Below, piece by piece: positions 1 to 64,000 of a stretch of DNA of 64,000 nt. The position numbers and the translations under genes were made by a program. The stretch's first letter is position 1, and every line of letters begins with the position of its first letter. Below the pieces are notes generated by a model. That model was not told the origin of the DNA, did not search any database, and was given only the letters and a program-made list of their open reading frames with translations. Source of the DNA: Desulfofustis sp. PB-SRB1 (lineage in GTDB: Bacteria; Desulfobacterota; Desulfobulbia; Desulfobulbales; Desulfocapsaceae); the NCBI GenBank assembly GCA_016722945.1, contig JAEQMT010000038.1, forward strand, positions 62,001 through 126,000, read 5' to 3'.

Positions 1-446
1 CGCTGGGAGTGGAAGCAATGACCGTTGCCGCCGGGTTCAATTACGAAAACGCCGCCGACCAGGATAACTTTCTCGGCCGCGAAGGCACCAGAAAACTCTT
101 CCGCGAGATATTACAGAGAAAAAAACCATCATGGACATTTAACCATTCTGCCATGTACCTCGACTTTCTTGCCGGCAATCAAAACCTGGCCTGCACACCG
201 TGGGGCAACCCGACCCGAAGCGTGTTGGGGTGGCAACGCCCCTGCTATCTTCTCAATGACGGATATGTATCGAGTTACCGGGAACTCATGGAGGACACTG
301 ACTGGAGCAATTACGGCCAGGGTAACAACCCCCGCTGCGCGCATTGTATGCTCCACTGCGGGTTCGAGCCCAGCGCCGTGGTTGAGACCATGAGAAAACC
401 GTGGAAGGCGGCTATGCTTGCTCTGCGTGGTCCGGGACGGAAGTAA
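1..446 (+). CDS. hpnH: HpnH, hopanoid radical SAM protein (3' part only)
   Basis: This is the C-terminal part of a gene that begins before the window; the frame is open from the first bases. HpnH is a radical SAM enzyme that joins an adenosyl group to the hopene skeleton to give adenosylhopane, the precursor of extended hopanoids. The visible part has the family's conserved tail, including HSAMYLDFLAGNQ, CTPWGNPTRSVLGWQRPCYL, LMEDTDWSNYG and the cysteine pair CAHCMLHCG. The radical SAM CxxxCxxC motif would lie outside the window. It converges with hpnG and the two 3' ends overlap by 35 bp. Squalene-hopene cyclase lies 0.9 kb further on. The family assignment is firm. Confidence 0.9.
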   Translation, partial: LGVEAMTVAAGFNYENAADQDNFLGREGTRKLFREILQRKKPSWTFNHSAMYLDFLAGNQNLACTPWGNPTRSVLGWQRPCYLLNDGYVSSYRELMEDTDWSNYGQGNNPRCAHCMLHCGFEPSAVVETMRKPWKAAMLALRGPGRK

Positions 447-1233
447 GCCGATTTCTATAAAAATCGTCTAACGGCGCCTGAATTATGGGCCACGTCCTTC
501 TCAGGGAAGCCATTGCCACGGAAAAATCCCTGGCCACCCGCACGGCGCCGACAATAAGCCATGGATTCTTGAGAACAGCGACGAGCATTCGGAGCGGCCG
601 ACCGTTTCCTTCAGGATCGACTCCTTTCAGTAACCTCCCGTCAAGGGAGCGTTCGGCGGGATCGCATATTACCCTGACTGAAAAGAAGGGGAGCGATTGG
701 GCAGCCGCCGCGGCGGCCGCTCCACCGCTTTCCATATCCACCGCGATGGCGCCGGTTGTACCATGCGCCGCCGCTTTTTCAGAAGCAGTGAGCAGCGGTT
801 TAGCGCTGCACAAAATGGCGCCGCGTCGATAGGTGATACCGCTTACTCGTAGGGCCGTTTCGAGCTTTTCCAGTAATTTCTCATCAGGTAAATATTTGTG
901 ATACTTGGTATTTTTCCCCGCTACGGACTCAATGATCCGTTCCGCTAAAACGATGGCTCCACGCGGCAGGCCCGGCGCCAGGCCGCCACTGATGCCAATA
1001 CTGCCCACCCCCCAGGCGTCAGCTAAGGCGGTGCCGTGAAACACCCGCTCGCGTCCCATGCCGCACTGGACAGTGCGGATATGGAGGGCTCGCCGGGCCG
1101 CTCGATATTCTTGCGGACCATGCCCAAGTTGGGTATGACGGCCGGCCACATCGGCACCTGCGGTAGACTTGATCGCTTTGGCCTCGGCGGCCAGGGCGGT
1201 GAGCACGACAAGAAGTGAGCGATCAGGTTGCAT
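412..1233 (-). CDS. hpnG: HpnG, hopanoid-associated nucleosidase
   Basis: This 273-residue protein belongs to the nucleoside phosphorylase/MTA-SAH nucleosidase superfamily, in the form found in hopanoid clusters. HpnG removes adenine from adenosylhopane to give ribosylhopane (known family role). Visible family marks are the N-terminal strand LLVVLTALAAEAKAI, the glycine-rich CGMGRERV segment, GISGGLAPGLPRG, and the ribose-binding VDMESGG near residue 170. The length is usual for the family. It is divergent from the cyclase gene, with 131 bp between them that may hold both promoters, and tail-to-tail with hpnH. In many genomes hpnG and hpnH are co-oriented, so this arrangement looks rearranged. 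Confidence 0.87.
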   Translation of the reverse strand: MQPDRSLLVVLTALAAEAKAIKSTAGADVAGRHTQLGHGPQEYRAARRALHIRTVQCGMGRERVFHGTALADAWGVGSIGISGGLAPGLPRGAIVLAERIIESVAGKNTKYHKYLPDEKLLEKLETALRVSGITYRRGAILCSAKPLLTASEKAAAHGTTGAIAVDMESGGAAAAAAAQSLPFFSVRVICDPAERSLDGRLLKGVDPEGNGRPLRMLVAVLKNPWLIVGAVRVARDFSVAMASLRRTWPIIQAPLDDFYRNRLTSVPDHAEQA

Positions 1234-1364
1234 GAATCTGTGAAAAAAGATACCGTGTTTATGCGCTCAGCCACATACCGGGTAAACGCTCTTGTGCTTT
1301 TATCTGTTTTGAATACCATACTCGACCCTACCACTTTTTTCAGCTCTTCCGCACGGCACACAGC

Positions 1365-3365
1365 ATGGACGCTACAACCCTTAATAATGCAATCGAACAA
1401 GCCATTGCCTGGTTGATGGGTGCGCAACACCAGGACGGATATTGGGTGGGTAACCTGCAATCCAACTCCTGCATGGAGGCGGAGTGGGTTCTTGCCATGT
1501 ATATCCTCGGCGTTCTCGCCGATCCCAAATACGATGGGGTCGTCAAAGCAATCCTTCACGACCAGCGGGCCGACGGCTCCTGGGAAATTTATTACGATGC
1601 GCCGGCCGGCGATATCAACGCGACGGTGGAATCGTATGCGGCACTGAGGGTTGCTGGAGTGGACAAAAACAGTGATCCGATGATCAGGGCGAGAGAGTGG
1701 ATTTTTGCTCACGGCGGTCTCGGTGGTGTGCGGGTGTTCACCAAGTATTGGCTGGCCCTCATCGGCGAATGGCCGTGGGATCGTACCCCGGCACTCCCCC
1801 CGGAAATCTTCTTCATCCCGCGCTGGGCGCCGTTTAACATCTACAAGTTCGCCACCTGGGCGCGGGCGACCATGCTGCCCCTGTCGATTCTGACCGCCCG
1901 CCGTCCGGTGCATCGGCTCCCTGATAATTTGCGTATGGATGAGTTGTTTCCCGAAGGCAGGGAACATTTCAACTACCGGTTGCCGCGAAAAAAACGGTGG
2001 ATTTCCTGGGAAGGTTTTTTTCTGGCAACCGATCGCATCCTCAACCGGTATGTAAACGCGCCGCTTCGTCCCGGCCGTGAAACGGCGATCCGGCTCTGCC
2101 GCGAATGGATTGTCGCCCACCAGGATGGGGACGGGGCCTGGGGCGGCATTCAGCCACCCTGGATCTACTCGCTCATGGCCCTGCACGAAGAAGGCTATGC
2201 TCTCCATCACCCGGTGCTGACCAGCGGGCTCACCGCCTTTGACCCGCCCTGGTCGTATGAACGCGACGGGCGCATTTACCTCCAGCCCAGCGTGTCACCG
2301 ATCTGGGATACGGTGCTGGTCCTGCTCGCCCTTTTGGACTGTTCGGTGGCTCACTTACAGACCGTCAGCGTTGAAAAAGCCGTTCGCTATTTACTGAGCC
2401 AACAGGTCCTGGTGGGAGGCGACTGGCAGGTGTTTGTGAAGGACACGGAACCAGGCGGCTGGGCGTTTGAGTATGAAAACGACAAATACCCTGACGTGGA
2501 TGACACCGCCGTTGCCGTCATCGTTTTGCTGCGGCTCGAACCATTGATGGCTGACGAGGGGCTTAAACGGGCAATGCGCGAGGCAGTGGAGAAGGCGGTG
2601 GCATGGTTAATCGCCATGCAAAACGATAACGGCGGCTGGGCCGCGTTTGACCGGGACTGCACCAGCGCCATCCTCACCCTGATCCCGTTTGCCGATTTCG
2701 GTGAATTACTCGACCCGCCCAGTGTCGACGTAACCGGCCACGTTGTGGAGGCATTGGCCCTCTATGGGATGACCAGAGATGACGAGGTCATGACGCGGGC
2801 CTGCCGGTACATGCTTGACGAGCAAGAACCTGATGGTTCGTGGTTCGGCCGCTGGGGGGTAAACTATATTTATGGGACAGGTGCTGTGTTACCCGCCTTG
2901 GAAGCCGCGGGTGTTGATATGTCGGCTGAAAAAATTGTTGCCGCGGGACGATGGCTGGTTAGCCGCCAAAACCTTGATGGCGGCTGGGGCGAAAGCTGTG
3001 CTTCCTACATGGATGAGCAGTTCAGAGGGCGAGGGGTATCAACCGCATCCCAGACGGGATGGGCGCTCATGGCTCTTATCGCCCTGGATTCCGACGAGTT
3101 TGCCAGACCTATCAAGCAGGGACTCGAATTTCTTAAGAAAACGCAAAATCAGGACGGAACCTGGGATGAACCATATTTTACCGGAACCGGATTTCCAGGC
3201 TATGGGGTGGGCGAGCGTATCGATCTTACCGTTAAAAGCGACACCATGAACCAGGGCAGCGAATTGTCACGCGGATTCATGCTCAATTACAACATGTACC
3301 GGCACTATTTTCCCCTTATGGCCATGGGCCGGGCGAGGCGATACCTTACCGCCGGAGTATCCTGA
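1365..3365 (+). CDS. shc: Squalene-hopene cyclase
   Basis: This 666-residue class II triterpene cyclase converts squalene to hopene, the first committed step of hopanoid synthesis, at the cytoplasmic membrane. The catalytic acid motif DVDDTAV begins at about residue 377, the expected place in bacterial cyclases. Several QW-type repeats are visible, for example QHQDGYW, QDGDGAWGG, QNDNGGWAAFD, QEPDGSWFGRWG, QNLDGGWGE and QNQDGTWDE. The conserved NYNMYRHYFP block closes the protein. Length and order match full-length family members, so it should be functional. The ATG at 1365 keeps the full N-terminal helix; no strong ribosome site is seen before it. A fossil Kef domain follows immediately. Confidence 0.96.
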   Translation: MDATTLNNAIEQAIAWLMGAQHQDGYWVGNLQSNSCMEAEWVLAMYILGVLADPKYDGVVKAILHDQRADGSWEIYYDAPAGDINATVESYAALRVAGVDKNSDPMIRAREWIFAHGGLGGVRVFTKYWLALIGEWPWDRTPALPPEIFFIPRWAPFNIYKFATWARATMLPLSILTARRPVHRLPDNLRMDELFPEGREHFNYRLPRKKRWISWEGFFLATDRILNRYVNAPLRPGRETAIRLCREWIVAHQDGDGAWGGIQPPWIYSLMALHEEGYALHHPVLTSGLTAFDPPWSYERDGRIYLQPSVSPIWDTVLVLLALLDCSVAHLQTVSVEKAVRYLLSQQVLVGGDWQVFVKDTEPGGWAFEYENDKYPDVDDTAVAVIVLLRLEPLMADEGLKRAMREAVEKAVAWLIAMQNDNGGWAAFDRDCTSAILTLIPFADFGELLDPPSVDVTGHVVEALALYGMTRDDEVMTRACRYMLDEQEPDGSWFGRWGVNYIYGTGAVLPALEAAGVDMSAEKIVAAGRWLVSRQNLDGGWGESCASYMDEQFRGRGVSTASQTGWALMALIALDSDEFARPIKQGLEFLKKTQNQDGTWDEPYFTGTGFPGYGVGERIDLTVKSDTMNQGSELSRGFMLNYNMYRHYFPLMAMGRARRYLTAGVS

Positions 3366-3396
3366 AAATGTAGGGTGGCTCACCGGCCCCGGCGAA

Positions 3397-3855
3397 TTGC
3401 TGGAATCAACCGGCGCCGCCGAGGCAAAACTGATCATTATCTGCCTGGGCGAGCATGAACCTGCCCGGGAACTTGTCACCCTGGCGCGCAAGCACTATCC
3501 CCATCTCGAGATCGCGGTGGCCGCCGAAGACCGGCGGGCGGTTTACGAATTCATGGATCTGGGGGTTGTCACCATGCGCCGCAAGACCTTCGACAGCGCC
3601 CTTGCCCTGGGACAAGATGCCCTGCAATTGCTGGGCTATGATCGCTACGAGGCGTACCGGCTGATGCGGCTGTTCCGCAAAAAAGATGAAGACACCCTGC
3701 CGGAGCGCTATCGCATTTTCACTGAGGATGGGGACGGCTACATATCCATGTACCGGCAACACAACCACGAACTGGCCGAGTTAATGGTAAAAGACCAGCA
3801 GACCGATATGGATGAGTTGGACAAGGCGTGGGCCGGCGGCAACCCATATGAGTAG
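3397..3855 (+). pseudogene. Kef-type K+/H+ antiporter, C-terminal RCK remnant
   Basis: About 150 residues match the cytoplasmic C-terminal half of the TrkA-N/RCK regulatory region of Kef-type potassium efflux antiporters: ELLESTGAAEAKLIIICL, a helix-rich EFMDLGVVTMRRKTFDSALALG stretch (read in parts), and an acidic tail rich in D and E. The membrane domain, the Rossmann GxGxxG motif and a proper start are missing. The open frame runs back without a stop into the end of the cyclase gene, so the junction lies at about 3364-3397. A TTG at 3397 is the only nearby start codon. It is probably the surviving 3' end of a deleted kef gene and is unlikely to make a working product. Confidence 0.65.
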
Positions 3856-3916
3856 CACCGGTACCGTGGTCCAGAGTCGCGCACCGTTGAGCGGAGAATG
3901 AACATGAAGATACGAA

Positions 3917-3972
3917 TTATGGGAACCGTGGAAAATGGCCTTTTCGTCCACCTCTGCGTTGCTCACGCAATT
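3917..3972. repeat. Partial family-2 MITE (left half)
   Basis: This stretch is closely similar to 37237-37292, sharing ATGGGAACC, AAAATGGCCTTTTCG and CGTTGCTC blocks in the same order. Only the left half is present. Homology stops shortly before the IS4-type element, so the copy was probably cut by later insertion or deletion. Confidence 0.55.
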
Positions 3973-4014
3973 TCTCACGGTACTATCAACTATCTGAAGT
4001 TTCCCGAAAAGTCC

Positions 4015-5349
4015 TCAAGCCGCAAGCCTCATAAACAGAGCGGCAACGATATTTTTCCGTGGTTTGGGTGGAGGTGAGCAACCCATATGAAAATCCTTAT
4101 CCACTACCTGTTGCGCAATCACTCTGCGGACATCGGAAAAGGCATAATGGGCACGTCCTTTTACCGCATGTCGGCGGTGGGGAGTTTTGTCTAGATGGAT
4201 GGCATACACCCACGCAAGTGAGACGGCCATCATGCATAAGTTCAGATGATTGTAAACCGCCACCGGTTTCCGATTCTGGGCCTCGGCACTGCCGATATCC
4301 TGTTTGAGCTCTTTGAAGCTTGCCTCGATCTTCCACCTGGCGCCATAATACTCAATGATCTGGGCAACAGACAAGCTGAGATCGGTAGTAAACAGAGCAA
4401 CCCACCGTGTACGGCGATATACCCACACCACCCGAATAGGGCATTTGAGCGTTTTCTGCATGACAATGGATGTAGCGAACAGTACCGTGCGCGTTGTGCC
4501 GTAAAGATTCACTGCTATCTCCGTGGCATGCTCTTGGTGAGCAATGGCAAGCGAGGTTGTCGTACCGAGGTAATCACCATACTTTTTTGGCCGGCCAACC
4601 CGCCTGCCTTGTGGCTGTTCAGGCATGGCATACAGATTATTGTTGGCGCGCAGGCGAGACAACAGATGGCCTCGTGAATCAAGCGATTGGCGCAGCGGTT
4701 TGAAGAGCCCCTGATTACCAAACCAAGAGTCGGCCACCACCAGGATCGGGTGCTCGGGAAAATGTCTTCCCACCTCATCGAGCATCTCTACCGCCTGCTG
4801 GTATTTGTTTTGAAACACGATGCGCTCGCCCTTGAACGTTGGCTTACTGGTGGTGATGTGTTTTGTGCTGAAATAGTAACGCTGGCTGAGGGGAAGACAG
4901 GCCCATCGTCCCTTGATCACCGTAATCAGACCGATGGCAACAACCAGTTGCGCCCATGGATAGCGTGACTGGTTTTTCTTGGCGGCATTATCGAAGACCT
5001 TCGCGCAGCCAAAGATATTCTTACCGGTCTTGGGATTGACATAATCGTCCAGGGCAACCAGCAGGCGGCCGTCGGTGCACGGATCCGGGATCATGTTCCA
5101 GAGCGTGGGCCACAGCCTGCCCCAGGGAATCTTCGGCGAGGCGATAAAACTATAGTATGGTTTCTTGCCAACTGTTGTGAGACCAAAGAGCACGTGGAGT
5201 ACCCGAAACAGATGTGAGGTTTTTGCCGAGGTGCCGGGCAGGATAATGGCGAGCAGGGTATAGACAAACCAGGCGCCGCGTTCTTTGCCTTTTTCTGATT
5301 GAATAAATTGGTCTTTGAGTTCGGTGAGCAGGCGGTGTAGTATAGACAT
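4015..5349 (-). CDS. IS4-superfamily DDE transposase
   Basis: This transposase of about 444 residues carries out cut-and-paste movement of its element. The acidic triad is visible: D in LVALDDYVNPKTG, D in VVADSWFGNQGLF and E in GARWKIEASFKELKQ. The last stretch also contains the exact Y-x2-R-x3-E-x6-K signature of the IS4 group. I take the ATG at 5349 as the start; an ATG at 5415 would add 22 residues that look non-coding. The ends of the element were not firmly found. A weak match between about 3995 (CTGAAGTTTCCCG) and the complement of about 5450 is not convincing. The frame is intact, so the transposase may still be active. Confidence 0.85.
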   Translation of the reverse strand: MSILHRLLTELKDQFIQSEKGKERGAWFVYTLLAIILPGTSAKTSHLFRVLHVLFGLTTVGKKPYYSFIASPKIPWGRLWPTLWNMIPDPCTDGRLLVALDDYVNPKTGKNIFGCAKVFDNAAKKNQSRYPWAQLVVAIGLITVIKGRWACLPLSQRYYFSTKHITTSKPTFKGERIVFQNKYQQAVEMLDEVGRHFPEHPILVVADSWFGNQGLFKPLRQSLDSRGHLLSRLRANNNLYAMPEQPQGRRVGRPKKYGDYLGTTTSLAIAHQEHATEIAVNLYGTTRTVLFATSIVMQKTLKCPIRVVWVYRRTRWVALFTTDLSLSVAQIIEYYGARWKIEASFKELKQDIGSAEAQNRKPVAVYNHLNLCMMAVSLAWVYAIHLDKTPHRRHAVKGRAHYAFSDVRRVIAQQVVDKDFHMGCSPPPKPRKNIVAALFMRLAA

Positions 5350-5415
5350 GCGGGGTCCCTCCGGTTTCTTGTTGGTGATAAAACATAGTATACCATGAGT
5401 GGGCCTCGCATTCAC

Positions 5416-5797
5416 TACTAACTTGCTGTTATCGTTTATTATTCTGACATTCAGGTGAAAATTTTGTTAATTTTTATCGAGTAATATCAAGTAGTTAGCG
5501 GTCTCAAAATTTCTCCTCATAAGTTATTGATATTAATACATAAATATGTCCTTCCTGGGATCTTCCAAACCATATTACTGCTCTGATATTGTCAGGATTG
5601 TGTCGTCCTCGCTTCAAAAATGGGAAACTTTAGTAATTGATTTGTGTAGGTGATTTTATCCTAAACAAGCATAGGGTCAAGCGGTTTCTTCAAAGCAAAA
5701 ATCATAGTCTGTTTGCGATGGGTTACGAAGACAAGTTGCGTGGGAAAGTAGTACCTCACTGCTATGCTGTCCCCTTCGCAACAAAATGGGCGGTGGA
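5416..5797. other. AT-rich intergenic stretch, no gene seen
   Basis: This spacer between the IS4-type transposase and an IS91 relic is clearly more AT-rich than the surrounding genes. I see no open frame with protein-like composition, no strong hairpin and no repeat shared with the rest of the window. It probably contains the right end of the IS4-type element. Confidence 0.4.
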
Positions 5798-6223
5798 ATG
5801 AAGTGCGGCGATATTACCGGCGTCTACAAGCGCATGAAGCCGTATGAGACCTCACTGTTCAAACTCATAAGCGATCATTTCGATGAGTTGGAAGCGACGT
5901 ATGATGAGTGTTTCAGGGGCCAATACGGTTTTTTCGGCCGGTAATTTCACGGGTTGTGCGAAACTATCTGGTGTGCGGCGCCCCGCACTAAGGGTTTGCC
6001 CGTAAACACCTGTGCTGATTGCAAACACGCATTCCTGCTCGCCATCAGTTTCATTATCGATAAAGCGGTAATAGAGAAAATTCTCACCCATCCGGAGGTT
6101 TTTGAAAAGAACCGGAATCAGCCGGCGCCGCCGGCACCCGCGCAACGATAGAGCAAGCCATTCGAGATTGTCGCGTATGAAGATGAGTGGCCCGGCTCTG
6201 ATGAACCGATGTTTGGATGGTAA
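5798..6223 (+). pseudogene. IS91-type transposase relic with internal deletion
   Basis: Read across two frames, this is a collapsed IS91-like (Y2) transposase. The N-terminal part ends SLFKLISDHFDELEATYDE and GQYGFF. A one-base frame change at about 5940 leads into VISRVVRNYLVCG, then the zinc-finger CADCKHAFLLA. This is joined directly to the C-terminal SFIIDKAVIEKIL, so the whole catalytic centre is deleted. After a TAG at about 6149 the frame continues as KPFEIVAYEDEWPGSDEP to the natural end at 6223. The order is correct and the strand is plus throughout. It cannot encode an active transposase. Confidence 0.75.
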
Positions 6224-6466
6224 AAAATCTTCAGACCGCCACCAGATCGGTGCCCCCATAACTGTTGAGAAATGGGTCTACATGGTGGCTTTTGCCGTGA
6301 AATCCATTGGCGAAATCAAACTCCTTGAAGCGGCGGCAAAAAATATAGCATTCCAAGACCTGGCCCCATTGGCCGGCTCCGTTGGCTGTTGCGAATGACG
6401 CGGCGCGGTGGGCTCCTCCAGAGGCCTGATTATGGGGCGATGTGCCGGCGCAGCGCAGGTTAGCCG

Positions 6467-6673
6467 CTACGCCTCGCTGTGCCTGGCGATCAATTCCCGA
6501 ATTGCGGGAACCAGTTCAGTGGGTACTTCCATGAAGGTTTGACCGGCAGCCTCAAAAGCCGCTTCATCTTCGGCAACTGCCTGAGCTTCGGACTGCGTCT
6601 CGTAATGCGCAAGAAGTTTGTTGACACGCGCTTCGTCCCAGCCTTTGGGAAATGTACTTTGCTTCATCTTCAT
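6467..6673 (-). CDS. Probable antitoxin of a small type II TA pair
   Basis: This 68-residue acidic protein has the motif FPKGWDEARVNKLLAHYE, a helix rich in E and A (AVAEDEAAFEAA) and a short tail MEVPTELVPAIRELIARH. This pattern is common in small proteins encoded just downstream of DUF4258-type putative toxins. Its ATG overlaps the stop of the toxin-like gene (ATGA), so the two are translationally coupled. Its role as antitoxin is inferred from size, charge and pairing. Function has not been shown for this group to my knowledge, so the TA label is tentative. Confidence 0.6.
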   Translation of the reverse strand: MKMKQSTFPKGWDEARVNKLLAHYETQSEAQAVAEDEAAFEAAGQTFMEVPTELVPAIRELIARHSEA

Positions 6674-6948
6674 TTTCTCCTTATTCGACGCCTCAGGGCA
6701 AGCAACGGCTTACCACGAAGCTCATAAGCCGTTACCACAAAAACGCTATTTGGCAGAGAATCCGGCACATAAACAACCCTAAGGTATCTTCCGTCATACG
6801 TTCTGCCAAGGGCTACCCTTGAGCCATCCTTACCTGGTCGGTCTTCCAGCGGATGTGCGAGTATTTGCTCGACTTCCTCTTCGTCCACATCATGCCCATA
6901 AATATGCGGAAGCGCGGTCTGAGGATCAATGTAAAATCGTACATGCAC
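6670..6948 (-). CDS. DUF4258-like putative toxin
   Basis: This basic protein of 92 residues begins MHVRFYIDPQTALPHIYGHD and contains EEVEQIL, a central GRTYDGRYLRVVYVPD strand pair and a very basic C-terminus (RRRIRRK). This layout resembles DUF4258/BrnT-like proteins, many of which are small ribonuclease-type toxins. It comes first in a two-gene operon with the acidic partner downstream, the reverse of the classical antitoxin-first order. The lineage is plausible but the activity is inferred only from family resemblance. The pair lies among IS91 relics, which fits horizontally acquired cargo. Confidence 0.6.
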   Translation of the reverse strand: MHVRFYIDPQTALPHIYGHDVDEEEVEQILAHPLEDRPGKDGSRVALGRTYDGRYLRVVYVPDSLPNSVFVVTAYELRGKPLLALRRRIRRK

Positions 6949-7083
6949 CGGTATTATACCTGAAATTCAACATGAACGCCTTAGGTGATAAGTCCTCGTT
7001 TTGTTTCGAGCCCCTAACTTTTCCAGAGATTTCCACCCATCATGCCTCGATTACAGAGAACCTACCTTGCTCCAACCGCCGTT

Positions 7084-7389
7084 TCAAGAAATTTGACCTT
7101 TCCCAACGGTGCTCCCCAGCAAATTCAAGATAAATGGAGATTTCTTACTATAAACAAAGAATCTGCGCAGAATGTTGGGGATGGAGAAGGCATAGTGACG
7201 GTGAGCAACAGGGTAAAGAACCGTTTCCCTGAGATGGTGGCGGAACTGGGCCACCTTCTTGGCATGGCAGGAGGGAAAAAACCATCTTCCTCGACAAGAA
7301 AACGCCAAGATGTGATTTTGATGGCAATCAGGGCATCTTATCCGTGCGAAGCCTTCGTGGAGATCACCGCATTTGATGTTGATCAGGAA
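7084..7389 (-). pseudogene. IS91-type transposase relic, zinc-finger part
   Basis: On the minus strand the open frame (no ATG; bounded upstream by a TAG at 7390) reads INIKCGDLHEGFARIRCPDC, then HQNHILAFSCRGRWFFPSCH, HAKKVAQFRHHL and the helix PNILRRFF. These are the cysteine-rich zinc-binding motifs and following segment of IS91-type transposases. The catalytic part is absent. Its orientation is opposite to the IS91 relics on either side. A plus-strand frame over the same bases looks longer but has no family resemblance, so the minus strand is the meaningful one. Confidence 0.7.
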
Positions 7390-7450
7390 CTATTATAATT
7401 CCCAGGTACCAACAATTAATGCTTTGAGCTTTAAATGCTTCGGCGTCTTG

Positions 7451-7627
7451 GGCCAGTGAATCCGCGATATGGGGCTGGTGCCCGGCGCCGGACTCATCAT
7501 CCAGGGCCGCGCCCCGCTCAACGACCCTGTCATTGTCATGGAGACCATGTCATGGGGAAACGACAGGGGAATGGGAAGAAGCATGGTGGGGCAGTTCGAG
7601 GTTTATCACGACTCCGACACGATTTAA
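7451..7627 (+). pseudogene. FeoA-domain fossil with in-frame stop
   Basis: The frame reads GQ, a TGA at 7457-7459, then IRDMGLVPGAGLIIQGRAPL followed by NDPVIV. FeoA domains, small SH3-like partners of the ferrous-iron transporter FeoB, typically carry GQR(L/I)RDMGLVPG followed by a RAPLGDP motif, so TGA most likely replaced CGA (arginine). Downstream the similarity is lost before a stop at 7627. No FeoB lies nearby. I read it as a dead fragment, not a short gene. Confidence 0.5.
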
Positions 7628-7844
7628 GCAAGACAGGAAAGGAGCAGTGGCGGTAGCACACAACGTAAGGGTATTTTCAATTTCATCATACTATTACGGT
7701 ATCTATCCATCGCTCGAAGATGACGCATGGGCCGCACAAGAAGAACTTTCCAGGTGTTTTCTCCGCGTGAGTGCATCGCGGCGATAACACATTCCTGATG
7801 CGTCATTTCAACTGGTGAGGTAGTACGGGTGGTAGAGCAACCGA

Positions 7845-8186
7845 ATGCGCGGCGATAGGAACAAGCAGCACAAGCGGGAACAAGAGCAGAACACAGCAGC
7901 GACAGAAGTGATCAAGGGTGTGCGCCTTATTGACATTGGCGACGACAAACCCAAGCGCATTCCACGCCTTGGGTGGCGGGAATGTATCAAGAAAGTATGG
8001 GAAGTTGATCCTCTGACGTGGCCGAAATGCGGCACCGAGATGCGCATCATCAGTTTCATTATCGATAAAGCGGTACTACAGAAGAATCTCACCCATCTGG
8101 GGGTTTTTGAGCAGAACAGGAATCGCGGGCGCCGCCGGCACCCGCGCAACGATAGAGCACGCCATTCGAGATTGTCGCTTATGAGC
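7845..8186 (+). pseudogene. IS91-type transposase relic, C-terminal part
   Basis: The frame contains IPRLGWRECIKKVWEVDPL, then CGTEMRIISFIIDKAVLQK and LGVFEQNRN. This is the conserved C-terminal region of IS91-type transposases. From about 8040 it is a near copy of 6030-6180, including a shared TAG after QR and the continuation TPFEIVAYE. Homology ends at about 8186, where the HigA-like gene begins. No catalytic tyrosine region is present, so the element is dead. Confidence 0.7.
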
Positions 8187-8196
8187 TTCAATTGTG

Positions 8197-8505
8197 TTAC
8201 ACATTCAGCTTTTCCAGTGATAGGCGGTAGCCCATGGCATGCACAATGGCGTTGATACTGGCAAGCTTAGGGTTGCCGTCCTCAGACAAGGCTTTTTGGA
8301 CGCCCATACGGCTCAGGCCGGCCTCCTGCGCGATCTTACTTACCCCCTTGACGCGGCTTAAGACCCGCAGCGAGGACAATAGAGCGCCGGTATCCCCATC
8401 CTTAGCATAATCCTCAAAGATGAGTTTGATATAGCTATCGACTTCTTCTGAGTGATCCTGGAAGTAGGTTCCTTCAAGCTCGTCTAGCGTTGTATGTTTT
8501 GCCAT
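8197..8505 (-). CDS. HigA-like antidote protein (HTH)
   Basis: This 102-residue protein belongs to the putative addiction-module antidote family with a Cro-like helix-turn-helix. The HTH is visible at KIAQEAGLSRMGVQKALSED, followed by the typical GNPKLASINAIVHAMGYRLS. Such antidotes bind a RelE-like HigB/Gp49-type toxin and repress the operon. A degraded toxin reading frame lies immediately upstream on the same strand (8530-8639), 24 bp before its ATG, so the antidote is now an orphan. A family-1 MITE covers the former promoter and toxin start. Transcription therefore probably depends on sequence within or beyond the MITE. Confidence 0.8.
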   Translation of the reverse strand: MAKHTTLDELEGTYFQDHSEEVDSYIKLIFEDYAKDGDTGALLSSLRVLSRVKGVSKIAQEAGLSRMGVQKALSEDGNPKLASINAIVHAMGYRLSLEKLNV

Positions 8506-8529
8506 GGTTCATGTGCTCCTGCTTGATTC

Positions 8530-8639
8530 TTACTGGATTTCCTTGTTTTGGGCCACGTATTCCAGCCAATACGCTTTGGCTTGCTCGATGCCTTTTTACT
8601 GACTAAAGGCTGTTTGCCCTTTTGGTCAGCAAATAAGAC
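8530..8639 (-). pseudogene. HigB/Gp49-type toxin remnant
   Basis: One minus-strand frame ends GIEQAKAYWLEYVAQNKEIQ just before the HigA-like gene. This is the usual C-terminus of the RelE-superfamily toxins that precede this antidote family (a lysine-rich turn, then a helix ending in YW..Y). In the same frame there are two stop codons upstream, and the first two-thirds of the toxin is missing because a MITE begins at 8640. The toxin is inactive. Confidence 0.6.
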
Positions 8640-8801
8640 TGATTGCTTCGTAAAAACCCCAATTATGGTCATTGTGGAGTTGAACCAAAATATATAATCA
8701 ATTGAAACTACTGGATTCCCGCTGAAGCCTGCCCTTGAGTGTTGTTATCGAGGGCGGGAATGACGGCTGCAAGCAATTTTGAGCACTTTACGAGTTTATC
8801 A
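8640..8801. repeat. Family-1 MITE, copy A
   Basis: The left end reads TGATTGCTTCGTAAAAACC, the core GATTCCCGCTGAAGCCTGCC, and the right end TTTACGAGTTTATC, a decayed inverted copy of the left. AAGAC occurs on both outer sides, probably the rest of a target duplication. It sits at the 5' edge of the toxin remnant and replaces the toxin start. Confidence 0.75.
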
Positions 8802-8860
8802 AGACCACCTGCTTCGGCTTTACCGGTTGAGTCACGTTTATTCATCTTATTGAATAACAC

Positions 8861-8878
8861 TGCCAACTGTAGTTGGCA
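8861..8878. other. Perfect 8-bp inverted repeat
   Basis: TGCCAACTGTAGTTGGCA forms an 8-bp stem around two bases. It lies 84 bp beyond the end of the hybrid kinase gene. There is no T-run, so it is not a classical terminator; it may still stabilise the 3' end of the long operon or bind a protein. Confidence 0.45.
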
Positions 8879-8961
8879 ACACTGGAAGTACTTAGAGTTG
8901 CGCTGAGCGTAGCATCTTTCCTTTGTTTGTGATGTTTTCAATGCTCAATTGACCCTGTCCC

Positions 8962-10431
8962 TCACGCGGACACTATCTCATTGAGCGGGATGAGGAAGGT
9001 GAAAGTTGTGCCTTTGCCGAGGGTGCTGTCGACCTTGACGATTCCGTGGTGGCTTTCGACAATTGACTTGACCAGAGCAAGGCCCAGTCCGGTTCCCTGC
9101 TGGGTTCTGGTGTTTTCGTCCTTGACCCGGTAGAACCGGTTGAAAATACGCTCCAGATCTTCCGCCGGAATACCATAGCCGTTGTCGGCCACCGTGGTGT
9201 GCAGATACTCATTTTCCACCCGGCAGGTGACATCGATGGTACTGCCTCCGGGAGAATATTTGATACCGTTGGTGATCAAATTGGTGAGCACCTCTTCCAT
9301 GCCGCGTTTATTGGCAAAGACCCACGGCAAGGGAGAGTCGACATGTAACTCAATTGAGCTTTGCCGTTCAGCCGCCCCGGGACGATGGAAGGTGACCTGA
9401 TCGTTGAGTAAGGCCGCAAAATCGAGCTGTTCCTTCTCCCTGGTGATCAGCCCGGATTCGATCCTGGAGAGATCAAGCAGTTCCGAGACCATATCGCTCA
9501 GCCCCCCCATCTTCGCCATGGCCCGGGAAAGGATCTCCCGCTGTTTTTCAGTCACCTCCCCGGCCAGTCCGTCAAGCAGCACTTGCATCTGCATCATCAG
9601 GCTGTTCATCGGGCTGCGCACTTCGTGGCAGACCAGGGAGACGAAATCAGATTTGAGCTGATCAAGCTCCTTGAGCGCGGTGATATCGTTGAGCACCATT
9701 ATGGCGCCGATATTGACCCGGGTGCGATTGCGAAACGGGGTGCACTTCGTCCGGAAAAATCTCTTCTGCTCGCCCTCTCCCCAACTCAGTTCCTCTACCA
9801 GTTCAGTGAGCGCATCAGAGTCCATACCCAGTGCCTCGTCGATCATCGAAGGCAGGGTGTCGCCCACCGGCAGCTCATCGATGCGTTGACCGATAACCGA
9901 TTCGCCATGGTAGTCGATCATGTGCAGAAAGGCGGGATTGGCAAGCACCACCCGACGATCCCGGTCAAGGACGAGAACACCGTCAATGAGGCTGTTGACC
10001 AGCGTTTTCAGCCGTGAATTAGTGTCGGCGATATCCTGCAGAGCGCGGTTATACCTGATCGCCTTGGCCACCACGGTGCGAAGCTGATCGGGGGTGAACG
10101 GTTTGGGGATGAAGTCAAACGCCCCCTTTTTCATCGCTTCGATGGAGTGCTCCAACGTCGCATAACCGGTAATGACGATAACCACCGTATGTGGATGCTT
10201 TTCGCGAACAAAGGAGAGAACTTCCATGCCCGACAGCCCCGGCATCATCAGATCCACCAGGATGACGTCAAAATGCTCCCGCTGGATCATCGCCACCCCC
10301 TGGTCGCCGTCGACCGCCGTCGCCACTTCGGCCCCCTGCTCACTGAGGACCAGGGTGCACGCATCCCGTATCCGGGATTCATCGTCGACCACGAGGATTT
10401 TCGCCTGTTCCGTACTTTCAAACGGTGTCAT
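8962..10431 (-). CDS. Hybrid REC-PAS-histidine kinase
   Basis: This soluble 489-residue sensor kinase has an N-terminal receiver domain (ILVVDDESRIRD, phosphate acceptor in VILVDLMMPGLSG, conserved K in IPKPFTP, residues 10-125). A PAS domain follows (about 135-250), then a HisKA dimerisation domain with the H-box FVSLVCHEVRSPM (about 270) and an HATPase domain with NLITNGIKYSPGG, DNGYGIP and GTGLGLALVKS. It has no membrane span, so input probably comes through the receiver and the PAS ligand. It is the last gene of the long minus-strand run, 23 bp after another kinase, and may accept phosphate from it or from the receiver protein upstream. The signal is unknown. Confidence 0.88.
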   Translation of the reverse strand: MTPFESTEQAKILVVDDESRIRDACTLVLSEQGAEVATAVDGDQGVAMIQREHFDVILVDLMMPGLSGMEVLSFVREKHPHTVVIVITGYATLEHSIEAMKKGAFDFIPKPFTPDQLRTVVAKAIRYNRALQDIADTNSRLKTLVNSLIDGVLVLDRDRRVVLANPAFLHMIDYHGESVIGQRIDELPVGDTLPSMIDEALGMDSDALTELVEELSWGEGEQKRFFRTKCTPFRNRTRVNIGAIMVLNDITALKELDQLKSDFVSLVCHEVRSPMNSLMMQMQVLLDGLAGEVTEKQREILSRAMAKMGGLSDMVSELLDLSRIESGLITREKEQLDFAALLNDQVTFHRPGAAERQSSIELHVDSPLPWVFANKRGMEEVLTNLITNGIKYSPGGSTIDVTCRVENEYLHTTVADNGYGIPAEDLERIFNRFYRVKDENTRTQQGTGLGLALVKSIVESHHGIVKVDSTLGKGTTFTFLIPLNEIVSA

Positions 10432-10454
10432 ATCCGTTGCTCTCTATTTTTTGT

Positions 10455-11984
10455 TCAGCCGATGGAATCAAACAGTATCTCGTTGGACAAGGTGACCACC
10501 GGCAGTTCCAGGCAAATCGTCGTTCCCTGCTCTGAGGTCTCCCGCACATATATCCGGCCCTGATTTTCTTCCAAAACGCCATAGGCCATGGAGAGGCCCA
10601 GCCCCGTCCCCTTGCCGGGTTCCTTGGTGGTAAAGAACGGGTCAAAAATTTTTAAGACATCACTCTCGGGTATACCGCTGCCGGTATCGGTCACCGAGAG
10701 GATCGCCGTTTTTCTGTCCTTGGTAATGGAGGTCGCCAGGGTCAGGGTTCCCTGCTCTTCCATGGCATCCACCGAATTCATAATCAGGTTGATTACCACC
10801 TGGCAGATCTGGTTCTTGTCCGCCTTGATCAGCACCTCGTGATCGACCAAGTCCGGCACGATCCTGACGTTTTGAAAAAGCCTTTGATCGTGCAGCAGAC
10901 GAAGACTTTCGGAAACCAGCATATTGAGCGGGAAAACCTCCCGCGAAGGGCTCGACTGGCGGCTGTAGGCCAGCAGATTTTTAACGATGTCCTTGCAGCG
11001 GTTGGCGTCTTCGAGCACGTAATCGAGATTTTTACTGAGGGGATGATCCCGTTCGAGTTTTTCCCTGATGATGCTGCCATACATCAGTATGGAGGTAAGC
11101 GGGTTGTTGATCTCGTGCGCCACGCCGGCGGCAAGCCGGCCCAGCGAGGCCATCTTCTCGGTCTGCCCGATCTTCATCTGGCTTTCCCGCAGTTTCCGCT
11201 CCACCGCCAGTTTTTCTCTGAGATCGTTGAAGATCCCGGCGGTGGCAACCTCTTCGCCGCCTTCGTAGATGATGGCGGCGGTCATTTCCACCGGTATTTT
11301 TTCACCATGTTTGGAAATAATCTCAAGCTGAGTGATGGGCAGTTTTCCCCGGCGGCCAAGTTTTTCATCGCGCAGCATACTCATAATGTCGCGGGCCACG
11401 CCGGGCGGGTAAAAATCTTCGATGTTGACCTTGCGTATTTCCGTGCTCGAATAGCCGAAGAGCTCCTCCGCCGCTTCATTGGCCAGGATAATATCACCGT
11501 TTCGATCGGCCGCGATTATGCCGCTTACCGAACTTTGTACAACATTATCGATAAGCTGGCGCATATCGCTGTACATCTTTTCCAGACGTTTGACATTGGT
11601 CACGTCCCGGATGCTTTCGATGATGAAATCAACCTCACCGCGATCATCCAAAATCGGCGAGAATACCCGTTCTTCCCAGTGCTGTTCACCGTCTTCGACC
11701 GTCGCATGCAGCAGCACCGTCTGGCCATCTTTACGGGTAACCACCTGACAAAGCGGGCACTCTTCACCCTTGGTGCAGGGAAAACTTTGATGGGGAAAAT
11801 GGAGCTGGTTGATTTCCCGGCAGGTAGCACCGACCACCTCCTCTTCGAGCTCGCCGTGCCTGTCAAGAAAGCGGCGGTTGACCGCAATAATGGTTCCGTC
11901 CGGTGTAAGGATGCGGGTGGGAAAAGAGAGGCTGTCAAAAACCCGGAGACGCCAGTCGGATTTGTACGTTGCAGGACTACTCAT
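10455..11984 (-). CDS. PAS-containing sensor histidine kinase
   Basis: This soluble kinase of 509 residues has two PAS domains. The first contains a cysteine cluster [12 protein letters not shown] that could bind a metal or sense redox state; the second begins [17 protein letters not shown]. The HisKA H-box is [15 protein letters not shown], and the HATPase shows [17 protein letters not shown] and [14 protein letters not shown] place the start at the ATG at 11984, four bases after the stop of the ACT-like gene; the frame stays open further upstream but that stretch is the neighbour's coding sequence. The NtrB-type H-box suggests a partner NtrC-like or receiver protein, possibly the sigma-54 activator at 21.6 kb or the receiver at 13.2 kb. 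Confidence 0.88.
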
Positions 11985-11988
11985 ACAA

Positions 11989-13107
11989 TCAGGTTTGCTC
12001 AACAGTGGATGAAGGTTGATTCCGGGTGGTTCGACACGAAGATCCGGGATCGCCGGAAGGCACCACAAAAACCTTTGCCAGCGCCCGGCCGGCAAGGCAG
12101 CCGACACCTTCACTGGTTACCAGATAAATGCTCGTTCCCGAGCAGTTCAAGCAGATAAACCCCACCTCGTCGCCGGCAAGGGTCGTCACCACCGTGTTGG
12201 CGACGCCGTGGCGATCCTGGAAATGGGGGCCGTGGAAATACAATACTTCCAGTACGGATTGCTCAACAACCTCCACCCCTGGTATCCGGGCCAATTCGTT
12301 CACGACTTCGGTGCTGAACGATCCCGCCTCCGGCGGCGCTACCAGCAACTGAAGAGCATAACGTTGAGGCCGACAAGAAGTCAGCGCCACCATGACGAAT
12401 GACCCCATGGATTCAGCCTCGGCCAGCCGCGAGGCTACTCGCGAAAGGGTGGCAGCGGGAAATGAGAGGCTGAGCGAGCGCACTCCGGTTTGCAGATGGG
12501 AGCCATAAATTTTGATGACCGATTCCCGGTATCTGGCCGCGGTCTCCACTTTTCGGCCTTGTGCACCGGCAACCTGAGCGTCGAACTCCGAGGGCTCATA
12601 TCTGAAGGGGCTGTGTCCCGCCGGCAAAACAAATATCCGCAGCAAGGACTCCGCCACCGCGTCCATCAACCGGTAGTCGGTGGTTATACAGAGTGCCGAC
12701 AACGATGTATAGGCGCTGTAGATGGGCAGATTGACCTGGGCCAGCCGGCTGAGCGCGGCAAAGACTACCCGGAGGTCGGAGCGATGGGGAAAGAGGGTCA
12801 CACTCCCCACCGTGCCGGGCGCCGTCATGCCATCATCCATCGGAGAAGAGCTGGAAGCGAGCAGGAGAGAGACAAGACGATGATCCCGCTCTTCGATACA
12901 AAAATCACCGTCAAACACGGGCGGACCTCCCATAAAGAGCTGGGTCAGATTGATATTGTTGGCGGCCAGGGTTCCCAGAACCCGCGCCCCGGCAGGTTCG
13001 CCACCATCTGCTGCAAATGCTACCCGGGTCTGGGGCTCGCTGAACTTAATGCCGCCCAGCATCATCTGATCGCCGAGATCAGGATTAGCTGGAAGATGGG
13101 CGGCCAT
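11989..13107 (-). CDS. ACT-like domain protein of unknown function
   Basis: This protein of up to 372 residues has no catalytic domain that I recognise. Two segments look like the regulatory ACT repeats of aspartokinase: RVAFAADGGEPAGARVLGTL followed by NNINLTQLFMG near the start, and SVTLFPHRSDLRVVFAALSR followed by IYSAYTSLSALCITTDY in the middle. A later region (SLSLSFPAATLSRVASRLAE) may hold two more. ACT domains bind amino acids or other small ligands, so it may be a ligand-sensing adaptor. It lies between a receiver protein and two kinases, four bases before the first kinase. The start is uncertain; ATGs at 13107 and 13065 are both possible. Confidence 0.5.
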   Translation of the reverse strand: MAAHLPANPDLGDQMMLGGIKFSEPQTRVAFAADGGEPAGARVLGTLAANNINLTQLFMGGPPVFDGDFCIEERDHRLVSLLLASSSSPMDDGMTAPGTVGSVTLFPHRSDLRVVFAALSRLAQVNLPIYSAYTSLSALCITTDYRLMDAVAESLLRIFVLPAGHSPFRYEPSEFDAQVAGAQGRKVETAARYRESVIKIYGSHLQTGVRSLSLSFPAATLSRVASRLAEAESMGSFVMVALTSCRPQRYALQLLVAPPEAGSFSTEVVNELARIPGVEVVEQSVLEVLYFHGPHFQDRHGVANTVVTTLAGDEVGFICLNCSGTSIYLVTSEGVGCLAGRALAKVFVVPSGDPGSSCRTTRNQPSSTVEQT

Positions 13108-13173
13108 CAGTCACGGATCAGCGAAGAGAAAACGGCCCGGTTCCCGCCGACAGTGAAGAACCGGGCGAAAAAC

Positions 13174-13557
13174 TCAGATAGTATCCCGGACTATTTCAAT
13201 GAGCTTGTTGAGGTCTATCGGTTTGGGGATATAGTCATCGGCCAGGGTGGTCTTTCCCCCCATGTGGGTATAATTGGTGGAATTTACCGCATCGGCGACG
13301 GCGGTAAGAAGGATGATGGGAATATCCTTGTACGCATCATCGTTCTTGAGCTCATCGCAGAGCTGGAAACCGTCTTTTCTCGGCATCATGACATCGAGAA
13401 TCATCAGGGCGGGGCGCTGTTCTTTTATCTTTTCAAATCCCTCGACCCCATCGTAGGCCTTGGCTACCCTGAAGTTTTCACTCTCCAGTTTCATGGCAAG
13501 CGCTTCCACCAGGTCGGTATCGTCGTCGACGACAAGTATCAATTGCTGATCGCTCAT
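13174..13557 (-). CDS. Single-domain response regulator (REC)
   Basis: This 127-residue stand-alone receiver has the acidic pocket VVDDDTD, the phosphate-accepting aspartate in MILDVMMPRKDGF, the switch threonine in ILLTAVAD and the conserved lysine in YIPKPIDLN. There is no output domain, so it probably acts in a phosphorelay or by binding another protein, in line with the two kinases downstream. The ATG at 13557 is preceded by a good ribosome site (AGAGGAG); an upstream in-frame start would add 15 residues with no such site. It follows metF by 60 bp on the same strand and probably links C1 metabolism genes with the signalling genes. Confidence 0.88.
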   Translation of the reverse strand: MSDQQLILVVDDDTDLVEALAMKLESENFRVAKAYDGVEGFEKIKEQRPALMILDVMMPRKDGFQLCDELKNDDAYKDIPIILLTAVADAVNSTNYTHMGGKTTLADDYIPKPIDLNKLIEIVRDTI

Positions 13558-13620
13558 GGGTGAACTCCTCTTGATTGTTCCGTAACCGTTGTCAGTTAAC
13601 ATCCTGTATTTTCCGCGGGC

Positions 13621-14547
13621 CTACACCTGTGGTCTTGGATAGAGCCCCGCCTGTTTGACGATTTCCTCGACCTTTTCTTCCCAGTCAATGGCCATGATGT
13701 GGAACCCGGCCACCCCCTCAACCTCCTTCAACCGTTCCATGGTCTCCAGGCAGATCTTGATTCCCTCAGCCGGCTGATCCTCTTTGGCGACACCGCTCAT
13801 CCGATCCACCAGCTCCTGGGGAACGTCCATGCCGGGTACCCTGTTTTTCATGTACTTTGCCGCCCCCACCGATTTCATCGGAGTAATGCCGGCCAGTATA
13901 TAACACTTCTCATGCAGCCCCATCTTCCGGACCCCTTCCATCCACTTCTCAAACTTCTCAATGTTGAAAATGCACTGAGTCTGAATGAAATCGGCGCCGG
14001 CGGCTATTTTTTTCGCCAGTCTCATGACGCGCAGTTCAAAGGGATCGGCAAACGGATTGGCGGCCGCCCCGATATACATCTTCGGCACCACGCCCTTGAT
14101 TTCGGCGCCGCCCTGAAATTTACCCTCGTCGCGCATGCCTTTGACCATCTGAATCAGCTGGATGGAATCGATGTCATGCACATTGGCAGCCATGGCGTGA
14201 TCGCCGAACTTGGTGTGATCGCCGGACAGACAGAGCATGGTGTCGATACCCAGGGCATAGGCGCCAAGGATATCGGCCTGCATCGCCAGCCGGTTCCGAT
14301 CCCGGGTCACCATCTGCAACAATGGGTTCATTCCCTGCTGCTTGACCAGCACCGAGCCGGCCAAACTGGACATCCGCACCACCGCCGTCTGATTGTCGGT
14401 GATATTGACCGCATCGACGACGCCTTCGAGATACTTCGCCTTATCCACCACCGTCTGGGCCGAGGCGCCGCGGGGAGGGCCGCACTCGGAAGTGACGGCA
14501 AGGTGACCGCCGGACAATACTTTTTCCAGATTGCTTTGAGTTTTCAT
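13621..14547 (-). CDS. metF: MetF-type methylenetetrahydrofolate reductase
   Basis: This protein of about 308 residues has the TIM-barrel fold of MetF enzymes, which reduce methylene-tetrahydrofolate to methyl-tetrahydrofolate using FAD. Recognisable blocks are VTSECGPPRGA at the N-terminus, VDAVNITDNQTAVVRMSSLA, the central RDRNRLAMQADILGAYALG with CLSGDHTKFGDH, and GADFIQTQCIFNIEKFEKW. The ATG at 14547 overlaps the stop of metV (ATGA), so the two are coupled. Together with MetV, MvhD and the Hdr proteins it resembles the MetVF-Hdr-MvhD complex of acetogens, in the methyl branch of the Wood-Ljungdahl pathway. The direction in vivo cannot be told from sequence. Confidence 0.92.
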   Translation of the reverse strand: MKTQSNLEKVLSGGHLAVTSECGPPRGASAQTVVDKAKYLEGVVDAVNITDNQTAVVRMSSLAGSVLVKQQGMNPLLQMVTRDRNRLAMQADILGAYALGIDTMLCLSGDHTKFGDHAMAANVHDIDSIQLIQMVKGMRDEGKFQGGAEIKGVVPKMYIGAAANPFADPFELRVMRLAKKIAAGADFIQTQCIFNIEKFEKWMEGVRKMGLHEKCYILAGITPMKSVGAAKYMKNRVPGMDVPQELVDRMSGVAKEDQPAEGIKICLETMERLKEVEGVAGFHIMAIDWEEKVEEIVKQAGLYPRPQV

Positions 14548-15212
14548 TCCGCTAAATCCTCCCTGACTATCTTGCGCGGTCCGCTGCCGCCACCTGCCCG
14601 CCAGTCTTTGGCGGGCATAATCTCGAGGTATTGGTCGGTGAGCCCAAGCGCCTTGAGCCGCTCCCAGATGAGGTGCCAGGCACATTCGACCTCATCTCCG
14701 ATCTCACAGACCCCGCTGACCGAACCGCCGCAGGGACCATTCATCAATTGTTTGGCGCACTTGGCAATGGGACAGATGCCGCCGGTCACCCCCAGCAGAC
14801 AGTCGCCGCAGCCCTGGCACCGTTCGGTCCAGACCCCGTGCCGATCAGAGCCGCCCATGAATTTGGTGTTGACGGCGGGAAACACCGGCTTGTCCTTAAA
14901 TCTGGTGGCCAATTGCTGAACACCGCAGCCACATGCCATGGACAGCACCGCATCGGCACTATCGATGATGGGGACAAGCTCTTCGACGTACTCGGGGTCG
15001 CACTGCCGCTCCAGGGTATGTTCCCGGATCTCGATGCTGGCGCCGTTTTTCAGCATACTCATCTGAATGCCGGAAGCGAGCACCCCGACCTCCTTTCTGC
15101 CACCTGCCGCACAGACCGTGACGCACTCGTTGCAGCCAAGCAGGAGAATGCGTTTGAACGGTTTGATGTAAGACAGTATCTCGTCAAGTGGTTTTCGTTC
15201 GGCTGTTATCAT
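14544..15212 (-). CDS. metV: MetV, zinc/iron-binding partner of MetF
   Basis: This 222-residue protein belongs to the family annotated as methylenetetrahydrofolate reductase C-terminal domain (MetV). It is cysteine-rich: LLLGCNECVTVCAAGG near the start, SMACGCGVQQLA in the middle, and ERCQGCGDCLLGVTGGICP with CAKQLMNGPCGG towards the end. The last block is typical of MetV and probably binds an iron-sulfur cluster or zinc. MetV is needed for methylene-THF reductase activity in acetogens and couples MetF to the electron-transfer subunits (family knowledge). It lies 48 bp after mvhD and overlaps metF by 4 bp. Confidence 0.92.
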   Translation of the reverse strand: MITAERKPLDEILSYIKPFKRILLLGCNECVTVCAAGGRKEVGVLASGIQMSMLKNGASIEIREHTLERQCDPEYVEELVPIIDSADAVLSMACGCGVQQLATRFKDKPVFPAVNTKFMGGSDRHGVWTERCQGCGDCLLGVTGGICPIAKCAKQLMNGPCGGSVSGVCEIGDEVECAWHLIWERLKALGLTDQYLEIMPAKDWRAGGGSGPRKIVREDLAE

Positions 15213-15260
15213 CGTTTTCTACTCTCCGTTATAAGTTCAATGTCAATCATCATTGCTGGA

Positions 15261-15680
15261 TCAGGCAGCCGCGGCCTTGATTGGACTCGGCCCCAGCTTG
15301 CGTATCTTTTCCGTCATTTCCGTGGCCACCCGGGCAAATCGCTCACCCATGCCGGCCGACATTTTGACCATCTCGAGCCGCTCCGGCTCGATGCCGATTT
15401 CCTCGAGATAGCCGCGCATATGGGCAACCTTTCTGGCAGCCTTGTCGTTGCCGTTCTTGAAGTGGCAGTCACCATCGAGACAGCCGGCCACATAGACGCC
15501 GTCCGCCCCTTTCTCAAAGGCCTTGGCAATATGCAGGGAATCGACCTTGCCGGAACACGGTACCCGGATAATTTTGACGTTGGCCGGATAGACAAGCCGC
15601 TGACTGCCGGCCATATCGGCAGCCGTGTAGGCACAATAGTGGCAGCAGAACGCCACGATTACAGGTTCAAAGTGTTCCAT
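15261..15680 (-). CDS. mvhD: MvhD/FlpD-type [2Fe-2S] electron-transfer subunit
   Basis: This small iron-sulfur protein of 139 residues passes electrons to HdrA in hydrogenase, formate dehydrogenase or MetVF complexes. Family motifs are FCCHYCAYTAADMAG at the N-terminus, IIRVPCSGKVDSLHIAKAFEKGADGV (read in parts) and VAGCLDGDCHFKNGN. The cysteines in CCHYC, PCSG, GC and DC are the usual cluster ligands. Its ATG shares a base with the stop of hdrA (TAATG), so expression is tightly coupled. In this operon it most likely joins the HdrA module to MetVF. Confidence 0.92.
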   Translation of the reverse strand: MEHFEPVIVAFCCHYCAYTAADMAGSQRLVYPANVKIIRVPCSGKVDSLHIAKAFEKGADGVYVAGCLDGDCHFKNGNDKAARKVAHMRGYLEEIGIEPERLEMVKMSAGMGERFARVATEMTEKIRKLGPSPIKAAAA

Positions 15681-18600
15681 TATGCCACCGCCTTCGCAAA
15701 GAGTTGTTCTATTTTGGCAAGCACCTGGTCGTCTTCGAACTGCAGCAGTTCAATGGCCTTAGCCGGACATTCGGCGGCGCACATGCCGCAACCGTGACAC
15801 CTGGCCGGATCGATTTCGGAGTAACCGTCGGCATTGATAAACGGCACATCGAAGGGGCAGGCTCTGACACAGATCAGACAGGATGCACACCGGGTGGAAT
15901 CGACTTTTGCCGTGACCGCGCCGAGATTGATCGCCTCGCGGGCGAGAATGGTCATTGCCCGGGACGCCACCGCCCGTGCCTGGGTCAAACTTTCGCCGAT
16001 GGTCTTCGGGGCATGGGCGGTGCCGGCGACAAAAAAGCCCGGCGTCGGCAGATCCACCGGCCGCAGCTTGACGTGATCTTCGAGAAAATAGCCGTCGTGG
16101 GTGCGCGGCAGTTTGAAGATCATGGCCAGTTCCTCGCTGCTATCGTCGGGGGCAACCAGCCCCGTGCTCAAACCGACGCAGTCGGCATTGACCTGAATCC
16201 GGCGCTCGAGAATGATATCGTGGTAGGTGACCGCAACCTGGTCGTCGGAAATTTCCACCCGCGGCGGCTCATCCTGATGATAGCGAACGAAGATGACCCC
16301 CTTTTCTCTCGCCTTCTGGAAATACTCTTCCTGAAAGCCATAGGTACGCATATCGCGATAAAGCACGAAAATCCGGGCCTCCGGATTCACTTCGAGAATA
16401 TGCAGCGCATTTTTCACCGCGTTTTGGCAGCAGATCCGCGAGCAGTTCGGGTTCTCCTCGGTGCGTGAGCCGACACACTGGATCATGACCACGTTGTCCC
16501 ATGCCTGGACCCGCTCAGGACCTTCATGGATGAGGTTTTGCAGCTCCAGCTGGGTTACCACCTTCTCACTTTTGCCCAGCCCGAAGAGATCGGGGCGATT
16601 GGGCACGGCCCCGGTGGCCAGAATGGTGACTCCATGCTCAATCCGGCGATAGAACATTTGCCTGCCCACCTGCATGCCGGTGGTAAACATCCCGGGCATA
16701 CCGGTGTGATCGACGATGATCCCGCCGGTTATTACCTCTATGAGTTCGTGTGCTCTGGTGCGCTCGATCAAATCGTTTACGAAACTTTTGATATCGTCGC
16801 CTTCCAGGGTGCGATGAAGCTGTGCGGCGATGCCGCCGAGCCGGACGCCCTGCTCCACCAGATATACCTTGAACCCCTGATCGGCGATCTCCAGGGCCGA
16901 GGTCATGCCGGCCACCCCGCCGCCGACCACCAGGACATTTTTGTTTATCGGCAGACTGTGTTCGGCCAGCGGGTGGGACTTGCGGACCGCGCCGACGGCC
17001 ATCTTGAGCAACTCCTCGGCCTTGTCTATGGCCCGCACCGGCTGATGGGAGTGTACCCAGGTTACCTGATCGCGGATATTGGCGAATTCCAGCAGATATT
17101 TATTGAGGCCCGCTTTTCTGATCAGATCCTGAAATTTCGATTCATGGGTGCGCGGTGAACAGCCGCCGATTACCACCCGGTTGATGTTCTGCTCCTCTAT
17201 GGTCTGGCGGATGTGAGCCATCGACTCGCGGCTGCAGCCGTGCCCGACACCCTCGGCCACCGCCACCCCCGCCAGCTTGGAAACCCGCTCTACCAGGGTG
17301 GTAACATCGATCACACCGCCGATATTTTCGCCGCAGTCACAGATAAAGACCCCGACCCGGGGCTCCTCGCCCACCACATTTTTTTCAGGTGGCAGGGCCG
17401 GCTCGCGTTCCCGTTCAATTTCCGGGACGGTTACGTCTTTGCCGGCCATGCAGGCGGCGGCACTGGCCTGAACCATGGTTTCAGGAATATCTTTGGGCCC
17501 CTGAAAGGTGCCGGCGACGTAGATACCCGGCCTCGAGGTCTCCACCTGGTTGAGGCCCGGGTTCACCGGGAAATTGGAATCATTTATTTCCAGATCAAAC
17601 ACGGACGCCAGCTCCCGCACCTCGTCACCGATTCTGAAACCGGTGGACAAGACGACCATGTCAAATTCTTCGGTGAGCAGCCTGGAGCTGTCGTCGGTGG
17701 TGTAGCCCAGTTCCATCCGTTCGGCACCGGGGGCACGCAGCACACTGTGCGGACGGCTGTGGATGAAACGCACACCAAACTCGTTCTTGGCCCGTTGATA
17801 ATAGCGCTCGTAATCCTTGCCGAAGGTGCGCATGTCCATATAGAAAATGGTGGTCTCGATATCCTCCTGGAACCGTTCCTTGGTGACCATGGCCTCCTTC
17901 AAGGCGAACATGCAGCAGGCGCCCGAGCAGTATGGGGCGGCCCCTTTCTGCAACCCCCGTGAGCCGATGCACTGAATCCAGGCCACTTTTTTCGGCTGTT
18001 TGCCGCTGGACGGACAGAGAAGGCGTCCCTGGGTGGGGCCCGAGGCCGACAGAATGCGTTCGTACTCGAGGCTGGTCACCACATCGGGATTGTCGGAATA
18101 CCCCAGATAGTCAAGTCCCGAGGGATCGAAGAGCGAGGCGCCGGGGGAGAGGACAATGGAGCTGCAGGCAATATCACCGGTGCTCCCCAGCTCGTCGGGA
18201 TTGATAGCACCGGCCGGACAGCACTGCACCAGTGCCGCCACATCGTCGCATTTACTCAGATCGACGGCATAAGCGTAGGGGGTGGCCTGCGGATAACGCA
18301 TACAGGTGGGGGCCCGATGATCGAGACCGGGAGTGAAGGTGACACAGTGGGGAAATTGTTTGAGACATTCACCGCAGCCGGTACATTTATCCAGATTTAT
18401 ATAGCGCGGCCGGGTGGCCAGCGACACGGTGAAATTGCCCTTCTCACCACGTACCCCGCGCACCTCGGTCATGGCCATCAGACTGATATGCTCCTGACGA
18501 TTCGACTCGGACAGATTGGGGGCCAGGGTACAGAGGTCGCAATTATTTGTCGGAAAGGTCCGGTCAAGCTGGGTCATCAGGCCGCCGATATTGTTGGCGC

Positions 18601-18721
18601 GATCCACCAGCACCACATCTTTTTCGGCTTCCGCCAGATCAAGAGCGGTACGGATGCCGCCAAGGCCAGCGCCGACCACGAGAACTCGATTACTTGTCTG
18701 AGATCTATCTGTTTTTTGCAT
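15680..18721 (-). CDS. hdrA: HdrA-like flavoprotein with two tandem modules
   Basis: This 1013-residue iron-sulfur flavoprotein is about twice the size of a simple HdrA. The first half begins with an FAD-binding fold (VLVVGAGLGGIRTALDLAEA), the NCDLCTLAPNL cysteine pair and a ferredoxin-like CTGCGECLKQFP. The second starts with GVFICDCGENIGGVID and GGCSPRTHES, has its own FAD motif (VLVVGGGVAGMTSALEIADQ) and a C-terminal pair of [4Fe-4S] sites (CASCLICVRACPF and CHGCGMCAAECPA). HdrA is the flavin-based electron bifurcation or confurcation subunit of heterodisulfide-reductase-like complexes. Here it would join MvhD/MetVF to HdrCB. It follows the second MetF paralogue by 35 bp. Confidence 0.92.
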   Translation of the reverse strand: MQKTDRSQTSNRVLVVGAGLGGIRTALDLAEAEKDVVLVDRANNIGGLMTQLDRTFPTNNCDLCTLAPNLSESNRQEHISLMAMTEVRGVRGEKGNFTVSLATRPRYINLDKCTGCGECLKQFPHCVTFTPGLDHRAPTCMRYPQATPYAYAVDLSKCDDVAALVQCCPAGAINPDELGSTGDIACSSIVLSPGASLFDPSGLDYLGYSDNPDVVTSLEYERILSASGPTQGRLLCPSSGKQPKKVAWIQCIGSRGLQKGAAPYCSGACCMFALKEAMVTKERFQEDIETTIFYMDMRTFGKDYERYYQRAKNEFGVRFIHSRPHSVLRAPGAERMELGYTTDDSSRLLTEEFDMVVLSTGFRIGDEVRELASVFDLEINDSNFPVNPGLNQVETSRPGIYVAGTFQGPKDIPETMVQASAAACMAGKDVTVPEIEREREPALPPEKNVVGEEPRVGVFICDCGENIGGVIDVTTLVERVSKLAGVAVAEGVGHGCSRESMAHIRQTIEEQNINRVVIGGCSPRTHESKFQDLIRKAGLNKYLLEFANIRDQVTWVHSHQPVRAIDKAEELLKMAVGAVRKSHPLAEHSLPINKNVLVVGGGVAGMTSALEIADQGFKVYLVEQGVRLGGIAAQLHRTLEGDDIKSFVNDLIERTRAHELIEVITGGIIVDHTGMPGMFTTGMQVGRQMFYRRIEHGVTILATGAVPNRPDLFGLGKSEKVVTQLELQNLIHEGPERVQAWDNVVMIQCVGSRTEENPNCSRICCQNAVKNALHILEVNPEARIFVLYRDMRTYGFQEEYFQKAREKGVIFVRYHQDEPPRVEISDDQVAVTYHDIILERRIQVNADCVGLSTGLVAPDDSSEELAMIFKLPRTHDGYFLEDHVKLRPVDLPTPGFFVAGTAHAPKTIGESLTQARAVASRAMTILAREAINLGAVTAKVDSTRCASCLICVRACPFDVPFINADGYSEIDPARCHGCGMCAAECPAKAIELLQFEDDQVLAKIEQLFAKAVA

Positions 18722-18756
18722 GATTATCTTCTTTCCATAAGAGGTAAGTCGGCAAT

Positions 18757-19629
18757 CTACATGGACGCCGCATCGAGAATATCGGGGAGCTTATGCTCCC
18801 AGCCAAGGGTCTGCAGCATCACTCCCTGAGCCAGCTCCCTGACTCCCACCAGCATCTCACCGGCAATCTTTATCCCTTCCAGTTCACGATCCGAGGATTT
18901 ACGGATACGGCGAATCAGCTCATCGGAGATACCCGCCTCTGGTTCACTGGCGGCGATATACTGGGCAATAGCCAGCGACTTGATCAGGAACACGGTGGGA
19001 ATTATCGGCACCGCCAGCGCCGACGCCTTTTCCATGAAGCTCTTGAACCCGGCAAGATCAAACACCGCGGGCGCAATGATGAACCGGGCACCGGCTTCGA
19101 TCTTGGCCCGTGCCGCGGTCAGTTCATTGTCCAACGCCGCCTCATCGGCATAAGAGCCGATCGTACAGCCGGTGGTGAAGGCGGGAGCGCCGTCAAGTTC
19201 AAACCCACCCAGATCGACGCCTCTGGTGAGCCCATCGATGGCCTGAACCAGGGCGAGTTCATCGAGGTCATAGACTTCCCTGGCCTCGCGATGATCGCTC
19301 TGATCCATCGGTTCACTGTGGGTAACCAGCAGATTCTGAATACCCATCACATGGGCGGCCAGAATATCGCCCTGCAGGGCGAGGCGATTTCTGTCACGAC
19401 AATAGAGATGGATAATCGGTTCCACCCCCTGCTGCTGCATCAGGACACCGCCCGCCAGGCTGCTCATGCGCATGATGCCGTTATCCATATCGGGAATGAC
19501 CACCGCATCCACCCTGCCCTTTATCCGGCGGGCGTCGTTCACCAGCCTGGTAATGTTTACTCCCTTGGGGGTATGCATCTCGGCCAGTACGACGAACTCC
19601 CGTGCCGCTAATCGTTTTGCGAAACTCAT
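18757..19629 (-). CDS. Second MetF-like methylenetetrahydrofolate reductase
   Basis: This 290-residue protein is a divergent MetF-fold paralogue of the metF gene 4 kb downstream. It shares the block order: REFVVLAEMHTPKGVN, VDAVVIPDMDNGIMRMSSLA, YCRDRNRLALQGDILAAHVMG and the catalytic-barrel segment GARFIIAPAVFDLAGFKSFM. The cysteines FQTQC/CLSG of the first copy are absent (FIIAPAV, LLVTHSEP). It lies between hdrCB and hdrA, where a dedicated substrate subunit would be expected, and has no MetV of its own. It could form an alternative complex with another C1 or related substrate. Family assignment is sound; substrate unknown. Confidence 0.85.
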   Translation of the reverse strand: MSFAKRLAAREFVVLAEMHTPKGVNITRLVNDARRIKGRVDAVVIPDMDNGIMRMSSLAGGVLMQQQGVEPIIHLYCRDRNRLALQGDILAAHVMGIQNLLVTHSEPMDQSDHREAREVYDLDELALVQAIDGLTRGVDLGGFELDGAPAFTTGCTIGSYADEAALDNELTAARAKIEAGARFIIAPAVFDLAGFKSFMEKASALAVPIIPTVFLIKSLAIAQYIAASEPEAGISDELIRRIRKSSDRELEGIKIAGEMLVGVRELAQGVMLQTLGWEHKLPDILDAASM

Positions 19630-19662
19630 CTCACTTTTCCTCCGATAGACTCAGTGAATGGG

Positions 19663-20985
19663 CTAGTATAGTGACGTTTCGGGGTGAAAGACATCGACAT
19701 CCTTAAGGTCGTCGCCCAGATAGGCACGCTCGTTCGGCCCCAGTATCCCCAGCGACAGACAGAGCAATGTCCAGATGTGCACCGTGTTGTATGTGGCGCC
19801 GTGGTGATGGGCAAGATCATGCACCTGGGCATGACAATTATGACAGCCGGTAATGCAGTAGTCGGCCCCGGTGGCAATAATCTGGTCATACTTGAGCTGC
19901 CCGTAGTCCCTTCTGGCATCAGTGAAACCCGACTGGAGAAAACCGCCGCCACCACCGCAGCAGTAGTTGTTGGACTTGTTCGGGGTCATTTCGATGACAT
20001 TTTCCTCACCGACGATGGACTTGACCACAAAGCGCAGATCATTTGCCACCTCATCCCCATAGCTCTTGCGGACGATCTGGCAGGGATCCTGGATGGTAAA
20101 GGTGATCTTGCGCTCGCGATTCCACTCGGAGCTGGGTTTGAGCCTGCCTTCTCTGATCCACTTGGCGTAGTAGGAGTAGATTGAGGCAACCTCGAAGTTG
20201 TGATCGATGTTGAATTTTTTCAGTCCGGCCCGGACTGAGAAGGTGATGTGCCCTCATTCGGTATTGAGAAAGACCTTGCACCCCAACTCATCGGCCTGCT
20301 GGGCCGAAACCCGGGTCACATGCTCCCAGCATTTGTCGTCAGCGAGAAACAAGCAGTAATTCTCAGCGGCCCAGCCACGGCTGCCGTAGGTCCAGTCAAC
20401 CCCGGCCAGATGGAGGATTTTCCAGAGCGGCACCAGCTCATCGGGTTCGGTGTTGGGTTCCCGTGAGTTCTGATTTAAAAAGAAATAGGCGCCCGGTTTG
20501 TCGATGGGCGCCGCCATATCCTTGAACTCGGGCTGGGATTCCTGGTACTCCGCCAGAACGTCCTCGACCACGAACACGAAATCATCGGGAGCGGTTCCCA
20601 TGGCGCTGTTCGAGTCGTTTCTCAGCGCCATATCGCAGGAATCCCGGATTCCTTTCGGCCGCTGCTCCCGCGGCCATTCGGCCCGGGCATTGTAGACCAG
20701 CTGCGGGATGTCGATCCGCATCGGGCATACATAGATGCAGCGCTGACACATGGTGCACATCCATACCCAGGGATGGGTCGTCACCTCTTCATCGAGCCCC
20801 ATCGCGCACATGCGCAGAAACTTCCGGGGGTCCATATCCTCCAGCCCGGTCGCCGGACAGCCGGCGGCACAGGCCCCACAGGTGAGACAGAGATCAAGAT
20901 TGCCGCCACCCGGGATAATGTGCCGGACCTTATCCTTGAAAGAAGATTTTTTCCTGCCTTTTACTTCGATTGTGGTTGTAGTCAT
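19663..20985 (-). CDS. HdrC-HdrB fusion, probable selenoprotein (in-frame UGA at codon 244)
   Basis: One reading frame of 440 codons is interrupted only by TGA at 20256-20254. The N-terminal HdrC part carries two [4Fe-4S] motifs (C33-C36-C39-C43 and C77-C80-C83-C87). The C-terminal HdrB part carries a CCG motif: C302, C342-C343 in NNYCCGGGGG, then C381-C384 in GCHNC. The TGA falls in the sequence LNTE-U-GHITFSVRAG, where relatives have Cys before GH. There is no other stop for the following 196 codons and the downstream part keeps full similarity. A 7-bp hairpin begins 16 bases after the TGA (see separate entry), as in bacterial SECIS elements. Selenocysteine is the best reading; a Cys-to-stop mutation is the alternative. 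The protein is the likely heterodisulfide-reductase-like partner of HdrA. Confidence 0.82.
20221..20256 (-). promoter_or_regulatory. Candidate bacterial SECIS element with its UGA codon
   Basis: On the minus strand the TGA (20256-20254) is followed by 16 bases and then CAGTCCGGGCCGGACTG (20237-20221). That is a perfect 7-bp stem with loop GGC, extendable with a few more A-T pairs. The loop starts 23 bases after the UGA and begins with G, which fits the known geometry of bacterial SECIS hairpins read by SelB. The hairpin lies wholly within coding sequence. Confidence 0.7.
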
Positions 20986-21042
20986 GTTCGTTTCCCTGAC
21001 AATCGTAAAGATTTCCGGTTTAACCGCGGTGGGCGGTGGCCG

Positions 21043-21312
21043 CTACTTCTCAAATACTTCGGCTGATGTTTCGGTTTTCTGGATGAGCACCTGGCAAAAT
21101 CCACCCTCATCTTCAATCTCGCCGGATTGGATGACTCGATAAGATGATGGAGGCAGAATCTTGAACAGATCGCGCCGCATCTCAAAATCCGCTCCCTGTA
21201 TCTCCAATATCTCCGATGTGTTCATGCCCTCAAAAACCTGGGTAATCTTCAACAGCGAGAACCAGGAAACAAAATTCCGTAAATCCATGACGATATGAGA
21301 CTGCTTAGACAC
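21043..21312 (-). CDS. TusA-family protein lacking the sulfur-carrier cysteine
   Basis: This 89-residue protein has the small alpha/beta fold pattern of the TusA/SirA family, with VMDLRNFVSWFSLLKITQVF, the strand EILEIQGADFEMRRDLFKIL and a PPSSYRVI turn. Classical TusA carries a CPxP motif after DLRG that holds the persulfide. Here the matching place reads NFVSWFSLL, so no sulfur transfer by that cysteine is possible. The only Cys is in GFCQVLI near the end. The GTG at 21312 has a good ribosome site (AAGGTGAG). It is the first gene of the long minus-strand operon, 57 bp before hdrCB. TusA-like genes often accompany Hdr-like clusters. Confidence 0.72.
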   Translation of the reverse strand: MSKQSHIVMDLRNFVSWFSLLKITQVFEGMNTSEILEIQGADFEMRRDLFKILPPSSYRVIQSGEIEDEGGFCQVLIQKTETSAEVFEK

Positions 21313-21355
21313 CTGTGCTCACCTTGATAATGTTCTTGTTACCGCAATATTTACC

Positions 21356-21371
21356 TTCAAAAGGCGGGCCA
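21356..21371 (-). promoter_or_regulatory. Possible sigma-54 promoter (weak)
   Basis: Read on the minus strand, TGGCCCGCCTTTTGAA matches the sigma-54 pattern TGGCACGN4TTGCA, except for one base in the -24 box and, more seriously, A for the near-invariant C of the -12 GC. It lies 44 bp upstream of the TusA-like start. A sigma-54 activator gene diverges from the same intergenic region, which supports the call. Confidence 0.35.
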
Positions 21372-21501
21372 GTTTAATAAGTTCTGCTGAATAAATTACT
21401 GAAATCAGATATTAACCAATAATTACAGGTTTTTATCATACATAGGATGACAATCAGAACCGTTTCGGATCGGCGCCAAGTCTGGTATGATGGGCTCTAC
21501 T

Positions 21502-21520
21502 GTTGAACACTGTGCTCAAC
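21502..21520. promoter_or_regulatory. 19-bp near-palindrome, possible activator site
   Basis: GTTGAACACTGTGCTCAAC pairs at 8 of 9 positions around a central T. It lies 54 bp upstream of the sigma-54 activator and about 130 bp from the opposite candidate promoter, the usual place for an enhancer-binding site. A half-site-like GTTCAAC follows at about 21556. Confidence 0.5.
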
Positions 21521-21573
21521 GGGTGTTAAAGCACTATACAGGTGTCTTTAATAATTGTTCAACCTAAACAGGG

Positions 21574-22962
21574 ATGAATATGATCGGACGCGAACTTGAC
21601 GGATACTGGAAAACGGTGGTCAACACCATCCGTGATGGCGTCATGATCATTAACCCAGGCGGCACCATCGTCTCCGTAAACACGGCGGTTGAACGGATAA
21701 CCGGCTACGGCCGGGAAGAGCTGATCGGTACCCATTGTTCCATTCTCGACACTGAACCTGACCATAATAGTCGCAGATTCAGTGAGTCTCCGGCTGGTTC
21801 CAGCAATTCCCCAAACGACTCAGACCAGCACCAGTGTCTGGTCAAGCGAAAAGACGGCTCCCTGGTACATACCCTGAAGACCACCGCCGTTCTGGATGAC
21901 GGGGCGGGCAATGCCCTTGGCAGGGTATACACCATCACCGATCTCACCGAAATCGTCGAAAAAGAGAACCAGCTTGCGGCGTATCGTAAACAGCTCGACG
22001 CCGAGCACGATTTCCACGGCATCATCGGCGACTCGCCGGTCATGCGGAAGGTGTTCGATATCATAGAAAATGCCGCCCAATCAGAGGCACCGGTCATCAT
22101 CTATGGCGAAAGCGGTACCGGTAAAGAGCTGGTAAGCAGGGCGATTCACCAGCTGGGCGCCAGAAGCGACAAACCGTTTATCAAGGTAAACTGTGCCAGC
22201 CTCACCGAATCACTGCTGGAAAGCGAGCTTTTCGGTCACGTCCGCGGCGCCTACACCGGCGCCTACAAGGATCGCAAAGGCAGATTCGAAAAAGCCAACA
22301 GCGGTGACCTTTTTCTTGACGAGATCGGTGATTTGCCCCTGGCAACCCAGATCAAACTTCTTCGGGTCCTCGAAGAAAAGGTGATCGAACGGGTGGGCTC
22401 CTCAACCCCGATTACAATCGATGTGAGGATCATCTCCGCCACCAACCAGGATCTACCCCGATTGGTGGAAAACGGCAGCTTTCGCAATGATTTCTATTTC
22501 CGAATCAACGTCATCCCGATTGTTCTGCCCCCCCTCAGGGAACGGCCCGAAGACATCCCCCTGCTGATCGATCACTTCTTCCAGACCATGTCGCTGAAAA
22601 GCGCCAAGACCATCGAGGGGGTGCACGAAGAAACCATGGAATTGCTGATGCACCACCGCTGGCCGGGCAATGTGAGAGAACTCAAGGGCGCCCTTGAATA
22701 CGCCTTCGTGACCTGCCACTCGGGACCGATCCGGCCAAATCATCTGCCTGAGACCATTTTCAGAAAACAGAGCACCCCGCCGCCGCCGAAAAGAACCGGG
22801 CTCAATCTTTCTGAGATCGAACGGCGGGAACTGCTCGATGCCCTGGAAAAAACCGGCGGCAATCAGTCTCAGGCCGCCAAGCTGTTGGGTATCTCCAGGG
22901 TAACCGTGTGGAACCGGATGAAACGCTTCAATATCCAGACAAAACTCGATATTTCCGGATAA
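21574..22962 (+). CDS. Sigma-54-dependent PAS activator
   Basis: This 462-residue bacterial enhancer-binding protein has an N-terminal PAS domain (VVNTIRDGVMIINPGGTIVS, residues 12-120). A sigma-54 AAA+ domain follows with Walker A GESGTGKE, the sigma-contact loop in the variant GAYTGA, Walker B DLFLDEIGDLP and the R-finger region. A C-terminal Fis-type helix-turn-helix (GGNQSQAAKLLGISRVTVW) ends the protein. There is no receiver domain, so it probably responds to a ligand or redox signal sensed by PAS. It is transcribed away from the TusA-Hdr-Met operon, and the shared 261-bp spacer has a palindrome and a weak sigma-54 promoter; it is the natural candidate regulator of that operon. A MITE follows its stop by 20 bp. 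Confidence 0.92.
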   Translation: MNMIGRELDGYWKTVVNTIRDGVMIINPGGTIVSVNTAVERITGYGREELIGTHCSILDTEPDHNSRRFSESPAGSSNSPNDSDQHQCLVKRKDGSLVHTLKTTAVLDDGAGNALGRVYTITDLTEIVEKENQLAAYRKQLDAEHDFHGIIGDSPVMRKVFDIIENAAQSEAPVIIYGESGTGKELVSRAIHQLGARSDKPFIKVNCASLTESLLESELFGHVRGAYTGAYKDRKGRFEKANSGDLFLDEIGDLPLATQIKLLRVLEEKVIERVGSSTPITIDVRIISATNQDLPRLVENGSFRNDFYFRINVIPIVLPPLRERPEDIPLLIDHFFQTMSLKSAKTIEGVHEETMELLMHHRWPGNVRELKGALEYAFVTCHSGPIRPNHLPETIFRKQSTPPPPKRTGLNLSEIERRELLDALEKTGGNQSQAAKLLGISRVTVWNRMKRFNIQTKLDISG

Positions 22963-22982
22963 AGCCCAACAATTAACCGTAA

Positions 22983-23140
22983 TGAACTCGTAAAAACCTT
23001 GCATTTGCTCGTTAACGTCATTCCCGCCCTCGATAACAACACTCAAGGGCAGGCTGCAGCGGGAATCCAGTGATTTCAATCAATTATGGGTGTCGGGTCA
23101 ATTCCGGTATAACGGGAATATGGGTTTTTACGAGTCCATC
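22983..23140. repeat. Family-1 MITE, copy B, with perfect 8-bp TSD
   Basis: The left end TGAACTCGTAAAAACC and right end GGTTTTTACGAGTCCATC are inverted repeats. The element is flanked on both sides by AACCGTAA (22975-22982 and 23141-23148), a perfect 8-bp target duplication. The inner palindrome CATTCCCGCCCTCGATAAC to GCGGGAATCC is in inverse orientation to copy A. Confidence 0.85.
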
Positions 23141-23171
23141 AACCGTAAAACATCAAAGAAGAGGGAAAGAG

Positions 23172-23879
23172 ATGAGTATTGATCTGCCCATGAGCAGTGG
23201 TAAAACGTATCGGCTTCAGCCCCAGAAGATCATTTGCCTGGGCCTCAACTACCGTGAACATATCAAGGAGAGTGTTACGGCCGACAGCAAGCGATTCACC
23301 GATGAAATACCCGCCGAGCCAATTCTTTTCCCAAAAACAGTGAACACCCTGATCGGCCCGGGCGAGCCGATTGTCATTCCCGCCTTCCTCGATGATCTGG
23401 GCTTCAGAGACTGCCGCACCGATTATGAGGGGGAGCTGGCCCTGATTATCGGCACGGGAGGCAAGCATATCAGCGAAGCCGAAGCCTATGACCATATTCT
23501 CGGTTACACCTGCTTCAACGATGTGAGTCAGCGCAACTTCCAGAAACATGACACCTCAGGCTGGTTCCGCGGCAAATCGCTGGACACCTTCGGCCCGGTC
23601 GGGCCAACAATCGTCACCCATCAAGACATTGGTGATCCGCAAAATCTCACCATGCAAACAAGACTGAACGGTGCAGTCGTCCAGGATGCCAATACCAATC
23701 TGATGATCTTTTCTATCCGCCAGATCGTAGCCTATATCTCGAAATACTTTACCCTCACTGAAGGAGATCTGATTGTCACCGGCACCCCCAAAGGGGTTGG
23801 CCCGCTGAGGCAGGGTGATCTGGTTGAGGTTGAGATTGAGAACATAGGAATATTGCGGAACCCGGTTGAACGAAGTTGA
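23172..23879 (+). CDS. Fumarylacetoacetate hydrolase family protein
   Basis: This 235-residue protein belongs to the FAH family, whose members cleave or decarboxylate beta-keto or acylpyruvate compounds with a divalent metal. Visible marks are ICLGLNYREHIKES, LFPKTVNTLIGPGEPIVIP, the metal-binding DYEGELALIIG, GYTCFNDVSQRNFQ, GKSLDTFGPVGP and VTGTPKGVGPL. The metal ligands E and D in DYEGE and the D in FNDVS are present, so it should be active. I choose the ATG at 23172, preceded by GAGGGAAAG; an open frame from 23070 starts inside the MITE and is not coding. The exact substrate cannot be told; oxaloacetate decarboxylase and acylpyruvase are possible. Confidence 0.9.
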   Translation: MSIDLPMSSGKTYRLQPQKIICLGLNYREHIKESVTADSKRFTDEIPAEPILFPKTVNTLIGPGEPIVIPAFLDDLGFRDCRTDYEGELALIIGTGGKHISEAEAYDHILGYTCFNDVSQRNFQKHDTSGWFRGKSLDTFGPVGPTIVTHQDIGDPQNLTMQTRLNGAVVQDANTNLMIFSIRQIVAYISKYFTLTEGDLIVTGTPKGVGPLRQGDLVEVEIENIGILRNPVERS

Positions 23880-23969
23880 TCATCGATTGTTGTAGCGAAA
23901 CGAGTAACATTGACAGTGCCTATCGATGGAGATAGCTTATCACAACATATTATCGATGGGGGAATTGTA

Positions 23970-24176
23970 ATGTTAACGGTAACAGTATCGCCGAAATATC
24001 AAGTTGTAATACCAAAAGCAGTCAGGCAAGCACTGCGGATTCGCCCCGGCCAGAAAATGCAGGTTGTGGAATACAATGGCCGAATTGAACTAATTCCAGA
24101 AAAAGAGATCACCGCATTGCGTGGATTTATCAGGGGGATAAACACGGAATTTAAACGAGAGCAAGACAGGGTATGA
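23970..24176 (+). CDS. AbrB/MazE-type antitoxin (VapB-like)
   Basis: This 68-residue protein has a swapped-hairpin AbrB DNA-binding domain (LTVTVSPKYQVVIPKAVRQA, LRIRPGQKMQVVEYNGRIEL) and a C-terminal toxin-binding tail (ITALRGFIRGINTEF). The ATG at 23970 has the ribosome site GGGGGA; an upstream in-frame start would add 20 unrelated residues. Its stop overlaps the start of a PIN-domain toxin gene (ATGA), the usual antitoxin-toxin coupling. The partner is broken, so this is an orphan antitoxin that may still autoregulate. Confidence 0.85.
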   Translation: MLTVTVSPKYQVVIPKAVRQALRIRPGQKMQVVEYNGRIELIPEKEITALRGFIRGINTEFKREQDRV

Positions 24177-24488
24177 ATATCGTCGACTCTTCAGCCTGGC
24201 TCGCCTATTTTGCTGACGAACCCAATGCTGGATGGGATCCCGATGGCAGACAGTATTATCATGATGGCGTCGTAAAAACCCATATTCCCGTCATACCGGA
24301 ATTGACCCGACACCCATAATTAATTGAAATCACTGGATTCCCGCTGCAGCCTGCCCTTGGGTGTTGTTATCGAGGGCGGGAATGACGGCAGAGTAGCAAC
24401 AGCAAAAAAATATGAGGCTACCATCTGGACACAAGATTCAGATTTTAAACACCTGAACAAGGTGAAGTATTTTCCCAAAAATGATTAG
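24173..24488 (+). pseudogene. VapC-type PIN toxin broken by a MITE
   Basis: The start MNIVDSSAWLAYFADEPNA is the typical N-terminus of a PIN-domain ribonuclease, with the first metal-binding Asp in VDSS. After about 28 codons the frame enters a family-1 MITE (24262-24391) and stops. Beyond it the other end of a PIN domain resumes: VATAKKYEATIWTQDSDFKH, then LNKVKYF, stopping at 24488. The middle, about 75 residues including central acidic residues, is missing. It is a real toxin gene inactivated by insertion with deletion. Confidence 0.8.
24262..24391. repeat. Family-1 MITE, copy C (right end lost)
   Basis: The left end TGATGGCGTCGTAAAAACC is the best-preserved terminus in the window. The body reads CCGTCATACCGGAATTGACC and then GATTCCCGCTGCAGCCTGCC. 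The right inverted end is absent and coding sequence of the toxin resumes at about 24392, so the right part was deleted with the toxin's middle. Confidence 0.75.
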
Positions 24489-24676
24489 ATCACCACACCT
24501 TCCTCCATTTTTCCGCGCTGCTGCGCCACCATTGATTTTGGGCAGTTTGCGGGGATGCACGTAAGGGTCTCAACCATTGGCATCGTCCACGATAGCAACG
24601 CCGTCTATATGTTTCACCGCCATATGGAGGCGCCTAAAGGTGCCTGCATGATGCGCCATCTCGACACCGATACCAT
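24489..24676 (+). other. Gap with a 42-codon open frame of unknown nature
   Basis: A plus-strand frame from the ATG at about 24554 to a TAA before 24680 reads MHVRVSTIGIVHDSNAVYMF and further. It extends upstream without stop as IDFGQFAG. The composition looks protein-like but I recognise no family and see no ribosome site. It may be another gene fragment, consistent with the neighbouring decay. Confidence 0.3.
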
Positions 24677-27178
24677 TTAAGTGGAGCGAGCCGGCTTGAA
24701 CGCACGCAATCTGAGGGCGTTGGTTACCACCGCCACCGAACTCAGGGCCATGGCGGTGCCGGCCAGCATCGGGTTGAGGGCAGGGCCGCCGAAGATGGTG
24801 AGCACCCCGGCCGCAATGGGAATACCGGTGATGTTGAAGGCAAAGGCCCAGAACAGGTTTTGCCTGATATTGCGCATCACCGCCGCCGACAAAGCGAGGG
24901 CATCGGCAACGCCCCTGAGATCGCCGCGCATCAGGACAATATCGCCGGATTCGATGGCAACATCGATGCCGCTGCCCATGGCGATGCCCACATCGGCACC
25001 GGCCAGCGCCGGGGCATCATTGACCCCGTCACCCACCATGGCGACCACGGCCCCTTCCGCCTGCAGGTCCCGCACCTTCTTGAGCTTGTCTTCGGGCATC
25101 ACCTCGGCGATAATCTCCTTGATACCCGCCTCTTCGCCAATGGCGGCGGCGGTATGGCGCTGATCGCCGGTAAGCATGACCAGGCGGATACCACGGGCGG
25201 CCAGCCCGGCAACACCATGTTTGCTGTGCGCTTTGAGTGGATCGGCAATGATCAGAAGCGCTGCAAGAGCACCATCGACGGCGGCAAAAATAACACTCTT
25301 GCCCTGCCGTGCGAGCAGATCAACCGTGGTAGCCTGATCTTTACTGAGCTGTACATCAGCCAGAAACCCACGGTTACCGATCTGCACCAGGCTGCCCGCC
25401 ACCTGCGCCTCGATTCCCCTGCCGGTATAGGAAGTGAATGTATCCGGTTGAGTCAGGGCCAGGCCACGCTCACGGGCGCCTTCAACCACCGCCCCAGCCA
25501 GCGGATGTTCCGAGTTCTGTTCCGCCGAGGCGGCCAGCCGAACGATCTCATCAGGATCGCTATCGGGATCTACCACGATCACATCGACGAGGTGCGGGGC
25601 GCCCTCGGTGATGGTACCGGTTTTATCGAACACCACGGTGTCCACCGCCTCGGCGCGCTGCAGAGCGGCGCCGTTTTTTATCAGCACGCCAATCTGCGCC
25701 CCTCGTCCCATCCCCACCATCAATGAAATGGGGGTCGCCAGCCCCATGGCGCAGGGACAGGCAATGACCAGCACGGCGATGAAAAAGCGCAGCGACGTGG
25801 AAAATTCCACCCCGCCGATCGCCAGCCACAAGAGGCCGGCACAGGTGGCGATCACGATTACCGCCGGGACGAAGTAGAGGCTGATCCGATCAGCAAGAGC
25901 GGCAATCGGCGCCTTTGACCCTTGGGCCGAACGCACCATCTCGACGATCCTGGCCAGCACCGTATCGGCCCCGGTCTTCGTGCAGCGCACCTTCAGCAAC
26001 CCGTCTCTGTTGACGGTACCGCCCACCACCGCATCACCAACACGCCGGCGCACCGGCATTGATTCGCCGGTGAGCATCGACTCGTCAATGGCCCCGTCAC
26101 CATGCACAATTACCCCATCCACGGGGATCCGCTCGCCCATCCGCACCAGAACGATGTCGTCCGGTTTGATCGAGGAAGCGGCAACCGTCCGGTAGTTTTC
26201 ACCCTCCACGAGGGTGGCCGTTTCCGGGGCGAGTTCGAGCAGGCCCATGATGGCCGCCGATGCCCGCGACTTGGAGCGGCTTTCGAGATACTTGCCGAGA
26301 TACACCATGGTGATCAACACCCCGGCCGACTCGAAATAGAGATCCATGGCCCTGGCCATGGGCGAGATCCCCATGAATATCTCCACCAGATTCCACAAAG
26401 AATAGATCAGGGCGGCGCCGGTGCCGATAGCAATCAGCGAATCCATGGTGGGAATACCGCGCAGCAGGGCGGGGATGCCGCGCCGGTAGAAATCTCTGCC
26501 CAGCCAGACGATGGGTGCGGTGAATATCAGCTGGGTAAGCCCGAAAAGTACCGGATGATGGTGCGGCGACAAGGCCCCCGGCAGCGGCAGACCGATCATC
26601 TCGCCCATGCTCACGTAGAGCAGGGGAACGGCCATGAGTACCATGCCGACAAAACGGGCGCGCATCTCCCGCAACTCATTTTGAACAGCGGCCTGTTTTT
26701 CCGCGATCTCCGACGCCCGGCCCGCTTTCACCTCAGCGCTGAAACCAAGCTTTTCAATGGCCGCGCGGATCTCGGCAACGCCGATACGGGCCGGGTCACA
26801 GATCACCCGGGCGCTGGCCCCGGCGAGGTTGACGCCGATATCCTCAACCCCGGCCATCTTGCCCACCACCTTCTCAATACGGCTGGAACACGAGGCGCAA
26901 TGCATGCCGTCAATTGCCAGATCAATGGTTGCCGCACCGGTATCCTTTGGGGCTTCCAGCTCAAAACCAAGGGCCTGGACACGGGTGCGCAGCTGCTCAA
27001 ATGATATCCGTGTTTCAGCAAAGCTCAGCTCGATGGTCTCGGCGGCAAGGTTGACCTCGGCACGCTCGACCCCATCCATCTTGACAAGTACGCGCTCAAT
27101 GCGGCTGGAGCACGAGGCGCAGTGCATGCCTTTAACGCCGGTGCGAATTTCTTTCACTGAAGGTGCGGGTACATCCAT
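24677..27178 (-). CDS. copA: Copper-exporting P1B-type ATPase
   Basis: This 833-residue heavy-metal ATPase pumps Cu(I) out of the cytoplasm. Two N-terminal metal-binding domains carry [12 protein letters not shown]. The transport motif CPC is in [13 protein letters not shown], the phosphorylated Asp in [11 protein letters not shown], the TGES loop in [10 protein letters not shown], and the ATP-hinge in [20 protein letters not shown]. About eight membrane helices fit the standard P1B topology. The start is uncertain: an ATG at 27178 or a TTG at 27214, neither with a clear ribosome site. It is divergent from a small HMA chaperone gene, the expected pairing. The 108-bp spacer between them contains part of a family-1 repeat, which may have altered the promoter. 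Confidence 0.95.
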
Positions 27179-27255
27179 ATTGTTGTCGTTTTCGGCTACT
27201 TGCACGGCACCCAAGATGGGTTTACAATCGATCTGAACGGCTGAACCATGATGAG

Positions 27256-27302
27256 CCCGTTACAACCCCTTTTTCCGTCATGCCGGAATTGATCTTGCAT
27301 CC
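27256..27302. repeat. Short family-1 MITE fragment
   Basis: GTTACAACCCC, CCGTCATGCCGGAATTGA and the following bases match the left part of copy C (24271-24310). No right end is present. Confidence 0.45.
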
Positions 27303-27322
27303 ATACTAGAGAGGAAATAAGG

Positions 27323-27526
27323 ATGACTACCGTAAAAATAAAGGGAATGAGCTGCGGCCACTGCGTTGCCGCGGTCATTCAGGCGCTTGAGCGTCTGGAT
27401 ACGATCAGCAAGGTTTCCGTTGATCTTGAAAAAGGTGAGGCACGCTTTGCCGGTGAACCGGCCCTCGCCGATGTAAGAGCCGCCATCGAGGCCGCCGGCT
27501 TTGAAGTGGTGGATGAGAACGCATAG
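27323..27526 (+). CDS. CopZ-like heavy-metal chaperone
   Basis: This 67-residue single HMA domain protein starts TTVKIKGMSCGHCVAAVIQA, with the metal-binding CGHC (a variant of CxxC). The rest follows the ferredoxin-like beta-alpha-beta-beta-alpha-beta pattern. It should carry Cu(I) to the CopA metal-binding domains. The ATG has a ribosome site (AGAGGAAATAAGG). It is divergent from copA and 28 bp upstream of trkA on the same strand. The 27 bp before trkA contain no terminator that I can see, so the two may be co-transcribed. Confidence 0.88.
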   Translation: MTTVKIKGMSCGHCVAAVIQALERLDTISKVSVDLEKGEARFAGEPALADVRAAIEAAGFEVVDENA

Positions 27527-27554
27527 CAGAACCACCCTCAAACAGTAAAAACCG

Positions 27555-28940
27555 GTGGCTAAAAAGACTTCCCCTCGCATCCTGATCCTCGGCCTCGGCG
27601 GTATGGGGTACCACCTCGCCCGAAGGCTGCAGGAAGAGGAGTATGCGGTTACCGCTATCGAGTCAGACCGTGAGCGGTGTCATTACGCCGATGATGAGCT
27701 GGATATCAGGGTCGTGCAAGGCGACGCCATGGATATTGATGCATGGCGACAGGCGGACGGGGCCGCCATGGACACTGTAATCGGCGCCACCGACTCCGAT
27801 GCGGTCAACATCTTTGCCGCCCGGATCGGTGATAAATTCGGCATTGCCAATAAGATCGCCCGGGTTCGGTCCCTCCAGTACGGCCGTCCCGATTCACTGC
27901 TCGGCAACCAGGAGTTGATGCTCGATCTGCTGGTTCATCCCGAAGAACTGGTGGCCCAGGAGATCGTTCGGGTAATCAAGCTGCGTGGTGGCCATGAAAT
28001 CATCCCCATTGCCGAGGATCAGGTGCAAATGCTGGCGGCCAAGGTAACCGCCGATTCACCGCTGGTAAACCTGACCATGCGGGAAATCACTAGTCGCCAC
28101 CGCACCTTTGCCTTTCGTATTGTCGCCATCGCCCGCGGCATCGAAACCATGATACCCTATGGCGACGTAAAACTGCTGGCCAACGACCGGCTCTTCATTA
28201 TGGTCGGCGCCACTTCACTGCAAGAGGCTATGGCCATGACCGGCCAGCGTCTCGGCAGGCAACAGCGGGTGCTGATCGTCGGCGGTGGGCTGATTGGCAA
28301 CCGGGTAGCCGAGCTGCTGCAAAAAACGGTCTCGGTTACGATCATCGAGCACAACCAGCTTATCGCCGAAAAGCTATCCCAGGAACTCTTCAAAACCGAG
28401 ATTTTGCACGGCGACGGCACCAGCAGTTCGGTCTTGCACCGGGCCGCAATCGAATCGATGGACACCTTTATCGCCGCCACCGGCGATAACGAAACCAACA
28501 TCATGAGTTCACTGCTGGCCAAGAATCTCATGACGCCACGATCCGGCGGCGCGGAAAAGGTCATCGCCATGGTCTACAAGAACGATTATCAGGTACTGGC
28601 CGCCACCATCGGCCTCGATCTCGCCCTCAACCCCAAGATATTCGCCGCCACCGAGATCCTCAAATTCATTCGCCGCAGTGAACTGATCTCAGTGGCTCAC
28701 CTGCATGGTTTCGACGCCGAGGTGGTGGAACTGCGGGCCGGTGCCGGTGCGCCCATCACCCGCAAACCGCTGGCCCAGCTCGATCCCACTTACCGGGGAA
28801 AGCTGCTGGTCGGAGCGGTTCGGCGTGATGGTCATTATCATGTGGCCCTGGGCCAGACCAGAATCGAACCGGGTGAACGAGCCATTGTTGTCTGCCACTC
28901 AACCATGCTGAAAACGGTACGCACCCTTTTTGGGAGCTGA
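27555..28940 (+). CDS. trkA: TrkA potassium-uptake regulatory protein
   Basis: This 461-residue protein has two RCK repeats. Each begins with a Rossmann nucleotide-binding motif (ILILGLGGMGYHLARRL at residue 9; VLIVGGGLIGNRVAELL at about 238) and ends with a TrkA-C subdomain (for example EIVRVIKLRGGHEIIPIAED). TrkA binds NAD(H) or ATP and gates the TrkH channel from the cytoplasmic side. It starts at a GTG. Its 3' end faces trkH, with only 4 bp between them; the two subunits of one system are therefore convergent rather than in one operon, which could allow antisense overlap of their transcripts. Confidence 0.93.
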   Translation: MAKKTSPRILILGLGGMGYHLARRLQEEEYAVTAIESDRERCHYADDELDIRVVQGDAMDIDAWRQADGAAMDTVIGATDSDAVNIFAARIGDKFGIANKIARVRSLQYGRPDSLLGNQELMLDLLVHPEELVAQEIVRVIKLRGGHEIIPIAEDQVQMLAAKVTADSPLVNLTMREITSRHRTFAFRIVAIARGIETMIPYGDVKLLANDRLFIMVGATSLQEAMAMTGQRLGRQQRVLIVGGGLIGNRVAELLQKTVSVTIIEHNQLIAEKLSQELFKTEILHGDGTSSSVLHRAAIESMDTFIAATGDNETNIMSSLLAKNLMTPRSGGAEKVIAMVYKNDYQVLAATIGLDLALNPKIFAATEILKFIRRSELISVAHLHGFDAEVVELRAGAGAPITRKPLAQLDPTYRGKLLVGAVRRDGHYHVALGQTRIEPGERAIVVCHSTMLKTVRTLFGS

Positions 28941-28944
28941 TGAA

Positions 28945-30420
28945 TCAACTCTTCCGCACAGAGACGCCGCGCCAGAATATGGGCAACAGAACGATCAGGG
29001 CGGTGAACATCTCCAGCCGGCCGACAAGCATATTGAAAGCCAGAAACCATTTACCGAAGATTGACAAGAAGGCAAAATTCTCGGCCGGCCCCACCCCGCC
29101 AAAGCCCGGACCGATGTTCATCAGAGCCGAAATCACCGCCGACATCGAGGTGAGCATGTCAAGATGATCGGAAACGCAGAGAATCATCGCTCCCACCGCC
29201 ACCATAAAGATGTTGATGACGAAATAGCATACACTCAGATCAATCACCGCCTGCTCCACCGGCTTGCCGTTGAGGCGGACACTGAACACCGCCAGCGGCT
29301 GCACGAACATCCGCACCACCGCCCCATAAAAATAGTGTGCCAGCACCACATAGTGAACAATTTTTATGCCGCTGGTGGTGGAACCGGCACAGGCGCCGAC
29401 GAAACAGACCACAAACAGCCCCATCTGGGCGGCCGCCGGCCACAACTCGTAATCGGCGGTGGTGAAGCCGGTGGTGGTCAGCAGCGAGACCACCTGAAAA
29501 CTGCCATAGCGCAGGGCCGTCCAGAAACCAGAGTAGGCTCCGCCGAACCACAGGCCACAGGAAACGAACAGGCAGAACAACAGGGTAAGCAGCACGTACC
29601 AGCGCAGCTCGGTGTTTCTCAACACGGTGGCAATATCGCCCTTGAGCAGTAAATAGTAGAGCACGAAGCTCACCCCGCCGCACCACATGAAACACGTCGT
29701 CACCCAGTCAACGTAGCCGCTGTCGTAAGCGCCGATACTGAGATTTCTCGGCGAATAACCGGAGGTGGAAATGGTCCCGAAGGCGGTGCAGAGCGCATCG
29801 AAGACGGCCATGCCGCCGCCGCATAAAAGCAGGGTCTGGAGCGCGTTGAGTCCCAGATAAATAATCCACAGCCAGATCATCGTATCTCTGTTGCGAGCCA
29901 TGAACTTTTCTCTGGTGATCACCTGGCCGGGGCTGGACTCGGCCCGGAAGACCCGCACCCCACCCACACCATGGGGCAAAAAAATCAGGGTCAGGGTGAG
30001 AAATCCCATACCGCCAAGCAGGTGGGTCTGGCTGCGCCAGAAGAGCAGGCCGTGGGGTAGCGCCTCGATATCTTCAAGAATCGTCGCTCCGGTGGTGGTA
30101 TAACCCGACATCATCTCGAAAAATGCATCGGTGAACGACGGGATATAACCTGAAACAAGAAATGGCAGGGTGGAAACCGCCGATATCACGACCCAGCCGG
30201 CCACAGCCACGAGCACCCCGTCTTTAACCTGGATCGCCCCGTGAAACCTGAAAAAACGGCGGACAAGAAGGCCGCCGAAGATGATGATGGTGGCGGAAAG
30301 CGTCAAGGCGCGCCAGTCATCCTCACCGAAAAGCAGGGCACAGACCACCGGCAACACCATGGAGCATCCGGTAACCAGCAGCAGGGTGCCGAGCACCGCG
30401 ATAATGGCACGTAAGTTCAT
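28945..30420 (-). CDS. trkH: TrkH potassium-uptake channel subunit
   Basis: This 491-residue membrane protein has about ten to twelve hydrophobic helices and the four pore-loop repeats of the Trk/Ktr superfamily. Selectivity-filter glycines appear in GYTTTGATIL, FGTISTSGYSPRN, SLLTTTGFTTAD and ALMNIGPGFGGVG. It is the potassium-translocating partner of TrkA. The upstream mscS gene ends 54 bp before its start, on the same strand, so they may share a transcript. The protein is complete and shows no frame damage. Confidence 0.93.
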   Translation of the reverse strand: MNLRAIIAVLGTLLLVTGCSMVLPVVCALLFGEDDWRALTLSATIIIFGGLLVRRFFRFHGAIQVKDGVLVAVAGWVVISAVSTLPFLVSGYIPSFTDAFFEMMSGYTTTGATILEDIEALPHGLLFWRSQTHLLGGMGFLTLTLIFLPHGVGGVRVFRAESSPGQVITREKFMARNRDTMIWLWIIYLGLNALQTLLLCGGGMAVFDALCTAFGTISTSGYSPRNLSIGAYDSGYVDWVTTCFMWCGGVSFVLYYLLLKGDIATVLRNTELRWYVLLTLLFCLFVSCGLWFGGAYSGFWTALRYGSFQVVSLLTTTGFTTADYELWPAAAQMGLFVVCFVGACAGSTTSGIKIVHYVVLAHYFYGAVVRMFVQPLAVFSVRLNGKPVEQAVIDLSVCYFVINIFMVAVGAMILCVSDHLDMLTSMSAVISALMNIGPGFGGVGPAENFAFLSIFGKWFLAFNMLVGRLEMFTALIVLLPIFWRGVSVRKS

Positions 30421-30474
30421 ATTATGGCAACCCGGCCATAGTGGCGCGTAGTTGCTGAGATTCGGCGCTGCTCT

Positions 30475-32784
30475 TTAGTCCATTCCCATTTGCGGTTTTG
30501 TGGCGGCTTGCTCTTGTTTTTGCTGGTCCTCGGCGGCAATGGCAGCCGCCGCGCCCGCCTGGATTGCCTTTTGCCTAGCCGCACTATCGAGGTTTCTAGC
30601 CGAACTCTCCTCGGGAAAATCAACTATCACCTTGCGATGGGCGTAGTAGATGCCCTTGGCATTCAGGGCCTCGGTGATCCGGCGAAACGCCTCCCGCTTT
30701 ATAACGAACTGTTTACCCGGTTTGGCGGTGAACTTCACCCTGATAACCATCACCGAATTGGTGATCTCATTTACCCCCTGGGATTTTACCGGCTGAATAA
30801 AATCCTCGCCGATTTCAGGGTCTTCGAGCATGGCGACGCCCACTTTTTTGATAATCTTGCGGACCAAATCGATGTTGGTGTCGTAGGGAAATTCCAGGGG
30901 AAATTTGATGACGATGCCCCCTCGCATGTAGTTGGTGATCGCCCCCAGATCACTATGTGGTACCACCTGCAGCATGCCCAGATGATGCCTGAGCATCACG
31001 TTTCTGAGCGTAATCGCCTCCACTGTGCCGCGGCTAGAGCCGGCCTGAATGTATTCACCCACCCGAAAGGCGTCATCGAGCAGGAAGAAGAACCCCGACA
31101 ACACATCCGACACCAGCTTCTGGGCACCAAAGCCGATGGCCAGCCCGAGAACCCCGGCACCGGCCAGCAGCGGCCCGATGTTGACCCCAAGCGAGGAAAT
31201 GACGATCAGCGCCACCATGACCACCAGTACCGAACCGATCACCTTGCGTAGCATGGGCAGCAGGGTATAGGAGCGTCCCCGGGCGACGGCGCCGCCGAAC
31301 TCACTGTCATCGTCTTCTTCCTGCTCCTCCTTGTGAGGGACCTCATCGTCCAGCTTGCGCTCGATGTAGGAGCTGGCCAGACGCCAGACTACCAGAGCGA
31401 GAATAAGCGCTACTAACGATTCAAACAGGGCCTGGACGGCTATTTCGGCAAACGGCAGGGGCGATCCCCACAGGGAAAAGAGCCAGATTGCAAGAACGGC
31501 CACGACTACCAGGTTGAAGATAGATTGCACCTTGGAAACGATGGCCTGTTTGCGCTCCAGCGCCTCCTGCTCCAGTTCCGCCTCATCCCGCTCGTCGTCC
31601 TCGGCACGCTCCACCCGGCCAAGACCGAGCGAATCCACCACCGCCGCCACCACCTGCTTGCCCACCATGCTGATGGCAAAGTAGATGGGGACGATGAGCA
31701 TACTGATAATGAATTCACCACTCTGGCGCGCCTCCCCGGTTATCAGTTGACCGATCCATATCAACCAGACAACGAACAGGTAGATGTAGGCCAGCATATG
31801 CCAGTAAGAGGCGATCTGTTTGCGCACCCAGCCGGCCTCGCGTCGCTCAAGAGCCGCCGACAAAGCAACGTTCACCGGTTTTTTCAGGGCATATACCAGA
31901 ACGGCATAAATCAGAATTACCAGAGAACTCAAAATAAAAATGGCCCAGTTTACCGTTTGCGGGTGGGCACCGAGCTGAGCCAGCAGGATAACCCACATCT
32001 TGCCCACCATGAGTACCGCAAACGAAATGAATGCCGCCTCATAGATGGGCTTGGCCAGTGCATCGGAAATCTCAAACGGCCGGATCGAACCATCGTCTGG
32101 CGAAAATATGATGCGGCTGATGATTGCCGACAGCCAAAAGATCAACACCGCGCCGAGCAGCGCCTGAAAAAGCATACGTCCCTTGAAGCCGACATCACCC
32201 GCCAACAGCAGAAAGATGAGGGTGGCGGAAATGGCCAGTACCACTAAACTTAGCAAAGCGGGCAGACTGCGGAAAAAACCCACCCAGATGCCGCTGAGGG
32301 CCTCATGTTCCGGCGGACTTATGGTAGCAAGAGAGGCCAGTCGTTTCCGACCGAACCACTTGCAACCAAGCATCACGACAAAACCAAGGCCGATGGCAAT
32401 CAGCGAGCGAAAAAACGTCCCCCAGAAACCGGGGCCGTCATGATCGGCGCCGATTGATCCCAGGGTGCTGCCGAAATTGCCGGGTACCCGTGGAGCATAG
32501 TTGAGCATGTTGGAATCTTTGATCGCGCTCTCCTGGCCGGAACCAAGCAGGTAGAGCCATTTTTTAGACAGGGAGTCCTTTTTCGGCGCAGTCGCCGCTG
32601 GTTCTCCGTCGCCCTGATCGGCCACCGCAGCCGTATCCGCCGTATCGCCCGCAGTGGCCGCAGTCGGCTCAGCGGCAGGCACCGCCGGTTTTGCTCCCGT
32701 CTCTTGAGCGCCTACCCACACCACACTGAACAGCGACAATACAACTGCCGCAAGGACAGTCGTTACTGCTTTTCTGACAGACAT
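30475..32784 (-). CDS. Large MscS-family mechanosensitive channel
   Basis: This 769-residue protein starts with a signal peptide (VTTVLAAVVLSLFSVVWVGA) and a low-complexity A/T/P-rich periplasmic stretch. About eleven hydrophobic helices follow. The MscS core lies near residues 540-720: the pore helix with small residues in GPLLAGAGVLGLAIGFGAQ, then LVSDVLSGFFFLLDDAFRVG and YIQAGSSRGTVEAI. The C-terminal cytoplasmic tail is K/E/A-rich. It is longer than MscS and resembles MscK/YbdG-type multi-helix relatives without their long periplasmic domain. It releases solutes on hypo-osmotic shock. A charged linker (EEQEEDDDSEF) before the pore helix is notable. The neighbours trkA/trkH and mscS form an osmolyte block. 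Confidence 0.88.
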   Translation of the reverse strand: MSVRKAVTTVLAAVVLSLFSVVWVGAQETGAKPAVPAAEPTAATAGDTADTAAVADQGDGEPAATAPKKDSLSKKWLYLLGSGQESAIKDSNMLNYAPRVPGNFGSTLGSIGADHDGPGFWGTFFRSLIAIGLGFVVMLGCKWFGRKRLASLATISPPEHEALSGIWVGFFRSLPALLSLVVLAISATLIFLLLAGDVGFKGRMLFQALLGAVLIFWLSAIISRIIFSPDDGSIRPFEISDALAKPIYEAAFISFAVLMVGKMWVILLAQLGAHPQTVNWAIFILSSLVILIYAVLVYALKKPVNVALSAALERREAGWVRKQIASYWHMLAYIYLFVVWLIWIGQLITGEARQSGEFIISMLIVPIYFAISMVGKQVVAAVVDSLGLGRVERAEDDERDEAELEQEALERKQAIVSKVQSIFNLVVVAVLAIWLFSLWGSPLPFAEIAVQALFESLVALILALVVWRLASSYIERKLDDEVPHKEEQEEDDDSEFGGAVARGRSYTLLPMLRKVIGSVLVVMVALIVISSLGVNIGPLLAGAGVLGLAIGFGAQKLVSDVLSGFFFLLDDAFRVGEYIQAGSSRGTVEAITLRNVMLRHHLGMLQVVPHSDLGAITNYMRGGIVIKFPLEFPYDTNIDLVRKIIKKVGVAMLEDPEIGEDFIQPVKSQGVNEITNSVMVIRVKFTAKPGKQFVIKREAFRRITEALNAKGIYYAHRKVIVDFPEESSARNLDSAARQKAIQAGAAAAIAAEDQQKQEQAATKPQMGMD

Positions 32785-32914
32785 GGCTCTTCTCCCCTGG
32801 ATTAAGAGTTCGTCATTTGCATCTCGGGCACAATGAACCGGTAATTTTGCTCACCCCACCATTACACAAATCTGACCGGCAAGTCCTGAAATTTTAGGCT
32901 ACCACTATATACTA

Positions 32915-33072
32915 TGGACTCGAAATAACCAATATTCCCGTCATACCGGAATTGACCTGAAACCCATAATTAACTGAAATCACTGGATTCCCGCAGCAGC
33001 CTGCCCTTGAGTGTTGTTATCGAGGGCGGGAATGACGACAGCTATCAATTTTGAGGTTTTTACGACGCCATC
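32915..33072. repeat. Family-1 MITE, copy D, with perfect 8-bp TSD
   Basis: The ends TGGACTCGAAATAACC and GGTTTTTACGACGCCATC are inverted copies. The flanks ATATACTA at 32907-32914 and 33073-33080 form a perfect 8-bp duplication. It lies in the 359-bp gap between the two mscS-type genes; nothing else was seen in that gap. Confidence 0.85.
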
Positions 33073-33143
33073 ATATACTATTGTGGATGTTTCTCAAAAT
33101 TTGCACAGGCGGCTCCATCGCCATCTGAGGTCTGCAATCTTAT

Positions 33144-33986
33144 CTAGCTGACTGATTCCGCCGCGGCGGCAGCGTCATCGGCGCGGTATACGTGGACGTC
33201 ACGCTGGGGAAAGGGAATGGAAATGCCGGCGGCATCGAGGCGCTGCTTGATTTTTTCAGTGAGTTCGAAGCGTACCGCCCAATAATCGGCCGGCTTCACC
33301 CAGGGGCGTACCACCAGGTTGACGCTGCTGTCGGCAAGATCGGATACCGCGATCTGCGGGGCCGGGTCGGCAAGGACTCGCTCTTCCTCACTGATAATCC
33401 GGTTGAGCACGGCCTTGGCCTCGCCGATATCGGCGCCGTAGCCAATCCCGATGAGCAGATCAATGCGCCGTGTTTCATTGGCGTTGGTGTTGACGATTAC
33501 ATCGCTTGCCACCATGCCGTTGGGCACGATGATACGCTGATTGTCACCGGTGTTGACCACGGTGGCGAACATGGAAATCTCTTCCACCGATCCCGACTGT
33601 CCGCCTACCGTCACCCAGTCACCTACCTTGAAGGGGCGCAGCAGGATCAACATTACCCCGGAAGCGAAATTACCCAGCGAATCTTTCAGGGCGAGGCCGA
33701 TTGCCAGCCCCATGGTACCGAGAATGGCAAGAAATGAACCGGTGTTGACTCCCAGGCTGCCGGCCGCCGCCACCACCACCGCCACCAGCAACACGTAATA
33801 GATAACGGCACGGAAAAACCGGGTCAGGGTAACGTCAACCCCTTGTTTTTCCATGGCCCTGATGACCATCCGGGCAATGAACTTGGCCAGCCAGTGACCG
33901 ATAATCAGGATAAGGATGGCAAATATCGCCTTGGTGCCCCAACTTATGGCAAGCTCCTGCCACTTGTCTATCTGTATTGCTTCCAT
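33144..33986 (-). CDS. mscS: Small-conductance mechanosensitive channel MscS
   Basis: This protein of 280 residues has the normal MscS size: three N-terminal helices, a pore helix rich in Gly and Ala (LGVNTGSFLAILGTMGLAIG, then LALKDSLGNFASGVML) and the cytoplasmic beta domain (LRPFKVGDWVTVGGQSGSVE). The C-terminal cage ends FPQRDVHVYR. I choose the ATG at 33986, preceded by GGAGGAGG; a frame open from 34037 adds 17 residues without that support. It is probably the basic osmotic safety valve alongside the larger MscS relative on the same strand. Confidence 0.93.
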   Translation of the reverse strand: MEAIQIDKWQELAISWGTKAIFAILILIIGHWLAKFIARMVIRAMEKQGVDVTLTRFFRAVIYYVLLVAVVVAAAGSLGVNTGSFLAILGTMGLAIGLALKDSLGNFASGVMLILLRPFKVGDWVTVGGQSGSVEEISMFATVVNTGDNQRIIVPNGMVASDVIVNTNANETRRIDLLIGIGYGADIGEAKAVLNRIISEEERVLADPAPQIAVSDLADSSVNLVVRPWVKPADYWAVRFELTEKIKQRLDAAGISIPFPQRDVHVYRADDAAAAAESVS

Positions 33987-34133
33987 AGTAGTCCCTCCTC
34001 CAAGTATGATGTAATGTTTGATTGAAAAGCCCTCCAATCATTGTCATCATAGTTTAGCATTGCAAGGGGTTACCGAATCATTCATTGTGGTCAAGAGGAT
34101 GTATGAATTAACATATGACCAGCGGAGGGTAGC

Positions 34134-34334
34134 ATGACGAAACACACCATTGTCACCGAGTTTCAGAACGAATTCGAGACCTGCCCCGCCTGCGGGTACA
34201 GCGGCGGATTCCACTCTATATTCAGGCAGGGTACCGGCCCCGACATCAGCTGGCTGCTGCGCTGCCCCTCATGTCATGAAACCTACGATATCGGCCTGCG
34301 GACAAGGATGCAGAGCGGATCAGAAAACCAATGA
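34134..34334 (+). CDS. Small zinc-ribbon protein
   Basis: This 66-residue protein has two CxxC pairs, CPACG at residues 17-21 and CPSCH near residue 45, which form a likely zinc ribbon. The sequence between them is compatible with a small beta sheet. A good ribosome site (GCGGAGGG) precedes the ATG. It stands first in a plus-strand run with the phosphatase-like, TfoX-like and antiporter genes. No function is known to me for this type. Confidence 0.7.
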   Translation: MTKHTIVTEFQNEFETCPACGYSGGFHSIFRQGTGPDISWLLRCPSCHETYDIGLRTRMQSGSENQ

Positions 34335-34353
34335 TTACCAAGGACGACAGATT

Positions 34354-34962
34354 ATGAAAATCAGCATGACAAATCCACTTATCCATCTATCGGGCCGCAT
34401 CGCCCGCTTCTCAGCTATCGCCATCGCGCTGCTGATGGCCTGCGCACCACCTGCCAGGGCGGATGAAAAACTCTGGGAGGCCCTCAATCGTGCCGGCCAT
34501 TTCGCCATCATGCGCCATGCCCTAGCGCCCGGCACCGGCGACCCCGCCAACTTCCAGGTGAAGGATTGCACCACCCAGCGCAATCTAGACGATGCCGGAC
34601 GCGCCCAGGCGCGGGCCATCGGCGAGCAGTTTCGGGCGCGCGGCATTACCGCCGCCCAGGTCTATTCCAGCCAATGGTGCCGTTGTCTGGAGACGGCCCG
34701 GTTGCTTGGTCTTGGGGAGGTCACTGAACTGCCGCCGATCAATTCGTTTTTCCAGGATTTCAGCAGACGTGAACCGCAAACCGAGGCCCTGCGTCAATGG
34801 CTGTCCAGTCGAGATCTTCAGGCGCCACTGGTCCTGGTTACCCACCAGGTCAATATCACCGCCTTTACCGGGGTGTTTCCATCTTCGGGGGAAATCGTGG
34901 TGGTACGTCGCACCGCGGACGGCTTTACAACACTGGGAACCATTGCCACCGATGTTCCCTGA
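34354..34962 (+). CDS. Secreted histidine-phosphatase-family protein
   Basis: This 202-residue protein begins with an Arg/Ser-rich start and a hydrophobic signal segment (ARFSAIAIALLMACAPPARA), then the branch-1 histidine phosphatase core. The catalytic motif is RHALAPG, here with A instead of the usual G after RH. Downstream are ARAIGEQFRARGI, VYSSQWCRCLETARLLG (the second Arg region) and the final HQVNITAFTG, where the second catalytic His is H before QVN. It is likely periplasmic, and the change from RHG to RHA is common in this secreted subgroup. The substrate is unknown. Confidence 0.82.
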   Translation: MKISMTNPLIHLSGRIARFSAIAIALLMACAPPARADEKLWEALNRAGHFAIMRHALAPGTGDPANFQVKDCTTQRNLDDAGRAQARAIGEQFRARGITAAQVYSSQWCRCLETARLLGLGEVTELPPINSFFQDFSRREPQTEALRQWLSSRDLQAPLVLVTHQVNITAFTGVFPSSGEIVVVRRTADGFTTLGTIATDVP

Positions 34963-34986
34963 TCCCCACTCAGCACTTCACATCCG

Positions 34987-35301
34987 ATGACAACCGCGGC
35001 GCACCTGGCAAAACAGCTTCGCAATGTCGGCCCGAAACTTGCGGCCAGGATGATTGCGGCGGGCATCGACAGCCCGGAAAAACTTCGTGAGCTTGGCGCT
35101 GTTCGCGCCTTTGATTTGATGTACACTACGGGCGATGGCTATGGTGACTTTAACGCCGCCTACCTCTATGCCCTGGAGGGCGCCATTCGCGACTGCGACT
35201 GGCTGGCTATACCAGAAGAGGTAAAACAGCACCACAAAGCATACGCCGGGGAGCTCCAGGCCCGGAAAAAAGGCGCCGCACCACTGAGGCACGGGAAATA
35301 G
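34987..35301 (+). CDS. TfoX/Sxy C-terminal-domain protein
   Basis: This 104-residue protein consists only of the TfoX C-terminal domain, with a helix-hairpin-helix start LRNVGPKLAARMIAAGIDSP and the following YLYALEGAIRDCDW. Full-length TfoX/Sxy of gamma-proteobacteria is a competence regulator, but stand-alone C-terminal domains are widespread and their role is unclear. The stop is directly followed by the antiporter ATG (35302), so the two genes are transcriptionally and probably translationally linked. Confidence 0.82.
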   Translation: MTTAAHLAKQLRNVGPKLAARMIAAGIDSPEKLRELGAVRAFDLMYTTGDGYGDFNAAYLYALEGAIRDCDWLAIPEEVKQHHKAYAGELQARKKGAAPLRHGK

Positions 35302-37116
35302 ATGCAGGGCGGGCAGATCATGGTGATTCTGGCCGGCGCGATTTGCGTCTGCGTGCTCTGCCAATGGCTCGCCTGGCGGGTAAATTTGCCCGCCATCATC
35401 TTTCTGCTGGCGGCGGGCATCGTTGCCGGACCGGTCCTCGGCATGTTCGACCCGGAGCTGCTGCTGGGTGATCTCTTTTTTCCCTTTATTCAACTCAGTG
35501 TAGCCATCATCCTCTTTGAAGGCAGCCTTACCCTCAAATTCAGGCAGATCATGGGCCTTGGCGCGGTGGTGCGAAACATGCTCAGTGTCGGCCTGCTTGC
35601 CACCTGGCTGGTCAGTACCGTTGCCGCCAAGCTGTTTGCCGGGGTAGGCTGGGAGATCGCCTTTCTCTTCGGCGCCATCACCGTGGTTACCGGTCCCACC
35701 GTCATTGCCCCGCTGCTTCGGGTGGTGCGCCCCACCCCGGCGGTGGCAAATATCCTGCGCTGGGAGGGAATCGTCATCGATCCCATCGGCGTCGCCCTGG
35801 CCGTGCTGGTATTTGAATTTATCCTGGCCGAGACCATCCAGCAGGCCTGGAGCCAGATATTTCTCGTCTTCGGCCAGATTGTGCTGGCCGGCATGGTGGT
35901 GGGGGGTGGCGCCGGTTATCTGTTTGGGTTGGTGTTGCGGCATCGGATTCTGCCCGGTTTTTTACAAAACGTCGCCACTCTGGCGGTGATTTTCGCTGCC
36001 TTTGTGGGGGCTGATCAGCTTCAACATGAATCGGGCCTGGTGGCGGTGACGGTGCTGGGAATGTGGCTGGGCAATATGCGCGGGGTGTATCTCGAAGAGA
36101 TTCTACACTTCAAGGAGAGTCTCTCTATCCTGCTCATCTCGCTTCTCTTTCTGGTGCTTACCGTGCGGCTCGATGTAGCCGCCATCGCCGAACTCGGCGG
36201 TGGTGCATTGTTGATATTTATTGCCGTGCAGGCGGTGGGCCGGCCACTAAACGTATTCGTCTCGACAATCGGATCGCAGCTCTCTTATGCCGAGCGCATC
36301 TTTTTGGCCTGGATTGCGCCGCGCGGTATTGTCGCCGCCGCCATCTCGTCGCTCTTTGCCATTAGGCTGCTGGAAGCGGGCTATGGTGATGCCCGGCTAC
36401 TGGCCCCGCTCACCTTCACCATCATTATCGGCACCGTCCTGTTGCAGAGTTTTACCGCCCTGCCGCTGGCCCGGTGGCTCAAGGTTGCGGAGCCGGAACC
36501 ACGCGGTTTTCTCATTATTGGCGCCAATCTGGTGGCCCGCTCCATCGGCAGAGCCCTGCGCGAAAACGGGGTGCGGGTGCTGCTGGTTGACAGCGGCTGG
36601 GAAAAATTGAACCGGGCCGAGGCCCTTGGCTTGGAGGTGTATCAGGGCTCACCGATTTCTGAGCCCGCCGACCGGCACATGGTTCTGGCCGGAATCGGCC
36701 GAATGCTGGGTCTGGCACCCTATGAAAGCATCAACATCGCCGCCGCCACCCACTACCGCAACGAACTGGGCCGCGAAAACATCTACCTGCTGCCCGCCCG
36801 CGACGACAAGGAGTTTGAAGGACCTGTCGTCGATGAGAGCGCCGTTTATGGCGCCGCACTGTTTGGCGGCGCCTATACCTATGGCGGGCTGGAGGCAATC
36901 CTGAGAATGGGCGGGGTGCTCCAGACGCAGCGTATCGAACGCCCGGAGGATGTCAAACAATTTGGCCAGAAAGGCAAAATGGTGCTCTTTTTTATCGATC
37001 CCAAGGGACGGGTGCTGGTAAACGGCGAAGGAGCCTCGCCATCACTCTCCCCGGGCTGGAGTGTTATCTGCCTGCATACTGCATCAAGCGAAAAGAAATG
37101 GTCACGCTATGAGTGA
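35302..37116 (+). CDS. CPA-type cation/proton antiporter with RCK-like tail
   Basis: This 604-residue protein has about twelve membrane helices of the Na+/H+ antiporter CPA1/NhaP type. Conserved features are ILFEGSLTLKF, FGAITVVTGPTVIAPLLR and EGIVIDPIGVALAV; the paired residues around GPTVI and the D in VIDPIG are the usual ion-binding sites. After about residue 395 a TrkA-N-like Rossmann segment appears (RGFLIIGANLVARSIGRAL), then a basic tail. It exchanges Na+ or K+ for protons, with the tail likely gating it. The stop at 37114-37116 lies inside the 8-bp target site duplicated by a MITE, so the insertion leaves the protein intact. Confidence 0.9.
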   Translation: MQGGQIMVILAGAICVCVLCQWLAWRVNLPAIIFLLAAGIVAGPVLGMFDPELLLGDLFFPFIQLSVAIILFEGSLTLKFRQIMGLGAVVRNMLSVGLLATWLVSTVAAKLFAGVGWEIAFLFGAITVVTGPTVIAPLLRVVRPTPAVANILRWEGIVIDPIGVALAVLVFEFILAETIQQAWSQIFLVFGQIVLAGMVVGGGAGYLFGLVLRHRILPGFLQNVATLAVIFAAFVGADQLQHESGLVAVTVLGMWLGNMRGVYLEEILHFKESLSILLISLLFLVLTVRLDVAAIAELGGGALLIFIAVQAVGRPLNVFVSTIGSQLSYAERIFLAWIAPRGIVAAAISSLFAIRLLEAGYGDARLLAPLTFTIIIGTVLLQSFTALPLARWLKVAEPEPRGFLIIGANLVARSIGRALRENGVRVLLVDSGWEKLNRAEALGLEVYQGSPISEPADRHMVLAGIGRMLGLAPYESINIAAATHYRNELGRENIYLLPARDDKEFEGPVVDESAVYGAALFGGAYTYGGLEAILRMGGVLQTQRIERPEDVKQFGQKGKMVLFFIDPKGRVLVNGEGASPSLSPGWSVICLHTASSEKKWSRYE

Positions 37117-37417
37117 TAAATACGCAAAAACCCTAAAATTGCTTGCTACCGTCACTCCCGCCCTCGATAACAACACTCAAGGGCAGGCTGCAGCGGGAAT
37201 CCAGAGCTTTTGGCGGCTTGGCAACCTAGCCAAAAAATATGGGAACCTTGCAAAATGGCCTTTTCGCCCAACCTCATCGTTGCTCCGAAAATTTTATCCT
37301 CGGAATATCAATCATATGCCTGCGGTAAAATTTTCCTCGCGCCTTGATCTTGAACGAAAATTCTCATTTTTCAAGGCTCCCATATATTGTTGACAGAGAG
37401 GTTTTTACAACAAAATC
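37117..37417. repeat. Family-1 MITE, copy E, split by a nested family-2 element
   Basis: The left end TAAATACGCAAAAACC and right end GGTTTTTACAACAAAATC are decayed inverted termini. The flanks ATGAGTGA (37109-37116) and ACGAGTGA (37418-37425) match at 7 of 8 bases. The core GCCCTCGATAACAAC to GCAGCGGGAATCC lies at 37150-37202. A second repeat (37237-37385) lies inside, so this copy is older. Confidence 0.75.
37237..37385. repeat. Family-2 MITE, complete
   Basis: This 149-bp element has ends ATATGGGAACCTTG and CAAGGCTCCCATAT, inverted repeats with one mismatch that extend through AAAATG to about 20 bp. The interior is AT-rich and has no coding potential. Partial copies occur at 3917-3972 (left half) and about 48470-48540 (right half). 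Confidence 0.75.
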
Positions 37418-37432
37418 ACGAGTGAATCTGTT

Positions 37433-38347
37433 CTACTCAACCAGATCAGTGCTCAGATAGCGCTCGCCGGTGTCGGGCAGGATCACCACCATTGTTTTCC
37501 CCTCATGTTCCGGTCGGGCCGCCACTTGCCGCGCCGCCCAGGCGGCGGCGCCCGATGAAATCCCGCATAAAATACCTTCGGTGCGGGCCAGTTCACGGGC
37601 CGTCCGCAGGGCGTCATCGTTGCTCACGGTGACAATCTCGTCAATAATTCCCGTGTTGAGAATTTCGGGTACGAAACCGGCACCGATCCCCTGAATCTTG
37701 TGTGGGCCCGGACTGCCCCCGGAGAGCACCGGCGAGTCGGCCGGCTCCACCGCCACCACCTGAAGTCCCGGCTTGCGTTTTTTCAGTACCTCGCCGACCC
37801 CGGTAATGGTACCGCCGGTACCCACTCCGGCCACGAAGATATCGACGGCGCCGTCGGTATCGTACCAGATTTCCTCGGCGGTTGTCCGACGGTGCACCTC
37901 TGGATTGGCGGGATTACCGAACTGATTCGGCATAAAACTGTTGGGGTATTCGGCAAGCAGCCCTCTGGCCGTTTCGATGGCCCCTTTCATACCGCCGGCG
38001 GCCGGGGTAAGGACCAGTTCAGCGCCGAGGTGTTTGAGCATCATGCGGCGCTCGATACTCATACTTTCAGGCATCGTAAGGATCAGCCGAAGCCCTTTGG
38101 AGGCGCAGACAAAGGCCAGCCCGAGGCCGGTGTTGCCGCTGGTGGGTTCGACGATCATGGTATCCTGATCGATGCTCCCGTCGGCAATCCCGGCCTCGAT
38201 CATCGCCACCGCAATCCGGCACTTGACACTGCCCAGGGGATTGCGGGATTCCTGTTTGACGAGGATGGTGGCGCCGTTGTCGACACCGAACCGGTGCAGT
38301 CGGAGAAGCGGTGTGCAGCCGTAGGTCTGGGAAATAGAGAGGGCCAT
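37433..38347 (-). CDS. cysK: Cysteine synthase (O-acetylserine sulfhydrylase)
   Basis: This PLP enzyme of 304 residues makes cysteine from O-acetylserine and sulfide. The PLP lysine lies in [14 protein letters not shown], the phosphate and substrate loop in [14 protein letters not shown], the GTGGTITG loop is present, and the serine-rich pocket [11 protein letters not shown] closes the protein. The ATG at 38347 has a ribosome site (TTGGAG); an in-frame TTG four codons upstream is less likely. It follows cysE by 16 bp, and the two enzymes are known to bind each other in the cysteine synthase complex. It is the last gene of the sulfur amino-acid operon. Confidence 0.93.
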
Positions 38348-38363
38348 GGTGTGCTCCAAGGGG

Positions 38364-39353
38364 TCAGGACATGCCTGGATTACGGTAAATCAACTCAGGT
38401 TTTTTGGCCAGCACCTTGGTGCCGGGACTGACGCTTTCGGTAAGCCAGATATTGCCGCCGATCACCGCACCGGTGCCGATCACCGTGTCGCCGCCCAGAA
38501 TGGTGGTGTTGGAATAGATGATGACGTTATCCTCGATGGTGGGGTGTCGTTTGGTGTTTTTGAGGGTGTCGCCGGCATCACGCGGCAGCGACAGAGCGCC
38601 CAGGGTAACGCCCTGATAGATTCTGACATTTTTGCCGATTATCGTGGTCTCGCCGATCACCACGCCGGTGCCGTGATCGATGAACAGACCCGGCTCGATA
38701 TGGGCGCCGGGATTGATGTCGATCCCGGTTTCACCGTGCGCCCATTCCGTCATAATCCGGGGAATGATGGGCACCGCCAGGTGGTGCAGCTCATGTGCCA
38801 GCCGGTAGACGGTCATGGCATGCAGGCCGGGATAGCTGAAAATCACCTCATCCGGGCTCTTGCTGGCCGGATCCCCCTCCAGGGTGGCACGGATATCATG
38901 GGCCAGAGCCGAGGCCACCCCCGGCAGGGTCTCGATGAACCGGTAGCTGATGGTATGGGCCCGCTTTTCGCAATTGGTGCAGGGCTCGCCATGGCGTCTG
39001 CAGTCGTGGCGGATGGCCATGGTGATCTGTTCCACCAGCTTGTCGTAGAGTTCGGTGGTCTCCTTGCCGATGTAATACTCCAGGTTGGAGCTGTACAGCT
39101 TGGCGGTGGTAAAGAAGCCGGGAAAGAGAATGCGCCGCGCCTGCTTGATGATATCGATCACGGCGTGATGAGAAGGAATGGCCACCGGGCTGATGTGCTC
39201 ATAACACTCCTTGGTGGACCATGACTGCATGAGCCGCTTGACCACGGCGGGCAGCAGATGATGTTTGGAGGTACTGGTGATTTCCTCATGCTCGCAGATC
39301 TCAGCGACGCCCTCCAACTTCTCGATATCAATGATGGTTCTGACGCTACTCAT
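38364..39353 (-). CDS. cysE: Serine O-acetyltransferase (EpsC-type CysE)
   Basis: This protein of 329 residues belongs to the longer CysE/EpsC type with an extra N-terminal helical part. The left-handed beta-helix carries hexapeptide repeats: [20 protein letters not shown], then [15 protein letters not shown] and [12 protein letters not shown]. The catalytic His and Asp lie in FIDHGTG and [10 protein letters not shown]. It acetylates serine to feed cysK. I choose the ATG at 39353, preceded by an AGGG; the open frame upstream overlaps metW and is not needed. Its start overlaps metW by 8 bp. Confidence 0.92.
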
Positions 39354-40002
39354 GACTTTGCCCTGTGATTGGTTGTTTTCTGCGCTTTTCGATAACGAAA
39401 ATCCCATAGGTGGCACGCATCGTGGGAAACCAGTTGACGACGGTGCCCTGTTTGCTTTGGTAATCGGTTTTAACGGCAATTTCGGTAACGATCCGATAGC
39501 CGAATTTCATGGCGAAACGTCGAAAATCTTTGATCGTAACCACCCGGATATTGGGAGTATCATACCAGTTGTACGGCAATTCCCGGCTCATCGGCGCGCA
39601 TCCCTTCAGCAGCAGCTGCAGCCTGACGCCGAGGTGAGAAAAATTAGGAAAACTCACCACAAACCGTTTGCCGATGCGCGACAGTGAATGGAGCAGCCGG
39701 GCCGGCTCCATCACCTGCTGCAGGGTCTGACTGAGGATGACGTAGTCAAAACTCTGGTCGGGGTAATCCTCCACCTCTTCGTTGAGATCACCCTGCAGCA
39801 CGCTCAATCCCCGGCTGATGCAATGCGCCGCTTTCTCCTTGTCCTGTTCGATACCAGTGCCGACAACCTGTTTCGTCTCAGCCAGCCAGCCAAGCAGATC
39901 GCCGGTTCCGCAGCCCAGATCGAGCACCGTCGAGCCCGGTTCGATGAGAGAACCGATCACCCGAAGATCAAAACGGATTGGTTCAGGCGCCGTCGATACC
40001 AT
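39346..40002 (-). CDS. metW: MetW, methionine-biosynthesis methyltransferase-like protein
   Basis: This 218-residue protein has a Rossmann methyltransferase fold with SAM-binding motif VLDLGCGTGDLLGWL and acidic loop GIEQD. The MetW-specific segments are LSVLQGDLNEEVEDYPDQSF, VILSQTLQQV and FPNFSHLGVRLQL, then LPYNWYDTPNIRVVTIKDF. MetW often sits beside metX and is needed for its activity in several bacteria (family knowledge). The ATG at 40002 overlaps metX by 20 bp; a longer open frame reaching 40731 is the metX gene in another frame and should be ignored. Confidence 0.93.
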   Translation of the reverse strand: MVSTAPEPIRFDLRVIGSLIEPGSTVLDLGCGTGDLLGWLAETKQVVGTGIEQDKEKAAHCISRGLSVLQGDLNEEVEDYPDQSFDYVILSQTLQQVMEPARLLHSLSRIGKRFVVSFPNFSHLGVRLQLLLKGCAPMSRELPYNWYDTPNIRVVTIKDFRRFAMKFGYRIVTEIAVKTDYQSKQGTVVNWFPTMRATYGIFVIEKRRKQPITGQSHE

Positions 40003-41152
40003 CGAGAAATCCTGCAACGAGGCGGCTGAGGCGGGGGTCATCAACGAGAAAGGCGTCATGGCCGAGATCCGCCTCGATTTCGCACGAACTGACGTTGAGC
40101 CCACTGCGCTTGAGGGCGCGAACGATCTCTTTTGCCTGATAGGTGGGATAGAGCCAGTCCGAAGAGTAGCTGATAACGAGAAATTTGATGGCGACGCCGC
40201 CGATATCGGCAAGGGTGGGGGCCGGCGGTTCACGCTGGGCCAGATCGAAGTAATCGGCCGCTTTGGTGATATAGAGCAGCGAGTTGGCATCGAAACGCTG
40301 GACAAATTTGGAGCCCTGATAGCGCAGATAGCTTTCCACCTGAAAATCGACATCAAATCCATAGGAAAACGACTGCTTGTTCTGCAGCCTGCGACCAAAC
40401 TTGCGGCGCATGGCCTCGTCGGAAAGATAGGTGACATGGCCGACCATGCGTGCCACCGCCAGCCCCAGGTCGGGCGATTGACCGTCGTAATAGTTGCCGC
40501 GATGCCAGTTGGGATCGGCCATGATGGCCTGGCGGGCGATCTCGTTAAAGGCGATGGCCAGAGCGGAATGGCGCAGGGTGGTGGCAATGGGGATGGCGGC
40601 CCGCACCATGTCCGGATAGCGCACGCACCACTCCAGCACCTGCATCCCGCCCACCGATCCGCCGATGACACCATGCAGCTTCGAGATGCCCAGATGATCC
40701 AGCAGCCGTTTCTGGGTGCGCACCACATCACCGATGGTCATCATCGGAAAAGTCAGACCGTAGGGAGCGCCGGTTTCCGGATTGACGGAGCTTGGCCCGG
40801 TGGAGCCACGGCAGCCGCCCAGCATGTTGGCGCAGATAACGAAATATCTACTGGTGTCCAGCCCCTTGCCGGGGCCGATCATGAAATCCCACCAACCCGG
40901 CTTCGCACCGGGCGGATCGTCTGGGAAAAAACCGGCCGCGTGCGAATCGCCGGAAAAGGCATGGGCTACCAGCACCGCATTATCGCGACGGGGCGATAGC
41001 TCGCCCCAGGTCTCGTAAGCGATGGTAACAGGGCCCAAAGACGCGCCGTTTTCCAGTATAAACTCGTCGGGCGGCTCGGCCCAGGTGAAAAACCGCCTGT
41101 CACCCACCCCTGCCGAACCGGCTTCAGACGCTGTGGCGGCCGGCCCAGTCAT
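39983..41152 (-). CDS. metX: Homoserine O-acetyltransferase
   Basis: This alpha/beta-hydrolase-fold enzyme of 389 residues acetylates homoserine with acetyl-CoA to start direct-sulfhydrylation methionine synthesis. The nucleophile elbow is GGSVGGMQVLEW, the oxyanion region VLVAHAFSGDSHA, and CANMLGGCRGSTGPSS is family-typical. The catalytic Asp and His lie in SSDWLYP and DLGHDAFL. The start at 41152 is next to the metY stop. The first 20 residues are poorly conserved, so a later start is possible. It fits with metY downstream in the pathway and metW overlapping its 3' end. Confidence 0.93.
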   Translation of the reverse strand: MTGPAATASEAGSAGVGDRRFFTWAEPPDEFILENGASLGPVTIAYETWGELSPRRDNAVLVAHAFSGDSHAAGFFPDDPPGAKPGWWDFMIGPGKGLDTSRYFVICANMLGGCRGSTGPSSVNPETGAPYGLTFPMMTIGDVVRTQKRLLDHLGISKLHGVIGGSVGGMQVLEWCVRYPDMVRAAIPIATTLRHSALAIAFNEIARQAIMADPNWHRGNYYDGQSPDLGLAVARMVGHVTYLSDEAMRRKFGRRLQNKQSFSYGFDVDFQVESYLRYQGSKFVQRFDANSLLYITKAADYFDLAQREPPAPTLADIGGVAIKFLVISYSSDWLYPTYQAKEIVRALKRSGLNVSSCEIEADLGHDAFLVDDPRLSRLVAGFLDGIDGA

Positions 41153-42433
41153 CTATCCTAAGGCGGCGGCCAAGGCCTGATCAAGATCACCGACAATGTC
41201 GTCGATGTGCTCAATGCCGATGGAGAGCCGCACCATCGACTCGGTAATACCGGTCTCCTTGAGTTGTTCGGCTGACAATTGCGAATGGGTGGTGGAGGCG
41301 GGGTGAATGGCCAGCGATTTGGCATCACCGACGTTGGCCAGATGAGAAAAAAGGTTCAACGCCTCGATAAACCTGCTGCCGGCGGCAAGCCCTCCCTTGA
41401 TGCCGAATGTCACCATCCCGCCATAGCCGTTGCGCAGATATTTTTTGGCATGCTCATGACCAGGAGATTCCGGCAGGCCGGGGAAATAGACCCACTCAAC
41501 GGCGTTATGACCGGCAAGAAAATCGGCCACCTGGGCGGCGTTGGCACAATGGCGCTCCATGCGCAGGGCAAGAGTCTCCACCCCCTGGAGAAACTGCCAG
41601 CAATTATCCGGCGAAATGCAGGCACCCAGGTTTCTCAGCGGTACCAGCCGCATCCGCAGGGCAAAAGCTACCGGATTCAGATCACCCAGGTCATGGGCGT
41701 AACGCAAGCCGTGATAAGAGGAATCGGGTTCGTTGAAGAGGGTGAATTTCGGATCGGTCCAGTCGAATCGGCCGCTGTCCACCACGATACCACCGATCCC
41801 GACGCCGTGGCCGCCCATCCATTTGGTGAGCGAGTGAATCACCACATCGGCTCCATGTTCGAAGGGACGCAGCATGCAGGGCGGGGTAAAGGTGGAATCG
41901 ACGACCAGCGGCAGGTGATGCTCCCTGGCAATCGCCGCCACCGCCTCCAGATCCACTACCGAAAGGGTGGGATTGCCCACCGTCTCCACGTAGATCGCCC
42001 TGGTTTTCTCTGTTATGGCGGCCGCGAAATTGGCCGGATCATGCGGGTCGACCATGCGTACCGTGATCCCCAACTGCGGGAGAATGGAGTCGAACTGGAT
42101 AAAGGTACCGCCGTAGAGGTTGTTGGCTGAGACGATCTCATCGCCCTGGGCGCAGATATTGATGATGGTGTAGAAAATTGCCGAGGTGCCGGAGGCCAGG
42201 GCCAGCGCCGCGGCACCGCCTTCCAGCGCGGCAAGCCGCTGTTCCAGCACGTCCTGGGTGGGGTTGCCAATGCGCGTGTAGATGTTGCCCAGCTCCTTGA
42301 GGGCAAACAGGTTGGCGGCATGTTCGGTGCTTTTGAAGACGTAGGAACTGGTGCGATAGATCGGCACCGCCCGGGAAAGGGTGGTCTGCTCGGCGGTTTG
42401 CCCGGCGTGCAGGGCGGCAGTTTCAAATTTCAT
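41153..42433 (-). CDS. metY: O-acetylhomoserine sulfhydrylase
   Basis: This PLP enzyme of 426 residues in the Cys/Met metabolism family converts O-acetylhomoserine and sulfide to homocysteine. The PLP lysine lies in VIHSLTKWMGGHG. Other conserved pieces are the entry RTSSYVFKSTEHAAN, YTRIGNPTQDVLEQRLA, the substrate loop YVETVGNPTLSVVDLE, and the C-terminal STTHSQLSAEQL. The ATG at 42433 has a well-spaced ribosome site (GGAGAG, eight bases); an ATG two codons upstream is too close. It is coupled to metX with no gap, so sulfide enters both methionine and cysteine from this operon. Confidence 0.94.
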   Translation of the reverse strand: MKFETAALHAGQTAEQTTLSRAVPIYRTSSYVFKSTEHAANLFALKELGNIYTRIGNPTQDVLEQRLAALEGGAAALALASGTSAIFYTIINICAQGDEIVSANNLYGGTFIQFDSILPQLGITVRMVDPHDPANFAAAITEKTRAIYVETVGNPTLSVVDLEAVAAIAREHHLPLVVDSTFTPPCMLRPFEHGADVVIHSLTKWMGGHGVGIGGIVVDSGRFDWTDPKFTLFNEPDSSYHGLRYAHDLGDLNPVAFALRMRLVPLRNLGACISPDNCWQFLQGVETLALRMERHCANAAQVADFLAGHNAVEWVYFPGLPESPGHEHAKKYLRNGYGGMVTFGIKGGLAAGSRFIEALNLFSHLANVGDAKSLAIHPASTTHSQLSAEQLKETGITESMVRLSIGIEHIDDIVGDLDQALAAALG

Positions 42434-42464
42434 GGTCATCTCTCTCCATTGATTACGGCCGCAT

Positions 42465-43115
42465 TTAGTCCGATGCGGCCTGATTGTCCGGTTTGGCAGT
42501 GCCGCCCGGACCGGCTTGGTTAGTCTCTGTTGCACGCTGCTGTTCGACGCTCTCGATAAACTCGGCCAGCAGTATGCCGTTGGCGGTACGATAATCGGGA
42601 TTTATTGCTACGACCTGGCGCCATGAGGCAAGGGCCTCTTCGGTACGATCCAGATCGAAGTGCAGCACCACCCCCATGTTGAATCTAGAGGGCAGATGCG
42701 AACTGTCCATGGTCTGCGCCCTGGTAAAGCTTTCCAGCGCTTTTTGCGGCTGCCCCGCGCGCCGGTACATGACACCGAGATCCGTCCACAAATCGGCCGA
42801 ACCGCTGTGCAGGGACAGCGACTTGTTGTAGGCCGCTATTGCCTTCTGATACTGGTTGGTATCGAAATAGAGGTGGCCAAGCCTGGTCCAGCTCTGAAAA
42901 TCCTCGGGGTTGGCGGCCACCTCGGCCTCAAGGGTCGCGATGGCCTCATTCTGCACGTCCGTCTGGCTGCGCTGCTGAGACGGTGTACTGGTCGCCACCT
43001 CGTCCCCGGTCTTAAATACGGTAAACCCCACACCGGCTAGAAAACCGATGATCAGCGCCACCAGCAGGCCGAGATAGAAGTTCTGTTTGGAAATAGTGGA
43101 AGACGTGGTCGTCAT
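42465..43115 (-). CDS. Membrane-anchored TPR protein
   Basis: This 216-residue protein has one N-terminal membrane span (FYLGLLVALIIGFLAGVGFT) and then at least three tetratricopeptide repeats: DFQSWTRLGHLYFDTNQYQK, ADLWTDLGVMYRRAGQPQKA and RFNMGVVLHFDLDRTEEALA. The C-terminus is a disordered G/Q-rich tail. TPRs bind other proteins. The architecture is like cytochrome c biogenesis CcmH/NrfG C-terminal proteins, but no heme-lyase genes are near. It leads the methionine-cysteine operon, 31 bp before metY, and its role there is unclear. Confidence 0.72.
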   Translation of the reverse strand: MTTTSSTISKQNFYLGLLVALIIGFLAGVGFTVFKTGDEVATSTPSQQRSQTDVQNEAIATLEAEVAANPEDFQSWTRLGHLYFDTNQYQKAIAAYNKSLSLHSGSADLWTDLGVMYRRAGQPQKALESFTRAQTMDSSHLPSRFNMGVVLHFDLDRTEEALASWRQVVAINPDYRTANGILLAEFIESVEQQRATETNQAGPGGTAKPDNQAASD

Positions 43116-43261
43116 AATTGGCTCGCACCCCGTTAAAACCAGGAATCAGCAATAGTATGCACAATATGGCCTATAATAGGCATGAGCGCGATTTTGTGAA
43201 TGGCAAAAGAATGAGGGTGGCTACCCCGATATGTATCAAACAATGCTCTCACCTAAAGCTT

Positions 43262-43401
43262 GAAATTGCTCGCTACCGTCATTCCCACTCTCGATTACCC
43301 CCCTGCAAGACATGCTCTAGCAGGAATCCAGTAGTTTCAAATAGTTACGAATTTCGAGTCAACTCCGGTATGGCGGGAATATGGGTTGTTACGAGGCTAT
43401 C
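43262..43401. repeat. Family-1 MITE, copy F, decayed
   Basis: CTACCGTCATTCCCACTCTC, then GCAGGAATCC core remnants, TCCGGTATGGCGGGAATATG and the right end GGGTTGTTACGAGGCTATC are recognisable in the same order as copy B. The left end is poorly preserved. It lies in the spacer upstream of the TPR gene. Confidence 0.6.
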
Positions 43402-43549
43402 GAGACGATAGAGCCGCCTTCTGGCTCCCCCCGCTTTTTGTCGACCTTCTTAGTTGCTTGAAATACGTTACCCAAAACTATAAGCTCAGCCTGAGGAAAA
43501 TCTTCATGTCGCACCGATTTTGAGCGGACTTCATCATTATTAAGAAATC

Positions 43550-44230
43550 TTAATTAGTAAGGTTTTCTCGTACATTGAGATATCTGTCCACCACAAAAAT
43601 GAAAAACCCCAGAGACAACAAGAACTCAGCGGGTTCCTGATCCCTCCAGGCGAGAAACCCACCAGCATGTGGTTGTGCAATATAATCAAACAAGACATAG
43701 ATGAGTGTGACAGGAAGAAAATAGGAGCTGACATACCAGCCGGGCGCAATAAAATTAGCGATATGATCCCATTGCATCCGTGATTTCGGCATCAGTACAC
43801 TCCACGCAATCCATGCCAGCACCCCGTAAGCTCCCACAAAGATATAAAATCTGTGCAGTACCGGCTGCACTGCTTTGAGATTATGTACTGTTATTTCACC
43901 CTGCACGTTGTGTTGGCTGAAAAAAGCAGGATTCTCTATACCGAAAATCCTCTGCCCCCAGCTTACTTCCTCAACCGCAACAAATAAAAGAGCGGCAGCC
44001 AGCACAATATACAACACACAATGCAAAAACATTCTCTGCCTAAAAAATGTTGCCGATAATAACAAAGCCGGCACAGCTGAGGCAAAGTATAAGAGGCTCT
44101 GGGTGTACTCAAAAATTGAGTCTTCCTGTATAAGACGAATATAGATATCCGGAAAAGCCAGCTTCACCCAGAAAAACGACAAGGAAAGCAAGAGAGGAAA
44201 TACAAATACAATGAATTTCACGTTGCCCAC
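43550..44230 (-). CDS. Multi-pass membrane protein of unknown function
   Basis: This 226-residue protein has six predicted membrane helices, at about residues 5-23, 45-60, 70-86, 130-150, 165-187 and 203-220. A conserved-looking loop between helices 3 and 4 reads EEVSWGQRIFGIENPAFFSQ, then HNVQGEITVHNL, with acidic, Trp and His residues that could bind metal or substrate. I recognise no named family. The gene stands alone, with repeats on both sides, and its GC content is lower than that of its neighbours, so it may be foreign. Confidence 0.65.
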   Translation of the reverse strand: MGNVKFIVFVFPLLLSLSFFWVKLAFPDIYIRLIQEDSIFEYTQSLLYFASAVPALLLSATFFRQRMFLHCVLYIVLAAALLFVAVEEVSWGQRIFGIENPAFFSQHNVQGEITVHNLKAVQPVLHRFYIFVGAYGVLAWIAWSVLMPKSRMQWDHIANFIAPGWYVSSYFLPVTLIYVLFDYIAQPHAGGFLAWRDQEPAEFLLSLGFFIFVVDRYLNVRENLTN

Positions 44231-44270
44231 TTAGCGACTTAGGCTTCAGGGAAATCTGCATTCTGTTTCG

Positions 44271-44437
44271 CTAGTACCATGTAAAGTTTAAAATGTCGCA
44301 ATAGAGCGCCGCTATTTTTGTTTTAGGCGAGACACGATTGAGGGAGCATAGCAGCGCTATGTGACTGAAAGAGTAACGAAGCATAAAACACAAAAGAGCA
44401 AGCTATAGCCGATATTTAAAGCATTACAGGGTACTAG
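44271..44437. repeat. Family-3 MITE with CTAGTACC ends
   Basis: The left end CTAGTACCATGTAAAGTTTA and the complement of the right end CTAGTACCCTGTAATGCTTT match over about 27 bp, including TTTAAA and TCG further in. The 167-bp body has a hairpin CATAGCAGCGCTATG near the middle and no open frame. The CTAG at both ends may be part of the target. It lies next to the left end of the IS3 element. Confidence 0.65.
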
Positions 44438-44496
44438 TGAGGTGGACCCCAAGTCAAGGACAATTTTCCCCTGAATTTAAGTTATTTCCCTTTCCT

Positions 44497-45471
44497 TTAT
44501 TCGCAGCGGATTAGCGCTGCCCCAGTTCCTCTTTCCGGTACCATTTCGGTGGAGCGAAGCGGAGCCGAAATGGTACCGGAGCTATCCGTGTTGAAATGAT
44601 CCTTTATTTCCGCACCCCCGCCCGTGCCCGCTCGATAGACTGATGTGGGCGTAAGATAGCCCAACGCCTGATGGGGGCGCTCGTCGTTATAATAGGTGAA
44701 ATACGCTCGGAGGCCACGGTACAATTCGGCAAAGAACTCGTACCCCTTGAGGTAAATATCCTCATATTTGACGCTGCGCCACAACCGCTCGACGAAAATA
44801 TTATCCAATGCCCTGCCCCGTCCATCCATGCTGATCGCAATCTTCGCATCCGTAAGCACCTTCGTAAAAGCCGTACTGGTAAATTGAGCCCCCTGGTCAG
44901 TGTTGAATATCTCAGGCGCACCATACGTACGGAGTGCTTCTTCCAGGCAGTCGATACAGAAGCCTGAATCAAGTGTATTTGACAACCGCCAGGCCAAGAC
45001 CCGACGAGAATACCAGTCCATGATCGCCACCAGATAGGCAAACCCGTGGGCCAACCGGATATAGGTGATATCGGCGCTCCACACTTGGTCTGGTCGCGTA
45101 ATGGCCACACCACGCAGCAGGTAAGGATAGATCTTATGGGTGGGATGCGGTTTGCTGGTATGAGGTCCGGGCAGCATGCCGGCAAGTCCGAGTACCTTCA
45201 TCAAACGCTGTACCCGCTTACGGTTGACCTGATACCCAGCATCACGTAACGATAAGACCATTCTCCTGCTGCCGTAAAAGGGACGGCGGGTGTACTCGGC
45301 ATCAATTAACCTCAGCAGTTTCAGATCCAGCTCGCTGACCGGAGTGTCACCCTTCCAGCACCGATAGACCCCTGAGCGGGTTACTCCGGCCAGTTCACAC
45401 TGGCGACTCAGCGATAGAGCTGAGGATTCGCCTGCTGGAGCAGGCTCTATCCAGGTTTGTCGAACGCTCAT
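44497..45471 (-). CDS. IS3-family transposase OrfB (DDE integrase)
   Basis: This 324-residue transposase has an HTH_21 region (YTRRPFYGSRRMVLSLRDAG) and an rve integrase core. The DDE residues are D in WSADITYIRLAHG, D in FNTDQGAQFTS and E in LWRSVKYEDIYLKGYE, followed by the typical HQALGYLTP. It is normally made as an OrfAB fusion by -1 frameshifting, since its frame overlaps orfA. The last 40 residues extend beyond the normal family end and are probably not needed. Confidence 0.92.
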   Translation of the reverse strand: MSVRQTWIEPAPAGESSALSLSRQCELAGVTRSGVYRCWKGDTPVSELDLKLLRLIDAEYTRRPFYGSRRMVLSLRDAGYQVNRKRVQRLMKVLGLAGMLPGPHTSKPHPTHKIYPYLLRGVAITRPDQVWSADITYIRLAHGFAYLVAIMDWYSRRVLAWRLSNTLDSGFCIDCLEEALRTYGAPEIFNTDQGAQFTSTAFTKVLTDAKIAISMDGRGRALDNIFVERLWRSVKYEDIYLKGYEFFAELYRGLRAYFTYYNDERPHQALGYLTPTSVYRAGTGGGAEIKDHFNTDSSGTISAPLRSTEMVPERGTGAALIRCE

Positions 45472-45761
45472 CGGCTCAGTCCGGACTTTTTTTTCAACCA
45501 GTCCAGCTCCATGTTCAACCGGCCGATTTCCGTGTATAATCTATCCGGCTCAGTGGCTTCGTCGCGTTTTTTGCGTCCCCGCTTGGTTTCAAACAGTGTC
45601 CCGGCTTGTTCGGTGATCGCCTTTTTCCAGTGGCCGACTTGCACCGGATGGACACCGTATGCCTGGGCAATTTCGTTAGTAGTCTGTACCCCACGGATCG
45701 CCTCCAAGCCAACCTTTGCCTTGAATGCCGCGGTGTAGGTCCTGCGCCTTTTTTCTGTCAT
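45468..45761 (-). CDS. IS3-family transposase OrfA
   Basis: This 97-residue DNA-binding component has an HTH (YTAAFKAKVGLEAIRGVQTT, then NEIAQAYGVHPVQVGHWKKA) and a leucine-zipper-like tail EIGRLNMELDWLKKK. It recognises the element ends and oligomerises with OrfB. It starts at an ATG and overlaps orfB by 4 bp. The A-rich lysine run near its 3' end holds the slippery site. Confidence 0.9.
   Translation of the reverse strand: MTEKRRRTYTAAFKAKVGLEAIRGVQTTNEIAQAYGVHPVQVGHWKKAITEQAGTLFETKRGRKKRDEATEPDRLYTEIGRLNMELDWLKKKSGLSR
45484..45496 (-). promoter_or_regulatory. Programmed -1 frameshift site (A8 run)
   Basis: On the minus strand the orfA codons TTG AAA AAA AAG contain eight A's. A -1 slip at A-AAA-AAG moves ribosomes into the orfB frame, the usual way IS3 elements make the full OrfAB transposase. 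Confidence 0.6.
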
Positions 45762-45879
45762 TTTTCAGTATCCCCGTTATGGTGAGGAAAATAACTTAAT
45801 TTGCTGTCCCATTTTTGGGGTCCACTATATAGATCTAGCCATAAAAAGTGAACGCCTCAGGGAACCTTGGAATTCCTTT

Positions 45880-45995
45880 CTACCGTCATTCCCGCGAAAG
45901 CGAGAATCCAGTAATCTCAAGCAATTATGGAAGCAAAATTCAGGACTCTTGATCTGGGCTCTGAACCTAATATCAGGGTTTATGACTCAACTGCC
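45880..45995. repeat. Decayed family-1 MITE, copy I
   Basis: TACCGTCATTCCCGCGAAAG, GAGAATCCAGTAATCTCAAG and the end-like GGGTTTATGACTCAAC recall copies B and E, but the core is largely replaced. It occupies the gap between the IS3 element and the next transposase. Apart from it I see nothing in 45825-46144 except the likely leader of the transposase. Confidence 0.45.
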
Positions 45996-46144
45996 TTAAA
46001 TGCAAAGGGAAAAACACCGAACAATCTCAGAACCTAAACACTTGCCCAAGGAAAAGAAAAATGGCACCTTTCTCATAGAAATTACCAAAAAACAAAGAGG
46101 AGGAAGGTGCCACGAAACAGCAAATTATTTTACCATGTATTCCG

Positions 46145-48337
46145 ATGGGCGCTACAGAAATCAACAGCCGTGTCGGAGTTTGGCGTGATGATCAGCAGTG
46201 GACCTATTTTTTGGGAGGTCACCCTGTTTATTCACATCGAGCTGATGACCGACGTATGTTCAGGCTCGTTACTGCCCAGCTTATTGAATCAGGAGGATGC
46301 CGGCAAGTCGATATCATACGAACCTTCGGAGTACCTAAAAGAAACGTAATCCGAGCCGTCAACAAACTTCGTCAAGAAGGAGTGGAAGGTTTTTTCAAGC
46401 CTCGTCCAGCCCGCCAAGGCGGGACAGTACTCACTCCGCCTGTTCTTGCGAAGGCACAATCGTTACTAGACGAACACCACAGCAGATCAGAAGTCGCCAA
46501 AGAACTTGGGGTGAAATATGACACTCTCCGAAAAGCAATAAATGACGGGCGGCTCAAAGAACCCACCCCCGCACCTGCAGTTTCAACCAAATCATCCCGT
46601 GATACGTTAGATACCAAAGCCGCGGAGCAATTGGGGACAGCCTGTACCAGAGTAGATGATCGTCTCGCTGCTGCCTTTGGGGAAAGTAGCGGAGCAATTA
46701 TCCGTTTTGAGCCCTGCCTGGATGTGCCTAAAGGTGGAGTTCTTTGCGGCCTTCCCGCACTGCTTGCAAACGGTCTGCTTCAAGGTGCTCAATCCCTGCT
46801 GGGTGAGGTAAAAGGATATTATCGCAGCGTACATATTCTTTTGTTACTCGCTTTTATGTCGTTGTGCCGGATCAAAACAGTTGAGCAACTGCGTGGATAT
46901 TCTCCCGGGGAGTTCGGCAAGTTGGTCGGGCTGGATCGTGTACCGGAGGTTCGCTGTCTACGAGAGAAATTGGACCAACTCAGTCTGGATGATTCGGCTG
47001 AAAAATGGGGTGCACATCTCAGCCGGCAGTGGATGGAGGCCGACCCCGAAGCTGCCGGCACACTTTATATTGACGGCCATGTGCGGGTATATCATGGCAA
47101 CAAAACAAAATTACCGAGAAAATACGTATCCCGAGACCGTCTTTGTCTTCGCGGTGTTTGTGATTACTGGGTCAACGATGCCGTCGGCAATCCTTTCTTT
47201 GTTGTGGAAAAGACTGTCGACCCGGGGATGCTCACGACTTTGGAAAGCGATATTATCCCCCGCCTGTTGCGGGATGTTCCTGGGCAGCCCAGCCCGGAGG
47301 AACGAGAAGCAGATCCCCACCTCGGCAGGATCACCATTGTTTTTGACCGTGAAGGATACAGTCCCGCCTTTTTTAAGCGCATGTGGCGAGAATACAGGAT
47401 CAGCTGCATTACCTATCACAAATTCCCCGGCGGTGCATGGCCGGAAGAATGGTTTGATGAGCAAGAGGTTACCATGCCGCAAGGAGAAACACTCACTATG
47501 CGTCTTGCAGAAATGGGAAGCCTGGTCGGCTCCGGCAAAGATGCCGTTTGGATGCGTGAGGTTCGAAAGTTGACCGATTCCGGTCACCAAACCAGCCTGA
47601 TCAGTACGGCCTATGCCTTACCACATATACAGCTAGCGGCGCAGATGTTTAGCCGGTGGTGTCAGGAAAACTTCTTCGGTTACATGATGCGTCACTTTGC
47701 CATAGACCTGCTTGCGGAATATGGCGTCGACGATTTACCCACTGATGAAAAAGTGATCAATCCGACCTGGAGGGATTTGACGAAACAGAAACATTCTCTG
47801 GTAAGTAAACTTCGATACCGTCAGGCTCGTTTTGCCGAAATGACGATACATCCAAAGGCTGCAGAAGACACCAAAAGATACCGCAATTGGATACGAAAAA
47901 AAGCTGATCTGTTGGAGCAAATTCAGCATCTTGAGCATGAGATTGGGGAACGCAAAGCCAAACTCAAAAAAACACCACACTATATCACCTGGGATGCCCT
48001 TGAAGGGACTGAAGCATTCCAGCAATTAGTTCCCGGCCGTAAGCGGCTGCTGGATACGGTTAAAATGATCGCATACCGAGCGGAGACTGCAATGGCTACT
48101 ATGTTGAAAGGGCCTACCGTAGATACACCGGCAGCCAGACGATTGCTCCAGGATTTGTTTATGACCGAAGCGGATATCTTTCCTGATGTTGATAATAAAA
48201 TACTTCGAATACGGGTTCACTCCGCGTCTAGACCAGCAGCTAATAGATCATTGCAAGGTCTCTTTGATCAGCTCAACGATTCTGAGATGATTTATCCCGG
48301 AACCGGAATGCGGCTTGTCTATGAAAGGGGAAATTAG
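46145..48337 (+). CDS. Large DDE-type transposase-like protein
   Basis: This protein of about 730 residues has an N-terminal helix-turn-helix (CRQVDIIRTFGVPKRNVIRA, residues 55-80) and a second HTH-like AKELGVKYDTLRKAINDG. An RNase-H-like core follows, with acidic residues in TLYIDGHVRVYHG, ITIVFDREGYSPAFF and WCQENFFGYMMRHFA, the likely D, D, E triad. A long Lys/Arg-rich coiled region follows. The length and order match large unclassified transposases found in many deltaproteobacteria. Family resemblance continues upstream of the ATG (QIILPCIPMGATEI, no ATG before a TAG at about 46075), so a non-AUG start near the AGGAGG at 46098 is possible. No terminal repeats were found. Confidence 0.75.
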   Translation: MGATEINSRVGVWRDDQQWTYFLGGHPVYSHRADDRRMFRLVTAQLIESGGCRQVDIIRTFGVPKRNVIRAVNKLRQEGVEGFFKPRPARQGGTVLTPPVLAKAQSLLDEHHSRSEVAKELGVKYDTLRKAINDGRLKEPTPAPAVSTKSSRDTLDTKAAEQLGTACTRVDDRLAAAFGESSGAIIRFEPCLDVPKGGVLCGLPALLANGLLQGAQSLLGEVKGYYRSVHILLLLAFMSLCRIKTVEQLRGYSPGEFGKLVGLDRVPEVRCLREKLDQLSLDDSAEKWGAHLSRQWMEADPEAAGTLYIDGHVRVYHGNKTKLPRKYVSRDRLCLRGVCDYWVNDAVGNPFFVVEKTVDPGMLTTLESDIIPRLLRDVPGQPSPEEREADPHLGRITIVFDREGYSPAFFKRMWREYRISCITYHKFPGGAWPEEWFDEQEVTMPQGETLTMRLAEMGSLVGSGKDAVWMREVRKLTDSGHQTSLISTAYALPHIQLAAQMFSRWCQENFFGYMMRHFAIDLLAEYGVDDLPTDEKVINPTWRDLTKQKHSLVSKLRYRQARFAEMTIHPKAAEDTKRYRNWIRKKADLLEQIQHLEHEIGERKAKLKKTPHYITWDALEGTEAFQQLVPGRKRLLDTVKMIAYRAETAMATMLKGPTVDTPAARRLLQDLFMTEADIFPDVDNKILRIRVHSASRPAANRSLQGLFDQLNDSEMIYPGTGMRLVYERGN

Positions 48338-48469
48338 TTTGTTAAAAAGCTAACTTGAGTGTCACCTAAACTTCCCAGAAGTAAAGAGTTCTGAAATTAA
48401 CTTCGCACGACGGAAACAGGTTTTTTTCCCCTTGTTGGTCAAAAAATGTTATCCGGGCAATAGTACCCT

Positions 48470-48540
48470 CGCGCGTGCGTTAAGATATTCCTCGCGCCCC
48501 GATCTTTATAGAAAATCTGATTTTCCAATGCTCCCGTAAT
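48470..48540. repeat. Partial family-2 MITE (right half)
   Basis: CGTTAAGATATTCCTCGCGC, CGATCTT and TTTTCCAATGCTCCCGTAAT match the right half of 37237-37385. The left half is missing. The rest of the 237-bp gap after the transposase has no gene. Confidence 0.5.
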
Positions 48541-48574
48541 GGACGATTCAAATTTCGTTCCCCATCTCAACAAA

Positions 48575-49981
48575 TCATTTTTCCTCGGCCATCAATAATT
48601 GCAGTAGTTCGTCTTTATCTATATCGGGGTCGGCGGCAATGATTCGTGCGGCCCGGCCGGCCACATGGGCGGTGGCGATGGAGGTGCCGGCAAAACGCTG
48701 GGACACACCGCTGTACTGTTCAGAAAACTCCGCCATACCCGGGGCGTACAGCGAGACAAAATCACCATGGTTGGACGACTCCCAACGACCGCCCAACTCA
48801 TCCAGGGCGCCAACCCCGATGACGGTATTGTAGGCGGCAGGATATACCTTGTTGCCCGAGGGTTCGTTTCCGGCCGCGCCGATAAGCAACAGACCGTTCT
48901 GATCGGCAAATTCCATGGCCTGTTCCAGCAGGGGGCTTGGTGTCTCGGTACCCCAGCTCATGCTGACAACCCGGGCATTATTGGCAAGGGCGTAGTGAAG
49001 GCCGCGCATAAGGGTAAAATCTGAGGTAAAGCCGTTATCATCAAAGGCCCTGATCGCCAGCACCGAAGTGGTGTCCGTGCTATCATCGGCAACGCCGAGC
49101 GGCCTGACGGCGCCGGCGGCAAGCAGCGACATGTGGGTGCCGTGGCCGATACCATCGTGAATGGTGGAGCTATCCGCCACTGCGTCATAGACCCCGGCAA
49201 TATAGGGCGCGTCATCCATGGCGGCGTGCAGACCGCTATCCAACACCGCGATGACTGCCGGCTGACTACCGGTAAAAGCCTGAAATGCGTTTGTTGCGGC
49301 CGGCTCCGGCAAAAGGTTCCCGTGCTCGGTATTGAGGAGATAGGCTGTGTCCGGTGCAACCGGAGCGATATCCTCAAGTGCGGCGATTAATTCGGCGCGT
49401 CGTGCTGTACTCATATCCGCCGGCAGGATAACTCGGATAATCCCGGCTGGCGCAAAACCCCCACTGATAGCGGCGCCGTACGCGGAAAGCACGGTGCTGA
49501 TGCGCTCAATCTCAACTCCGGGAAGTAGTTGCACCAGCACATAATTTTTGACGATATAGCCGCCATCTTCGGTTTGCTGCACGGCAAGATTCACCGGCGC
49601 CGCGACCCTTCCGGGCGAACGTCGGGAAGCCCCCCTGAATATTTCTATGCGCTCCAGGCTCTGGCGCCCCCCAGCACCTGCCCGCCAGGTCAGACTGTAG
49701 CTGTAATCTTTGATGATGGCGGCAAGGGCGATATCGATGGGACGCTCACTGAAATCGGCGCTGATCGGTGGATCGATAGTTGGATCGCGAGAGATACGAA
49801 CCCCCCTGCGGGAGATTTCACCCAGAATTTTGGAAAGCGGAGTTTGGGTGACCCTTAGGGTGAGGCGGTTGTCCTCAAAAATGATATGTCCCCCCGCCTC
49901 CGCACCGCATACCGGCGCACAAAAAACCGCCAGCCCCAACCAGACCAGCCACGCCGCCAGTCTATGAAACCTTCTCAACAT
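48575..49981 (-). CDS. Secreted subtilase with N-terminal STN-like domain
   Basis: This 468-residue S8-family serine protease has a signal peptide (LAAWLVWLGLAVFCAPVCGA). A secretin/TonB short N-terminal-like domain (residues 30-105: TLRVTQTPLSKILGEISRRG, then ISADFSERPIDIAL) follows, then a propeptide-like region (VLVQLLPGVEIERISTVLSA). The catalytic triad is D248 in IAVLDSGLH, H283 in GIGHGTHMSLL and S434 in FAGTSIATAHVAG, with the oxyanion Asn in GAAGNEPSG. It is the last gene of the type II secretion operon, 11 bp after gspD. It may be a secreted substrate or a processing protease of this system. The STN-like domain on a protease is unusual. Confidence 0.85.
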   Translation of the reverse strand: MLRRFHRLAAWLVWLGLAVFCAPVCGAEAGGHIIFEDNRLTLRVTQTPLSKILGEISRRGVRISRDPTIDPPISADFSERPIDIALAAIIKDYSYSLTWRAGAGGRQSLERIEIFRGASRRSPGRVAAPVNLAVQQTEDGGYIVKNYVLVQLLPGVEIERISTVLSAYGAAISGGFAPAGIIRVILPADMSTARRAELIAALEDIAPVAPDTAYLLNTEHGNLLPEPAATNAFQAFTGSQPAVIAVLDSGLHAAMDDAPYIAGVYDAVADSSTIHDGIGHGTHMSLLAAGAVRPLGVADDSTDTTSVLAIRAFDDNGFTSDFTLMRGLHYALANNARVVSMSWGTETPSPLLEQAMEFADQNGLLLIGAAGNEPSGNKVYPAAYNTVIGVGALDELGGRWESSNHGDFVSLYAPGMAEFSEQYSGVSQRFAGTSIATAHVAGRAARIIAADPDIDKDELLQLLMAEEK

Positions 49982-49992
49982 GGCGACACCGG

Positions 49993-52257
49993 CTATGGCC
50001 GGGAGCCGGCGCCAGAGGCTTCACCCTGGCGCATCAACTGATCTACGTTGCGGATGTTCTCACTGGCGATCTGGAGCAATGGGATAGTGGTCTGGGTTGT
50101 GCGGTCCGGCCCCAGCACACTCTGATCGGTGCCGGTCTCCACAACCTGCTGGTAAAACTGTCTGGCGGCCTGATAGTTGCCCTCCTTTTCATGGGCGACA
50201 CCGAGGTTGATCAGGGCATAGGGATCATCAGGAGTAATAGCCAGGGCCTGGCTCAGGTAGGCCTTGGCCTCGGTATAGTTGCCGTCGCGCAGCTTTTCGT
50301 AGCCGATATCGGCCAGCACAATGGCGTTATCCGGGTTTTCCGGACGACGCAGTTCTTTTTCCACCTGGGGCATAACGTTGCCCAGCTGATCTTCCTTTTC
50401 CAGGGTCACCCGGGCGATTTCAGCGGGGTTGCGAACGATGTGCGGGGTAATGAAGATAAACATATTGGTGCGTTGATCAGAAGTCCCCTTGGTCTTGAAG
50501 AGCCAGCCGAGCAGCGGAATATCTCCCAGCAGGGGAATTTTGAATTCATTATCAGTCACATCCTGGCCGATAATCCCCCCAATAACCACGGTGTCGCGGT
50601 CGTTGACGATTACCGAGGTACTGGCGCGCCGGGTAAAGGTGGTGGGAGTTCGTATCTCCGGTGCACTCTTGAGCTTTGAGACTTCCGTGCTAATCTCCAG
50701 ACGCAGGGTGTCAGCCTGGCTGATATGGGGCGTTATGCTGAGGGTGGTGGCCACATCCCGATATTCATAGTTAGAGTAATCCTGCAGGGCGTCGGTGGTG
50801 TTTTCGCTCACCAGAAAAGGGACATTTTCACCCACCGTGATCTCCGCCTCCTTGTTATCGGTGGTGAGAATCTGCGGGGTAGAGATAATATTGATGGTGG
50901 AGTCGCTCTCATAGGCACGAAGAACGGCAGCGATATTGGGAAAGGTTACCCCGCCGATCTGGATCCCCTGTTTGAGGATGCCAAGGGTATAGCCGGTGGG
51001 CAGGGATGGGGGATCGCTGCGAATTCCGGAAAGAACGCCGTAGGGCGGGTCGCCGGAAAACCCGGTGGCAATCTGTCCGGTGCCGTCGTCAAACGTACCG
51101 CCGGCCAGCCATTCGACACCGATATCAAGTGATTTATCCATGTTCACTTCCATGATAAGGGCCTCCAGGTAAACCATGCGACGGGGAATATCGAGTTTTT
51201 CGATCACCTCTCTGAGCACCGCATACTCGGTGCGGGAGGCGGTAATGATAAGGGCATTGGTCTCGGCATCCGGCATGATGGTGACATCGCTGGATATAGC
51301 CGGCACCTTGCCCTCTTCTACAGCTGTTTCCTGCTGTTTGGGCAGTGCGGTCAGCACCTTGGAGAGTTCAGCGGCGGTGGCGTTCTGCAGATAATAGACG
51401 TGGATGTTGCCTTCTCCCCGTTGCGCCTCGGTGTCGAGCTGGGCGATCAATTCCTTGATCCGCATACTGTCTTCCGGAAGTGCCATAATGATCAACGCAT
51501 TGATGCGCTCGTAGGGCACCACCGCGAACATCTCCTGAGAGGCGGCTCCACCCTGGGCCTGCGGCCGCAGTGATTTCTGATAGATGGAGGTAATCACTTG
51601 AGATATCTTCTGGGAATTGGCGTACTCCAGCAGAATCACCTCGATTTCCTCACGGGTTCGCTCTACGTCCAGCATCCTGACGATTTCCAACAAACGATCG
51701 ATATTGGAGAGGGTATCGGTGATAATGAGCATGCCCGACTGGGTATGGGCAATCATCACCGAGGTTTTCGAAACCAGCGGTTGCAGCACCTTCTGCATCT
51801 CCAGGGGGCTGGTGTAGCTAAGCGGAATCAATTGCGTCACCACCCGGTCATCAGGCTGGATACCGGCCTCTCCAATCAGGGTGTCGATGGGGCGAGAGCG
51901 GGCCTCCACCGTTGGAATGACCTTGACCACCGAACCGGCCTTAACGGTGGTAAGACCGTGCACCTCGAGAACAGATTCGAAAACCCGATAGGCGTCGCGC
52001 TCGGAAATGCGTGTCGGTGAAACGATGGTGACATTACCCTGAACGGACGGGTCAACAATAAAATTGGTGCCGGTCAATTCACTGATATACTTGATGAAAA
52101 GCTGGATATCGACATTGTCGAAATCAATGGTGATGTAGCGTTCATCAGAGGGTTGGTCGACACCATCGGTGAACTCAGGGGACTGGGCAAGCACCGAGTG
52201 GTTACTCGCCAAAAAACTCAACAGACAACATATAAACAGGGTAAATCGTTTCTTCAT
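49993..52257 (-). CDS. gspD: Type II secretion outer-membrane secretin GspD, with C-terminal TPR
   Basis: This secretin of 754 residues forms the outer-membrane pore of the T2SS. It has a signal peptide (LFICCLLSFLASNHSVLA), an N0 domain (ITIDFDNVDIQLFIKYISEL), then N1-N3 repeats (for example VIPTVEARSRPIDTLIGEAG and VVPYERINALIIMA). The secretin core has VPFLVSENTTD and VVIGGIIGQDVTDNEFKIPL, then LLGDIPLLGWLF. After about residue 690 two TPR-like repeats follow (GYEKLRDGNYTEAKAYLSQA and DPYALINLGVAHEKEGNYQA), which are not usual at the C-terminus of GspD. I place the start at the ATG at 52257 (signal peptide); the longer open frame includes the end of the lipoprotein gene. Confidence 0.94.
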   Translation of the reverse strand: MKKRFTLFICCLLSFLASNHSVLAQSPEFTDGVDQPSDERYITIDFDNVDIQLFIKYISELTGTNFIVDPSVQGNVTIVSPTRISERDAYRVFESVLEVHGLTTVKAGSVVKVIPTVEARSRPIDTLIGEAGIQPDDRVVTQLIPLSYTSPLEMQKVLQPLVSKTSVMIAHTQSGMLIITDTLSNIDRLLEIVRMLDVERTREEIEVILLEYANSQKISQVITSIYQKSLRPQAQGGAASQEMFAVVPYERINALIIMALPEDSMRIKELIAQLDTEAQRGEGNIHVYYLQNATAAELSKVLTALPKQQETAVEEGKVPAISSDVTIMPDAETNALIITASRTEYAVLREVIEKLDIPRRMVYLEALIMEVNMDKSLDIGVEWLAGGTFDDGTGQIATGFSGDPPYGVLSGIRSDPPSLPTGYTLGILKQGIQIGGVTFPNIAAVLRAYESDSTINIISTPQILTTDNKEAEITVGENVPFLVSENTTDALQDYSNYEYRDVATTLSITPHISQADTLRLEISTEVSKLKSAPEIRTPTTFTRRASTSVIVNDRDTVVIGGIIGQDVTDNEFKIPLLGDIPLLGWLFKTKGTSDQRTNMFIFITPHIVRNPAEIARVTLEKEDQLGNVMPQVEKELRRPENPDNAIVLADIGYEKLRDGNYTEAKAYLSQALAITPDDPYALINLGVAHEKEGNYQAARQFYQQVVETGTDQSVLGPDRTTQTTIPLLQIASENIRNVDQLMRQGEASGAGSRP

Positions 52258-52261
52258 GGGA

Positions 52262-53371
52262 TCACTGTGCTTCTTCTTGTAACATCGAGGTATCAACCGT
52301 GAACCTCGCCCGTCTCCGGTCGTTCTGGTCAAGGAGGTCCAGGGTGGACTGATCCAGACGATAGGTCTCGGTCTCGTCGAGGGCGGTGAGAAAATCATTT
52401 TCCGCGGCCATGGCTCCGTTACAGACGATTCGGCTGGCCTGGTGGCGGTTGATGAGAAAGACATCGCCCTTGACCAGATAGGTGCCGCTGAACCGGTTGC
52501 ACCCCCCATAGCCGGTCAGGGTACGATCAGCCGCCATGCTCAGAAAGGCGCGTGCCCTGCCTTCTGGAGCCTCAACAGGCTGATCGTTGAGCTCAACCAG
52601 GCGCCAGAAGGTACCGGTGAGGTTTGCCTCAAGCTGATTTCCCTGGCAGTCAAGATTGGGGTATACGCGGCGCAGTCTATCGACGACGATTTCCTCCCCG
52701 GATCCCGACAAACCATCAAAGCTGGGCCGCAATGACCCAAAAAAGGAGATCAGAAGCGGCTGCCCCTGACTCAGAGGGGTATTGAGGTAGCGTTGCACGA
52801 GTTCGTCATAGGCACCGTCACGGGCAACCGCAAACTTCTGCTCGCCGGCACACTCGGTAATACTGGCGCTCTCGCCATCAAAAAAGAACATCCCCCTGGC
52901 CCTGACCACATCCGGAAAAGGATCGACCAGATCAGCAATGGTGAGATCATAGCGGATCTGATCTTCCGGTAAGGCACCCTCCCAATTGACAAAGCGGAGC
53001 CGGTTTTTGCTCATAATCCGGTAGGTTTTCAGCCGTCCCCGTTCTTTGCCCAGAACGATCAGACTGCCGCCCGATGAATAACGCCAGCGCTCCATCTGCG
53101 CCTCGATACGGGGAGCTTCGTCCACATTGTGGTAGGTCTTGCGGAGCTGATACAAAAAATCGGGCCGCAGGGTAAGTGCTATTTCGACGTATTCACAGTC
53201 ATCGCAAGGGATGGCGCCGGTGAAGGTGGCCGGCAGGGGCAGCTGCACGGTCGGCTGCTGTGGAGAAACCACCGAGTTGCTTTCTAGAGGGCCGTGATTC
53301 GTGCATCCGCTGAGCGCCAGCACTATCGAGAGGAGCAGCACTGATACAATTGTTTCAAACCGCATAATCAT
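52262..53371 (-). CDS. Lipoprotein with NlpE and META domains
   Basis: This lipoprotein of about 369 residues has a lipobox (VLALSGCT) at residue 23, an NlpE-like domain with the CxxC motif CDDCEYVEIALTLRPDFLYQ, and a C-terminal META/HslJ-like domain (LTGTFWRLVELNDQPVEAPE, GYGGCNRFSGTY). NlpE senses envelope stress at the outer membrane in enterobacteria. I choose the ATG at 53371; the open frame further upstream runs through a MITE. The MITE ends just at this start, so promoter and ribosome site may be changed. It sits between gspC and gspD and could act in outer-membrane assembly or sensing of the secretin, possibly replacing a GspS-type pilotin. Confidence 0.8.
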   Translation of the reverse strand: MIMRFETIVSVLLLSIVLALSGCTNHGPLESNSVVSPQQPTVQLPLPATFTGAIPCDDCEYVEIALTLRPDFLYQLRKTYHNVDEAPRIEAQMERWRYSSGGSLIVLGKERGRLKTYRIMSKNRLRFVNWEGALPEDQIRYDLTIADLVDPFPDVVRARGMFFFDGESASITECAGEQKFAVARDGAYDELVQRYLNTPLSQGQPLLISFFGSLRPSFDGLSGSGEEIVVDRLRRVYPNLDCQGNQLEANLTGTFWRLVELNDQPVEAPEGRARAFLSMAADRTLTGYGGCNRFSGTYLVKGDVFLINRHQASRIVCNGAMAAENDFLTALDETETYRLDQSTLDLLDQNDRRRARFTVDTSMLQEEAQ

Positions 53372-53534
53372 GATGGCGTCGTAAAAACTTCGCTCTACGT
53401 CGTCGTGGGATCGTTTTGACTTCTCGACGTACCAGTTGTACGCCTGCGAGGTCAAAACGACCACCACTCCTAGTAGAGCTGTGTTTTTACTTAGCCATCT
53501 TAACCTGCAAGTCTGACTTTTTACGACTTCATCA
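53371..53534. repeat. Family-1-related MITE, copy H, with different interior
   Basis: The ends TGATGGCGTCGTAAAAAC and GTTTTTACGACTTCATCA type (here CTTTTTACGACTTCATCA) are inverted. The body differs from other copies and contains a long inverted pair ATCGTTTTGACTTC and GAGGTCAAAACGACC. It touches the lipoprotein start and is directly joined to copy G. Confidence 0.65.
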
Positions 53535-53645
53535 TTCATAATTAATTGAAATCACTTGATTCCCGCTGAAGCCTGCCCTTGAAGGGTGTAATCGAGGGCG
53601 GGAATGACGGTAGCAAACAATTTTTAGGTTTTTAAGAATTCATCA
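53535..53645. repeat. Family-1 MITE, copy G (left end missing)
   Basis: The core GATTCCCGCTGAAGCCTGCC and GAGGGCGGGAATGACGG and the right end GGTTTTTAAGAATTCATCA are present. The left part is replaced by copy H, so H probably inserted into or recombined with G. Together they fill the gap between gspC and the lipoprotein. Confidence 0.7.
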
Positions 53646-53705
53646 ATCATGATGGTATCTTAAGAGCTTCGCCTTTTTTCCCTGGCTTCACCATTGTCCA
53701 TATTT

Positions 53706-54449
53706 CTAACTCTCTGGAGGCTGCGGGAGCGGTTGCTCAACATTGATGCCGCCGCGAAACGAACGAATATTTTCGGGCAACTCCCCCGGCTGTACCGGCT
53801 GTCCTGGCGCTTCGGAGAGCCCCCTTGTTTGCGGGGCAGCCGGTACGACTATGGTCGGCTGCTGCTGGGCCGGATTGACCATCTGCCCCACCGGGCGGGG
53901 TGCCACTCGTTCAACACTGGTGGTCGGCGTAACCGGAGGTCGTCTCGCCACCGTGATCTCACGCGCCTCACTCATATCGAGCATTTCATCCTTGCCGCCC
54001 CGGTTTAAGACCACTTTGCCGCGCGAAATCTGTTTTATCAAGGTTTGTTCGATGGCATCACCCTGCTGATATATCTGCTGCTTGCGCTGGGTCTTATCAT
54101 AAATGATCGCCCGTTCGAGACCGTCCGGCCCGACAATTGTCCCCATCAACACCATGGCAAGGGTAGAAGGCGGCACCACTTCAATAGGCTGCTCGACTTC
54201 TTCGATAATCGGTTCATTTTTTTGCGTGGCAAACAGATTACGCTCAATAATCCGCCGCCGATCCTCTTCGACATCGTATTGGGCGGTTGGCTGGACAGCA
54301 ACCGGCGGCCGCCCAGCCACATCCGAAGAATCAACACGAATGTCCCCGGCAAAATAGCGTCCGAGCCACGCATAAAACAACTCCACCCCGCCGATGGCGC
54401 CAACCGTGATACCCAGTACAATTAATAGATATGTCAGCCTGGCGCCCAT
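53706..54449 (-). CDS. gspC: Type II secretion protein GspC (no PDZ domain)
   Basis: This inner-membrane protein of 247 residues has one N-terminal span (LTYLLIVLGITVGAIGGVEL) and the GspC homology region (NLFATQKNE, then LAMVLMGTIVGPDGLERAII, QGDAIEQTLIKQISRGKVVL). The tail is Pro/Gln-rich and likely disordered, and no PDZ domain is seen. GspC links the inner-membrane platform to the N-terminal domains of GspD. It follows gspM by 6 bp on the operon strand; normally it is first in such clusters. The only large gap in the operon lies downstream of this gene. Confidence 0.85.
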   Translation of the reverse strand: MGARLTYLLIVLGITVGAIGGVELFYAWLGRYFAGDIRVDSSDVAGRPPVAVQPTAQYDVEEDRRRIIERNLFATQKNEPIIEEVEQPIEVVPPSTLAMVLMGTIVGPDGLERAIIYDKTQRKQQIYQQGDAIEQTLIKQISRGKVVLNRGGKDEMLDMSEAREITVARRPPVTPTTSVERVAPRPVGQMVNPAQQQPTIVVPAAPQTRGLSEAPGQPVQPGELPENIRSFRGGINVEQPLPQPPES

Positions 54450-54455
54450 CTGCTC

Positions 54456-55052
54456 CTATACCTCGCGGGGCGCCGCCTGCTCATAGGTCAGCACATTTAG
54501 GGTTATATCAAGCAGGCCGGCCTCGTCGCTGTTTTTTTGAATGGCCATCCGGCGGATAAACACCAGTTGCTCCCTGTCTTCAATCCGCTGCAGAAAATCC
54601 ACCAGGTTTTCGGTTGTCAATCGCTCTATTTTCATCTCCACCGAAGACTCGCTGAATTCACCTTCCAACTCCTGCGATGAAGGCCTCATAAAGGCAACCC
54701 GACCTTTGATACCGGCAGCGGCGGCCTGCTGTTCAAGAAAGCTGAAGAGGCTGAAATCTCCGCTCCGTGCCAGGACGAGCTGAGCGATGTCTGATTGCTG
54801 TTCCACCAGACCGATGTATTGCTGGCGGAGCATCAGCATATCGGTTAATTCAAACTGACGGCGATCCACAAGCCGCCGCACGGTCTCCTTGGATGAGAAA
54901 AATGGTTCAGCCACCAGTTGGATAAATAAGAAACCACCGACAAAGATACAGCCCGCCGCAAGCACTATCTTTTCCCGCCGGGCAAGTCGATCCAGCCCCA
55001 GCTTATCAAAAATCCGGGCAATGATGGTGGTCCGCGCAGCTGCCATGTTCAA
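54456..55052 (-). CDS. gspM: Type II secretion protein GspM
   Basis: This protein of 198 residues has a cytoplasmic start, one membrane span (KIVLAAGCIFVGGFLFIQLV) and a periplasmic part with a coiled-coil helix (RRLVDRRQFELTDMLMLRQQ) and a ferredoxin-like fold. GspM pairs with GspL in the inner-membrane platform. Sequence conservation in this family is low, so the call rests on topology and on position between gspL (3 bp) and gspC. Confidence 0.82.
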   Translation of the reverse strand: MNMAAARTTIIARIFDKLGLDRLARREKIVLAAGCIFVGGFLFIQLVAEPFFSSKETVRRLVDRRQFELTDMLMLRQQYIGLVEQQSDIAQLVLARSGDFSLFSFLEQQAAAAGIKGRVAFMRPSSQELEGEFSESSVEMKIERLTTENLVDFLQRIEDREQLVFIRRMAIQKNSDEAGLLDITLNVLTYEQAAPREV

Positions 55053-55055
55053 TTC

Positions 55056-56555
55056 CTACAATTCCAACATGAGTTCAAAACGAACCCCTTCGTCATTTGG
55101 TGCAAGATTTGCTGAACCAATATCGACGGCGCTGAAGTAGATCGACCCCTCCAGCGCCTTGGTGAGCTGGTCTACAGTTAGGAATGTATCGGTAACGCCT
55201 CGTATACGCAAGGATTTCTGGTCGTAGATGACACGCTCGAAGGTAACCGACAGCGAATCCGGCAGGCGTGCCGATATCTCCGCCAGCAACCGCACCACCG
55301 TGGTCTCCGGCACCAGCAGACTAGGGGAGCCGTCACTGCTGCCACGCGCCGCTATTTTTGCCTGTAACTGCCGATAAGGCTCCGGCCCCGGATTCTCACC
55401 GCCAACGGTTTCCCGGTAGAGTTCCTTGAGGCGCAATTCAAGTTGATCGCGACTGTCCCGCAATCGTTGCATCTCATAGACCTGATAGCCCAAAACGAGG
55501 GTCCCGATCAGGCAAGCCGCTAAAGCGGCAAGCTTGACGCTGCGTGGACTCAGGAGCGAAGTTCCGGCGCCGGGCGGCAACCCGCCCGGGTAAAAATCGA
55601 TACCGTCTTTGCCCGTACCAGCCCGACAAACAAGGGCAAGGGCATCATCCAGCAAGCCCGGCTGCCAGGCTCGAACGACGGAATCAAGATTTGCTATCTC
55701 GGCGCCAAGCATCACCGTATCGCTTTTCACCTCGGTCTGTAAACAAGACTCAAGCGGGTCGATGAATTCCGCACAGCTTCGCAGCGGACCGCTCACATAA
55801 CAGGCCATCTCCGCAAGTGACTTCAGTTCCGGAGCAGCGGCGCGGATGGTGAGCATCATCTCCCCGCCAATATCGGCGACCCAGCGGCGCCATTGCGAAA
55901 CAGCCTCGATGACGATTTTTTTATTTTTTCCATCAAGGCTCACACAGCTGGCATTTTCTCCGTACGGCAATGATCGCACCGTACGCACCCTGCCATTTAC
56001 GACAAGAACCAGATTCGCCGCGCCAGCTCCCGCCCCCAGCTGACAAAAGCTGCCGACGCCGTCGTTCACCATTGTGGTGCGGTGAGCAGCCTCGCGCAGA
56101 CCGGATACGGTAAGTGAGAGCGGCCGAAGATCGCAGGCGGTCAATCTGCCCACCATCTCATCTAGAATTTCTTTTTCCAGCAGCACCGTAAAAACCTCCG
56201 AGCCGCCCGCCTCATTGGTTTGCGCAACATAGTCAAAAACCAGTTCATCGATGTGAAACGATAAGCTGTCCTCGATCTCAAACGGCAATACCTTACGAAT
56301 CTTGCCCGGCTGGCTGAAAGGTAATTGAAAATGACGGACATGGAAATACTCGGCGCCCAGCGACACCGCGCATGATGCCCCGCCACCATTGCAGCGCTGT
56401 ACTACCTCGGTGAGGGCATAATCAAGCTCACTATGGTTTCGGTAAAGTGCGCAGTGAGCCGATTCAAGGACGTATGTCCGCTTTCGTCGAACATAGGAAA
56501 TGGCAGCCACAATATTGCAGCCGATTGAAATGGCGAGGTTTGGTTCGTTACTCAT
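55056..56555 (-). CDS. gspL: Type II secretion protein GspL
   Basis: This protein of 499 residues has an N-terminal actin-like cytoplasmic half (LAISIGCNIVAAISYVRR, then LGAEYFHVRHFQLPFSQPGK), a membrane span at about residues 337-358 (LAALAACLIGTLVLGYQVYE) and a C-terminal periplasmic domain of ferredoxin type. In other systems GspL recruits the ATPase GspE. Since no gspE is in this operon, its partner must be encoded elsewhere. It overlaps gspK by 4 bp (ATGA). Confidence 0.85.
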   Translation of the reverse strand: MSNEPNLAISIGCNIVAAISYVRRKRTYVLESAHCALYRNHSELDYALTEVVQRCNGGGASCAVSLGAEYFHVRHFQLPFSQPGKIRKVLPFEIEDSLSFHIDELVFDYVAQTNEAGGSEVFTVLLEKEILDEMVGRLTACDLRPLSLTVSGLREAAHRTTMVNDGVGSFCQLGAGAGAANLVLVVNGRVRTVRSLPYGENASCVSLDGKNKKIVIEAVSQWRRWVADIGGEMMLTIRAAAPELKSLAEMACYVSGPLRSCAEFIDPLESCLQTEVKSDTVMLGAEIANLDSVVRAWQPGLLDDALALVCRAGTGKDGIDFYPGGLPPGAGTSLLSPRSVKLAALAACLIGTLVLGYQVYEMQRLRDSRDQLELRLKELYRETVGGENPGPEPYRQLQAKIAARGSSDGSPSLLVPETTVVRLLAEISARLPDSLSVTFERVIYDQKSLRIRGVTDTFLTVDQLTKALEGSIYFSAVDIGSANLAPNDEGVRFELMLEL

Positions 56556-57580
56556 AGGTACCGATACGTCCGCCGGACAATGCGCAGACTGCTATCAGAG
56601 TCGCGTACAAGATCGGCAATAAGACTCATCCGGCTCCCCAGATAGCGGCTGTTTACCGTCACCGTAAATGTTTGCGAGTCGGTCTTCAGCATATCGCCCG
56701 GCAACTCTATGTCAGCGGGCCAGCCGCTTACCCGGCGATACCATGAGACCCCCGAAAAAGCCGGGGCGTTGTTCTCATCAGCTCTAAATTCTTCAAGTTT
56801 TTCGACATGTTCAGCATTAATCCTGGGGTCGATGGCCATCAGCACCGGCGCCCGCACGGTATTTAGATTTACCGTGCCGCCGGTATCGAGAATAGTAACG
56901 ACTTCACGCAGCCCCAGATGCTCATCAGTGCCATATAACAATTCGGTGGTTACTCCCTTTACCAGGGAAAGCTCGGCAAGAGAGACAAAGGGCCCGTTTC
57001 TCGGTTCAATGCCGTTTTCTCGGGACAGATAATAACCGCTTTCCGCGCCATAGGGCAATTCATTATCGTCTTCGTCAAGCCAGTCGGCAAGGCTGTCAAC
57101 GATTTCGCGTGCTGCCACCTCATCCTCAACCACAAAGAGGCCGCTGGTAAGCAGCCGATAGAGGACATCGCGCCACGGTGTATCTTCGTCCGCCAGCGCG
57201 TTGATCGGAAATTTCCCATCATGATCAACGATCACAGCCTCTACCACCCCCTGACTGAATTCTCCGGGAATCGGTTGCTCGCCGAGCAGCGACCATGAAT
57301 CAAAACCATGGTCGTACTGGTTCGATGTACCATCGGTATGGAGCACGGCCATCGCGATGTCCATTCCAGATTCGGTCATGGCCCGCATGATGCTTTGATT
57401 TTTGTAGATATTTGTTTCCGCATAGCCACTGCTCATGGCTTGATTAAAGGAAACCACCGCGGCAACCAGCAGGGTAATCATACTCAACACCAGCAACAGG
57501 GCCAGACCTTGCTGCCCACCGGCGCACCGTGAGGATGAATCCTTTTGTTTATGGCCGGCGATGCTTGGCAATTTCATCAT
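56552..57580 (-). CDS. gspK: Type II secretion minor pseudopilin GspK
   Basis: This protein of 342 residues is the large pseudopilin at the tip of the T2SS pseudopilus. A prepilin-type start is visible: GGQQG followed by LALLLVLSMITLLVAAVVSF, without the Glu at +5, as usual for GspK. The GspK-specific part follows, with DHDGKFPINALAD, a helix-rich insert EIVDSLADWLDEDDNELPYG and the calcium-site-like PYGAESGYYLSRENG, then SLAELSLVKGVT and VNLNTVRAPVLMA. It overlaps gspL at the stop. Confidence 0.92.
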   Translation of the reverse strand: MMKLPSIAGHKQKDSSSRCAGGQQGLALLLVLSMITLLVAAVVSFNQAMSSGYAETNIYKNQSIMRAMTESGMDIAMAVLHTDGTSNQYDHGFDSWSLLGEQPIPGEFSQGVVEAVIVDHDGKFPINALADEDTPWRDVLYRLLTSGLFVVEDEVAAREIVDSLADWLDEDDNELPYGAESGYYLSRENGIEPRNGPFVSLAELSLVKGVTTELLYGTDEHLGLREVVTILDTGGTVNLNTVRAPVLMAIDPRINAEHVEKLEEFRADENNAPAFSGVSWYRRVSGWPADIELPGDMLKTDSQTFTVTVNSRYLGSRMSLIADLVRDSDSSLRIVRRTYRYL

Positions 57581-57608
57581 GTAGTTGTGTTTTCCGGGAA
57601 TCGGTATG

Positions 57609-58268
57609 CTATTTAAATTTCAACTCCGCCGGAGCAAGAGAGACGACGGCGTTGTATTGGGCAGATGATCGCCCGCCTTCTGAGTCGTCTGCAAACGAAA
57701 ACGACAGATACACCGCACGGGGATATACCTGCTCCTCATCCGGGTCGGCGGAAGAGTCCCACTGCTCGGAGTCCTGATCCTGGGCGCCCTGATAGCTCAT
57801 CTGAAAAAACGAGAGGCCCTCAGCCAGCGGCAGCGCCATGGTGGCTTCCCGCGGCACCGGCTCCATGCCGGGATAGAGGGGTTTCTGGGTGCGAACCAGA
57901 GTGAATGAGTCAGGATACCGTTCATCTTCAAGCAGGTAATAGCCGATGGTCACATCCGAGTCGGCAATGACGTCGGGGCTAAAACGGGCTTGTGAGGTTG
58001 AACCAAAACTCAGAAACGGCTGTGAGTTCACTGAACTCAGCGGCTCTCTGGCGGTAAAGCCGGCATCGGGATGGATAACAAGTCCCTTGAGATCTTCCTG
58101 CATCCTCTCGATAAGTCGTCTAGCCTGGCCACCCCGCATAATCTGCTGCTCGACATGGGTGGTGGTGGACACGACAGTGCTGGAAAGCGTATACACCAGT
58201 CCCAGGGTGATGGAAAAGAGCACCAGGGCAATGAGAATCTCAAGCAGCGTAAAACCTTTAGTACACAT
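57609..58268 (-). CDS. gspJ: Type II secretion minor pseudopilin GspJ
   Basis: This 219-residue pseudopilin has a short leader ending CTKG, cleavage before FTLLEILIALVLFSITLGLV with Glu at +5, and a beta-rich body. It forms a tip complex with GspI and GspK. It is 28 bp from gspK and 2 bp after gspI. The start at 58268 is an ATG with a usual leader length. Confidence 0.92.
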   Translation of the reverse strand: MCTKGFTLLEILIALVLFSITLGLVYTLSSTVVSTTTHVEQQIMRGGQARRLIERMQEDLKGLVIHPDAGFTAREPLSSVNSQPFLSFGSTSQARFSPDVIADSDVTIGYYLLEDERYPDSFTLVRTQKPLYPGMEPVPREATMALPLAEGLSFFQMSYQGAQDQDSEQWDSSADPDEEQVYPRAVYLSFSFADDSEGGRSSAQYNAVVSLAPAELKFK

Positions 58269-58270
58269 GA

Positions 58271-58675
58271 TTACTGCTCCAGCCCGACAAGCAGATAGCG
58301 ATTCAGGGTGAAGACGTTCTCCGAATCACTCACCCTCAGTTCAATCCGGCGTAGCATTTCCCGGGCGTCGGCAAGATGAGTTACATCGTCAAACTGGGGG
58401 TAATCGACAATGAGTTCCCAGGTGTAACCGGGATGGTCTTCGAATGCTCCCGTGCCGCCGAACGGCTCACTGCCGGACTGCTCGATTTCGGCCATTCTTT
58501 CATCCGCCAGGGTGGCGGCGGTAAACATGAAATCGGCCGCCTGAGCGGTAAAGACGGATTGCTGCTGACTGCCCAGAATAGCCGATAACCCGATAGCGAG
58601 AATGGCAAGGGCGACCATGACCTCGAGAAGGGTAAAACCGGCTGTCCTGCCGTACCAATTATCCGTCCAGTTCAT
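58271..58675 (-). CDS. gspI: Type II secretion minor pseudopilin GspI
   Basis: This protein of 134 residues has the leader ending RTAG and cleavage before FTLLEVMVALAILAIGLSAI. The body shows the family's ADERMAEIEQS-like helix turn and the C-terminal VFTLNRYLLVGL strand. It initiates the minor pseudopilin tip. The ATG at 58675 is chosen since it keeps a normal leader; it overlaps gspH by 17 bp. An upstream ATG at 58699 is possible. Confidence 0.9.
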   Translation of the reverse strand: MNWTDNWYGRTAGFTLLEVMVALAILAIGLSAILGSQQQSVFTAQAADFMFTAATLADERMAEIEQSGSEPFGGTGAFEDHPGYTWELIVDYPQFDDVTHLADAREMLRRIELRVSDSENVFTLNRYLLVGLEQ

Positions 58676-59267
58676 AGGTGGTTGGCTCCAGTTGTTCATC
58701 TGCTATGCGTATATCGGTCAAAAACGGTGAATAATCCACCCCCATCACCGAACTGCCGTCGGTAAGGTTGACAATGAACGGCCCGGCCATGCCCTGAGGG
58801 GAAAACCAGATCTCGACGGGGCCGGTGGCCGGACGATCGCCGTCGCCAACAAAAACCGACAGTATGGTGATGGTATCGGGTAATTCGATGGTCCGGGAGA
58901 CAGGCTCATCCGGCTGCCCAGTAGCTCCCGCCTGTGGGTCGGGGTTGGTGAGCGAAAACTCGCCGGCGGAAATATCGATACTTAGCATGGCGCCCCCCGC
59001 AACCGTCAACGCACGTTCCCGCGCCCCCTTGATCAGGTAGACAAGATCACGGGTGGATTTTTTCAAGGGATCATTGAGCAGATCCATACCAAAACGGGGG
59101 ACCGTTACCCCAACAATGATAACGATCAGGACAAGGACTACAAGAAGCTCCAACAGGGTGAATGCATCGCTACTCTTGCCGAAAAAACCAGCACCGCACC
59201 GGCGCTGCCGGGGCCATCGGCAGTGACCGGTTTTACTCCAGATCCCAATTGTTGATATCAGCGTCAC
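58659..59267 (-). CDS. gspH: Type II secretion minor pseudopilin GspH
   Basis: This protein of about 202 residues has a GspH/FimT core. The GTG at 59267 is chosen for its ideal ribosome site (GGGAGGAG, six bases away), inside the 3' end of gspG. The leader is longer than usual, about 36 residues, and the cleavage site reads KSSDA followed by FTLLELLVVLVLIVIIVGVT, with Ala instead of Gly at -1, which is tolerated but unusual. The beta-rich C-terminal part (PVSRTIELPDTITILSV) is typical. It overlaps gspG by 35 bp and gspI by 17 bp. Confidence 0.87.
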   Translation of the reverse strand: MTLISTIGIWSKTGHCRWPRQRRCGAGFFGKSSDAFTLLELLVVLVLIVIIVGVTVPRFGMDLLNDPLKKSTRDLVYLIKGARERALTVAGGAMLSIDISAGEFSLTNPDPQAGATGQPDEPVSRTIELPDTITILSVFVGDGDRPATGPVEIWFSPQGMAGPFIVNLTDGSSVMGVDYSPFLTDIRIADEQLEPTTYELDG

Positions 59268-59691
59268 TGCCTTCTCCTCCCGGTTCGCCGTCGGCGCCGT
59301 AGGAGCTGATGTCGAAATCACCGTTGAGCCCGGGGCTGAGATAGACAAACTCGTTGGCCCATGGGTCGAGGGGCACTTTGCGGCTTTCCAGATAACCGCC
59401 CTCGCGCCATTTGGGGGGCAGTCTTCCCGCCGAGGGCGGCTCCACCAGGGCTTGCAGCCCCTGTTCCGAGGAGGGAAACATACCGTTGTCGAGCTTGTAC
59501 ATCTTTATCGCGGTTTCCAGCCCCTTTATCTGTAATTCGGCACTGGTCCGCCGTGCATCCTCGTCGCGACCGATGATCTTAGGGCCGACATAACCCACGA
59601 GGATACCGATAATAACCAGCACCACCAGGAGCTCGATAAGGGTAAAACCGGCCTGGCCGTGTTGGTGGTTTCCGTTCGTGTATCTATTCAT
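59233..59691 (-). CDS. gspG: Type II secretion major pseudopilin GspG
   Basis: This pilin of 152 residues has a leader ending HGQAG, cleavage before FTLIELLVVLVIIGILVGYV with Glu at +5, and the highly conserved GPKIIGRDEDARRTSAELQI. The C-terminal calcium-binding loop GGYLESRKVPLDPWANEFVY and SSYGADGEPGGEGSDADINN completes it. It builds the pseudopilus shaft. The ATG at 59691 lies inside the last codons of the CFI-box protein gene, coupling their translation. Confidence 0.96.
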   Translation of the reverse strand: MNRYTNGNHQHGQAGFTLIELLVVLVIIGILVGYVGPKIIGRDEDARRTSAELQIKGLETAIKMYKLDNGMFPSSEQGLQALVEPPSAGRLPPKWREGGYLESRKVPLDPWANEFVYLSPGLNGDFDISSYGADGEPGGEGSDADINNWDLE

Positions 59692-61807
59692 ACCGTGATC
59701 GTGGATAGAAATTTCCTTTACACCAGTAAATCCCCGCGAATGCAGCCAGCATCTGCACGGCCACAAGAGGGTTGAGCAGCAAAAAGACCATCGCCGTAAT
59801 CGGCAGCAAACACAGTGCGGCTGCAAGTCGCAGCAATACGTTGGCCTCTATTGTCGCGGCCAGGTGCGGCGAATAATGATAATACCAACCTATGAGGTGG
59901 CGTCCCCAGTCGTGTGGGGCCAGAAAAACATCACGGAAACGGCGAAGCAGCCGAACTTCCATAGAGCGTTCGGAACCAAAGGCGGCGGTAGCGATAAAGC
60001 AGGCGTCGTTGGTTTCAAAACGGCGCTCATTGCCGTAGATTACCGTGTCATCAGACAGCAGTGCATAGGAACGCACGTAGTAAGATGTCTGTGGGTTGAC
60101 ACCGTCAATCTCGCTGGTAAAATCGCCAACACCCGAGCCATCCTCGGTCTGGCCGCCGGTGACCCGGTATGCTTCATAGTCCCAGAAATCCCCGATCCCC
60201 GAGGTATTATCATTATCAGCGGCAGGGTCTGTAGAATCCGCAACCTGATATTTCGGCTCCGGATCGATTGAAAAAACCACCCCACGCTTAGTGACGGATG
60301 GTATCTCACAACCGGCCGGGCATTCATCTTTACATGCGGCAATCTCTTCTTCGGTGCCGCTGCATTGCGCCTCACACTCGGAAATACATTGGCCGGCGTC
60401 GGCATCAAGGGCGACAATGGCACCGCCGGTCATGGCACCCACCCGGCTGATATCGGCCAGTGGCGCGGTCTGAATGGTGTAGTCGGGATCATTGTCCGGC
60501 TTCGGCTTCGGCTTCGGCTTCGGCTTCGGCTTCGTCTCAGGGTCGGGGGCATCGATGAAATTGGCAACCAGGAAGCTGCCATCACCGTTGTACACAGAAG
60601 AGCCTGCCGTGAATACTGAATCGTCGGAAGCGACGGCAATCGTCGCGAACGTATCATCGCTATCGCTGATCTGGGTAGTGATTATATCGACTTCGTCATC
60701 ATTATCAGGCACCAAATATGCCCCTTCACGGTCAGATTCACCGTTCTGGAAGCCCGCCGCGACGAGTGAGCCATCCACTCGCATGGCGACGGCGTTGAGG
60801 CCACCATCTATACCATTGTCATAGACAACAATACCATTGGAGCCAAAGCCATCATCAGCAACACCATTGGCAAGATACCTGCCCATCATCATGCGTCTGC
60901 CGCCGCCGCTGCCCCACACCCTTCCCGCGATAACGATTTTTTCCTCCTCCCCAACAACACAATCAGATACGAAGATTTCTTCTTCCTGATTAATGTATCT
61001 GACGACGCCGGCCGAGCCAAATCCCGCCGACCTGGCACCTAGATAATTGTAACCAAGGAGCAACACCCCGTCTCGCTCATCAGTATCGGTATATGTTCCA
61101 GCGGCAACCAGGCGGCCAAACCCGGCTTGCGTAACAAGAGAAGAAATAGTGCCGGACATTTCATTCTCGACAATGACGCCCTGCTCACCAAACTCCGTAA
61201 AGAGCGATCCGCTACTATCAAACGCGACAAGAATAGGATATGTTCGATCACCCTCGGAAAGACTGCCGGCGGCGACGAAGAGATTGGCGGTCAATTCAAT
61301 GACGCTGTTAAACACCACATCTGCACCATCCTCGGAATACTCTGTTATCCCATCTGTAGCAAATGCTTGATCAAGCTCGCCATTTTCAAGAACACGGATC
61401 AACATGCCAACTTTGCGCCGCCCCTGGGTAGCAAAACCGGCCACCAGAGATGCCCCATCTGACTGTATGGTCAGATCATGCAGAGCGTTATCACCCACGG
61501 CAAAGTCAATTCCGTAATTAAAGACAAAACTCGGATCCACCGAACCATCGGTGTTGTAGCGCACCATTGCGGCATTACGGTAGGACCCGGTGTCACTAAA
61601 ACCGACGGCCAGGATGCGGCCATCATCAAAAAGCGTAATGTCTTCGATCCCATCGTCAAAGACACTGAGAGGGGTAATGACCACCCCACTATCGCCGAAC
61701 TCGTCGTTGAGTTCCCAGGCGGCGATACCCACTGCCGGTAACGCTGCTAAACATATCATGAGCGTACAAAGCGTCCAGCCGCGGTAAAACACCTTTGTGT
61801 TCGCCAT
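59684..61807 (-). CDS. CFI-box C-terminal protein with delta-60-like repeats
   Basis: This protein of 707 residues is embedded in the secretion operon between gspF and gspG. A signal peptide (TLCTLMICLAALPAVGIAAW) is followed by repeats of about 55-60 residues of the kind D..FG..G-(I/V)V....-(I)-D..V.DDG..-(V)AG (delta-60-like beta-propeller). A long KPKPKPKPKPKP linker (60499-60535) then separates a cysteine-rich part (CISECEAQC, CKDECPAGCE) and a beta domain. The C-terminus is a CFI-box: CFIATAAFGS, then VRLLRRFRDVFL and YYHYSPHLAATIEANVLLRL with two hydrophobic helices. It is probably exported by the secretion system and anchored at the membrane by the box helices. Function unknown. Confidence 0.83.
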   Translation of the reverse strand: MANTKVFYRGWTLCTLMICLAALPAVGIAAWELNDEFGDSGVVITPLSVFDDGIEDITLFDDGRILAVGFSDTGSYRNAAMVRYNTDGSVDPSFVFNYGIDFAVGDNALHDLTIQSDGASLVAGFATQGRRKVGMLIRVLENGELDQAFATDGITEYSEDGADVVFNSVIELTANLFVAAGSLSEGDRTYPILVAFDSSGSLFTEFGEQGVIVENEMSGTISSLVTQAGFGRLVAAGTYTDTDERDGVLLLGYNYLGARSAGFGSAGVVRYINQEEEIFVSDCVVGEEEKIVIAGRVWGSGGGRRMMMGRYLANGVADDGFGSNGIVVYDNGIDGGLNAVAMRVDGSLVAAGFQNGESDREGAYLVPDNDDEVDIITTQISDSDDTFATIAVASDDSVFTAGSSVYNGDGSFLVANFIDAPDPETKPKPKPKPKPKPDNDPDYTIQTAPLADISRVGAMTGGAIVALDADAGQCISECEAQCSGTEEEIAACKDECPAGCEIPSVTKRGVVFSIDPEPKYQVADSTDPAADNDNTSGIGDFWDYEAYRVTGGQTEDGSGVGDFTSEIDGVNPQTSYYVRSYALLSDDTVIYGNERRFETNDACFIATAAFGSERSMEVRLLRRFRDVFLAPHDWGRHLIGWYYHYSPHLAATIEANVLLRLAAALCLLPITAMVFLLLNPLVAVQMLAAFAGIYWCKGNFYPRSRYE
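60499..60535 (-). repeat. Hexanucleotide tandem repeat coding for KP linker
   Basis: About six copies of GGCTTC (plus strand) encode the KPKPKP run. Such arrays change length by slippage in steps of two residues and could tune linker length without breaking the frame. Confidence 0.8.
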
Positions 61808-61821
61808 GCGATTCCCCGCTG

Positions 61822-63048
61822 TCAGCCGATCATCTGACTTGTTTCAAGAATTGGCAGCATGATGGCCAGGACAATGAAGCCGACCACGCCGCCCATACAC
61901 ACAATCATAACAGGTTCGATTAGCGATGTCATGGCAAAAACCGCCGATTCCACCTCCCGCTCGTTGGCATGCGCCATTTTCTCGAGCATCTGCTCCAGGT
62001 GACCACTGGTTTCACCAACCGAGATCATCTGCAGAAAAAGTGGGGTAAACCAGGGCGAACCGGATAGCCCGTGAGCCAGAGTCCGTCCCTTACGCACATC
62101 CTCGATAGCCTTATCGATCACCCGGCTGACCTGGACATTATCGATGATCCGCTTGGTGATCTCGAGGGCATCAATGAGCCCCACCCCGCTTACCAAAAGA
62201 CTTTCCATGGTCGATGAAAAACGGGCCATAATCGATTTGCGCATGACAATGCCAAAGACCGGAGCACGCAGCATCAGCAGATCCCAGACCTCCCGGCCGG
62301 GGCCGCGACGTATCGCCATGCGCACGCCAACCACCACACCGGCCACACCAACAAGCAGCACCCACCAATAATTCTCAAAAAAGGAACTGATCGAAAGCAG
62401 CACCACGGTGGGCAGCGGCAGGGCCCGCTCCATGGTGTCGAACACCTGGGTTATCTTAGGTACCACATAAGTCACCAGTACGAAGAGAATGGCAACACCG
62501 ATCAGCGCCATGAAGAACGGGTAAACCATGGCGGCACGCAGCCGATTTTTCAGTTCGGTCTGTTTCTCACCAAAATCGGCCAGCCGGGAAAGCACCCTGT
62601 CCAAGGCACCGGAGGCCTCACCGGCCCGCACCATATTGACGAACATGTTGGAAAACAGCTTTGGAAAACGCTGTATGGCCCCGCTGAACGACTCACCCTC
62701 TTTTACCGACTCCTTGATTTGGGCGACCACCCGCCGGTATGACTGGTTATCGGCCTGCTCGATGATTGACGCCAGGGCGGCATCCAACGGGATGCCGGCA
62801 CCCAGCAGGGTAGACAGGTGTCTGGCAAACAGATGAATTTCAGAGCTCTTTACCCGTTCAAACACCACCTTCCGGCCCAGCCCGGAAGAGCCCGACCGTT
62901 TTGCCTGCCGGGCGGCTACCCGGATAGAGACCGGATATTGACCTTCCGAGCGCAGACGGGCACGAAGCGCCGCTTCGCTCTCCGCTTCGACAACGCCTTT
63001 CTTTTTCCTGCCGCTTTTCAGCAGCGCTTCATATTCATAGACGGGCAC
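61822..63048 (-). CDS. gspF: Type II secretion inner-membrane platform protein GspF
   Basis: This protein of 408 residues has an N-terminal YEYEALLKSGRKKKGVVEAE segment and two repeats of a helix bundle with three membrane spans. The repeats show conserved ELNLARQL-like FARHLSTLLGAGIPLDAALA and FSSTMESLLVSGVGLIDALE. Both halves end in GEASG/GETSG motifs (RAGEASGALD and SVGETSGHLEQM). It is the polytopic core of the platform. It starts at a GTG and is the first gene of the operon; gspE, usually just upstream, is absent from the window. Confidence 0.94.
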   Translation of the reverse strand: MPVYEYEALLKSGRKKKGVVEAESEAALRARLRSEGQYPVSIRVAARQAKRSGSSGLGRKVVFERVKSSEIHLFARHLSTLLGAGIPLDAALASIIEQADNQSYRRVVAQIKESVKEGESFSGAIQRFPKLFSNMFVNMVRAGEASGALDRVLSRLADFGEKQTELKNRLRAAMVYPFFMALIGVAILFVLVTYVVPKITQVFDTMERALPLPTVVLLSISSFFENYWWVLLVGVAGVVVGVRMAIRRGPGREVWDLLMLRAPVFGIVMRKSIMARFSSTMESLLVSGVGLIDALEITKRIIDNVQVSRVIDKAIEDVRKGRTLAHGLSGSPWFTPLFLQMISVGETSGHLEQMLEKMAHANEREVESAVFAMTSLIEPVMIVCMGGVVGFIVLAIMLPILETSQMIG

Positions 63049-63827
63049 AACACCACCATGCTAGGCTAGACAATCGCCAGGGAGTGAGGGTTTCCAGCTA
63101 TTCTCACAACCACCGACTGTTTCTTTTATTGCAATAGCCGCCGCCATCCGTACACATCATTTCATTGCATTATAGCGTTTTTTTACCGTTGCATCATGAA
63201 AAGCTCGTCCCCCCTCTTGATGCCGGTGGTCTGCCACGGGCAGATGCGAGCGGAAACGGAACATTTAAAGACACCCCGTCAGGGTATTTAGTGACTTACT
63301 CCTGAGTCTCTGTCATAAAAAACTTGAAAATCAGGCAGCAATTTTCACTACATTTTAAATAGATACGTCCAAAATCATCTTCAACAGGGTGGTTAATCGT
63401 ACCCCCTTGACTCGACGCCGATCTCGGAATAGCTGAGAAACTGCACATGGACGGGGCCTTCAACAAATCGCCGATACAGGGGTATAGCCTACATCTATTC
63501 GACAAAAAGTTCATACTCCATTATAAATCCTCACTCAACACCAACAGAAATCAACATTCATACTCCACTACTCCCATCTCATGCACCGCTCGCCTACCAT
63601 CTTCGTCTGCTGTATGTCCTGGTAATTCTCAGCCATGACCGAAGAAAAGTTGTTCATTTCAATGTCACCGATCATCCGACCTGCCAATGGACGATACGGC
63701 AGGTGAAAGCGGCCTTTTAATGGGTGCCCCCCATACCCTCGCCTGGTTAACAATAAATCGCCACCAGAGGCTATAAATTTGATTTGTTTGCCCTGTCGGG
63801 TTATTTCTTGATCACGGAGGCACCACA
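63049..63827. other. Leader region upstream of the secretion operon, no clear gene
   Basis: Short open frames on both strands lack protein-like composition. One minus-strand stretch near 63430 reads QFLSYSEIGVESRGYD and may be the end of a lost gene. The operon promoter should lie in 63049-63250, but I see no convincing -10/-35 or sigma-54 pair. Confidence 0.35.
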
Positions 63828-63887
63828 ATGAAGCACTTCGGGCAAAATATAAAGCGGCTAAGAAAGGAAAGAGGCTTAATCTATTGA
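63828..63887 (+). pseudogene. Truncated XRE-type regulator start
   Basis: A strong ribosome site (CACGGAGG) precedes an ATG that reads MKHFGQNIKRLRKERGLIY and stops at TGA. This is the usual beginning of a Cro/XRE helix-turn-helix regulator, cut before the recognition helix. It may be the decayed end of a lost gene or a very short peptide. Confidence 0.4.
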
Positions 63888-63916
63888 GTGAAGATGCATA
63901 GAACAGCGAGGATGCC

Positions 63917-64000
63917 ATGACGACAGTCAGCTATGATCGGGTAGTCTCCGAAATAAAAGAGTTGAGCATGGCCGACCAGTTGCGGCTATTGGAAGAGATG
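63917..64000 (+). CDS. Start of a probable antitoxin gene (cut by window end)
   Basis: The first 28 codons read MTTVSYDRVVSEIKELSMAD and QLRLLEEM. Such starts are typical of short antitoxin-like proteins of DUF2281/Phd-related type that precede PIN or RelE toxins. The rest lies beyond the window. It follows the XRE fragment by 29 bp. Confidence 0.5.
   Translation, partial: MTTVSYDRVVSEIKELSMADQLRLLEEM

Follow-up and report, generated by a model that had tools for sequence, protein, structure and literature searches.

Does an in-frame TGA in the middle of an HdrC-HdrB fusion gene (hereafter, hdrCB, product HdrCB) of Desulfofustis sp. PB-SRB1 terminate translation or encode selenocysteine (Sec), and what might such a residue do in the protein? 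The gene occupies positions 19663–20985 of the minus strand of the window, by which we mean the whole 64,000-nucleotide stretch of DNA that was analysed. It comes from a genome of 4.69 Mb in 71 contigs (97.6% complete).

The reading frame and the Sec machinery

With the TGA read as a residue, 19663–20985 translates into 440 residues of which a single one is recoded. This is codon 244 (20254–20256, minus strand), set in the motif NTE-U-GH and followed by 196 further codons and a TAG stop. Re-reading the DNA reproduces the preliminary description of one TGA in an otherwise open 440-codon frame; the interval given there, 20221–20985, lies in the right gene but spans 765 of its 1323 bases, the true end being at 19663. 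Under the standard code the same stretch is listed as two open reading frames of 243 and 128 amino acids, and gene catalogues built on that code would be expected to cut such Sec genes in two. A scan of the window for frames split by TGA returned 42, that of HdrCB included; several of the others, for example 16466–17960, run antisense to HdrA.

The best matches to HdrCB are 94% identical in a Desulfobulbaceae MAG, 93% in a Desulfofustis MAG and 89% in Desulfofustis glycolicus. Searching the GTDB collection gave 306 relatives, of which the closest 80 loci were kept (L066 and L073, L078 and L084, and L090 and L091 are pairs from one assembly each). All 80 have a single stop within the matched stretch, which is a TGA in the same motif and at the same place, and the codon is therefore not a sequencing error. 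Conservation runs through both halves of the protein, before and after the TGA.

The genome search suggested in the preliminary description located tRNA-Sec, SelA, SelB and SelD in the host. The tRNA-Sec scores 71.4 bits, above the Rfam cut-off, with agreement from ARAGORN, and selA, selB and selD each exceed the cut-off of the curated family. The selD gene (L135; C1:254885–255808 of the same genome) itself carries one in-frame TGA.

A SECIS hairpin and the exchange of Sec for Cys

Starting 15 nt after the TGA is a hairpin with a perfect 8-bp stem and the loop GGC (20238 to 20220, minus strand), whose inner 7 bp begin 16 nt after the TGA and had been put forward earlier as the gene's own SECIS. 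The 48 nt from the TGA onwards have a computed folding energy of -16.7 kcal/mol (z -3.12), with 1 of 200 dinucleotide shuffles as stable, and the hairpin keeps the same distance from the TGA across relatives; Desulfofustis glycolicus DSM 9705, for one, carries both the TGA and the hairpin. Because hairpin conservation alone is weak proof within a conserved protein, synonymous variation was measured, expressed as diversity relative to the expectation from codon use in the same genes. In 81 genes the mean ratio is 0.19 for codons 249–257 against 0.90 for 369 other columns (p 3e-7, treating columns as independent), and each of the ten five-codon windows with the lowest ratios, out of 381, overlaps codons 249–257. 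Val251 is GTC in 81 of 81 genes, and all 80 rows with Leu at position 255 use CTG for it.

The pairing itself appears to be maintained. Across 102 distinct Sec rows of 107 (L106, L107 and L109 share their SECIS DNA with L071, L063 and L079, and identical rows were counted once in the pair counts), 97.1% of stem cells are paired, compared with 12–46% in slid controls. Changes on both sides of a pair are found in 41 cells versus 8.3 in shuffles, and are spread over four pairs; one of the five pair measures, the number of further pair types, gave no excess over shuffles (9 versus 7.5; 67/500). The first loop base, a G, is invariant in the 107 rows, and the available part of PMC1794560 names a conserved loop G in a figure legend on the bacterial SECIS.

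At the SECIS place, the first five Cys homologues are only 40% paired. A second set, of 40 loci, gives a mean of 6.3 pairs out of 8 for the 19 Sec rows versus 3.7 for the 21 Cys rows (p 2e-4); at the fixed place at least 7 of 8 pairs are found in 11 of the 19 Sec rows, the other 8 having fewer, and in 2 of the 21 Cys rows. The contrast in this set is weaker than in the first, but still clear. The Cys rows L149 and L153 retain a recognisable hairpin, possibly as fossils of a recent Sec-to-Cys change. A paralogue in the host's own genome, L011, has a hairpin at the same place built from partly different letters. An Rfam scan of 20100–20400 with E up to 5 returned one unrelated weak snoRNA match, with no bearing against the hairpin. 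The synonymous constraint, the compensatory changes, the invariant loop G and the absence from most Cys homologues examined, taken together, identify the hairpin, by comparison, as the proposed SECIS, with SelB-driven insertion itself a prediction.

Codon 244 alternates between TGA and Cys, as the preliminary description had envisaged. Among 152 aligned rows, which are a chosen sample including the 80 closest relatives and three copies (L106, L107 and L109), TGA is found in 126 and Cys in 26, and nothing else occurs; L177, chosen as a TGA row, has Cys at 244 and was counted as Cys. A quick tree of 95 rows requires 11 Sec/Cys changes, at least eight of them forced by starred branches, and flags long branches that meet. 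Its rows comprise the window protein, 26 of the 80 loci (every third), L010, L011, 26 of the 29 loci L106–L134 and the 40 loci L139–L178, with L009, L106, L107 and L109 left out as copies; the 39-row clade that includes the window's HdrCB (support 80) is entirely Sec. In a phylum sample of 395 genomes, with at most four candidates scored per genome, 109 genomes gave a match at 1e-60 or better. By hand count, 51 of the 69 matches listed at 50% identity or above, the window's own included, have a TGA inside, 17 have no stop and one has a TAG only, the place of the TGA having been verified in the fetched loci alone.

The host genome carries a Cys form of HdrCB (L010, NTE-C-GH, 59% identical) and a second Sec form (L011, LPE-U-GH, 33–35% identical). 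HdrCB and L010 would offer a natural Sec/Cys pair within one genome for asking what selenium does beside a noncubane cluster. By eye, L010 adjoins a GlpB-like gene and L011 a gene resembling a hydrogenase maturation protease; at L011:1447–2937 (C43:233545–234684), also by eye, an N-terminal stretch resembles a helix-turn-helix.

Were the TGA a true stop, in a pseudogene, through an error of sequencing or between two separate proteins, the downstream half would be unused or separately started. The two open reading frames listed under the standard code accord with this, but the recurrence of this TGA in every one of the 80 kept loci (three assemblies supplying two loci each), the conservation of both halves, the synonymous constraint on the hairpin and the presence of tRNA-Sec, SelA, SelB and SelD make it extremely improbable. 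An open frame by itself cannot discriminate between Sec and another amino acid, such as Trp, or a residue inserted by near-cognate read-through. That reading is nonetheless very improbable: rows without TGA at 244 always have Cys (26 of 26, among the 152), the hairpin mainly accompanies TGA, and metV of the same operon uses TGA as its stop, so that the codon is not simply reassigned in the host. Pyrrolysine was considered on account of an extra TAG in some rows of the phylum sample, and dropped after two such loci were examined (L122 has no TAG within the aligned part, and in L129 the TAG is at the far C-terminus).

Recoding of the TGA in HdrCB thus looks real from the comparison of relatives, and the earlier claim of a selenoprotein is borne out by the Sec machinery, the TGA common to all 80 loci, the constraint on the hairpin and the exchange of Sec for Cys. 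The hairpin, starting 15 nt further on, would enable SelB and the Sec-tRNA to read UGA-244 through. It is comparison of sequences that establishes the Sec coding and the SECIS, as it does the domain make-up and the operon conservation described below. We put at about 0.85 the joint probability that HdrCB makes a full-length 440-residue selenoprotein and that the explanation given here is the best as a whole.

Domain architecture and the place of residue 244

Pfam assigns to HdrCB a dicluster ferredoxin domain (Fer4_8, residues 30–91) and a CCG domain (297–388). The HdrC dicluster domain is followed by an HdrB fold (166–430), which is the composition of an HdrC-HdrB fusion of the HdrD type; Pfam domains, profile alignment and fold match all support the fusion proposed beforehand. 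The HdrC-like part contains two [4Fe-4S] motifs, C33/36/39/43 and C77/80/83/87 (20713–20898, minus strand). The C-terminal CCG motif, comprising C302, C342, C343, C381 and C384 (19822–20097, minus strand), is the expected site of a noncubane cluster, and these five cysteines are invariant in 40 close relatives. They form the only complete motif, with no second CCG match by Pfam, and HdrCB does not have the two complete CCG noncubane sites of HdrB proper. It scores 18.9 bits with the NCBIfam model for HdrB proper (TIGR03288; cut-off 345.15), and falls below the respective cut-offs of the TmcB, HmcF and DsrK models.

The AlphaFold model of HdrCB has a mean pLDDT of 75.1 and a pTM of 0.80; loops 35–51 and 344–348 are below 50, and the latter belongs to the CCG motif. 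The best fold match is EtfD from Mycobacterium smegmatis (9ojn; Z 23.1 over 343 residues). Methanogen HdrB (5odc_B) matches over 252 residues (Z 19.2); for five HdrB chains the Z scores are 19.2–19.7 over 247–253 residues, from residue 166 on. A hypothetical protein from Helicobacter pylori (3kwl) also matches, with Z 19.1 over 333 residues.

In a profile (HMM) alignment, U244 falls on EtfD Cys581, His246 (codon 20248–20250, minus strand) on His583 and residue 247 on Cys584, such that the C-P-H-C of EtfD is aligned with U-G-H-x here. According to the available part of PMC13083937, EtfD has a linear [3Fe-4S] cluster to whose ligands Cys581 and Cys584 belong, and the noncubane cluster in its second domain has His583 as the completing ligand. 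Alignment with HdrB relatives by hhalign places the Sec motif ten residues off the EtfD register; the latter was preferred on account of the model, whose strand-to-helix transition around U244 much resembles that around C381. The equivalence of U244 and EtfD Cys581 rests on the one HMM alignment and on this predicted strand-helix pattern.

None of the 152 rows has Cys at residue 247; His246 is present in 149 of them and missing in three. Cys211 is kept among close relatives and is Gly in two distant paralogues. We infer from alignment and model that the first CCG cluster has been lost, and that Sec244, apparently the only residue of ligand type that the first CCG motif retains, and two residues before His246, would stand in its place beside the noncubane cluster. 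HdrCB would act as a fused HdrC-HdrB (HdrD-type) electron-transfer subunit, whose HdrC half has two [4Fe-4S] motifs and whose HdrB half could bind a noncubane cluster at its single complete CCG site. The first CCG site would have lost its usual ligands except Sec244, which would probably face the noncubane cluster at the point of electron entry to or exit from HdrB, serving there as a redox or ligand residue that is fast and of low pKa.

Two other roles for Sec244 can be weighed against this. Its selenolate may coordinate an Fe-S cluster directly, either the noncubane cluster or a remnant of the first CCG cluster, rather than being a free redox-active selenol, as suggested by the alignment of Sec244 with a ligand of the linear cluster of EtfD and that of His246 with the ligand His583. 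However, with no Cys in any of the 152 rows at the position of EtfD Cys584, and with Cys211 not universal, a full first cluster looks unlikely, and we consider direct ligation doubtful. HdrB handles heterodisulfide, and by this ancestry Sec244 could be the thiol-disulfide active site for a small or protein disulfide, for example on a DsrC- or TusA-like carrier. An ECGH motif also occurs in a distant paralogue, L014, that is DsrK-like by eye, and a faintly TusA-like protein is encoded upstream of HdrCB. That TusA match is below the cut-off (E 0.073), the substrate is only hypothetical and most of the 80 loci are without a TusA-like upstream gene, making this role, too, rather unlikely.

Returning to a redox-active Sec244 beside the noncubane cluster, a broader proposal may tentatively be made: many Desulfobacterota HdrB-like subunits may have swapped the first noncubane cluster for a single Sec or Cys. 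A new type of mixed Se/Fe-S active site would then arise from the selenolate together with the one remaining noncubane [4Fe-4S] cluster, and in the present operon it would take part in the electron bifurcation or confurcation of methylene-tetrahydrofolate reductase.

Gene neighbourhood and related systems

Downstream of hdrCB on the minus strand follow, in order, a second copy of MetF (MetF-like protein A, MTHFR family, PF02219; 18757–19629), an HdrA-type flavoprotein of 1013 amino acids with FAD-type domain matches in both halves (15680–18721), MvhD (FlpD; 15261–15680, no in-frame TGA), MetV (14544–15212; PF12225, TGA stop) and MetF (MTHFR; 13621–14685). The start of MetF is probably internal, because the family match begins only at residue 54. 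In 28 of the 80 loci the Sec gene is followed by these five genes in unchanged order (56 of the 80 have at least 5.5 kb of downstream sequence); in these 28 the MetF-like protein encoded between HdrCB and HdrA is 60–83% identical over the best segment. MetV is found on the same strand in 46 of the 80 loci and HdrA with MvhD in 49, and in 24 none of the operon genes occurs on the same strand within the stretch examined. The combination of hdrCB with hdrA, mvhD, metV and metF is that of an Hdr-type methylene-tetrahydrofolate reductase operon, and the Pfam assignments and the order common to 28 loci confirm the MetVF operon of the preliminary description.

The faintly TusA-like protein of 89 amino acids (21043–21312, minus strand) is possibly encoded by the first gene of the operon, and by hand count is found about 1.6 kb before the hdrCB end in 20 of the 80 loci. 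A divergent gene for a PAS sigma-54 activator lies beyond it (21574–22962, plus strand), and another is near the Sec hdrCB gene in L101 (L101:7910–9307); such activators are possible regulators of the operon. A sigma-54 promoter match at 21356–21371 was rejected, with 26 matches to the pattern in the window versus 37 expected. In the three of these 24 loci that were examined for other neighbours, a TRAP transporter and a GlcD-like dehydrogenase adjoin the Sec gene in L088 (Desulfotignum), the sigma-54 activator is found in L101 and a transporter-like gene in L059. With 24 of the 80 loci lacking same-strand operon genes in the stretch examined, one of them by the TRAP and GlcD-like genes, Sec is not tied to MetVF; judging from its neighbours, Sec HdrCB may serve electron transfer more generally and have MetVF as one of several partners. 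In the host, HdrCB would most likely form an Hdr-type methylene-tetrahydrofolate reductase with HdrA, MvhD, MetV and MetF; this complex and partner we infer, as we do the place of Sec244 beside the cluster and its chemical role.

The preliminary description considered Sec at this position unusual. That view is not upheld, since a Sec GlpC family has appeared in tables from 2006 onwards and HdrD4 is known. In the available parts of the literature, a 2006 table lists Sec GlpC ('Fe-S oxidoreductase (GlpC)'; PMC1794560), a 2026 table gives the motif UGH for a Sec 'Fe-S oxidoreductase-like protein' (PMC13188914), and PMC8318568 counts an Fe-S oxidoreductase among marine deltaproteobacterial selenoproteins. 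The portion available of PMC5109826 describes five Sec genes of D. multivorans, none named HdrCB, and that of PMC2398784 contains neither GlpC nor 'Fe-S oxidoreductase'. The Sec GlpC family (PTHR43551) likewise has Sec at UGH, is found in deltaproteobacteria and has Cys homologues elsewhere, as far as the excerpts of PMC13188914, PMC9312934 and PMC1794560 extend. HdrCB has both the UGA within UGH and the Cys homologues at the Sec position, and is a putative member of this family (PTHR43551, record WP_174406253.1). In the text available, the published Sec GlpC operon is glpC-hdrA-frhD-frhG-frhA, with MetVF unnamed; on our reading of the open reading frames, L011 would correspond to this type. 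For Desulfobacterium autotrophicum HRM2, the accessible part of PMC2702500 describes HdrD4, like HdrCB a soluble selenoprotein of HdrC+HdrB type, names a Sec HdrF2 as well, and places MetF1 within a Wood-Ljungdahl locus. Sec in the HdrCB-type family is already known from these partial sources, and the metVF-operon context was not found in print. The literature search (parts of main texts) found no text placing Sec HdrCB in an HdrA-MvhD-MetV-MetF operon and no structural reading of Sec244 at the first CCG motif.

As regards structure, the linear [3Fe-4S] cluster of EtfD sits, in the available text of PMC13083937, in the first CCG domain, and EtfD also has a membrane part; HdrCB, by contrast, has no membrane domain matched by Pfam. 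Methanogen HdrB (5odc) shares the fold and the second CCG motif with HdrCB and, by the same partial source, has two noncubane sites, of which the first is incomplete in HdrCB.

Energy coupling in the Wood-Ljungdahl pathway has been proposed to occur at the Hdr-type methylene-tetrahydrofolate reductase, and if the operon works as its content suggests, the enzyme would be selenium-dependent in many Desulfobulbales. The enzymes of Moorella thermoacetica and Sporomusa ovata (HdrBCA-MvhD-MetVF) have the same subunit set, in the available parts of PMC9430772 and PMC5736913; the word 'selenocysteine' does not occur in the main text of the former, and a fused HdrCB is reported in Chloroflexi DscP3 in the accessible part of the latter. 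Compared with the Moorella and Sporomusa enzymes, the HdrCB described here is fused and Sec-bearing, and its operon includes a second MetF-like gene.
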